Origin: a virus
DNA length: 32,467 nt
Direction: 5' to 3' (one strand)
IMG/VR virus record: IMGVR_UViG_3300044612_000694
Span: 1 to 32,467 of that record
A model generated the notes under the pieces. It was given only the letters and a program-made list of their open reading frames with translations, searched no databases and was not told the DNA's origin. Shown in pieces: positions 1 to 32,467 of the stretch (position 1 is the stretch's first letter; each line of letters starts with the position of its first letter). Made by a program: the position numbers and the translations under genes.

Positions 1-258
1 CACGACGACCATATCGACGGTCGTTTCGCCGCTCGCGATAGCGTGCAATCTGTGCTGTCCGTTGAGCAGAACCCACGGCATATTGGGACTCATGCCGAAG
101 CGGATTGGCTCTCCGCCGTCAAACTCTCCGGCCTTCATCGTGTCTCGCAGAAATTGAACGTGATGAGCGGACACGCTTCGCTGGAGCGAAAAGTTTAGTT
201 CCAGCATCGACCGCGCTGTCCTCGGATCAATGGTCGTAACGACCGCCTTGTGCTCCAT
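1..258 (-). CDS. ParB-like N-terminal domain protein (partial, 3' end outside window)
   Basis: The reverse strand reads MEHKAVVTTIDPRTARSMLE..., then a stretch containing LLNGQHRLHAIASGETTVD. The [NDL]GQHR[LR] signature after a beta-rich lead is typical of ParB/Srx-fold proteins found in phages. In ParB itself the equivalent GExR motif binds CTP; for the phage NGQHRL proteins the role is mostly unknown, though some lie near DNA-modification genes. I chose the ATG at 256-258 because GGAG lies 6 bases upstream. An in-frame ATG at 268-270 has no ribosome site, and the frame stays open further upstream. It is the last gene visible in the leftward operon and runs off the window after about 86 codons. 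The fold assignment is fairly safe; the function is not. Confidence 0.7.
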   Translation of the reverse strand, partial: MEHKAVVTTIDPRTARSMLELNFSLQRSVSAHHVQFLRDTMKAGEFDGGEPIRFGMSPNMPWVLLNGQHRLHAIASGETTVDMVVV

Positions 259-331
259 CTGCTTCTCCATCTGAAATACCGGGAAGCCGCCCGGCGCGCT
301 CACCACATGAACGACGGCGGGTAACGCCGTC

Positions 332-580
332 TTAGTCTTTTCGACCCTGCGCCGCGCGCCGCGCGGCCTGTTGACGCTCGGACTGGCATTCCTGCCAGAT
401 CAAGCGAATGTGCGCCGGCAGCATCTGCCGGATCGCGGCCGCGTGCTGGAGGCACTCTGCCCTGGTCTGAGCGGGTATCTCGACGCCACCGCAGTGGCGG
501 TCGATCCCGTGCTGGCCGGTGCAGATGACCCCCAACATGACCCACGGGCTCAACCCAGCAGCCATAGCGCCACCGTCCAC
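332..580 (-). CDS. Small hypothetical protein with hydrophobic N-terminus
   Basis: 82 residues with a GTG start; an internal ATG at 563-565 (Met6) is an alternative and would give a tighter signal-like N-terminus (MAAGLSPWVMLGVICTG). After this hydrophobic stretch come a Cys, the segment AECLQHAAAIRQMLP and a late Cys (WQECQ), then a basic tail. The layout of a short membrane or secretion segment plus a few cysteines is common in small phage orphans. There is no canonical lipobox and no basic residue before the hydrophobic run, so export is uncertain. It lies in the leftward operon and starts 37 bases after the stop of the preceding gene. I do not recognise a family with a known role. Confidence 0.55.
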   Translation of the reverse strand: MDGGAMAAGLSPWVMLGVICTGQHGIDRHCGGVEIPAQTRAECLQHAAAIRQMLPAHIRLIWQECQSERQQAARRAAQGRKD

Positions 581-616
581 ATCGCCGTCCAGATGCCCGC
601 CGTGGCGGCGGCAAAC

Positions 617-859
617 TCAATCGCTCGAGCCATCGCGGACCTCCTCGATGCGGGCCAGCTGCGCCGTGGTCTCCTCGGTGATGATCTCGGAAACATCGCT
701 CATGATGCGACGCATCAGCACCTCGGCATCGATCAGCGGCGCGCCGGGTGTCTCGTCCGCCAAACGCACGATCCGGCGGCAGAGCCGCAACACCGCGACG
801 CCGCACTCGGTGATCGCCTCGGCCTCGGCCACGCGAATGTCAAATTCATCGCTCGACAT
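617..859 (-). CDS. Hypothetical protein, mostly helical
   Basis: 80 residues starting MSSDEFDIRVAEAEAITE. The start at 857-859 is supported by GGGAGG 7 bases upstream and by a 14-base overlap with the end of the preceding leftward gene (846-1103), which suggests translational coupling. The frame extends 17 codons further upstream, but that part is basic and low in complexity and has no ribosome site. The product looks alpha-helical, with an amphipathic central part (VLRLCRRIVRLADE) and an acidic second half (SDVSEIITEETTAQLARIEEV). No known domain is recognised. Its position suggests an early, non-structural accessory role. Confidence 0.6.
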   Translation of the reverse strand: MSSDEFDIRVAEAEAITECGVAVLRLCRRIVRLADETPGAPLIDAEVLMRRIMSDVSEIITEETTAQLARIEEVRDGSSD

Positions 860-1103
860 TGATCGCCTCCCGCGCCCGGGCGAGATCGGCGCGGCGCTGC
901 GCCACCGCAACGGGGATAAGCGCCGCCAGGCGCTCGGCGTCGGCTATGTCGAGATGCAGGGTGACCTGCGTCTGGACGCAGCGAATGATCATGGCTGTCG
1001 CGAGGTATTCCCGCGCGCCGGCCGCGACCGCCTCTTCGGCGGGCCAGATCCAGCGAATCGTGAAAGCTTCGCCTAGGTTGAGATGGATGCCTGTTCCGGG
1101 CAT
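846..1103 (-). CDS. Hypothetical protein
   Basis: 85 residues, MPGTGIHLNLGEAFTIRWIW..., with a clear GGAGG ribosome site ahead of the ATG at 1101-1103. The first half is beta-like and aromatic. The second half is helical and ends in basic residues (VAQRRADLARAREAINVER). It sits second in the leftward operon, 79 bases after the 1183-1452 gene, and overlaps the start of the next gene by 14 bases. The gap contains a 6-bp hairpin (GCGCCA/TGGCGC, 1129-1143) that could affect message stability. I recognise no family. Confidence 0.6.
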   Translation of the reverse strand: MPGTGIHLNLGEAFTIRWIWPAEEAVAAGAREYLATAMIIRCVQTQVTLHLDIADAERLAALIPVAVAQRRADLARAREAINVER

Positions 1104-1182
1104 GTGTCGTCCTCCTGTTGATCTCGGCGCGCCACCCTGGCGCTCCCTGCTGCCGCCCGCGAACGAGCGGTAGCCGGGAGGG

Positions 1183-1452
1183 TCAGGCGTGCATCGAGAT
1201 TTCGCACGCCCACGGGTTTGCCCAGCCCTCGCACGCGGCGGCTTCGGCGGCGTCGCGCGCCTTGATCCACACCTTCGCGAGCCCGGTCATTTGGTCCTCC
1301 GAGTCGCCCTCGGCGAACTGCCATTGATACTCGGTCTCCGCCTGACGCGGAGTGCAGCCCGCCCGCCGGAACACCGCGAGCGCGGCCTCCTCGGCGCGAT
1401 AGCGGTCATCGGTGGTGTCGATGGCTCTGCCGTGGATCTGGATCGAGATCAT
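1183..1452 (-). CDS. First gene of the leftward early operon, hypothetical
   Basis: 89 residues, MISIQIHGRAIDTTDDRYRAEEAALAVFRRAG..., with a strong ribosome site (GGAGGA about 8 bases before the ATG at 1450-1452). The protein has an N-terminal beta strand, then helical stretches, and cysteines at the C-terminal end (CEGWANPWACE). It is the promoter-proximal gene of the minus-strand operon and would be transcribed from the promoter at 1500-1527, which carries an operator-like dyad in its spacer. That position is where lambdoid phages put a repressor or an early accessory gene, but no HTH is visible here. Function unknown. Confidence 0.65.
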   Translation of the reverse strand: MISIQIHGRAIDTTDDRYRAEEAALAVFRRAGCTPRQAETEYQWQFAEGDSEDQMTGLAKVWIKARDAAEAAACEGWANPWACEISMHA

Positions 1453-1499
1453 CTGCTAGTCCTCCGTTTTGGCCGGGTTGGCCGGTTGCGATGGAGCCA

Positions 1500-1527
1500 A
1501 ATATAAACCTGCCGTGTAGTCGCGCAA
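1500..1527 (-). promoter_or_regulatory. Leftward early promoter
   Basis: On the minus strand, TTGCGC (1527-1522), a 16-base spacer and TATATT (1505-1500). Transcription would start near 1493 and give a leader of about 40 bases that includes the GGAGGA ribosome site of the 1183-1452 gene. The nine bases directly after the -35 (GACTACACG) are identical to those after the -35 of the opposing promoter. Confidence 0.55.
1504..1518. promoter_or_regulatory. Operator-like dyad, left
   Basis: TAAAC-CTGCC-GTGTA. On the minus strand this is TACAC-N5-GTTTA, one mismatch from the perfect dyad at 1582-1596. It occupies the spacer of the leftward promoter and touches its -10, so a bound repressor would block RNA polymerase. 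Confidence 0.55.
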
Positions 1528-1535
1528 CACAATCT

Positions 1536-1556
1536 GCCATGCAAGCCACGCATGGC
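1536..1556. promoter_or_regulatory. Central inverted repeat between divergent promoters
   Basis: A perfect 7-bp inverted repeat, GCCATGC-N7-GCATGGC, lies between the two promoters. Its half-site differs from the TACAC dyads, so it may bind a second regulator, possibly the 207-residue HTH protein or a host factor. Which protein binds is inference. Confidence 0.45.
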
Positions 1557-1572
1557 GCTATGCAATCGGCGC

Positions 1573-1600
1573 TTGACGGACTACACGCGCGGTGTATCCT
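1573..1600 (+). promoter_or_regulatory. Rightward early promoter
   Basis: TTGACG (1573-1578), a 16-base spacer and TATCCT (1595-1600). The predicted start is about 1606-1608, which coincides with the ATG of the Cro-like gene. No ribosome-binding site precedes that ATG, so a leaderless message is likely. Confidence 0.55.
1582..1596. promoter_or_regulatory. Operator-like dyad, right
   Basis: TACAC-GCGCG-GTGTA, a perfect 5+5 dyad inside the rightward promoter and overlapping the first two bases of its -10. The site and its placement mirror those at the leftward promoter; the two dyad centres are 78 bp apart. Confidence 0.6.
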
Positions 1601-1607
1601 TGGCTAC

Positions 1608-1793
1608 ATGACGGTCCCTCAACTGATCTTCGCTCTCGGCGGCAACACCGCGCTCGCGCGCACGCTTGGCATCTCGCCTCAAGCGGTGTCGAACTGGTCC
1701 AGGCGCGGCGCAATACCAGCGCGCCGCCACTACCAGGTCGCGCGCCTCGCACGGGCGCTCGGACTCCACATCGACCCAGAGAGGATGCAATGA
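1608..1793 (+). CDS. Cro/YdaS-like HTH regulator
   Basis: 61 residues, MTVPQLIFALGGNTALARTL..., with an HTH whose recognition part reads GISPQAVSNWSRRGAIPARR. This is the pattern of YdaS/Cro-type phage repressors, where a GG-N-x-ALA segment leads into helix 2. The frame is open upstream to 1491, but that part covers the promoter and operators, so I start at 1608. The predicted transcription start falls on this ATG and no ribosome site is visible, suggesting leaderless translation as known for lambda cI from PRM. It overlaps the next gene by ATGA. Likely role: dimeric repressor of the divergent promoters at 1500-1600, repressing its own operon. Confidence 0.8.
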   Translation: MTVPQLIFALGGNTALARTLGISPQAVSNWSRRGAIPARRHYQVARLARALGLHIDPERMQ

Positions 1794-2413
1794 GCCTATC
1801 GAGAGACATCGCGGACGCCGTTCGCCGCGCCGGCCAGATGACCGGCGCGCAGCTGCGCGAGGCGTTCCGACATGAGGACGAGCAGCGGCTCAGATACGCC
1901 GTGAGTAACGCCGCATCTAGCGGCTGGATCATCGGCCCGAAATCGCGCGCACTGCTCCCGCATGTCGCCTATCTCGCCGCCCCCGCTCCACGCGCGTCGC
2001 TCCGCAGCTTAGACCGGGCAGATGAGGTGTCGATCAACTACGAGAAGCAGGACGAGCGGTGGCGCTCACAAGCGGGCGAGATCGAGTACGAGGACCACCC
2101 GCGCAGTCTCGCCGCTCCTCGCATCCTTTGGCGAGCAGCCCCGCCTCCTGCGCGGTCTCCGTGCGGATCGAGTGCGGCGCTGATGGCGGCGGCGTCGCCG
2201 GGCATCTACAACGCATCTCCAGCGAAATTCTCTACGCCCGTCGACGACGCCGAGGTTCGGCGTCGGACAATGAACGGGCAGAGCCAGGAAAAGATCTCCG
2301 CCGCTCTCGGCATCAGCCGCTCGGCAGTCTGCTCGTCGCGGCGCAGGACGAGGCGAGAGCGCGGCACGACCTTCGCTATCAATCGCGGCGGAGGAAAGAG
2401 CAATTATGAATGA
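1790..2413 (+). CDS. Putative DNA-binding protein with N-terminal winged-helix-like and C-terminal HTH regions
   Basis: 207 residues, MSLSRDIADAVRRAGQMTGAQLRE.... Residues 1-65 resemble a small winged helix (MTGAQLREAF followed by helices and a basic turn). Residues 66-145 are Pro/Ala/Arg-rich. Residues 150-190 contain a second HTH-like segment (RTMNGQSQEKISAALGISRS), and the tail is basic. It overlaps the Cro-like gene by ATGA, so the two are probably co-translated. A regulator of early or replication genes fits the context, but I know no named family for the whole protein, and the middle region is unlikely to be well folded. Confidence 0.65.
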   Translation: MSLSRDIADAVRRAGQMTGAQLREAFRHEDEQRLRYAVSNAASSGWIIGPKSRALLPHVAYLAAPAPRASLRSLDRADEVSINYEKQDERWRSQAGEIEYEDHPRSLAAPRILWRAAPPPARSPCGSSAALMAAASPGIYNASPAKFSTPVDDAEVRRRTMNGQSQEKISAALGISRSAVCSSRRRTRRERGTTFAINRGGGKSNYE

Positions 2414-2579
2414 CGACGAACGCGACGAACCGGGGCGCAAATGGTTTGGCCGCGAGCGGCTCGAACCGCCATCGCTCCAGTCCTCGCTCGATCTCGACGC
2501 CATCGCCGTTTCTTCGTTCCGCCGCACCGCGCTAGGGTGGGGCGGCTACCAAGTCCAGCCACTGAGGAGGGCAGAATGA
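2406..2579 (+). CDS. Small hypothetical protein
   Basis: 57 residues starting MNDDERDEPGRKWFGRERLE. The ATG lies inside the last codons of the upstream gene (ATGAATGA arrangement), with a GGAGGAAAGAG purine run upstream. Its stop overlaps the ATG of the DUF6378 gene (ATGA), so both ends suggest coupled translation. The N-terminus is charged and the C-terminus basic. No domain is recognised. Support comes from codon phase and the double overlap, not from homology. Confidence 0.5.
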   Translation: MNDDERDEPGRKWFGRERLEPPSLQSSLDLDAIAVSSFRRTALGWGGYQVQPLRRAE

Positions 2580-2863
2580 AGCCACCGAGCATCCTGCGCG
2601 AGGCCGAGGAGATCATCTCGGCGGATCGCGAGCGCACACATGGAAAAGCCGAGGAAAACCTGAGCAACATCGCGACGATGTGGGACGCATGGTGCCGCGT
2701 CTCGCGCGACGCGCAGATGACGCCGCACGACGTCGCGATCATGATGGCGCTCCTCAAGCTCGCTCGCACGCAGACCGGCACACACAATCGCGACGACTAC
2801 GTCGATGCGGCGGGCTATGTCGCGCTGGCTCATCGTCTTGCGGCGGCGGGCAACGAGGAATGA
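2576..2863 (+). CDS. DUF6378-like phage protein
   Basis: 95 residues, MKPPSILREAEEIISADRER.... The start is set by GAGGAGGG upstream and an ATGA overlap. The pattern ILREAxxI-(x)3-DRERTHGKAEEN, then IATMWDAWC, then a block with AIMMALLKLARTQTGTHNRD and DYVDAAGYVALA matches the phage family I know as DUF6378. It is a small all-helical protein common near replication genes of proteobacterial phages. Its molecular role is not established. The repeated acidic-helix pattern recalls MazG-like folds, but I see no clear EExxE/ExxD metal motif, so that remains a weak suggestion. Confidence 0.75.
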   Translation: MKPPSILREAEEIISADRERTHGKAEENLSNIATMWDAWCRVSRDAQMTPHDVAIMMALLKLARTQTGTHNRDDYVDAAGYVALAHRLAAAGNEE

Positions 2864-3231
2864 TGCGGTCGGTGCGCCTGATCCTGCAAGGCGAGCCGGC
2901 GTCGAAGGCGAACTCGCGGCGGCTCGTCACGATCCGGGGACAGGCGCGGCTGATCAAGAGCCAGAAGGCGCTCGACTACGTAGCGGCAGTGAAACGGACC
3001 TATCCGCCGCTGGTGCCGCTGCTGGAGGGCGACCTTCGCATGACGGCGGATGTCTACTACGCGACGCGCCGTCCCGATCTCGACGTCTCGCTGATACTGG
3101 ACGCGCTGGAAGGGATCGCCTATCGTAACGACCGCCAGGTGCGCGAGATGCACCTGTATCACCACCTCGATCGCGCAAATCCGCGCGCCGAGATAACTCT
3201 CGAGGAAATGCACAATGACACAGACGAATGA
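2860..3231 (+). CDS. RusA-like Holliday junction resolvase, variant active site
   Basis: 123 residues (MMRSVRLILQGEPASKANSR...). RusA enzymes are dimeric, metal-dependent nucleases that cut Holliday junctions or branched phage replication intermediates. The signature is at residues 71-94: RRPDLDVSLILDALEGIAYR followed by NDRQV. Asp73 and Asp75 match the catalytic D-x-D. The segment between them and LDAL is two residues shorter than in E. coli RusA, no Lys sits at the usual position, and the later acidic pair is ND rather than DD. I believe related alphaproteobacterial phage proteins share this variant. The gene overlaps its neighbours by 4 and 17 bases. Confidence 0.75.
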   Translation: MMRSVRLILQGEPASKANSRRLVTIRGQARLIKSQKALDYVAAVKRTYPPLVPLLEGDLRMTADVYYATRRPDLDVSLILDALEGIAYRNDRQVREMHLYHHLDRANPRAEITLEEMHNDTDE

Positions 3232-3469
3232 CGATCTGTCCCGCTTTGCAGACCGGATCGAAATGGCGATCCAGGGCATCGAAGACACGCGCGAAAACCT
3301 CGCAGCGATCAAGGCCGAAGCGACGGCGGCGGGCTACGACGGCGGCGCGCTGGTCAAGGTCGTGGAGATGCGGCACAACGAGAAGCGGCGACAGAAAGAG
3401 GAAGCACGCCTCGCGCTGGTCCGGCTCTACGCCGACCGGCTGGGCGTGCAGCTGAAGCTCGATATCTAA
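3215..3469 (+). CDS. GapR-like (DUF2312) nucleoid-associated protein
   Basis: 84 residues. Residues 8-55 form a long helix, and the core IKAEATAAGYDGGALVKVV plus EMRHNEKRRQKEEARLALVR matches the DUF2312/GapR family. Chromosomal GapR in Caulobacter binds overtwisted AT-rich DNA ahead of replication forks and supports topoisomerase action. Start: GAGGAA lies 9 bases upstream and the gene overlaps the RusA-like gene by 17 bases. A phage copy beside replication genes could help replication, compact phage DNA or compete with host GapR; which of these is inference. This family is characteristic of Alphaproteobacteria and their phages and is one of the best host clues here. Confidence 0.85.
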   Translation: MTQTNDDLSRFADRIEMAIQGIEDTRENLAAIKAEATAAGYDGGALVKVVEMRHNEKRRQKEEARLALVRLYADRLGVQLKLDI

Positions 3470-3617
3470 GAGACGGCTGGGGCTCCTCCCCGTGCGCGTC
3501 CGGCGGGGCGCGCCTCCCAAGCGGATCAGCGCCTCACGGCGTCAACACCTCCCCCAGGCACCATGCAAGGGTGATGACCGCTCCCGCCACCTTATCAACC
3601 CGTATCGAGGACACATC
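3470..3617. other. 148-base intergenic region
   Basis: Non-coding stretch between the early operon and the exonuclease gene. It holds a short GGGG-CTCCT-CCCC hairpin (about 3479-3491) and further GC-rich inverted segments, but no run of T, so a weak attenuator at best. GAGG lies just ahead of the ATG at 3618. I see no convincing -35/-10 pair. Confidence 0.35.
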
Positions 3618-4361
3618 ATGTCAGGCTTGCTTCTCCACCGTATCCCGCACGTCAGTGCGTCGTCGCTGAACCTCTTCGCCGCCGAGCCCGCGCTTTGGGT
3701 CATGGAGCGGCTCGTCGGCAAAAAGGGCCGCGTCGGTCCTGCGGCGCATGTCGGCACCGCTGTCGAGGCGGGCGTCGAGGCGGCGCTGCTCGGGAGGGCG
3801 AACAATATCGAGGCCGCATCGGCACTCGCAGCGGCGCGCTACGACGAACTCTGCGACGACCCCGACGCACGCGCGAAGATCGATCCGATGCTGCGCCAGG
3901 CATGGGGCGCGCTTGCGCCCTACGGCCAGCCGGACGTCCCGGAGGACGGACGGCAGCACCGCGTCGAGGTGGCGCTGGATGGTGTGCCGGTGGCGTGTAT
4001 CGGGTACACCGATTTCGTGTTCCACGCGCATGGATGCATCATCGACCTGAAGACGTCCAGCACGCTGCCCTCGTTGATCAAGGTCGCCCACGCGCGGCAA
4101 GGCGCGGTGTATGCGCGGGCCTTCAGCAACTACTCGATGCGCTTCGCCTACTGCACGCCGAAGAAATCCGCCGTCTACATCCTTGAAAACCCGGCAGACC
4201 ATCTCGCGGCGCTGGCGAACATCGCGCGGCGGCTCGACAAGTTCCTGGCGGTCTCGGCAGACCCGCAGGAGCTCGCCGCCATCGTCTGTCCCGACTACGA
4301 CAGCTTCTATTGGTCCGATCCGCAGACCCGTGCGAACGGGCTGGCCCTATTCGGCTTCTGA
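3618..4361 (+). CDS. PD-(D/E)XK (Cas4/RecB-like) exonuclease
   Basis: 247 residues. Motifs of the PD-(D/E)XK exonuclease fold are in order: SASSLNLF near residue 13, HVGTAVEAGVEAAL (44-57), GYTDF with Asp132, IIDLKT with Asp143-x-Lys145, and QGAVY (Gln161, Tyr165), the Q-x3-Y of RecB/Cas4-type nucleases. The likely role is 5'-to-3' resection of double-stranded ends to feed recombination. The Cys cluster of Cas4 iron-sulphur proteins is absent, so it is closer to phage RecB-like or YqaJ-type exonucleases. Start: GAGG precedes the ATG, and the open frame upstream has coding-unlike sequence. It is followed by the SSB-like gene, a usual pairing of nuclease and ssDNA handler. Confidence 0.8.
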   Translation: MSGLLLHRIPHVSASSLNLFAAEPALWVMERLVGKKGRVGPAAHVGTAVEAGVEAALLGRANNIEAASALAAARYDELCDDPDARAKIDPMLRQAWGALAPYGQPDVPEDGRQHRVEVALDGVPVACIGYTDFVFHAHGCIIDLKTSSTLPSLIKVAHARQGAVYARAFSNYSMRFAYCTPKKSAVYILENPADHLAALANIARRLDKFLAVSADPQELAAIVCPDYDSFYWSDPQTRANGLALFGF

Positions 4362-4423
4362 GCCGGAGCGCGACTGGCGCTTTCCAGTCAGGTGAAACGC
4401 GACACGCAAAAGGAAAACGGAAA

Positions 4424-5089
4424 ATGGCTCTCGGTATTCCCACCAATACGAACCGCACCCCCATCGTCAAATACGATGCGAGGGCAGGTCGCTGGTTCCG
4501 CGTCGATGGCAAGGACAGCGTTGTCGATATCTCCAACGGCTTCGCCGCCGTCTTCGACCTCGCGCAGATCGACATCGGCTGGGCGCTGTTTGCGGCTGGT
4601 GCGCCGCCCTCCATATCGTTCGCGCGCGTCCCCGCGCCGATGCCGGAGCGACCGACGCCGGACCACAAGCGCAGCGTCCGGCTGATGCTGAAGCTCGCGA
4701 AGAGTGCGGGCGGCGATGTCCGCGAGGTATTGACGCAAGCCGGCATCGTCCAGGCGGCGATTGACGCGCTCCACGACGCCTACATGGCCGCGCCCGAGGC
4801 GCGCGAAGGCAAGCTGCCGGTGGTGGCATGCCCGAGCACGGAGGCCGTCGTTCAGGCGATGGGCAACGGCGCGAAGAGCACGAACTACAAGCCGGTCCTC
4901 CAGATCGTCAACTGGGTGCCGCGTCCGGCGGATCTGCCGCTGACCTCGGGGCCGGTGCCGGTCGCCGTGGCTGCTCCCGCGCCGGTCGCCGCGCCGCCGT
5001 CCACCGGCTCGATGATCGCCGCGCCGCCCGCGCCGAAGGCGGCTCCGGTGCCGCTGCCGCCCGCCATCGGTGACGACACCGAGTTCTGA
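4424..5089 (+). CDS. Putative ssDNA-binding protein with SSB-type acidic tail
   Basis: 221 residues. The N-terminal 165 residues look like a compact beta-rich domain (TPIVKYDARAGRWFRVDGKD, ISNGFAAVFDLAQIDIGWAL, VLQIVNWVPRP). A Pro/Ala linker of about 45 residues follows, and the protein ends GDDTEF. A globular domain, a flexible linker and an acidic tip closing with Phe is the architecture of bacterial SSB (tip DDIPF). I recall similar proteins in other proteobacterial phages, usually annotated hypothetical. Its location between a recombination exonuclease and the primase-helicase supports an ssDNA-binding or recombination-mediator role. No classical OB-fold signature is readable by eye, so the function is inferred from architecture and context. 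Confidence 0.6.
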   Translation: MALGIPTNTNRTPIVKYDARAGRWFRVDGKDSVVDISNGFAAVFDLAQIDIGWALFAAGAPPSISFARVPAPMPERPTPDHKRSVRLMLKLAKSAGGDVREVLTQAGIVQAAIDALHDAYMAAPEAREGKLPVVACPSTEAVVQAMGNGAKSTNYKPVLQIVNWVPRPADLPLTSGPVPVAVAAPAPVAAPPSTGSMIAAPPAPKAAPVPLPPAIGDDTEF

Positions 5090-5126
5090 TATCGAGATCG
5101 GCGCGGTCCTCCCTCCCCGCGCTGGT

Positions 5127-5184
5127 GCTGGCGTCGCCTGCCAGCGGACAGAAGTGGCGAGCGAGCCGGGGCGACATCCCCGGC
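5127..5184. other. Two hairpins in the leader of the primase-helicase gene
   Basis: The gap 5090-5217 holds GCTGGC-N7-GCCAGC (5127-5145) and a perfect 7-bp GCCGGGG-CGACAT-CCCCGGC (5165-5184). Neither is followed by a T run, so they are not standard terminators. The second ends 34 bases before the ATG, just ahead of the GTAGGAGGAGAG ribosome site, and could modulate translation or serve as a protein-binding site. Confidence 0.45.
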
Positions 5185-5217
5185 ATCGGCCTGTCCGGGC
5201 CGTAGGAGGAGAGCAGA

Positions 5218-7365
5218 ATGACCACGACACCACAGACGCCGCTTGAAGCGGCGCTCGATTACTACGACCGGGGGCTGATGCCGATCCCGGTTCACCGCGT
5301 CATCGCGCATCGCGAAGGCAAGCCGATCTGCTCCTGCGGCGCGCGCGATGGCTGCGCGTCACCGGGCAAGCATCCGACGATGACTTGGTCGCAGTTCCAG
5401 CGCCGCCGCCCTCCTCGCGAGGAGGTGGCCGAGTGGTGGTCTGGCGATCGGGCGCGATACGGTGTGGGCATCCTGACGGGTTCGGCCAGCGGCAACATCT
5501 TCGTCCTCGACGTCGATGTCGGCCCGGGCAAAGACGGCGACGACAGCCTCCGCGCGCTCCAGCTGGCGCATGACGATCTCCCCGAGACCGCCGAGGTCAA
5601 GACCGGCGGCGGCGGGTTGCATCTGTATTTCCGCGCGCCGAAGGGCGTGGCTATCCGCAACAGCGCGCGGCAGATCGGACCCGGTCTCGACATCCGAGGC
5701 GAGGGCGGGTTCGTGGTCGCGCCGCCGTCCGTCCATGCCTCGGGCCAGCCCTATGTCTGGTCCTGGTGCAATACCCTGGCCGAGGGCATCGCCGACGCGC
5801 CGGCGTGGCTGCTCGATCTGGTCCGCGCCGAGCCGGTGATCGGGGCGACGCCGCGAGATCGGGTTGCGTCGTCGCCGCCTCCATCGTCGCCGGTCGGTGC
5901 GGGAAGCCTCGGAGTTCTGCCGCCCGCGATTGAGGACGGGCGCGAGGAATACATGCGCGACACCGTCTTCGCGGTCGCGCTGGAGTTGACCGGCCAGCAT
6001 GGCGCGTGGCCTACCGCCGATGAGGTCTACGAGGTCGCCTGGCCGCAGTTCCTGCGGCGAGTCGATCTCTCGAGGCCAGGACGGATCAGCCGCGACAACG
6101 CCGAGCCCGAGATGCGGGCCAAGTGCGCGCAGATCGCCGTCAAGGCCGAAAGCGGCGGGCTGGGGCGGCTGGAGGATGTGGTCGCGGCCTATCAGGCCAA
6201 GCGACGCGAACAGCCGCGCCAGGGGCCGGGAAATCGGCAGGAGGAGGCGGGAGAGGCGCGGCAGGAACAGGCCGAAACGCCGCGACCGCCGACGCACTTC
6301 CCGCTCGTCTACTCTGACGAGATCCACGCGGGCGACGCCGCACTCGACTTCGTCGAGGGGCTGCTGGTCGAGAGCGGCATGTCGGTCTGGTACGGCGACA
6401 GCAATGTGGGCAAGACATTCGCCCTGCTCGACGTCGCCATCCATGTCGCGCTGGGGCGTCCCTGGCGCGCGCGGGAGGTTGATCAGGGCGCGGTGGTCTA
6501 TTGCGCGCTGGAGGGTATCGCCGGCATCAGGAACCGCATCGCCGCCTGGCTGAAGCACTATGGCATCACGCCGGATCGCCGCGCGCTGCCTCTGGTGGTC
6601 ATCCCGAGTGCGATCAACATGCTCGATCCCGAGGCCGATGTGCCGGGGCTGATCCAGTCGGTTCAAGCCGCCGAGGCTGAACTCGGGCGGTCAGTGAAGA
6701 TGCTCTGCCTCGACACGCTCAGTCGCGCGCTGGCCGGCGGGAACGAGAACTCTCCCGAGGACATGGGCGCGCTGGTCCGGTCATCGGACCTCGTCCGGCA
6801 GACCACCGGATCGCACCTAGCCTATGTCCACCATTCGGGAAAAGACACCGCCAAGGGCGCGCGCGGGCATTCGCTGCTGCGCGCCGCGACAGACACCGAG
6901 ATCGAGATCAGCCGCGCCGAAGGATCGGAGGTGTCGGTAATGCGGGTGACAAAGCAGCGCGAGCTTGAGAGCGGCGACGACGTGGCCTTCCGGTTGGAGG
7001 TGGTCACGCTCGGGGTCAACCGCCGGGGGAAGCCGCTCACCAGCTGCGTCGCGGTGGAGCCGCCGGCGGACGCGGTCGATGCCGCCATGCACAGGACCGC
7101 GCGCCCGAAGGGAAAATATCAGCCTGGGATGATGCGGGTGCTCCAGCAGATGCTGGCCGGTGATGCTGCGGTCGCCGCCGTGCCGAAGACTGGAATGCCC
7201 ACCGTGCGGTGTGTTCGCGTCCGACTGTGGCAGGAGCAGTGCTTTATCGATGGCGTCCTGGATCGCGGGCACGCGGCTTCTCGCAACGGATGGTCGGACG
7301 GCAAGCGGGCACTCCGCGACGCCGGTCTGATCGGCTTAACGGAGGAATACGCATGGCTTCTGTGA
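5218..7365 (+). CDS. Bifunctional primase-polymerase / RepA-type helicase fusion
   Basis: 715 residues. The N-terminal prim-pol domain (about 10-205) has CSCGARDGCASPGKHP (38-53), the catalytic strand FVLDVDVGPG (95-104), the conserved GGGGLHLYFRAP (130-141) and GLDIRGEGGFVVAPPS (156-171). A linker with winged features follows (about 205-365). The C-terminal AAA/RecA-type ATPase has Walker A GDSNVGKT (393-400), Walker B MLCLDT (495-500) and YVHHSGKD (536-543), as in RepA-like hexameric helicases (AAA_25). The tail may be a winged helix. It should prime and unwind DNA at the phage origin. A strong ribosome site (GGAGGAGAG) sets the start. The TGTCGG array directly after its stop is a natural origin candidate. 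Confidence 0.92.
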   Translation: MTTTPQTPLEAALDYYDRGLMPIPVHRVIAHREGKPICSCGARDGCASPGKHPTMTWSQFQRRRPPREEVAEWWSGDRARYGVGILTGSASGNIFVLDVDVGPGKDGDDSLRALQLAHDDLPETAEVKTGGGGLHLYFRAPKGVAIRNSARQIGPGLDIRGEGGFVVAPPSVHASGQPYVWSWCNTLAEGIADAPAWLLDLVRAEPVIGATPRDRVASSPPPSSPVGAGSLGVLPPAIEDGREEYMRDTVFAVALELTGQHGAWPTADEVYEVAWPQFLRRVDLSRPGRISRDNAEPEMRAKCAQIAVKAESGGLGRLEDVVAAYQAKRREQPRQGPGNRQEEAGEARQEQAETPRPPTHFPLVYSDEIHAGDAALDFVEGLLVESGMSVWYGDSNVGKTFALLDVAIHVALGRPWRAREVDQGAVVYCALEGIAGIRNRIAAWLKHYGITPDRRALPLVVIPSAINMLDPEADVPGLIQSVQAAEAELGRSVKMLCLDTLSRALAGGNENSPEDMGALVRSSDLVRQTTGSHLAYVHHSGKDTAKGARGHSLLRAATDTEIEISRAEGSEVSVMRVTKQRELESGDDVAFRLEVVTLGVNRRGKPLTSCVAVEPPADAVDAAMHRTARPKGKYQPGMMRVLQQMLAGDAAVAAVPKTGMPTVRCVRVRLWQEQCFIDGVLDRGHAASRNGWSDGKRALRDAGLIGLTEEYAWLL

Positions 7366-7366
7366 T

Positions 7367-7479
7367 TGTCGGAAATGTCGGAAATGTCGGAAACCGACAC
7401 TTCCGACACTCCCGACGTTTGTCGGAAATGTCGGAGATCCCTTTAGGGATCCGACATCTCCGACAGGGTGTCTCCGACA
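7367..7479. repeat. TGTCGG iteron-like array with long hairpin (candidate origin or regulatory structure)
   Basis: The gap 7366-7489 is built almost wholly from the hexamer TGTCGG and its complement, about 11 copies mostly at 9-bp spacing. Three direct copies lie at 7367, 7376 and 7385, three inverted at 7394, 7403 and 7412 (the last CCGACG), two direct at 7420 and 7429, and inverted copies at 7451, 7460 and 7474. The arms 7420-7434 and 7451-7465 pair at 14 of 15 positions, and inside them ATCCC-TTTA-GGGAT (7437-7450) pairs perfectly. The result is a stem of about 20 bp with a 2-base bulge and a 4-base loop. The GGAG ribosome site of the next gene lies just after the array. Confidence 0.85.
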
Positions 7480-7489
7480 GGAGTGACAG

Positions 7490-8020
7490 ATGAGCCAGTC
7501 CGACTACGCACTAGCCAAAGCCATCCTCGACGGCGTCGATGAGACCATCGCCGCGTCCGAGCGACGGTGGGGCGTGGACCGCCTGCGGCTCCTGGTCGCT
7601 GACGACCTCCGAGCACGGTGGGACCGTCAGTGGCGGTCTTGGTGTCGGGCGGTCAAGGCCAACGACCTCGCCGACATCCAGAAGCACGGCGCGGCGGTCC
7701 GGCGGGCGGTGGCCGCGCTGGAGGCGGCAGCGGCCGCTGCGGGGGCCGAGCCGATCTCCCCGGAGGTCTGGGAGACGACCTACGAGGGCCGGGCCATCGC
7801 GGTGGTCAGGACCAGCGCCGAGGCGTATGCCGTCGCGACGCAAGGGCGAGGGCTTGAGGTCTGGACGCTGGACGAGCTCGTCCGCGTCGCCCTGCCGAGG
7901 ACCGAGATCGTCGCGGCGGCAAAGCAGACCTTCGCCGGGGCCGAGGTCGTCGTCTACAAGTCGCCGCCGACAGACTGGGCGAACGGTGGCGATCCGTTGC
8001 CCGATTTCCTGACCGCCTGA
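7490..8020 (+). CDS. Conserved phage protein of unknown function
   Basis: 176 residues with AGGAG upstream of the ATG. Residues 1-90 are helical and Arg/Trp-rich (RRWGVDRLRLLVADDLRARW, then WRSWCRAVKAND and an Ala-rich helix). Residues 95-175 look like a small alpha/beta domain (YEGRAIAVVRTSAEAYAVA, LEVWTLDELVRVALP, EVVVYKSPP). I have the impression of similar proteins between primase and terminase in alphaproteobacterial phages, but no function is known to me. It is the first gene after the TGTCGG array, so any regulation by that array would act on it. Confidence 0.65.
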   Translation: MSQSDYALAKAILDGVDETIAASERRWGVDRLRLLVADDLRARWDRQWRSWCRAVKANDLADIQKHGAAVRRAVAALEAAAAAAGAEPISPEVWETTYEGRAIAVVRTSAEAYAVATQGRGLEVWTLDELVRVALPRTEIVAAAKQTFAGAEVVVYKSPPTDWANGGDPLPDFLTA

Positions 8021-8033
8021 GCCTGGAGCCAAA

Positions 8034-8618
8034 ATGATGCCGAGCAAGGACACCCCTCAACGCACGCCCCGCCCCAGCGGCCGGAAAACCCGCCCTGGCG
8101 TCGATCCTGCCGAGCCGGTCATCCCGCCGACGCAGGAGCGCGCGCGGCACGCTGAGCACGGGATCGAGGTGGCCGAACCCGAGCGGACCGAGCGAGGCGG
8201 TGGTCGGGCTTACACCGACGCGCAAGGGCGGGCGTCGAGGCCGTGGAGGGTCGTGGATACGCTGGCGGCGATGGAGCGCCTAGGCACCATCGACGGCGAA
8301 CAACGGGCGGCGGGTGAAAGGTATCGCGCGCTGTTTGAGATCAGCGGACGAGCCGGGGCATCAGCGACGCGCATCGAGCCTCGGTCGGGCGGCGGCGATC
8401 AGGCATCCGTTATCGAGCGACGGGTGGCGGCGGGACGGGCGCTGGCCGATGCGGCGCAGCTGCTCGGCGGGCCGGGGGCGCTGCATAGCATCATGGTCCA
8501 GGTGGTCGGCCTGGGGATGTCCTGCTCGGCCTGGGATCGCGCGCACAGATGCCGCGAGGGTCGAGCATCGGCCATGCTGGCCGAGGCTCTCGGTATCCTG
8601 GCGAGGGAGTGGCGATGA
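8034..8618 (+). CDS. DUF6456-like protein, candidate late regulator
   Basis: 194 residues. The first 55 are Pro/Arg/Glu-rich and probably disordered. The rest follows a pattern I associate with the DUF6456 domain of alphaproteobacterial proteins: a short lead, AGERYRALFEISG near residue 97, a variable Gly-rich loop, an Ala-rich helix (RRVAAGRALADAAQLLG), a cysteine-containing stretch (GLGMSCSAWDRAH) and a final helix LAEALGILAREW. Chromosomal relatives carry this domain in HTH proteins. The position just before the packaging genes is where many phages place a late-gene activator or antiterminator (Q/ArpU-like). That role is inference. GGAG precedes the ATG; a second in-frame ATG follows at once. 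Confidence 0.55.
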   Translation: MMPSKDTPQRTPRPSGRKTRPGVDPAEPVIPPTQERARHAEHGIEVAEPERTERGGGRAYTDAQGRASRPWRVVDTLAAMERLGTIDGEQRAAGERYRALFEISGRAGASATRIEPRSGGGDQASVIERRVAAGRALADAAQLLGGPGALHSIMVQVVGLGMSCSAWDRAHRCREGRASAMLAEALGILAREWR

Positions 8619-8692
8619 CCAAGACGGCACGCTTGACCCGGCGGCGGCGACACCCTAACCTATCCGGTATGATGCGCGAGGCGCGCCGATGA
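8615..8692 (+). CDS. 25-residue basic ORF bridging two genes
   Basis: MTKTARLTRRRRHPNLSGMM plus REARR. Its ATG overlaps the stop of the DUF6456-like gene (ATGA) and its TGA overlaps the ATG of the HNH gene (ATGA), so a ribosome could pass through all three without leaving the message. About a third of the residues are Arg or Lys. It may be a real micro-protein or simply a coupling device that carries ribosomes to the HNH start. No homology is recognisable at this length. Confidence 0.35.
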   Translation: MTKTARLTRRRRHPNLSGMMREARR

Positions 8693-9024
8693 AGACCATC
8701 GGTCAGCCCCTGCGGGGGCAAGCGCGGCGGACCCTGACGACGGTGGTCGAGGGCCGAGATAGCTACTACGACAGCGCCGAGCACCGGGCCTGGAGCCGAG
8801 AGGTGCTGCGCCGTGCGGCCGGTATGTGCGCGTCATGCGGCGCGCTGGACCGGCGACTGGTCGCGGACCACCGCGTCGAGATCCGCGATGGCGGCTCGAG
8901 GACAGACCCTGGCAACGGGCAAGCCCTATGCTCGCCCTGCCACGCTCGAAAGACGGCGGCGACGAGAACAAAGCGGCACTCAAGCGTTAACATCGGTGGA
9001 AAGCGACCCGAAACAGGCGTTTAA
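8689..9024 (+). CDS. HNH endonuclease, terminase-associated
   Basis: 111 residues. The HNH/treble-clef motifs are complete: CASC (47-50), VADH with Asp60-His61, then NGQALCSPCHARKT (Asn76, Cys81, Cys84, His85, Lys88). The lead YYDSAEHRAWSREVL is typical of the phage type. In HK97-like phages an HNH protein encoded beside the terminase genes is needed for specific DNA cleavage at cos during packaging. The location immediately before TerS and TerL fits that role rather than a homing endonuclease. GAGG lies ahead of the ATG. Confidence 0.88.
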   Translation: MKTIGQPLRGQARRTLTTVVEGRDSYYDSAEHRAWSREVLRRAAGMCASCGALDRRLVADHRVEIRDGGSRTDPGNGQALCSPCHARKTAATRTKRHSSVNIGGKRPETGV

Positions 9025-9188
9025 CTGGCCCTTCCTGCCTATGGGGTAGGGGGTGTTAATGTTTGGGGCCTGGGGACGCGCAATGCACAGGGGGCCACCC
9101 AGAGACTTTTCCGCCTGGGTAGAGGTTAACGCCAGGGGCCTGTAGGGCCAAAACAGTCGATATTTCCAACATTTCGGAGCAAAAACAC
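9025..9188. other. Candidate cos/packaging region
   Basis: A 164-base non-coding stretch between the HNH and TerS genes, where HK97-like phages often place cos. It contains an imperfect 18-bp direct repeat (GTTAATGTTTGGGGCCTG at 9055 and GTTAACGCCAGGGGCCTG at 9125; 14 of 18 identical), a related GTTTAACTGGCC near 9019, an ACCCAG/CTGGGT inverted repeat (9097-9120), and an AT-richer end (9150-9188) before the TerS ribosome site. The repeats could be terminase-binding sites. The exact cut cannot be read from sequence. Confidence 0.4.
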
Positions 9189-9500
9189 ATGCCACGCGGC
9201 GGATACCGACCCGGCGGCAGCGGGCCGCAGCCAGGATCGGGGCGTCCGAAGAAGGGCGAGCAGCCGGTCGCCAAGATGGTGCTGACCGAATCCATGCTCA
9301 TCGGCATGTCGCCGCTGGAATACATGCTCTCGGTCATGCGCGACCAGACCGCCGACGCGGCGCGTCGGGACCGGATGGCGCAGTGTGCCGCGCCCTACGT
9401 CCACGCGAGGGCCGAGGCAACCGGGAAGAAGGCCCAGGCCGACGAGATCGCGGCGACCGCCGAACGCGGCACCGATTGGGAGCAGCTGCTGGCGAACTGA
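9189..9500 (+). CDS. terS: Terminase small subunit
   Basis: 103 residues. The N-terminus MPRGGYRPGGSGPQPGSGRP is the basic Gly/Pro-rich lead found in many small terminase subunits and in related DNA-binding phage proteins. The core PLEYMLSVMRDQTADAARRD with AAPYVHARAEA matches a common proteobacterial phage TerS type. It would form a ring that recognises the packaging site and delivers DNA to TerL. GGAG precedes the ATG. Its TGA overlaps the TerL ATG (TGATG). The gene order HNH, TerS, TerL, portal is that of HK97-like phages. Confidence 0.85.
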   Translation: MPRGGYRPGGSGPQPGSGRPKKGEQPVAKMVLTESMLIGMSPLEYMLSVMRDQTADAARRDRMAQCAAPYVHARAEATGKKAQADEIAATAERGTDWEQLLAN

Positions 9501-11149
9501 TGGCCTGGGACACCTCCTGCCGCGACTGGGCTGATCGGCTCCGGTCGGGGCGATCCCTGGTTCCAGACCTTCCGCTCGATCAGGACGCCGCGCGCAGGGC
9601 GGCGGGCATATTCGATGCCCTGCGCCTTCCGGACGTCCCCGGCCAGCCGCGCATGAAGGAAGCGGCGGGAGACTGGCAGCGGGACATCGTCAAGGCGCTG
9701 TTCGGCTCGGTCGTCAACGGCCAGCGGCAGATCAGGGAATGCTTTGTCCTGGTGCCGAAGAAGAACAGCAAGACCACGGCCGGCGCAGCGATCATGCTCA
9801 CGGCGCTGCTGGTCAACCAGCGCCCGCGCGCCGAGTTCCTGCTCATCGCACCGACGCAGGAGATTGCGGATCTGGCCTTCGGCCAGGCCGTCGGCATGAT
9901 CGAGGCGGACCCGGTGCTGGCGAGCAAGTTTCATGTGCAAGGACACCTCAAGAGAATTTCATATCGACAGACCAAGGCGTTCCTGAAGGTCAAGAGCTTC
10001 GATCCGAAGGTCGTCACCGGAACCAAACCAGCGGGCATCCTGCTGGACGAAACGCACGTCATCGCCGAGGCACCTGACGCGGACCGCGTGATCGGCCAGC
10101 TTCGCGGTGGTCTGATCTCGCAGCCCGAGGGCTTCTTGATTCAGATCACGACCCAGTCCGAGCGACCGCCGGCTGGTGTATTCGCCGCCGAGTTGTCCAA
10201 GGCGCGCAAGGTCCGTGACGGCACGCTGAACGCGCCGCTGCTTCCGGTGATCTACGAGTTTCCCGAAGGCGTGGACTGGCAAGAGCCGAGCAACTGGCAT
10301 CTCGTCACCCCGAACAACGGCCGTTCGATCACGGTCGAGCGACTGATCCCTGACTACGAGGCGGCGCGCGAAGCGAGCGAGGCCGAACTACGACGCTGGG
10401 CATCGCAGCATCTCAACGTCCAGATCGGCGTCGCGCTGCGGTCCGATGGCTGGGCTGGCGCGCAGTTCTGGAACCGAGGCAACGGCGGGCCGCGCTCGCT
10501 CGATGAGCTACTCGACCGCGCCGAGGTGGCGACGGTCGGCATAGACGGCGGCGGACTGGACGATCTGTTCGGCTTTGCCGTCATCGCGCGCGAGCGAGAC
10601 ACGCGCCGCTGGCTACTCTGGGCGCACGCGCTGATCAGCCCCGAGGGGCTCGACCGGCGCAAGGCCAACGCGGCGCTGTATCAAGACTTCGCGCGCGACG
10701 GTGATCTGACGGTGGTCGATGGGCTTCCGGGCGACCTTGAATGGATCAAGGCGCATGTCGGCCTGGTCCTCGACGCCGGATGCCTGGCGATGGTCGGCGC
10801 TGACCCTGCGGGCATCGGCGGCGCGGTGGACGCGCTGGCCGAGATCGGTGTGAGCGAAGAGACCAAATTGCTGGTCGGTGTGCCGCAAGGAATCAGATTG
10901 ATGAACGCGGCCAAGACAGTCGAACGCAAGCTCGTCGATGGCTCGCTGAAACACTCTGGAAGCCGCCTCCTCGCATGGTGCGCGGGCAACGCGAAGGTCC
11001 GCGCGACATCGACGGCGATGATGATCGAACGCGCGGCCTCTGGTTATGGGAAGATCGACCCTTTGATGGCATCGTTCAACGCGGCGCACCTCATGACGCT
11101 CAACCCGACCGTCGCCGGCCCGGCGGCGGCGTGGGCGATGCCGTGCTGA
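9500..11149 (+). CDS. terL: Terminase large subunit
   Basis: 549 residues, a usual TerL length. The N-terminal ATPase has the variant Walker A VPKKNSKTT (85-93), which lacks Gly before Lys as in the Terminase_1 family, and Walker B GILLDETHV (179-187). The C-terminal RNase H-like nuclease begins near VGIDGGGLDDLFGFAV (about 360), with further acidic residues in VGADPAGIGGAVDAL. It packages DNA into proheads and cuts concatemers, with TerS and HNH as partners. The start at 9500 is set by overlap with the TerS stop; the frame is open upstream, but that part is the shadow of TerS. Confidence 0.93.
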   Translation: MAWDTSCRDWADRLRSGRSLVPDLPLDQDAARRAAGIFDALRLPDVPGQPRMKEAAGDWQRDIVKALFGSVVNGQRQIRECFVLVPKKNSKTTAGAAIMLTALLVNQRPRAEFLLIAPTQEIADLAFGQAVGMIEADPVLASKFHVQGHLKRISYRQTKAFLKVKSFDPKVVTGTKPAGILLDETHVIAEAPDADRVIGQLRGGLISQPEGFLIQITTQSERPPAGVFAAELSKARKVRDGTLNAPLLPVIYEFPEGVDWQEPSNWHLVTPNNGRSITVERLIPDYEAAREASEAELRRWASQHLNVQIGVALRSDGWAGAQFWNRGNGGPRSLDELLDRAEVATVGIDGGGLDDLFGFAVIARERDTRRWLLWAHALISPEGLDRRKANAALYQDFARDGDLTVVDGLPGDLEWIKAHVGLVLDAGCLAMVGADPAGIGGAVDALAEIGVSEETKLLVGVPQGIRLMNAAKTVERKLVDGSLKHSGSRLLAWCAGNAKVRATSTAMMIERAASGYGKIDPLMASFNAAHLMTLNPTVAGPAAAWAMPC

Positions 11150-12726
11150 GTTGGCTCGACCGGCTGCGTGGCCGGGACGAAAAGAAGGCGGTCGAGTTCA
11201 CCGAGGGCTGGCTGGACGCCGCCTTCGGCTATTCGCAGTCCTGGACCGGCGAGCCCGTCACCGTTTCAACGGCGCTCCAGGTTCCGGCGTTCTATCGCGC
11301 CGTCATGGTCATCGCGGACGGTCTCGCGCAGCTGCCGATTGTCTTGATGCGACCGACCGATGGCGGGATGGAACCGGCGACGGATCATCCGCTGTTCGAC
11401 CTCTTCGCGCGCTCTCCGAATGCGTGGCAGGACGCGAGCGAATGGGTTCGCACGACGATGATGCACAAGGCATCAACCGGGTGCGCGGTAAGCTGGCGAA
11501 ACGTCGTGAACGGCCAGATCCGCGAGTTGATCCCGATCAAGCCAGACAACGTCCAGATCGTCGTCCGACAGGATCTGGAGCTCGAATACACGATCTCGTT
11601 TGAGAACAACCGCACGCTGACGCTCACGCGCGGCGAGGTCTTCCACCTTCGCTCGCCGTCGTGGGACAGCGCGCGCGGGCTCGATCCGGTGTTGCTCGGT
11701 CGCCAGGCGCTCGGGCTGGCGCAGGCCAGCGAGCGAAGCCAAGCGGCGCTGCACAAGAACGGCGTGCGCACGACCGGCCTCTTCACCCTCGACGGCAATC
11801 CGTCGCAGGAACAGCGCGACCGAGTGCGCGAGGCCATCGCCTCGATGTACGGCTCGGCCAGCAACACGGGCAAGCCGGTGCTGGCGAGCGGCGCACTCAA
11901 GTTCACGCCCACGCAGATGACCGGCGTGGACGCGCAGCACCTCGAGACGCGAAAGCATCAGATCGAAGAGATCGCGCGGCTGATGGGCGTCTTCTCGATC
12001 ATGCTCGGTCACGCGGGCAACAACTCGCCGACGTTCGCATCCGCCGAGGCGTTCTTCGCGGCGCATGTCCGATACACGCTCCAGCCCGAAATCAAGGCGA
12101 TGACCAGCGCGCTAAACGCGCAGCTGCTCACCGATGAGGAGTGGAGCGCGGGCTACCGCTTTACGATGGACACAAGCGAGCTTCTGCGAGGCTCCCTCAA
12201 GGACCGCGCCGAATACTACGACCGCGCAATTCGCGGCGGCTGGATGACCCGCAACGAGGCGCGCGAGGACGACGGCTGGAACCCCATCGACGGTCTCGAC
12301 AAGCCACTCTTCCCGCTGAACATGGGCGAGGTCGCGGGCCAGGGCTCTGACGCGGACGTCGCGCAGCCTGTCGATGTCGAGGATGACGACAACGGCGCGA
12401 AGAACCCGTGGAAGCCGACCGATGAGATGGCGGCGAATGCGCGGCGCGCGCTTGCGTGGCGCGACGAGTTCGGGCGCGGCGGCACCGCTGTCGGCATCGC
12501 TCGCGCGCGCGACATCAGCAACGGTCGCCGTCTGCCGCGCGACACGATCATGCGGATGGTTTCGTTCTTCGCTCGGCATGAGATCGACAAGGAAGCCGAG
12601 GGCTTCCGCCAGGGCGAACCGGGCTTCCCGTCGAACGGACGCATCGCATGGGATCTCTGGGGCGGCGACGCTGGCCGCGCATGGGCAAATCGCATCGCTG
12701 ATCGGATCGAGGAACTCGGAGAATGA
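11143..12726 (+). CDS. Portal protein with an additional C-terminal domain
   Basis: 527 residues. I use the GTG at 11143 (VLSWLDRLRGRDEKKAVE), which overlaps the TerL stop by a few bases; a GTG at 11131 is possible. Residues 1-410 are an HK97-type portal: QSWTGEPVTVSTALQVPAFY near 27, LPIVLM, SPNAWQDASEW, EIARLMGVF and a late AQLLTDEEW. The portal is the dodecameric DNA channel at the capsid vertex. Residues about 427-527 are a separate domain, with ALAWRDEFGRGGTAVGIARA, ISNGRRLPRDTIMRMVSFFA and RIAWDLWGGDAGRAWA. I know this domain from other phage structural or protease proteins, where its role is unclear. Its stop overlaps the protease ATG. Confidence 0.9.
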   Translation: MLSWLDRLRGRDEKKAVEFTEGWLDAAFGYSQSWTGEPVTVSTALQVPAFYRAVMVIADGLAQLPIVLMRPTDGGMEPATDHPLFDLFARSPNAWQDASEWVRTTMMHKASTGCAVSWRNVVNGQIRELIPIKPDNVQIVVRQDLELEYTISFENNRTLTLTRGEVFHLRSPSWDSARGLDPVLLGRQALGLAQASERSQAALHKNGVRTTGLFTLDGNPSQEQRDRVREAIASMYGSASNTGKPVLASGALKFTPTQMTGVDAQHLETRKHQIEEIARLMGVFSIMLGHAGNNSPTFASAEAFFAAHVRYTLQPEIKAMTSALNAQLLTDEEWSAGYRFTMDTSELLRGSLKDRAEYYDRAIRGGWMTRNEAREDDGWNPIDGLDKPLFPLNMGEVAGQGSDADVAQPVDVEDDDNGAKNPWKPTDEMAANARRALAWRDEFGRGGTAVGIARARDISNGRRLPRDTIMRMVSFFARHEIDKEAEGFRQGEPGFPSNGRIAWDLWGGDAGRAWANRIADRIEELGE

Positions 12727-13436
12727 GCAACGGCGTCGCGAGCATCGCACTTGAGGTCAAGTTCGCCGCAGACAAGCCGATGGGCTCGTTCTCGGGCTAC
12801 GGCGCGGTCTACGGCAACATCGACGAAGGCGGCGACATGATCACGCCAGGCGCGATGGCGCGCAGCCTCGCGTCGTGGTCGAGCAAGGGCATGTTGCCCG
12901 CCATGTATTACAACCACGACCGCTCCAAGGGCGCTGTCGGCGTCTGGGAGAAGATGAGCGAGGACCAGAACGGTCTGCATGTCGAGGGCCGGATCATCGG
13001 CCTCGACACCGACGAAGGAAAGATGACCTACGCGCGGCTGCGCGAGGGTGCCATCAAGGGCATGAGCATCGGCTATCGTGTCCCCGCCGGCGGGTCGAAG
13101 ATGGGCACGGGTCGCACCGGAGAGCCGCGCCGCTGGCTGAAGGCAATCGATCTGCGCGAGGTCTCGGTGGTCGATGACCCGATGAACCCGCTCGCGAAGC
13201 TCGCCTACCTCAAGAGCGCTCCCGCGCTCATTCTCGACGCGCGCGGCCTCGAGGCTGCTCTGCGCGACGAACACAAGATGTCCATCGCCGAGGCCAAGAG
13301 CCTCGTCGCGATGGTCCGTCGTCACCTGCGCGATGCAGGTGATGATCACGCCGACGCCTCTCGCGATGACGAGGTCGAGGCTTTGGTCGCGTCGCTCAAG
13401 CGCGCGGCTTCCATCCTCTCCTCCACGAAGGGCTAA
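12723..13436 (+). CDS. HK97-family prohead protease
   Basis: 237 residues. GSFSGYGAVYGNIDEGGD near residue 21, YYNHD with His65, LREGAIKGMSIGYRV with Ser115, and DLREVSVVDDPMNP are the core elements of the phage prohead maturation protease (U35/S78 type). His and Ser are catalytic in the family. The C-terminal 60 residues are helical and charged, consistent with a processed scaffold-like tail. It cleaves the capsid protein N-terminal domain during maturation. It starts by ATGA overlap with the portal gene and ends four bases before the capsid gene, so expression of the three is coupled. Confidence 0.93.
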   Translation: MSNGVASIALEVKFAADKPMGSFSGYGAVYGNIDEGGDMITPGAMARSLASWSSKGMLPAMYYNHDRSKGAVGVWEKMSEDQNGLHVEGRIIGLDTDEGKMTYARLREGAIKGMSIGYRVPAGGSKMGTGRTGEPRRWLKAIDLREVSVVDDPMNPLAKLAYLKSAPALILDARGLEAALRDEHKMSIAEAKSLVAMVRRHLRDAGDDHADASRDDEVEALVASLKRAASILSSTKG

Positions 13437-13440
13437 TCCA

Positions 13441-14706
13441 ATGGAACTCAACGAACTGAAGGGCGCGGTCGATGCTGTCGGCTCCGCTTTCGAGGCTTTC
13501 AAGCAGACCAACGATGCGCGTCTGGCCGAGATCGAGAAGAAGGGCAGCGCCGACGTCGTGACGCGCGACAAGCTCGACCGGATCGAGACGAGCCTGTCGA
13601 AGTACGAGTCGCTGAACCAGAAGCTGGTCCAGGCCGAACTCGCGGCGAAGAACGCCTCCGAGACCGCCGCCGATCTGGCCGCGAAGCTGAACCGGATGGG
13701 CTCCGGCAAGGCCGCGCCCGAGGCCGACGAGGTCAAGGCGCGCGCCAACGACTGGATGCGCGCTGTCGTGCGCTCCATCGCGCGCGGTGACGGCGCTCTG
13801 TCAGAGAGCGAGCGCAAGAGCCTCGACGGCGTCGCCGCCGAGATGAAGTCGCTCTCGCTGTCGCCCGACACGCTCGGCGGCTATCTGGCGCCGACCGAGT
13901 ATGTCCGCGAGATCATCAAGGGTGTGGTCGAAGTCACGCCGTTCCGCGCGGTCGCGCGGACCCGGCAGACCACGCAGAAGGCGATCCAGCTGCCGAAGCG
14001 TACCGGCACCTTCTCGGCGCAGTGGGTCCAGGAGCAGGGCACGCGCTCCGAGACCACCGGGCTGACGTACGGGATGGATGAGATCCCGACGCATGAGATG
14101 TACGCGCTGGTCGACATCACCAACCAGATGCTCGAAGACGCCGCCTTCAACATGGAGGCCGAGGTTCGCGCCGAGGCCACCGAGCAGTTCGCGAAGGCAG
14201 AAGGCGCGGCGTTCCTCTCGGGCTCCGGCGTCGGTCGTCCGTTCGGCTTCCTCAACAACGCCTCCATCGCGACGGTCAATTCCGGCGCGGCGGCAGCGCT
14301 GACGGCTGACGGTCTGCTGTCGGTCTACTACGGCATCAAGACCGACTACGCGCGCGCGGCGCTGTGGATGATGAACCGCTCGACCATCGGTCAGATCCGC
14401 CGCCTCAAGGACGGCGACGGCGAGTATCTCTGGGCTCCTGGCCTCGCGGGCGGCGTTCCCAACACGATCAACGGCGCGCCTTACGTCGAAGCCGCCGACA
14501 TGCCGGATGTTGGCGCGTCGGCCAAGCCCGTCGCGTTCGGTGACTTCCGCCGTGGCTATGTGATCGTCGATCGCATCGCGATGGAAATGCTGCGCGATCC
14601 CTACACCCAGGCGACGAGCGGCGCGGTCCGCATGATCTTTCGCCGCCGCGTCGGCGGTCAGGTCGTGCTGCCCGAGGCCATCGTGTTGCAGAACGTCGCC
14701 CTCTGA
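13441..14706 (+). CDS. Major capsid protein, HK97 fold
   Basis: 421 residues. Residues 1-95 are a heptad-like coiled coil (KLDRIETSLSKYESLNQKLV), i.e. the scaffolding delta domain removed by the protease. The capsid part begins near residue 105. It includes GGYLAPTEYVREIIKGVVEV, VQEQGTRSETTGLTYGMDEI, a GSGVGRPFGFLNN block typical of HK97-type capsids, ALWMMNRSTIGQIRRLKDGD, and the C-terminal strand RMIFRRRVGGQVVLPEAI. It forms the icosahedral shell. I saw no clear basis for judging HK97-style covalent crosslinking. It sits directly after the protease and shares its transcript; the weak ribosome site suggests coupling. Confidence 0.93.
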   Translation: MELNELKGAVDAVGSAFEAFKQTNDARLAEIEKKGSADVVTRDKLDRIETSLSKYESLNQKLVQAELAAKNASETAADLAAKLNRMGSGKAAPEADEVKARANDWMRAVVRSIARGDGALSESERKSLDGVAAEMKSLSLSPDTLGGYLAPTEYVREIIKGVVEVTPFRAVARTRQTTQKAIQLPKRTGTFSAQWVQEQGTRSETTGLTYGMDEIPTHEMYALVDITNQMLEDAAFNMEAEVRAEATEQFAKAEGAAFLSGSGVGRPFGFLNNASIATVNSGAAAALTADGLLSVYYGIKTDYARAALWMMNRSTIGQIRRLKDGDGEYLWAPGLAGGVPNTINGAPYVEAADMPDVGASAKPVAFGDFRRGYVIVDRIAMEMLRDPYTQATSGAVRMIFRRRVGGQVVLPEAIVLQNVAL

Positions 14707-14730
14707 TCTGACTGAGAAAGGACCATCCCA

Positions 14731-15159
14731 ATGGCCTCCAAAGACCTCCACAACAACATCGACATCAAGCGGGCGATCTCGCCCGTGTCGGTGTCCGACA
14801 ACACCGCGCAGGTGTCGCAGATCCTCGACACGCGCGGCTACGAGAGCATCGAGCTGGTCATCGCGACCGGCTCGATTGCCGACGCAGACGCGACGTTCAG
14901 CGTCCTGATCGAAGACGGCGACAGCTCGACGCTGACGGACGCGGCGGCGGTGTCTGACACGTTCCTGCTCGGCACCGAGGCCCTCGCGGGCTTCGATTTC
15001 GCGGATGACAACGAATGCCGGAAGATCGGCTACGTCGGCGGAAAGCGCTACGTCCGCGCGACCATCACGCCGGCCAGCAACGCCAGCGCGGCGTTGTTCT
15101 CGGCGGTGTGGGTGCTCGGCAACGCGCGCACCGCGCCGACGTCGAACCCGCCGGCCTGA
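14731..15159 (+). CDS. Probable capsid accessory (decoration-like) protein
   Basis: 142 residues, beginning MASKDLHNNIDIKRAISPVS. It is beta-rich, with YESIELVIATGSIADADATF, then FDFADDNECRKIGYVGGKRY, and ends VWVLGNARTAPTSNPPA. I recognise the sequence type as frequent directly after the capsid gene in proteobacterial prophages, where it is usually called hypothetical. A decoration or stabilising role on the shell is inferred from position and its small beta fold. AAAGGA lies before the ATG. The strong UUCG hairpin follows eight bases after the stop. Confidence 0.65.
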   Translation: MASKDLHNNIDIKRAISPVSVSDNTAQVSQILDTRGYESIELVIATGSIADADATFSVLIEDGDSSTLTDAAAVSDTFLLGTEALAGFDFADDNECRKIGYVGGKRYVRATITPASNASAALFSAVWVLGNARTAPTSNPPA

Positions 15160-15166
15160 TCTGACT

Positions 15167-15192
15167 GGGCGGCGGGCTTCGGCTCGCCGCCC
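15167..15192 (+). terminator. UUCG-capped hairpin, probable terminator or attenuator
   Basis: An 11-bp stem (one G-U pair) closed by a TTCG tetraloop, GGGCGGCGGGC-TTCG-GCTCGCCGCCC, followed by TCTCTTCC. Downstream genes continue in the same direction, so it more likely lowers read-through after the abundant capsid genes or protects the upstream message 3' end than ends the late operon. Confidence 0.65.
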
Positions 15193-15215
15193 TCTCTTCC
15201 GAACGAGGTGCTCAT

Positions 15216-15686
15216 ATGAGCTACAACACGCAGAACTACGACGAACAGGGCGGCGCGCTCTCCGTCATCGGGGGCGAGCTTCGCATCTCGGGCGGCTACA
15301 TCAGCGGCGGCGCGATCCTCAACAAGCGCCAGCGCTTCACCATCGCTGAGATCAACGCGGGCGCGACGCTCCTTCCCGCGATCCCGGGCAAGAGCTACCG
15401 GATGGTCGGCTGTAAAGCCATCGCGGTCGGCAACGCTGCGGGTGCGGTGACGACGGTCGATGTCACCGGCACGGTCTCGACCTCGCGCAAGCTGGTCGCG
15501 TTCGCGCAAGCGAGCCTGACGCAGTCCACCGTCCTGGTGGATGGCGGAACGGGCGCGGCGGTTCTCGCTGACGGCGCATCGTACACCGCGAACGACGCCG
15601 GAACGGCGATCCTGGTCGGCAAGACGGGATCGAACGTGACGACGGCGACGCATATCGATGTGATCTTCGACTACGTCGTCGAGTGA
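15216..15686 (+). CDS. Beta-rich virion protein, unknown
   Basis: 156 residues, starting MSYNTQNYDEQGGALSVIGG. It is Gly/Ala/Thr/Val-rich with short strands (RFTIAEINAGATLLPAIPGK, YRMVGCKAIAVGNAAGAVTT) and ends VIFDYVVE. The opening resembles phage head proteins whose first strand carries a 'GGxLxxxGGELxI' pattern. GAGG precedes the ATG, and the gene follows the UUCG hairpin. Its position between the capsid and connector genes suggests a head-fibre or decoration role; the exact function is unknown. Confidence 0.6.
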   Translation: MSYNTQNYDEQGGALSVIGGELRISGGYISGGAILNKRQRFTIAEINAGATLLPAIPGKSYRMVGCKAIAVGNAAGAVTTVDVTGTVSTSRKLVAFAQASLTQSTVLVDGGTGAAVLADGASYTANDAGTAILVGKTGSNVTTATHIDVIFDYVVE

Positions 15687-16075
15687 CGCTGATGAAGGTC
15701 GAGCGCTTCAGCGTTTCGGTGACGACGGCGGCGGATGGGTCGGCGACGGCCTTTTCGCCGACCATCACCGGGGCCATCTCGTCCATCGCCTATGTCGCGG
15801 ACGGAACCAATCCCTACGACGCGACGGTCGATTTCTCGATCACCGTCGAGGCCACAGGCCAGGGGCTCTGGACGCAGTCAAATATCAGCGCGAGCGGCAC
15901 ACGCGCGCCGCGTCAGCCGACGCATGCGCAGGACGGGACGGATCGTTTCTTCACGGGCACCGGCAGCAACCACGCGGTGCCTGATCTGATCTGCCTTGCG
16001 AACGACCGCGTCAAGATCGTGCTGGCGCAGGGCGGCAACGTCAAGGTCGGCCAGTTCGTCATCACGGTGATCTGA
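15683..16075 (+). CDS. Beta-rich virion protein, unknown
   Basis: Up to 130 residues. Two starts are possible: GTG at 15683, which overlaps the previous stop (GTGA), or ATG at 15692 (MKVERFSVSVTTAADGSATA). The body is beta-rich (AISSIAYVADGTNPYDATVD, FFTGTGSNHAVPDLICLAND) and closes with VKVGQFVITVI. It looks like a small jelly-roll or Ig-like virion component. The gene abuts the head-tail connector gene by TGATG, so it is probably a head or neck accessory. No named family is recognised. Confidence 0.6.
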   Translation: MTLMKVERFSVSVTTAADGSATAFSPTITGAISSIAYVADGTNPYDATVDFSITVEATGQGLWTQSNISASGTRAPRQPTHAQDGTDRFFTGTGSNHAVPDLICLANDRVKIVLAQGGNVKVGQFVITVI

Positions 16076-16668
16076 TGCTGTCGGTGCTCGTTCCCGCGAC
16101 GTCCTCGCGCCTGACCTCGCTCGATGCGGTCAAGCGCGAACTGTCGATCTCGGGAACGAGCGACGACGCGCGGCTGCTGGCCTATATCGATCAGGCCAGC
16201 GCCGTCATCGCTGACTACCTCGGGCGTCCGCTCGGCCGCGAGACCGTTGCGGAGACGCTGCGGCTGTCAGCGGCGTCCGAGACCATCATGCTGTCGCGCT
16301 GGCCGGTGGTCAGCGTGACGAGCGTGGTCGAGGACGGCGCGACGCTCGTCGCCACCGACTACGAGATCGACCGGAGCTTCGCCTACCGGCTGTTCGATGA
16401 CGAACGCGCACGCTGGCCGGCGGTCAAGGTCATCCTGACCTACGTCGCGGGCTACGATTTGCCGGACGGCGTCGCGCCAGCTATCGAACGCGCGGCAACG
16501 CAGCTGGTGGTCGCGATGAACGCATCTCGCGGTCGCGATCCTTCGCTCCGCTCCGAGAGCGTGGAAGGCATCGGCGCGCAATCCTGGCTCGACCCGCGCA
16601 ACGGCGGCGGGCCGCTTCCTGACGGCGTCGTGGCGCTGCTCAATCCCTATCGCGAGGTCATCGTATGA
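16075..16668 (+). CDS. Head-tail connector protein (HK97 gp6-like)
   Basis: 197 residues. SRLTSLDAVKRELSISGTSD, then DDARLLAYIDQASAVIADYL and the strands LRLSAASETIMLSRWPVVSV and SVVEDGATLVATDYEIDRSF are the standard layout of the HK97 gp6/phiE125 gp8 family, whose rings extend the portal. The C-terminus ends in helices (AIERAATQLVVAMNASRGRD) and a short tail. It should form the first neck ring. The start overlaps the upstream stop (TGATG). Confidence 0.85.
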   Translation: MLSVLVPATSSRLTSLDAVKRELSISGTSDDARLLAYIDQASAVIADYLGRPLGRETVAETLRLSAASETIMLSRWPVVSVTSVVEDGATLVATDYEIDRSFAYRLFDDERARWPAVKVILTYVAGYDLPDGVAPAIERAATQLVVAMNASRGRDPSLRSESVEGIGAQSWLDPRNGGGPLPDGVVALLNPYREVIV

Positions 16669-17063
16669 GCGGCACGTTCAGCCTTGGCGATTTCTCCATC
16701 GGCGCAGCCGCGACGCAAGTCGGCGATGTTGTCGATGATCTCAGCGGCGCGCTTGCCGTCACGCTCTCTGCGCGCCTGGCCTACGGCTCGGGCGGCACAT
16801 CCTGCTATGCGGTTGTCGAGACCTCGCTCGATCAGGGCGTGACCTGGGTGCAGATCGCGCGCTTTGATTTCACGACCTCGGGGCTTCAGAAGGTGATGAC
16901 CGTTTCCGGCCTCACGCCGCGCATCGCCGCCGCGACCGCCGGTAGCCTCGCCGCCGACACCGCGCTCGACGGCACGCTGGGCGACCGGCTGCGCGCGACG
17001 GTGGTCTCGACTGGCACCTACGCCGGATCGACGGTCGTCTCGGTCCGCGCCAACGTCCGATGA
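16665..17063 (+). CDS. Head-neck accessory protein, unknown
   Basis: 132 residues, starting MSGTFSLGDFSIGAAATQVG. The middle ALAVTLSARLAYGSGGTSCY and VVETSLDQGVTWVQIARFDF is a repeated theme in phage neck-region proteins: beta strands with a YGSGG turn and a 'tSxDqGxTW' motif like that of sialidase or BNR turns. It overlaps both neighbours by ATGA, between the connector and closure genes. A structural role is likely; I cannot name the family. Confidence 0.6.
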   Translation: MSGTFSLGDFSIGAAATQVGDVVDDLSGALAVTLSARLAYGSGGTSCYAVVETSLDQGVTWVQIARFDFTTSGLQKVMTVSGLTPRIAAATAGSLAADTALDGTLGDRLRATVVSTGTYAGSTVVSVRANVR

Positions 17064-17392
17064 ACACACGCGGCGCGATTGACCGGCTCGGCCAGGTCGC
17101 GCAGCTGCGGCGGCTGACCGGGACCGGGGCGAACCAAGTCTGGCACGAGGTCACTCTGCGCGTCTTCGCGCGCCAGTTCCGCGCGCAAGAGATCGTGCCG
17201 GGGTCAGGGCTCCAGCAGGGCGACAGACAGGTCATCGCGCATCACGCCGAGATCGACGCCGCGCAATGGCCGGCTCCGCCGCGCCGCGATGACAAGCTGC
17301 TCCTGGAGGGGCGGCTCCTCAACGTGCAGTCGGTCGAGACCGTGCGCGTGGGCGAGAGCGTCGAACGCTACAACATGGTCTGCCGGGGATGA
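17060..17392 (+). CDS. Head closure / head-tail adaptor
   Basis: 110 residues. IDRLGQVAQLRRLTGTGANQ with VWHEVTLRVFARQF and the C-terminal RLLNVQSVETVRVGESVERY is the pattern of the small SH3-like beta-barrel head closure proteins (SPP1 gp16 / Phage_H_T_join type). It would bind below the connector ring and hold DNA in before tail attachment. Its place after the connector and before the tail-completion gene is the expected one. It overlaps both neighbours by four bases. Confidence 0.8.
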   Translation: MNTRGAIDRLGQVAQLRRLTGTGANQVWHEVTLRVFARQFRAQEIVPGSGLQQGDRQVIAHHAEIDAAQWPAPPRRDDKLLLEGRLLNVQSVETVRVGESVERYNMVCRG

Positions 17393-18051
17393 GAGCGTAC
17401 CGCTCGCCGCGCATCTTCGCGCGCGAGATCACGGTGGCGAGCAAGAACCTGTTCCCGGCTCAGGTCGAGGCGCTGCTCGAGGACGCCGCGCGCCGCGAGA
17501 AAGCGCGCGTGCTGGCCGAGCAGACGCAACGCGCGGGCATCGCGCCAACCACCGAGACCATCGTGGACGGACGGCGCGGCGCGCCTATCGACGCGGCGAC
17601 GGACAAGTCCACCATCATCATCGAGTACGAATACCTCCGCGAGATCGCCGCATGGCTCCTCGACACGCTGGAACGCGGGGCGGTGCGCGGGCCGACAGGC
17701 GTCTACGCGCGATCATTCATCCTGCTGGTCGATGGTGCCGAAGCTCAGGTCTCGGCGATCACGCACGACACGCAGTCCTTCGTCGTCGCGAATACGCAGC
17801 CATACGCGCGGCGGCTGGAGGTCGGCAAGACCAAGTCCGGCTCTCCGTTCGTGGTCGATGACAGCCGCTATCGCTATGTGGACAGCGTCGCGAAGGCCGC
17901 GAAGGCGCGCTTCGGCAACGTTGCGCTGGTTCGGCACACATTCGTCACCCTGTCGGGTGCATATCGTCTACGACGCGCGCAGGGCAAGCGCCGCGACCGT
18001 CAGGCCGGATCGGAGATCTCCTATCCCGGCGTCCGTGTTTCCAAGCTCTAG
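17389..18051 (+). CDS. Tail completion / neck protein (HK97 gp10-like)
   Basis: 220 residues. The N-terminal half is helical and basic (VEALLEDAARREKARVLAEQ). The middle IIIEYEYLREIAAWLLDTLE, with RSFILLVDGAEAQ and TQPYARRLEVG, matches HK97 gp10-type proteins, where a 'N..pYA..lE.G' segment is a hallmark. The C-terminus is basic. It should sit at the tail end of the neck and interact with the tail terminator. In most related phages the tail terminator gene follows at once; here about 4 kb of other genes intervene. Confidence 0.78.
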   Translation: MRAYRSPRIFAREITVASKNLFPAQVEALLEDAARREKARVLAEQTQRAGIAPTTETIVDGRRGAPIDAATDKSTIIIEYEYLREIAAWLLDTLERGAVRGPTGVYARSFILLVDGAEAQVSAITHDTQSFVVANTQPYARRLEVGKTKSGSPFVVDDSRYRYVDSVAKAAKARFGNVALVRHTFVTLSGAYRLRRAQGKRRDRQAGSEISYPGVRVSKL

Positions 18052-18062
18052 GAGCCTTCCAA

Positions 18063-18494
18063 ATGGCAGTCACGATCAGCCTGTACAACCACACGGCCAA
18101 GCTCTTCGCCGAGGGCTCCAACGTGCCGGGCGACACCTACAAGGTGAAGCTGTTCACCGCCGCGACGTTCAACGCGACGCACACGACGCTCGCGGGTGTC
18201 GGTGGCACCGAGGCCACGACGGGAACCGGGTACAACGCTGGCGGGCCGTCGCTGGCGAACGTCGCAGTCACGACGGTGACGACGAACGATGCGCGCTTCG
18301 ATGCCGATGACGTCACCCTGACGGCTTCCGGCGGCTCAATCACGGCGAGCTACGGCGTGATCTACAACGACACCGACGCGAACGATCCGCCGCTCGCCTT
18401 CATCGATTTCGACGGGTCGCAAAGCGCTGGCGCTGGAACTGATTTCAAGATCATCTGGGACGCCAACGGCATCTTCTCGTTCACGGTGGCCTGA
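18063..18494 (+). CDS. Beta-rich accessory virion protein
   Basis: 143 residues, starting MAVTISLYNHTAKLFAEGSN, with TYKVKLFTAATFNATHTTLA, then SLANVAVTTVTTNDARFDAD and a closing segment around DFKIIWDANGIFSFTVA. This beta-sandwich-like type is frequent in phages next to fibre or decoration genes; I know no assigned function. TAGGAG lies before the ATG. It opens the accessory module inserted between neck and tail terminator. Confidence 0.6.
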   Translation: MAVTISLYNHTAKLFAEGSNVPGDTYKVKLFTAATFNATHTTLAGVGGTEATTGTGYNAGGPSLANVAVTTVTTNDARFDADDVTLTASGGSITASYGVIYNDTDANDPPLAFIDFDGSQSAGAGTDFKIIWDANGIFSFTVA

Positions 18495-18496
18495 TA

Positions 18497-18943
18497 ATGG
18501 CAGACAACGTCGCAATCACTCCGGGCTCGGGCGCGATAGCCGCCGCCGACGACATCGGCGGCGTGCTATACCAGCGCGTCAAGGTCTCGCACGGCGCAGA
18601 CGGCAGTGCGACGGATACGAGCGTTTCCGATCCGCTGCCCATCGCGGCTTACGGCGAACTGATCGAAGCCATCGAGGCGATGCGGATGGCGGTACAGGCG
18701 CTGACCCGCACCATCGGTCTTGTGACGGTCGACCCGGCTACGGGGCGTCTGCGCGCCGAGGTGGTCCAAGCGACCGCCGCGAGCTTGTTGGCGACAGTCA
18801 GCATCGCGTCCAACCAGACGCTGACGACGCTGACGACGCTGGGTAACCAGACGCAGATGGGCGGCTTCAACGCGCAGGATCAGATCCCGGCGCTGATGCG
18901 GATCTCTGCTGACAACCTTCGACGCAACATCTCGGTGACCTGA
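18497..18943 (+). CDS. Accessory virion protein with helical C-terminal part
   Basis: 148 residues, starting MADNVAITPGSGAIAAADDI. The lead 'MADNVAITpGSGaxxAaDDIGGVxYQRVKVxxGxDG' is one I associate with many phage virion proteins of unknown role. The second half is Thr/Ala-rich with LIEAIEAMRMAVQALTRTIG (amphipathic helix) and ends LMRISADNLRRNISVT. It may be a trimeric decoration or fibre-base protein, the N-terminal part docking to the virion and the helix forming a coiled coil. The next gene encodes a propeller protein and is probably its partner. Inference from layout only. Confidence 0.6.
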   Translation: MADNVAITPGSGAIAAADDIGGVLYQRVKVSHGADGSATDTSVSDPLPIAAYGELIEAIEAMRMAVQALTRTIGLVTVDPATGRLRAEVVQATAASLLATVSIASNQTLTTLTTLGNQTQMGGFNAQDQIPALMRISADNLRRNISVT

Positions 18944-18945
18944 TC

Positions 18946-20385
18946 ATGGCGACAACCAACGGCAACCGGAAACTCCTCGACCTCAAGCGATGGGAGATGC
19001 TTTCGCCGTCGCCAGTCCAGACGCTGACGTCGCATTTCATCATCTCTTCAAAACACTACCGCCAGCAGCAGATGCTCTGCTACAGCGGCAATGCGGCGGC
19101 GCTTTACAACCCGAACGAGGACGGATGGGTGCTTCTGCCCAACCCCTCGTTGGCGGGAAGTTTTGGGAACGGAGCGTGCGGGGTCGCGGGCTCGTTCTCG
19201 ACCGGCACGACCGCTGGCGCATCGTTCCTGACGGCGACCGCAGGAACGACGACAACGATCACGACCAACCAGACGCTCGCGCGAGATCTGCGCGGGTATT
19301 CGGTTTATTTCGTCGGCGGAACCAACGCGGGCAAGTTGAAGACGATCGCCAAGAACACGATTGGCGCGAACGCTGTCATCACATTTGAGGGCGCGGCGGA
19401 GGCTGTCGCCTTCGACGCGACGTCTCAGTATCGCTTGAAAGCCCCCGTCTTCTTCGTTCTTAGCGCGGGCACGCTCGCGAGCGGAGCGTTCAAACGGTAC
19501 GACTTCGCGACGAATAGCTGGGTGACGCTGGTCAACACCGGCTTGCCCGGCACCTGGGGCACGGACGGAAAGCTGGTCTCCACGCCTGCGTGGATCGGCA
19601 CAGGCTTCAAGAGCTTCGCCACCGGGACGGCGACGGCCGGGGCATCCACGACGCTGACGAACAGCGCGAAGGCGTGGACAACGAACCAGTGGACCAATTT
19701 CCAGATTCGCATCACCGCGGGCACGGGCGCGGGGCAGATCCGTACGGTGGCGAGTAACACCGGAACTGTAATCACCGTTTCAAGCGCCTGGACGACGACA
19801 CCTGACGCGACCTCGCAGTATTCGCTTGAGGGGAACGACGACTACATTTACGCGATGGGCAACAACGCTGTGGCGCTGTATCGCTACAGCATCAGTGCGA
19901 ATACATGGTCCACGCTTTCCCCCGGGGTGGCGCGCGGCGCGGCGCCGGGCGCGGCTCTGTCCGGGAACTGGATTTACAGTGTTTCAGCGTCCGATTGGAC
20001 AGATGAAAGCGCAATCCAAAACGGCCGCTATATTTATTCGTTTCGAGGTGGCGCGTCGGCAAACCTTGATCGGTACGATATCGCGGCGAATAGCTGGGCC
20101 TCCGTAACGTATGCCCCGGCCGCGGAAACTTTCACAACGGGCACAAAGTACGCCTACAGCAAGGATTCTTTATACATCCAGCAGAACGCGACGGGGCGCT
20201 GGTTCAAATACGACTTCGCGCAAAGCGCTATGGACGGGTGGACGACGATGTTATACCCGAACGGCTCCGCGATTGTCGGCGACACCGCATTTGACGTGAC
20301 GTACAAAGACGGCGCGACCGAAATCGATTATATCCATATGATTTTGAACACCAGCACCGTGCATGTTCGGCAGATGGTGATCTGA
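18946..20385 (+). CDS. Kelch-like beta-propeller virion protein, possible receptor-binding protein
   Basis: 479 residues. Several blades end in kelch-like motifs: FKRYDFATNSWVTL (182-195), LYRYSISANTWSTL (311-324), LDRYDIAANSWASV (374-387), and a fourth near 420 (KYDFAQSAMDGWTTM). Two homologous inserts of about 70-80 residues lie at 86-164 and 226-295; both go from an Ala/Gly/Thr-rich lead through a 'G.NAG/G.GAG ... T(V/I)A.NT' core to DATSQY-L. Wobble positions are more AT-rich than in neighbours (for example near 20030-20180), which suggests separate acquisition. A propeller with insertions fits sugar or surface binding. The gene lies far from the main tail-tip cluster, so it may decorate head, neck or tail shaft. 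Confidence 0.65.
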   Translation: MATTNGNRKLLDLKRWEMLSPSPVQTLTSHFIISSKHYRQQQMLCYSGNAAALYNPNEDGWVLLPNPSLAGSFGNGACGVAGSFSTGTTAGASFLTATAGTTTTITTNQTLARDLRGYSVYFVGGTNAGKLKTIAKNTIGANAVITFEGAAEAVAFDATSQYRLKAPVFFVLSAGTLASGAFKRYDFATNSWVTLVNTGLPGTWGTDGKLVSTPAWIGTGFKSFATGTATAGASTTLTNSAKAWTTNQWTNFQIRITAGTGAGQIRTVASNTGTVITVSSAWTTTPDATSQYSLEGNDDYIYAMGNNAVALYRYSISANTWSTLSPGVARGAAPGAALSGNWIYSVSASDWTDESAIQNGRYIYSFRGGASANLDRYDIAANSWASVTYAPAAETFTTGTKYAYSKDSLYIQQNATGRWFKYDFAQSAMDGWTTMLYPNGSAIVGDTAFDVTYKDGATEIDYIHMILNTSTVHVRQMVI

Positions 20386-20546
20386 TGACCATCTCAGACC
20401 TGATCACGCTCGCGCTCGCGCGGCTGGCAAACCTGACGGCGCAGCGCACATCGGCTGTGACGCTCGGGGATGTCGCCCGCATCGCCCAGCTCGACACCGA
20501 GATCGCCGAGACCGAGGTCACGCTGGCGAAGCTGAAAGCAGTCTAG
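20385..20546 (+). CDS. Small coiled-coil ORF
   Basis: 53 residues, MTISDLITLALARLANLTAQ then RTSAVTLGDVARIAQLDTEI and a closing helix. The start overlaps the stop of the propeller gene (TGATG) and the product is a pair of amphipathic helices. It resembles short trimerisation or registration peptides that follow fibre genes in some phages. Support is coding phase, overlap and sensible sequence; the function is unknown. Confidence 0.55.
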   Translation: MTISDLITLALARLANLTAQRTSAVTLGDVARIAQLDTEIAETEVTLAKLKAV

Positions 20547-20564
20547 CGTATGAGAGAGTGAGAC

Positions 20565-22073
20565 ATGCCGCAGCTACAGGGTCTCACTCTCCTATTCGGC
20601 TCGCTCTATGGCGCGGGCGCGGCGATTATCGCCGCGCCGACTGCCACCATCACTGTCGTCGCCAATGCGCCGACAATTCAGGCCACGACGGGCGCAACGG
20701 TCACTGTTCCTGTCGCCGCGATCAGCCTCGCGGCTGACGCACCCAGCCTCGCGGCGGGCAAGAGTATCACAGTCCCTGCCGCGACGATCACGCTCGCCTC
20801 GACGGCTCCGTCGATCAGCGCGGGCAAGCGCATCGACGCTCCCGCCGCGACGATCACGCTCGCGGGCCTTGCGCCGACCATCCAGGCCGCGACGGGTGCG
20901 TCCATCGTCGTTCCGGCGGCGACCATCTCGCTCGCGGCCAGCGCGCCGAGCCTCGCAGCGGGCAAGAGCGTCGCCGTTCCAGCCGCTACAATCAGCCTCG
21001 CGGGCAATGCCCCGACGATCTCGGCGGGCAAGCGCGTCGTCGTCCCTGCCGCTGCCCTGCTCATGGGCGGCGAGGTTCCTGCGATCAGGACGGGCAAGTC
21101 CGTCACCGTTCCGGCCGCGACCATCAATCTCGCGGGCAACGCTCCGTCGATCAGCGCGGGCAAGCGTGTCGCGGTTCCGGCGGCGAACATCACGCTTTCG
21201 GCATCTGCCCCGACCGTCTCGGTCGGCGATGCCGTCACGGTTCCTGCCGCCACGATCACGCTGGCGGCGATTGCGCCGTCGCTGGCAGCGGGTAAGTCCG
21301 TCGCGGCACCCTCGGCCACCATCGCGCTCTCTGCCGCGCCACCGACGATCCAGGCGGCGTCCGGCATCAGTATCGCGCCGCCGACCGCCACCATCCTCCT
21401 CGGAGGCGAAGCGCCGTCGATCAGCGCGGGCAAGTCCATCACCATTCCGCTCGCCTCGGCTCAGGTTCTCGCGGCGCTTGCGCCGCAGCTGGCGACGGGC
21501 AAGTCCATCTCGGTCCCTGCCGCCACCATCACACTGACCGCCGCGTCTCCGACGCTCGCAGCGGGCAAGGCGGTCGAGGTCGCCGCTGCGGCCATCGCCA
21601 TCGGCGGCATCCCGCCGCGCATCCAACTTATCGCGCCTCCCGGAACGTTGCGCGTCATCCGCGATGCCATCAGGACCGCCTGGGATGCGCGCTGGCCGCA
21701 CGGAACGACCTACCGGGTACTCTGGCAGGTCAACGACAACGAGAGCGTCCCTGAGCCCGGCGAGGCGCGTGCGTGGGTGCATGTGATGATCGACTTCGAC
21801 GGCGAGGATGTGCGCGCCTATGCCGGCGGTCGCGAGGCATCTGACCGCGAGTGGCGCGGAACGGTCGAGATCCGCGTGGTCGCGGAGACCGGCTATGGCG
21901 ACGACGCCGCGCTCGACCTTCTCGATGACGCGGTCAGCGTTTACCGCTCGCGTCGCGAGGCGGGCCTGTCGTTCATCGAGGGCTCGACCGAGATCTTCGA
22001 CAGCGCGACCGAGGACGGCGCGTGGTTCATTCGCGGCACGATGCTGCCCTGGACCTACGAGTACCGCGCATGA
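20565..22073 (+). CDS. Tandem 22-residue repeat protein fused to a tail-terminator-like domain
   Basis: 502 residues. After a short hydrophobic lead, residues 24-359 consist of about 14 tandem repeats plus one degenerate unit, mostly 22 residues long, with consensus PAATITLAxxAPSISAGKSV (plus two residues). The C-terminal 140 residues, from TLRVIRDAIRTAWDARWPHG on, are clearly homologous to the next gene, the tail terminator: the WDARWPHG-TYRV-W block, PGE, DLLDxAV and GAW--RG--P match in order. The repeats should form stacked strands, perhaps an elongated fibre or filament. The fusion suggests attachment at the head-tail junction or tail shaft through the terminator fold. I know similar Ala/Thr-rich repeats from other phage proteins without function. 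Confidence 0.75.
   Translation: MPQLQGLTLLFGSLYGAGAAIIAAPTATITVVANAPTIQATTGATVTVPVAAISLAADAPSLAAGKSITVPAATITLASTAPSISAGKRIDAPAATITLAGLAPTIQAATGASIVVPAATISLAASAPSLAAGKSVAVPAATISLAGNAPTISAGKRVVVPAAALLMGGEVPAIRTGKSVTVPAATINLAGNAPSISAGKRVAVPAANITLSASAPTVSVGDAVTVPAATITLAAIAPSLAAGKSVAAPSATIALSAAPPTIQAASGISIAPPTATILLGGEAPSISAGKSITIPLASAQVLAALAPQLATGKSISVPAATITLTAASPTLAAGKAVEVAAAAIAIGGIPPRIQLIAPPGTLRVIRDAIRTAWDARWPHGTTYRVLWQVNDNESVPEPGEARAWVHVMIDFDGEDVRAYAGGREASDREWRGTVEIRVVAETGYGDDAALDLLDDAVSVYRSRREAGLSFIEGSTEIFDSATEDGAWFIRGTMLPWTYEYRA
20634..21641 (+). repeat. In-frame coding tandem repeats, about 66-bp period
   Basis: Units start with Pro codons at residues 49, 71, 93, 117, 139, 161, 183, 205, 227, 249, 273, 295 and 318, each about 66 bases (two of 72, one of 69). 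Recurrent DNA words are GCCGCGACGATCACGCT and GCGGGCAAGCGC. Units 3, 6 and 8 are the most alike. Such arrays can gain or lose units by recombination. Confidence 0.85.
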
Positions 22074-22504
22074 GCCTCCGCAGCACCATTCGCACCGAGA
22101 TCAAGGCAGTCTGGGATGCGCGGTGGCCGCACGGCGAGACCTATCGCGTGATCTGGCACGAGAACGCACACCCCGATACGCCGACGCCTGGCGAGGTGCA
22201 GCACTGGCTGCATTTGCATACCGAGTTCAGCCGCGAGGAGATGCGCGCATTCGGCGACGGCTCGCTCGCCAACGAGCGGCTCTGGTTCGGCGCTGTTGCC
22301 GTTCGCGTGTTTTCCGAGGTCGGCATCGGCGAGGACGTCACTCTCGACCTCCTCGACGCCGCCGTCGTGGCTCTCCGCGCGCGGCGCGCTGGCAACCTGA
22401 CCTTCGCGGGGCCGATCATCGGCATCGCGGATATCGCTAGATCGAACGGCGCGTGGTATGGTCGCGGCGCGTCGATCCCGTTTCAATATCGCTTCCAGGG
22501 CTAA
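22070..22504 (+). CDS. Tail terminator protein
   Basis: 144 residues, MSLRSTIRTEIKAVWDARWP.... An alpha/beta protein with an N-terminal helix, the segment TYRVIWHENAHPDTPTPGEV, DLLDAAVVALRARRAGNLTF and C-terminal RGASIPFQYRFQG. Length, order and position (directly before the tail tube gene) match phage tail terminators (lambda gpU / HK97 gp11 role), which cap the tail tube and join it to the head. It is a paralogue of the C-terminal domain of the preceding repeat protein. The start overlaps that gene by ATGA. Confidence 0.75.
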   Translation: MSLRSTIRTEIKAVWDARWPHGETYRVIWHENAHPDTPTPGEVQHWLHLHTEFSREEMRAFGDGSLANERLWFGAVAVRVFSEVGIGEDVTLDLLDAAVVALRARRAGNLTFAGPIIGIADIARSNGAWYGRGASIPFQYRFQG

Positions 22505-22516
22505 GGAGACCCGATC

Positions 22517-23773
22517 ATGCCGATTTCCGAAGGCGTGCAGTCACGCATCGTCTACAAGGCGTATTCCAGCGGGTCGATCACGGCCAACAGCGAGCCGGAT
22601 ACTGCGACCGACCCCGGCACGTCCGGCGGTCAGGTGCTGCGGCGGGTCTCGTCGTCGCTGAACTTGGTCAAGGACAGCTACCAGTCCGAGGAAATCAGGA
22701 CCGACCGGCAGATCGCGGACTTCCGGCACGGGTTGCGACGCGTCGAGGGCTCGATCTCGGGCGAACTGTCGCCCGGAACGCAGTTTGAGCTTCTCGTCGC
22801 CGCGCACCGCGACTCGGCGGTGTCGGCGCTGTCGCTGAGCAACACGCAGTTCACCTCGGTGACCAGCGACAACTCGACCTCGGCCTTCGTCTTCACTGCT
22901 GGCGACCCGGTGACCTCGGGGTTGCGTGTCGGCGATATCATCCGCTTCGGCACGCTCGCCGCGACGGCGAACAACGACCGCAATTTCGTGATCCGGTCCT
23001 TTGGTGGCACGAGCAACCGCACGGTGACGGTGTCGCCCGCGCCGACCACTGACGCGGTGGCCGACACCAGCTTCACCGTGACGCGCCCCGGCAAGACCAC
23101 CATTGTCCCGGCCAGCGGCTTCACCGCGCGCAAGTTCGGCATCGAGGAGTACCGCGAGGATCTTGACCTCTCGCGCCTCTTCACCGAATGCCGCGTGTCC
23201 GGCTATTCGCTGTCGCTCCCGGCCACCGGCCTCTCGACTGTGGAGATCCCGTTCATGGGGCGCAACGCGGTCTCGCTCTCGGCGGGCAGCGCGCCCTATT
23301 TCACGGCTCCCACCGCCGCGACGACGTCCTCGGCATGCGCCTCGGCCAACGGCCTGATCCTGTCGCCGGATGCTGGCTCGTCGCCGCTCGGCATCGTCAC
23401 CGGCATCGATATCGCGCTTGATCTCGAGGCCGAGATGCAAGCGGTGATCAACCAGAACATCGCGCCCGAGATCTTCCTCGGCCGGGCGAACGTCACCGGC
23501 ACGGTGTCGGCGTTCGTTGAGGACTTCGCCTTGTTCAATGCGTTTTTGAACGAGAGCGAGCTTCAGCTGATCGTGCGCGTGGACAGTGGTTCGGCGGCGA
23601 ATGCCGATGCCATCTGCATCTACCTGCCGCGCGTCAAGCTCGGCGGAGCGGACATGCCGTTGAGTGGCGCGAATGGTCAGACGATATCGCTGCCGTTCCA
23701 GGCGCTCCGCTACACCGGCAGCGCGGCGGGCCGCGACACAACCACCATTCGCATCCACGACACGGCGGCCTGA
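22517..23773 (+). CDS. Major tail (tube) protein
   Basis: 418 residues, long for a tail tube protein. The lead VKDSYQSEEIRTDRQIADFR and HGLRRVEGSISGELSPGTQF is a recognisable tube-protein signature of proteobacterial siphophages. Two insertions, an Ig-like part around residues 105-200 (LRVGDIIRFGTLAATANNDR, TVTVSPAPTTDAVADTSFTV) and a later beta domain (SGYSLSLPATGLSTVEIPFM), probably decorate the tube surface. The C-terminus QTISLPFQALRYTG is again tube-like. It polymerises around the tape measure. AAGGAG precedes the ATG. It is followed by the chaperone pair, as expected. Confidence 0.87.
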   Translation: MPISEGVQSRIVYKAYSSGSITANSEPDTATDPGTSGGQVLRRVSSSLNLVKDSYQSEEIRTDRQIADFRHGLRRVEGSISGELSPGTQFELLVAAHRDSAVSALSLSNTQFTSVTSDNSTSAFVFTAGDPVTSGLRVGDIIRFGTLAATANNDRNFVIRSFGGTSNRTVTVSPAPTTDAVADTSFTVTRPGKTTIVPASGFTARKFGIEEYREDLDLSRLFTECRVSGYSLSLPATGLSTVEIPFMGRNAVSLSAGSAPYFTAPTAATTSSACASANGLILSPDAGSSPLGIVTGIDIALDLEAEMQAVINQNIAPEIFLGRANVTGTVSAFVEDFALFNAFLNESELQLIVRVDSGSAANADAICIYLPRVKLGGADMPLSGANGQTISLPFQALRYTGSAAGRDTTTIRIHDTAA

Positions 23774-23775
23774 GC

Positions 23776-24195
23776 ATGTCGCGTTTTGCCGGTCTCGGCG
23801 CGTCGGTGGACAAGCCGACGCGCTGCTATCTCTCGATCCCCGTCGCCGGTCGTCCGCCGCTGCTGTCGCGCGATGGCGATCCGGCGTACATCGACTGCCT
23901 GTCGCTCGACAGCCGCGAGGCTGGCGCGCAGCGTCGCGCATCCGCCATCGCGCGCCTCGACCGTCGCGCGGCGAAACTGACCGCCGATGACATCGAGGCC
24001 GAACAGGTCGGGATGCTGGTGGCGCTCATCACCGGCTGGCGGCTCTATTCGCTGGTCGGCGACCCGCTCGATGTCGAGTGCGACGAAGCGGCGAAGCGCG
24101 AACTGATGAGCGATCCGACCTTCGCGTGGGTCCGTCGCCAGGTCGAGGAGCACATCGGAGACCTGGGAAACTGGTTGAGCGCGACGGCGAACTGA
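23776..24195 (+). CDS. Tail assembly chaperone (gpG equivalent)
   Basis: 139 residues. MSRFAGLGASVDKPTRCYLS leads into a helical protein ending VEEHIGDLGNWLSATAN. Its place between the tube and tape-measure genes and the frameshift site near its end identify it as the short tail assembly chaperone, which binds the tape measure during assembly. Most ribosomes should end here and a minority shift into the -1 frame to make the longer product. It begins two bases after the stop of the tube gene. Confidence 0.85.
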   Translation: MSRFAGLGASVDKPTRCYLSIPVAGRPPLLSRDGDPAYIDCLSLDSREAGAQRRASAIARLDRRAAKLTADDIEAEQVGMLVALITGWRLYSLVGDPLDVECDEAAKRELMSDPTFAWVRRQVEEHIGDLGNWLSATAN

Positions 24196-24207
24196 TCGCT
24201 TTCGCGC
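24165..24207 (+). promoter_or_regulatory. Programmed -1 ribosomal frameshift signal
   Basis: Slippery heptamer G-GGA-AAC at 24165-24171, in the correct X-XXY-YYZ phase for the gpG frame (codons GGA at 24166, AAC at 24169). Seven bases later a 6-bp stem, GCGCGA (24179-24184) with TCGCGC (24202-24207), may act as stimulator. Lambda uses the near-identical GGGAAAG for G to GT. Confidence 0.85.
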
Positions 24208-24533
24208 ATCACCGTTTCGACCTCGACCTGCCGCGCAAGGGCGGTCGCAAACGCGATCACCTGGAGAGTGTCGCGCGGCAGCTAGGACGCCGCCCTGCGG
24301 GCCTCGACGGGCCACAGCTGCCCGCCTGGGGCGAGCACATCTGGTCGGCGTGGCTGGATCTGCACCAAGGTCGCCGCGTCGGCTTCAACGGTGCCGAGCC
24401 GCTGTCTTGGGCCGATCTCGACGCATGGTCTCGGTTGACCGGCGCGGAGATGCGGCCTGACGAGGTGGCGCTTCTGATGCGGATAGATCGCGAGTTCTTC
24501 GCCGTGCGCGGCGAGATCGAGGGGAAGAAATGA
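24171..24533 (+). CDS. gpT-like extension, expressed as gpGT fusion by -1 frameshift
   Basis: Read in the -1 frame after the slippery site, the sequence continues LVERDGELIAFAHHRFDLDL... for 120 residues to the stop at 24531-24533. No plausible independent start with a ribosome site exists near the beginning. The fusion has about 252 residues (132 from gpG and 120 here). The C-terminal part contains WGEHIWSAWLDLHQGRRVGF and AWSRLTGAEMRPDEVALLMR IDREFF, a pattern of phage T-domains that contact the tube protein. The stop overlaps the tape measure ATG (ATGA). The upstream open frame back to 24078 is the shadow of gpG. Confidence 0.85.
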   Translation: MVERDGELIAFAHHRFDLDLPRKGGRKRDHLESVARQLGRRPAGLDGPQLPAWGEHIWSAWLDLHQGRRVGFNGAEPLSWADLDAWSRLTGAEMRPDEVALLMRIDREFFAVRGEIEGKK

Positions 24534-26311
24534 TCAACGCGCCGAAAGAATCGGTCCTCCGCGCTGGCCTCGACGCGAGCGAGTACACGCGCGGCGCGCA
24601 GGAGATTGACCGGGCGAACACCGAGATCCTGGCGAGCAGCGGCCGGGTCGAGCAGTCTCAGGAGAAGATGACCCGCTCGCTGGTCTCGTCTTCGTCCAGC
24701 ATGGATCGCCTCCAGGCATCGCTGGACAAGGGCTTCGCGTCCCAGTTGCGCTACGAGCAGATCGTGGATCGCGTCAACTCCGCGATGGAGCGCGGACGCA
24801 TCTCGCAGGAACGCGGCGCGCAGATCATCAGCCTCGCACAGCAGCGCTACATGTCGGCCGCGACTGCGACTGCGGCGATGGGGGCGGCGACTGCGGCGGC
24901 TGCGGCATCGAGCAGACAGTTCGGTTTCGTCGCGCAGCAGTCCGGCTACCAGCTGGGCGACTTCGCCGTCCAGGTCGCGAGCGGTCAATCTGCGATGGTC
25001 GCGTTCATCCAGCAGGGTTCACAGTTCCTCGGCATCTTCGGGGCGTTCGGCGCAATCGCTGGTGCTGCGCTCGCCATCGGCGGCGGCATCTACATGATGT
25101 TCGACAAGATGGCCGAGAATGCGAAAGCGGCGACAGACGAGGTCTCTTCCTTGACGGAAGAGATCAAGCGCATGAACGAGGAAAGCGCGAAACGCGGAAG
25201 AGGACAGACCGGCATTCGCGCGAATGTGCGGCTTGAGAGCCTGATGGCCGAGCGCAATCGCCTGACCGGCATGATGCCGACAGGAGGCGGCGCAGCGACG
25301 TCGAGCGAGATGTCAGGAATAGTCGAGGCTCAAGCGGCGGCAAACGTCGCGGCCATTCAGTCGCAGATCGACGCCATCAATAAGCTGATCCGAGAACATG
25401 ATCGGCTCGTTGAGGAACAAGAGCAAGTGGACATGAGCACCGCCAACTTGAAGCGAAGCGGCGAGGAGTTTGAGGAGCAGAAGAAGCGCGAGGCCGAGGC
25501 TATCCGCGACGCCGCTCGCGCGCAGGAAGAAGCCGAACGCGCGCGCCAGCGGTTCCTATCCGATGTCATGTCCCTAGAAAACACCCTCGACCCGCTGACC
25601 GCCGCGACACGCCGCTGGGCCGACCAACAGGCGCTGCTGGCCCAGGCGCTCGACGCCGCGATCATCAGCCAGGAGCGGTACAACGAGCTCGTCGCCATGT
25701 CCGACGAGGCGTTCCGAAAGGCCACCGAGAAACAGACCGAATACCTGACCGGGATCGAGAAGCAGTCGCGTCAAAACGAGAACCTCGCGCGCGATCTCGG
25801 CCTGTCGTTCCAGTCCGCTTTCGAGGACGCGATCTTGCGCGGTGAGAAGCTGCGCGGCGTGCTGGCCGGGATCGCGCAGGACATCGCGCGCATCATCCTG
25901 CGCCAGACGGTGACGACGCCGCTCGCGAACCTCGTCATGGGCGGGCTCTCCAGCGCCTTCGGCGGCCTATTCGGCGGCGGGCCAGGCGACATTCGCGGGC
26001 CGGGCGGCTCGACCAGCATCCCGTTCGGCGGGCCTCGCGCTCTCGGCGGGCCGGTCGAGGCGGGCAGCGCCTATCTGGTCGGGGAGCAGGGGCCGGAACT
26101 GTTCATGCCCGGTCAGTCGGGCCGCATCATCCCGAACGGACAGACCGGCTCCACCGTGGTCAATCAGACAATCCAGATCAGCGTGGGCGTCGCGCAGACC
26201 GTGCGCGCCGAGATCGCCGCGCTTATGCCGGCGATCAAGCGCCAGACCGTCGATGCGGTGGCGGACGCCAGGATGCGCGGCGGGTCGTTCGCCGCCGCGA
26301 TGGGAACCTGA
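24530..26311 (+). CDS. Tail tape measure protein
   Basis: 593 residues. It begins with helices, then has QQSGYQLGDFAVQVASGQSA (136-155), typical of tape measures of this phage group, and a hydrophobic segment GIFGAFGAIAGAALAIGGGI (168-187). A charged coiled-coil middle follows (EEFEEQKKREAEAIRDAARA), then a hydrophobic Gly-rich part (LVMGGLSSAFGGLFGGG) and the terminal motif AYLVGEQGPELFMPGQSGRI seen in many tape measures. At about 1.5 angstrom per residue the tail would be close to 90 nm. GAGGGG lies before the ATG. It sets tail length and may cross the host membrane during DNA entry. Confidence 0.92.
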   Translation: MINAPKESVLRAGLDASEYTRGAQEIDRANTEILASSGRVEQSQEKMTRSLVSSSSSMDRLQASLDKGFASQLRYEQIVDRVNSAMERGRISQERGAQIISLAQQRYMSAATATAAMGAATAAAAASSRQFGFVAQQSGYQLGDFAVQVASGQSAMVAFIQQGSQFLGIFGAFGAIAGAALAIGGGIYMMFDKMAENAKAATDEVSSLTEEIKRMNEESAKRGRGQTGIRANVRLESLMAERNRLTGMMPTGGGAATSSEMSGIVEAQAAANVAAIQSQIDAINKLIREHDRLVEEQEQVDMSTANLKRSGEEFEEQKKREAEAIRDAARAQEEAERARQRFLSDVMSLENTLDPLTAATRRWADQQALLAQALDAAIISQERYNELVAMSDEAFRKATEKQTEYLTGIEKQSRQNENLARDLGLSFQSAFEDAILRGEKLRGVLAGIAQDIARIILRQTVTTPLANLVMGGLSSAFGGLFGGGPGDIRGPGGSTSIPFGGPRALGGPVEAGSAYLVGEQGPELFMPGQSGRIIPNGQTGSTVVNQTIQISVGVAQTVRAEIAALMPAIKRQTVDAVADARMRGGSFAAAMGT

Positions 26312-26313
26312 CC

Positions 26314-26916
26314 ATGACCATATCCTATCCGATCACCCTCCCGACATCCGGCGGCTATGCGCGCGTCGAGTTCCGCATGGGCAACGTGGTCGGCGTCTCG
26401 ACGTCGCCGTTCACGTTGCAACAGCAGCTGGTCCGACACCAGGGCGCGCGCTGGGAAGCCGACATCACCGTCGCCGAGATGGAGCGTCCCGCCGCCGAGG
26501 AATGGATCGCCGCGCTAGCCTCGCTGCGCGGGGCCTGGGGCACATTCCGCCTGGCCGACCCTGGCGGCGCGACGCCGCGTGGCACATGGGCGGGCACGCC
26601 GCTCGTCAAGGGGGCGGGCCAGACCGGCGAGACGCTGCTGGTCGATGGCTTCTCGGCGGGCGCGACGGTTAAGGCGGGCGACTATTTCCAGATCGGTGAT
26701 CGGCTCTACAAGGTGCTGCTGGACGCCACCGAGAGCAGCGGCGAGATCACGCTCGATATCTGGCCGCGTCTGCGCGAGAGCCCGGCGGACAACGCCGTCG
26801 TGACGACGAGCGCCGCCAAGGGCTTGTTCCGCCTCGCGTCGAACACGCAGGGCTGGGCGCTACAGGGCAGCGGTCTGCGCTACACGCTCGCCTTCGGCGC
26901 GGTCGAGGCGATCTGA
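26314..26916 (+). CDS. Distal tail protein (Dit-like / GTA gp12 position)
   Basis: 200 residues, starting MTISYPITLPTSGGYARVEF. It continues QQQLVRHQGARWEADITVAE, MERPAAEEWIAALASLRGAW and an OB-like second half (AGDYFQIGDRLYKVLLDATE). A first beta domain with a gain of a small galectin-like or OB insertion is the usual Dit build. It would form the ring between tube and tip. In the Rhodobacter gene transfer agent the gene after the tape measure has the same job. Overlap with the next gene is one base (TGATGG). Confidence 0.75.
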   Translation: MTISYPITLPTSGGYARVEFRMGNVVGVSTSPFTLQQQLVRHQGARWEADITVAEMERPAAEEWIAALASLRGAWGTFRLADPGGATPRGTWAGTPLVKGAGQTGETLLVDGFSAGATVKAGDYFQIGDRLYKVLLDATESSGEITLDIWPRLRESPADNAVVTTSAAKGLFRLASNTQGWALQGSGLRYTLAFGAVEAI

Positions 26917-27470
26917 TGGCGCGCGATCTTACCGCATCTGTCATCACGCAGTTACAGGCCGCGTCGGTTGAAATCGGCATCCTGTTCGAGGGCGAGTTCG
27001 CCTCGGGCTGGGTGCGGCTGTGGTCCGGCATCGGGAACCTGTCCTGGGACGGGAAGACGTGGTCCGGCGTCGGCACACTACTCGGCATCTCCGCCATCGA
27101 TGAGACGAACGAGATCCGCGCCTCGGGCCTGACGGTGTCGCTGTCCGGCGTGCCATCCGATCTGCTCGCTGCCGCGCTCGGTGACGCGCGATCGGGGAAG
27201 ACGGGCCGCGTCTATCTCGCGTTCTTCAGCGGCGGCTCGGTCGTGGCAGACCCGGTGCTGCAATTCGAGGGTCGCCTCGATGTCCCGGCGATCGAGGACG
27301 GCGAAGACACCGCCACAATCGCCATCAGCTACGAGAGCGAACTGATCGACCTGGAGCGCGCGCGCGAGCGCCGCTGCACGCCCGAGGATCAGGCAATCGA
27401 TTATCCCGGTGACCTCGGTTTCGCGTATGTTGCAAGCCTCCAGGACGCGCAGATCACATGGGGCCGCTGA
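26916..27470 (+). CDS. Baseplate hub-like protein (GTA gp13 position)
   Basis: 184 residues, starting MARDLTASVITQLQAASVEI. GILFEGEFASGWVRLWSGIG and WDGKTWSGVGTLLGISAIDE, then VYLAFFSGGSVVADPVLQFE and the closing SYESELIDLERARERRCTPE are typical of alphaproteobacterial tail-tip hub proteins: beta-rich, with a late E-x-R-R-C motif. It resembles the function, and by order the place, of GTA gp13 (DUF2163-type), though the sequence match to that family is not certain by eye. It should sit between the Dit-like ring and the J-like protein. Confidence 0.65.
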   Translation: MARDLTASVITQLQAASVEIGILFEGEFASGWVRLWSGIGNLSWDGKTWSGVGTLLGISAIDETNEIRASGLTVSLSGVPSDLLAAALGDARSGKTGRVYLAFFSGGSVVADPVLQFEGRLDVPAIEDGEDTATIAISYESELIDLERARERRCTPEDQAIDYPGDLGFAYVASLQDAQITWGR

Positions 27471-27889
27471 TGATCGTTCGCCGCGAAGATTGGCCGTCGA
27501 GGCTCGCCGCCACGCTCGAGGATGCGCGCGACAAGCCGTTCGAGTGGGGCGTGCATGATTGCGGTCTCTTCGCGGGCGACTGCGTGCTGGCAATGACAGA
27601 CGTCGATCCCGTCGCGCTCTATCGCGGCCAATACACCGACGAGGAAGGCGCGCGCGCCACCATGCTTGCGCTGTCCGGCGGCGGGCTGCGCGCGGTGTGG
27701 AGCAAGGCGTTGGGCCCGGCGATGAACAACGTCCTCATGGCAAAGCGCGGCGATGTCGTGCTTGTCACGACCGACTACGGCGAGACCGAGGCCACCGGGA
27801 TCGTCGCAGGATCGCGCGTGGCGTGCCTTTCGCAATCGGGGCTACTGATGATGCCGTCGCGCTGTATCGTCGCTGCCTGGGGCGTCTGA
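27470..27889 (+). CDS. NlpC/P60-like (DUF6950-type) tail protein
   Basis: 139 residues from the ATG at 27470 (MIVRREDWPSRLAATLEDAR), which overlaps the previous stop; an in-frame ATG at 27458 is possible. PFEWGVHDCGLFAGDCVLAM places a Cys at residue 31, the nucleophile position of NlpC/P60 peptidases. AKRGDVVLV matches their later strand, but the usual catalytic His after it is missing (TTDYGETEATGIVAG). That is typical of what I know as DUF6950, which sits at this place in many phage tails. Some relatives may digest peptidoglycan during DNA entry; this one could be structural instead. Confidence 0.78.
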   Translation: MIVRREDWPSRLAATLEDARDKPFEWGVHDCGLFAGDCVLAMTDVDPVALYRGQYTDEEGARATMLALSGGGLRAVWSKALGPAMNNVLMAKRGDVVLVTTDYGETEATGIVAGSRVACLSQSGLLMMPSRCIVAAWGV

Positions 27890-30684
27890 TGGGCTTTATC
27901 GTCGCCCCTATCGTCGCGCTCGTAACCGGCGCTTCTGTCGGCGCAGCGCTGGTGACGGCAGCGGTTGGCCTCGTTGCTTCGATCACGCTATCGGCCATCG
28001 CCGGGTCGATCTTCAAGCCGAAGCAGCCGAAGTTCTCCGACCCCTTTGCCGGCGCTCAACGCACGCAGACTGTGCGCGAGCCGATCACGCCGTGGCGCGT
28101 GATCTACGGCCAGGTGCGGACCGGCGGCGCGATCACCTTCTTGCACACCACCGACAGCAATTCCAAGCTGCACCTCGTCATCACGCTCGCCGGCCACGAG
28201 GTCGAGGAGATCGGTGACATCTACTTCGACGACGAGATCGTGCCGCTGGACGGCGCGGGCGAAGCCACGGGCAAATACGCCGGATACGTCCGCGTTCAGA
28301 AGAAGCTCGGCACCGATGGGCAAACAGCCTTCGCGGACCTGATCACCGAAGCATCGGACAAGTGGACCGCCGACCACCGGCAGCGTGGCCGCGCGTGCAT
28401 CTATGTGCGGCTGACCCACAATTCCGACCTGTTCGCATCCGGCATCCCGAACATTACCGCCGTCGTGAAGGGCAAGAAGGTCTACGACCCGCGCACGTCC
28501 ACGACCGCATGGAGCGCGAATGCGGCGCTCTGCCTGGCCGACTACCTGACCGACCCGATACGCGGTCTCGGCGTGGACTATGCCACGCGCATCGATGAAG
28601 CCGACCTGATTGCCGCCGCGAATGTGTGCGACGAGAACGTGACGCTGGCGGCGGGCGGGACCGAAGATCGCTACACGATGAACGGCACCTTCGACACGTC
28701 GCAGCGCCCGCGCGACATCATCGCATCGATGACTGGCGCAATGGCTGGCCGCGCGTCGCTGGTCGGCGGGACATGGTCGATCTTCGCCGGCGCATACACC
28801 GCGCCGACGATCACGCTGACCGAGGCCGATCTGCGCGGGCCAATCCGCGTGTCGTCGCGCCTGAGCCGCCGCGATCTTGCCAACGGCGTCAAGGGGACGT
28901 TCGTCAGCCCCGACAACAAGTGGCAAGCGAGCGATTTCCCGCCTGTCACGAATGCCACCTACGTCTCCGACGACGGCGGCGAGAAGCTCTGGCGCGACAT
29001 CGATCTCCCCTTCACCACCTCGGCGGCGACCGCGCAGCGTATCGCGCGCATCGAATTGCGAAAGGCGCGGCAGCAGATCTCGGTGCAGCTGGCGGCGAAG
29101 CTCACGGCGTATCGGCTCGTTCCTGGCGATGTCGTCGGCATCACGAACACGCGCATGGGCTGGACCGCGAAGCCGTTTGAAGTCACGGGCCTTCGCTTCG
29201 TCACCGATGGCGACGGTAGCCTCGGCGTCGATCTTGATCTGCGCGAGACCGCATCGACCATCTACGACTGGACGGCGGGCACCGACGAGGAAGAAGTCGA
29301 TCCCGCGCCGGATACCGATCTGCCGAACCCCTTCAGTGTCAGCGCGCCGACATCGCTCGTCCTCGCGAGCGGCGACGCCGAGATCCTTCAGCTGGCCGAA
29401 GGCTCGGTCATCAGCCGCATCAAGGCCACATGGACCGCGCCGAGCGATGCGCGCGTCGCGAATTACGAGCTAGCTTGGAAGAAATCCGCCGAGGCCGACT
29501 GGGATAGCGTGCTTTCATCGGCGTCGGTCACCGTCGGCTACGTCGCGCCGGTCGAGGACGGCACGGCCTACGATGTGCGCGTCCGATCGATCAGTGGGCT
29601 CGGCGTGGTGTCGGGCTGGGTCGCCGTCACCGGGCACGTTGTCGAGGGCAAGAGCGCGCCGCCGCCTCGCCCCGACACGTTCCAGGTCGCGCGCATCGCG
29701 GATGGAACGCGGCGCTTCACCTGGAGCCTCGCGAGCCTCCCGGCGGATGTGCGATCCGGCGGCGGCTACCGGATCAGATACAAGACCTCCTCGACGACCG
29801 ACTGGTCCTCGATGACGGCGCTGCATGAAGGGCTGCTCATCTCGTCGCCCTACGAGACGGCGGATCTCGCGAGCGGGACATACTGGTTCGCGGTCAAGAC
29901 GGTGGACAGCAGCGGGAACGAAAGCACCGACGCGCGCTTCATCGCGTCTGCCGTGCTCGGTGATCCGCCATTGCGCGATGTGCTGCTACAGCGGATCGAA
30001 CAGTCGCTTGTATGGCCGGGGACGAAGACCTCGTGCTTCCTCGACACCGACAACTCGCTGCATGCGACGAGCAGCCAGAACTGGTCGAACCTCCCGAGCG
30101 CTTGGTCGAGCCTCGCCGCGACCTGGGACAACATCCTCAACAACAACAGCCCGATCCTTTACGAGACGCCGGTCCTCGATCTCGGGGCCGATGTGACCTT
30201 CACGCCGCTAGTGACGGCAACGGCGAACGGCACGGTGACCCTGGAGATGAAAACGGGCACGACCGCCGACGGCACCGTCACCGGCTCCTGGGTCGCGCTG
30301 GCGCTGTCCGAGGGCAAGCGCTACGTCCAGATCCGCGCGAGCGTCACGGACACGACGCCGGTCTTGTCGGGCCTGACGACCATCATCTCGTCGTCCTCGT
30401 ATACCGACACCTACGAGGATGTGAACACCGCCACCGAGACGGCGTCGTGGTTTTCGTCGGTCGCGGCGGGGCACTTCAAGATCGGCGCGCGCGGCCAGCT
30501 GGCGGCGATCTCGACCGCGCGTATCCTGGCGCTTCAGAACGTCGGCGCGGGCTGGTCGTGGGAGTTGATCTCCAAAACGCAGACGGTGAATTCTGAGCCA
30601 GCAGCAGAGTTCAAAGTGTACAATTCTTCTGGTACACTTGCCAATGCAACGATCGATGTAGAGCTGCGAGGGCCACAGGCATGA
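27889..30684 (+). CDS. Tail tip attachment protein J-like (host specificity)
   Basis: 931 residues. It begins with a long hydrophobic segment (VTGASVGAALVTAAVGLVAS, about 8-27). The core has TPWRVIYGQVRTGGAITFLH, ACIYVRLTHNSDLF, GTFDTSQRPRDIIASMTGAM and PFTTSAATAQRIARIELRKA, a pattern shared by lambda J-type proteins. From about 478 onward two or three fibronectin-III-like domains follow (VISRIKATWTAPSDARVANY; YRIRYKTSSTTDW). The C-terminal third is beta-rich and ends near an AT-richer stretch. It should form the tail tip and set host contact. It starts by TGATG overlap with the NlpC-like gene and ends overlapping the fibre gene. Confidence 0.88.
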   Translation: MGFIVAPIVALVTGASVGAALVTAAVGLVASITLSAIAGSIFKPKQPKFSDPFAGAQRTQTVREPITPWRVIYGQVRTGGAITFLHTTDSNSKLHLVITLAGHEVEEIGDIYFDDEIVPLDGAGEATGKYAGYVRVQKKLGTDGQTAFADLITEASDKWTADHRQRGRACIYVRLTHNSDLFASGIPNITAVVKGKKVYDPRTSTTAWSANAALCLADYLTDPIRGLGVDYATRIDEADLIAAANVCDENVTLAAGGTEDRYTMNGTFDTSQRPRDIIASMTGAMAGRASLVGGTWSIFAGAYTAPTITLTEADLRGPIRVSSRLSRRDLANGVKGTFVSPDNKWQASDFPPVTNATYVSDDGGEKLWRDIDLPFTTSAATAQRIARIELRKARQQISVQLAAKLTAYRLVPGDVVGITNTRMGWTAKPFEVTGLRFVTDGDGSLGVDLDLRETASTIYDWTAGTDEEEVDPAPDTDLPNPFSVSAPTSLVLASGDAEILQLAEGSVISRIKATWTAPSDARVANYELAWKKSAEADWDSVLSSASVTVGYVAPVEDGTAYDVRVRSISGLGVVSGWVAVTGHVVEGKSAPPPRPDTFQVARIADGTRRFTWSLASLPADVRSGGGYRIRYKTSSTTDWSSMTALHEGLLISSPYETADLASGTYWFAVKTVDSSGNESTDARFIASAVLGDPPLRDVLLQRIEQSLVWPGTKTSCFLDTDNSLHATSSQNWSNLPSAWSSLAATWDNILNNNSPILYETPVLDLGADVTFTPLVTATANGTVTLEMKTGTTADGTVTGSWVALALSEGKRYVQIRASVTDTTPVLSGLTTIISSSSYTDTYEDVNTATETASWFSSVAAGHFKIGARGQLAAISTARILALQNVGAGWSWELISKTQTVNSEPAAEFKVYNSSGTLANATIDVELRGPQA
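30614..30639. repeat. Inverted repeat in an AT-rich patch at the end of the J-like gene
   Basis: AAGTGTAC-N10-GTACACTT, a perfect 8-bp inverted repeat inside codons for the last 30 residues of the J-like protein. The surrounding stretch of about 80 bases (30584-30665) is clearly more AT-rich than the flanks and sits just before the fibre gene. Confidence 0.6.
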
Positions 30685-31571
30685 CGCTACCGACGAACGC
30701 CTCAAAAGCGAACCTCGACAGCGCGACGGACGACCCGAAACTGGCGCGTCCTGATCTCGCGGATTTGGTCGATAAATTCAACGACCTGCTCACCCATTTA
30801 AATCTCAGCACGATCACCAGCGGTCCCGCCGCGATCCCGCTGTCGGTCGCGAACGGAGGGACGGGATCGACGACCGAGAGCGGCGCGCGCACGAACCTCG
30901 GCGTGGCTGATGCGACCGAGAGCGCGGCCGGGCGCATCGAGATCGCGACGCAGACCGAAGCGAACAACGGCACCGACGACACGCGCGCGCTGACTCCGCT
31001 GAAGCTCGCGAGCATCAGCCCGGCGTCGGTGACCTACTCGACCAGCGACCAGATCCTCATCCTTGACGCGAGCGACAGTAACAAGCTCAAGCGCGCGACG
31101 GTGACGACGGGCAAGCTGCTACAGCAGGTCATCGCAACATCCTCGGCCTACTCGACCGGGACGACGACGATTCCAATGGACGACACGATTCCGCAGAACA
31201 CCGAGGGGACCGAGTTCCTGACGGCGACGATCACGCCGGCCAACAGCAGCAATCTGCTGCTGATCGAGGCCAGTCTGACATTCGGGATCAACAACAACGG
31301 CATCACTGTCGTCGGTGCGTTGTTCCAGGACTCAACCGCAAATGCACTCGCGGCGGGCGCTGAGACGTCATCGAACGCGACGAACCGCCATGTCACCGTG
31401 ACGTTGCGCCACCGCATGACCGCAGGGACCACCAGCGCCACGACGTTCAAGATGCGGTGCGGACCCACCGGAACTGCGACGCTATATTTCAACGGCGACG
31501 GCGCAACAGCGGCGCGGATCTTCGGCGGTGTCTGTGCCTCCTCGCTCACCGTCACCGAGATCGCAGCATGA
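30681..31571 (+). CDS. Tail fibre protein
   Basis: 296 residues. VANGGTGSTTESGARTNLGV (57-76) is a classic tail-fibre segment, and EIATQTEANNGTDDTRALTP (87-106) another. The beginning is polar and probably docks on the tail. The C-terminal part (from about 150) is a beta-rich domain ending FGGVCASSLTVTEIAA, which would be the distal receptor-binding head; its Ser/Thr/Ala richness suggests a trimeric beta structure. It begins inside the end of the J-like gene (ATGA-type overlap) and is followed by the small membrane protein. Confidence 0.85.
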   Translation: MTLPTNASKANLDSATDDPKLARPDLADLVDKFNDLLTHLNLSTITSGPAAIPLSVANGGTGSTTESGARTNLGVADATESAAGRIEIATQTEANNGTDDTRALTPLKLASISPASVTYSTSDQILILDASDSNKLKRATVTTGKLLQQVIATSSAYSTGTTTIPMDDTIPQNTEGTEFLTATITPANSSNLLLIEASLTFGINNNGITVVGALFQDSTANALAAGAETSSNATNRHVTVTLRHRMTAGTTSATTFKMRCGPTGTATLYFNGDGATAARIFGGVCASSLTVTEIAA

Positions 31572-31786
31572 GCGATCACATCGACCCGCGCGATTTCGGA
31601 CGCCTCGAGGCCGAGGTCGCCACGTTGACCAAGACTGTCGAGGCGATGGCCGCAGACCTCAAGGCTGTCCGCTCGGCACTCGACGCAGCGGGCGGCGGCT
31701 GGCGGGTGCTGGTGGCGGTCGGCGCGGCCAGCGGCGCGGTGACGGCGCTCCTGGTCAAGCTCCTGCCCTTCCTGCCTATCCGATGA
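31568..31786 (+). CDS. Small membrane protein, holin or XhlA-like candidate
   Basis: 72 residues. Residues 10-40 form a coiled coil (FGRLEAEVATLTKTVEAMAA DLKAVRSAL). Residues 45-62 form one transmembrane helix (WRVLVAVGAASGAVTALLV), and the protein ends KLLPFLPIR. This matches small phage proteins with a cytosolic coiled coil and a C-terminal membrane anchor, such as XhlA-like lysis proteins. Position after the fibre gene suggests the start of the lysis cassette, but no endolysin is in the window, so holin function is inference. ATGA overlaps on both ends. Confidence 0.6.
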   Translation: MSDHIDPRDFGRLEAEVATLTKTVEAMAADLKAVRSALDAAGGGWRVLVAVGAASGAVTALLVKLLPFLPIR

Positions 31787-32061
31787 CACGCGAAGCCATC
31801 CTGCTCGCCGCCGCTATCGCGCTCGCCGCGATGCCCGCGCGCGGGCAGCAGCCGGTGTGCGCGCCTATCGAGCGGCTCACCGAGTTCCTCTCACGCGAGC
31901 ACAACGAAAAGCCGGTCGCGGTGGGCGAGATGCCCGGCGGACAGGTCGTTGTCTTCGCCGCGCCATCCGGCTCGTGGACGCTCGTCATCGTCGGGCCTGA
32001 TGGTCGCGCTTGCGTTGCCAGCGACGGCACGCGCTGGCGCGCGCTCGGGCGCAGTGCCTGA
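31783..32061 (+). CDS. Small secreted protein
   Basis: 92 residues. MTREAILLAAAIALAAMPAR followed by GQQPVCAPIE is a convincing Sec signal peptide with cleavage near AMPARG/QQ. The mature part is about 70 residues with two Cys (VCAPIERLTEFLSREHNEKP, and ACVASDG), possibly a disulphide, and a beta-rich second half (GGQVVVFAAPSGSWTLVIVG). The protein type is familiar from alphaproteobacterial phages, without assigned function. Next to a membrane-anchored coiled-coil protein it could be a periplasmic lysis accessory. There is no lipobox, so it is not a classical Rz1. Confidence 0.6.
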   Translation: MTREAILLAAAIALAAMPARGQQPVCAPIERLTEFLSREHNEKPVAVGEMPGGQVVVFAAPSGSWTLVIVGPDGRACVASDGTRWRALGRSA

Positions 32062-32467
32062 TGCCGACGCCGCCGATCTCGCGGGCCGAGGCCCACCGCC
32101 GCATCGACGCCATCGAACAGGCGCTGCGCGAGGGCGGAACCCCAATGGGCGTGATGTCTCGGCCAGGGACTCGGTCCGCCGCGCGTATCGCGTGGGACCG
32201 GCTAGGGCTGCGGCAGAGCGTGGACAGGGCGTCGGTGGAAAAGATTGAGGCCGCAGCAGGTCGGCAGATCGACTGGTCTCTGTCGACCGACGACCGAATC
32301 GCCAACGATGCGCCGCCGAAGCCGCGCTTTGATCCGCCGCCGATCCCAGACGCAGACGTCCCGGTCGAAGAGCTGATTGAGAAGCTGGAGCGGAACTACC
32401 AGCGCCGAGCCGAGCACAAGGCCGCGAAGACCTGGGCACGTTTCACGCTGCACGACGACGGTCCGTA
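32061..32467 (+). CDS. N-terminal part of a phage protein, possibly a metallophosphoesterase (partial)
   Basis: 135 codons to the window end with no stop. It starts MPTPPISRAEAHRRIDAIEQ by TGATG overlap. Residues 7-55 resemble a helical, HTH-like region (IEQALREGGTP, SRPGTRSAARIAWDRLGL). A Pro-rich linker follows (PPKPRFDPPPIPDADVP), then a coiled-coil helix (VEELIEKLERNYQRRAEHKA). The visible end (TWARFTLHDDGP) resembles, from memory, the lead-in of phage calcineurin-like phosphoesterases, where the metal motif follows a few residues later. That motif would lie outside the window, so the identity is only a suggestion. Confidence 0.55.
   Translation, partial: MPTPPISRAEAHRRIDAIEQALREGGTPMGVMSRPGTRSAARIAWDRLGLRQSVDRASVEKIEAAAGRQIDWSLSTDDRIANDAPPKPRFDPPPIPDADVPVEELIEKLERNYQRRAEHKAAKTWARFTLHDDGP

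Follow-up and report, generated by a model that had tools for sequence, protein, structure and literature searches.

The locus examined here raises the question of why a siphophage should carry two adjacent tail-terminator genes, one of them fused to a long array of short repeats, and what the fused product might do. The window, that is, the whole stretch of DNA analyzed (32,467 bases of an uncultured virus record), has a siphophage morphogenesis gene order. Large terminase, portal, protease, major capsid protein, adaptor, head closure and several variable genes are followed by two terminators, tail tube, a chaperone candidate, tape measure, distal tail protein and a J-like protein. The tape measure (window 24530-26311) is 52–97% identical within the clade and far more variable than the tube or the chaperone; close relatives may differ in tail length or ejection. 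The features under discussion are given below, with the identities of cassette genes measured against the window over 34 non-identical loci.

16075..17392, + strand: neck genes, namely adaptor (16075-16668), an unassigned gene (16665-17063) and head closure (17060-17392); phrog_442 and phrog_161
17389..18051, + strand: conserved gene preceding the cassette, 220 aa; phrog_16336, median 97% identity in the clade
18063..18494, + strand: phrog_644 protein, conserved first gene of the putative appendage cassette; phrog_644 match
18497..18943, + strand: variable cassette gene, 148 aa, with the N-terminus 'MADNVAITPGSG' in relatives; 32-95% identity or missing
18946..20385, + strand: Kelch/beta-propeller-like variable gene, 479 aa; Kelch_4 match at 6.5e-6, 26-82% identity or missing
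20385..20546, + strand: variable 53-aa gene, immediately 5′ of the fused gene where the fused protein begins with MPQLQGL; 40-87% identity
20565..22073, + strand: fused protein, 502 aa, ATG start; 22-residue repeats plus a tail-terminator paralogue, kept in IMG/VR relatives
20637..21638, + strand: repeat array, residues 25-358; lag-22 periodicity and X-Pro spacing
21639..22073, + strand: C-terminal tail-terminator domain, residues 359-502; phrog_179, predicted model (pLDDT 90.3) and Foldseek
22070..22504, + strand: stand-alone tail terminator, 144 aa; phrog_179, in the canonical place before the tube, as in outgroups
22517..23773, + strand: tail tube protein; Phage_tube_2 match at 1.9e-24, phrog_290

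The fused protein is composed of a ~24-residue N-terminal segment, repeats that extend to residue 358, and a 144-residue C-terminal domain. Self-identity of the repeat region is 0.379 at a lag of 22 residues, against a maximum of 0.206 in 1000 shuffles over lags 5–49, and 0.288 at a lag of 44. The 22-residue unit is built from two 11-residue halves, 'VxVPAATITLA' and 'xxAPSISAGKS', each of which contains an X-Pro motif; the 28 such motifs in the window's array correspond to ~14 units. The array begins near residue 25, a few units are 23–24 residues long, and the final unit is degenerate. The preliminary description of this DNA had placed about 14 repeats of 22 residues upstream of a terminator-like domain, and this layout, coordinates included, is borne out by the lag-22 periodicity and by the similarity of the C-terminal domain to the neighboring terminator. 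The regular beta stack that it envisaged for the repeats did not emerge. In the full-length AlphaFold model, which retains the terminator fold, the repeats have a pLDDT of only ~33–56 and form short strands, so that the array could be a solenoid, an intertwined fiber or a flexible chain. A PDB sequence search with the repeats returned only weak S-layer matches (E 0.03). An internal start that would free the C-terminal domain was also considered and rejected: the in-frame TTG at position 21648 of the window is a CTG in 38 of 47 relatives.

By family assignment and predicted fold, residues 359–502 are a tail terminator. This region is 44.5% identical over 137 residues to the product of 22070-22504, and both match the phrog_179 'tail terminator' family (E 9.8e-8 and 6.1e-8, respectively). 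A model of the fused domain, based on 39 aligned relatives, has a mean pLDDT of 90.3 and gave 49 PDB fold matches at E ≤ 1e-3. Nearly all of these are terminators, collars or tail caps from phages or phage-like particles, the exceptions being a few entries whose names are uninformative or different (2gjv, 2l25 and 4acv, for example). The matches include lambda gpU and the terminators of T1, FCWL1, T5, Mu and pyocin, with the top TM-scores being 0.73 (FCWL1) and 0.72 (T1). A library of viral protein structures produced 331 matches at E ≤ 1e-3 and pointed the same way. The terminator-like fold that had been proposed for residues 360–502 is thus predicted with high confidence. A PDB sequence search with the fused-domain profile yielded only chance antibody matches, and a Pfam match to Laminin_G_3 (E 0.011) inside the domain was judged spurious given the fold result.

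The position directly before the tube gene is occupied by the stand-alone paralogue, and the fused gene lies one place upstream. In each of the 46 locus entries examined (some contigs being entered twice), the two genes overlap through the sequence ATGA, which fits co-expression of the pair. A scan of IMG/VR found the fused domain in 54 contigs. The repeats are in frame in every contig with sufficient upstream sequence, the stand-alone gene follows the fused gene wherever downstream sequence is present, and the frame of the fused gene is open in all entries checked. Outgroup phages, whose tube proteins are 48–58% identical, have a single terminator homologue, encoded immediately upstream of the tube gene in 34 of 34 loci, indicating that the terminator was duplicated within this lineage. 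Fused domains and stand-alone domains fall into two adjacent clades of the tree, each fully supported, with L143/L145 as nearest sequences. The branch uniting the two clades has a support of 85/79, making the timing of the duplication likely rather than certain. Both copies are under purifying selection, with dN/dS estimates of ~0.12 (fused domain) and ~0.14 (stand-alone terminator), and behave like working proteins. The fused protein is almost certainly a conserved, duplicated, repeat-bearing terminator. The "terminator variant" of the preliminary description can be specified as a retained paralogue next to an ordinary terminator.

A tblastn search of cultured phages detected no relative of either the fused domain or the stand-alone terminator. 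The sole relative in the genome collection, L115 (DBCG01000005.1), is a contig of an unclassified Pseudomonadota MAG (UBA964), which provides a hint at the host group. No duplicated or fused tail terminator is reported in the literature searched, in which subscription journals are poorly covered, making this weak evidence of novelty.

The region upstream of the fused gene is hypervariable. The adaptor, head closure, phrog_644 protein, both terminator domains, tube (96%) and chaperone have median identities to the window of 93–99% across the 34 non-identical loci, and the repeats are 53–90% identical to those of the window. Some of the 148-aa, Kelch and 53-aa genes are missing from some loci, with others in place or alongside. 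The replacement genes in relatives encode glycine-rich proteins (Gly_rich_2, E 9.5e-12), a protein matching the 'Podophage GP4 fiber I protein gp80' family (E 2.3e-13), and LamG-like proteins with the C-terminal ending NRPPLIGD and a match to a virion structural PHROG (E 6.9e-28); the term LamG-like is here a reading of the sequence, with no Pfam match above the cut-off. Other cassette genes of relatives encode unknown proteins, and small chaperone-like ORFs, such as one of 85 aa, also occur. These weak domain matches suggest that the upstream cassette genes encode putative adhesins.

The fused protein itself varies along with its neighbors. The number of X-Pro motifs per array ranges from 12 to 33 across relatives (~6–17 units), so that the length of the putative stalk differs almost threefold. 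Three types of N-terminus are found, MLGSAPLAS, MLRVR and MPQLQGL, and each occurs with a single kind of gene upstream, an association that holds in 25 of 25 distinct sequences. Across these types, the C-terminal repeats resemble each other more than the N-terminal repeats do, a drop in identity toward the N-terminus that is expected from cassette exchange by recombination inside the repeats. Given this pattern, linkage between the N-terminus and the upstream gene is by itself no proof of binding, as recombination blocks alone can produce it. The N-terminus 'MLG[SF][AS]PLAS[TA]PL' is common to the fused proteins of L011, L013, L025 and L031 and the unfused proteins of L076 and L077, despite their different C-terminal anchors.

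The repeats are also found without a terminator, in L076, L077, L078, L080 and Gordonia phage Kampe (gp39). These proteins share the repeat style of the fused protein, with identities of 41–47% in the four contigs and 29% in Kampe, and their genes lie in different places: in the tail-tip region in L076, 5′ of the head genes in L077 and among minor tail genes in Kampe. The J-like protein of L076 is only 32% identical to that of the window. Downstream of its gene is a phrog_644 protein that is 85% identical to the window's, with a propeller, the unfused repeat protein and a BppU_N protein as neighbors. In Kampe, a phrog_644 relative (39% identical) is encoded directly upstream of gp39, and in L077 the unfused repeat protein is encoded 5′ of the head genes, with a separate terminator on the same contig. 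From this distribution, the appendage cassette looks mobile. The arrangements in L076, Kampe and L077 indicate a repeat stalk that is used with several anchors, the anchor in the window's clade being a spare terminator.

The phrog_644 protein is possibly a docking or decoration protein. Its relatives adjoin repeat proteins in unrelated phages, and in the satellite phage MiniFlayer a relative, gp6 (L188:4764-5198), is encoded directly after the major capsid gene.

A neck-anchored stalk that presents exchangeable adhesins is, in our view, the best explanation of the fused protein, and one that we modestly favor. Gene order and the hypervariable, adhesin-like neighboring genes lend indirect support to a neck appendage. 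The fused protein is probably a virion component located at the neck; that it presents exchangeable adhesins is a proposal toward which we lean only slightly. According to this model, a siphophage lineage would have duplicated its tail terminator, with one copy remaining the normal tail-tube cap and the second being joined to a repetitive, probably beta-rich stalk from a mobile appendage cassette. The fused terminator-fold domain would be part of the hexameric terminator ring at the neck, or lie beside it, and could either share one mixed ring with the ordinary terminator or form a second ring. The stalk would exit from the N-terminal helix, pointing outward, and its N-terminal tip would hold an adhesin-like protein encoded by the variable genes just upstream. 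Neck fibers of this kind, with exchangeable tips and changeable stalk length, could mediate reversible contact with the host or the surroundings.

Two features of the gene transfer agent RcGTA bear on this model. The first N-terminal helix of the RcGTA terminator touches the stopper (PMC7296036), so that the stalk would be rooted close to where stopper and terminator meet; from there, we infer the outward direction. The RcGTA head fiber has an N-terminus with repeated Ile/Leu-Gly that binds all five subunits of its base protein (PMC7296036), and we speculate, by analogy, that the 'PLAS' repeated at the N-terminus in one stalk type could be a similar docking peptide.

The fused protein could instead be chiefly an assembly variant, altering tail completion, head-tail joining or length control, with a stalk that is not adhesive. 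Such a role would be in keeping with a terminator paralogue that is encoded directly before the terminator and tube and is under purifying selection. However, an ordinary terminator already occupies the canonical place, and strong variation in repeat number and N-terminus would be odd for a part that must fit a tube with a median identity of 96%. The stalk N-terminus also goes with the adhesin-like neighbors, and we regard a primary role in assembly as unlikely. Another proposal is that the protein is a chaperone or scaffold absent from the virion, which would bind cassette proteins or tails under assembly through its terminator domain and be released before maturation. The small chaperone-like ORFs in the cassette of relatives, among them the 85-aa ORF, are consistent with this idea, but surface structures, not chaperones, are where long repeat arrays of beta type that vary in length are typically seen, and the Kampe repeat protein is annotated as a minor tail protein, albeit by similarity only; a non-virion factor thus appears improbable. 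That the array serves mainly as a recombination substrate for swaps of the upstream cassette, the fused protein being a by-product of little function, would account for the variable repeat number and for the fall in identity from C-terminal to N-terminal repeats across types, but is very improbable, as the fused domain has a dN/dS of ~0.12 and its reading frame is intact in every entry checked.

Terminators with other extensions also occur among the outgroup phages. The sole terminator of L164 (L164:5323-5922; same in L166) has six N-terminal 'xTxWDxG' repeats of ~seven residues each, and that of L182, which is 57% identical to it, is without them. The terminator of L171 (L171:1664-2854) has a C-terminal LamG-like domain, matched by Laminin_G_3 at E 1.2e-5 and 25.9 bits, where the Pfam cut-off is 27.6. 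L185:3001-4128 has a terminator part 96% identical to that of L171 and a different C-terminal domain, a comparison that identifies a domain swapped on a tail terminator; the L186 terminator (66% identical) has no C-terminal extra domain. A tblastn search of cultured phages gave no relative of the L164 or L171 terminators. Based on the extended terminators of L164/L166, L171 and L185 in addition to the window's clade, which are few as independent examples, tail terminators may be a recurrent and unrecognized neck display platform that swaps N- or C-terminal stalks or lectin-like domains in different phages, a generalization that we offer tentatively and with some doubt.

If the neck-stalk explanation is true, the combination of a duplicated terminator, a length-variable stalk and hypervariable adhesin-like genes would represent another neck mount for host-contact devices. 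The label "tail terminator" could then mask proteins that contact receptors in uncultured phages, and host-range determinants would be worth seeking at the neck as well as at the tail tip.

Siphophage tail terminators such as lambda gpU, T1 gp42 and RcGTA g8 (PHROG 179) are alike in family and predicted fold to the fused domain, and the gene order neck, terminator, tube is common to them and the window. They are, however, single-copy proteins of ~130–160 residues, whereas here a second copy bears a repeat array of ~180–410 residues. Neck appendages are known in a few well-studied phages, where they are built from dedicated collar proteins. For example, T4 gp wac, XM1 gp40, phi29 gp12 and Milano gp13 are neck appendages or decorations for which a part in sensing the host and attaching to it has been proposed (PMC10491603). 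These collars, whiskers and spikes are formed by unrelated proteins around the neck rather than by terminator paralogues, and the literature searched contains no description of a neck fiber of the terminator-plus-stalk kind.

The neck passage structure (NPS) of the lactococcal P335 and 936 phages consists of a collar bearing neck-mounted fibers with variable carbohydrate-binding tips and is non-essential in TP901-1 (PMC6669499, PMC4493119). If the neck-stalk explanation is right, the NPS would be the most similar system in its working. The anchors differ: the NPS is a protein of its own that combines a BppU-like N-terminal collar with coiled-coil fibers and is reported to be attached to the portal, whereas the anchor in the window would be a terminator domain. 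Domain searches of the fused protein gave no BppU_N match, that domain being found only beside the unfused repeat protein of L076, and no carbohydrate-binding tip domain above the cut-off. A lactococcal-type NPS would be expected to have its tip domain in the same protein, whereas in the relatives of the window the candidate tips, LamG-like and glycine-rich proteins, are encoded by separate upstream genes.
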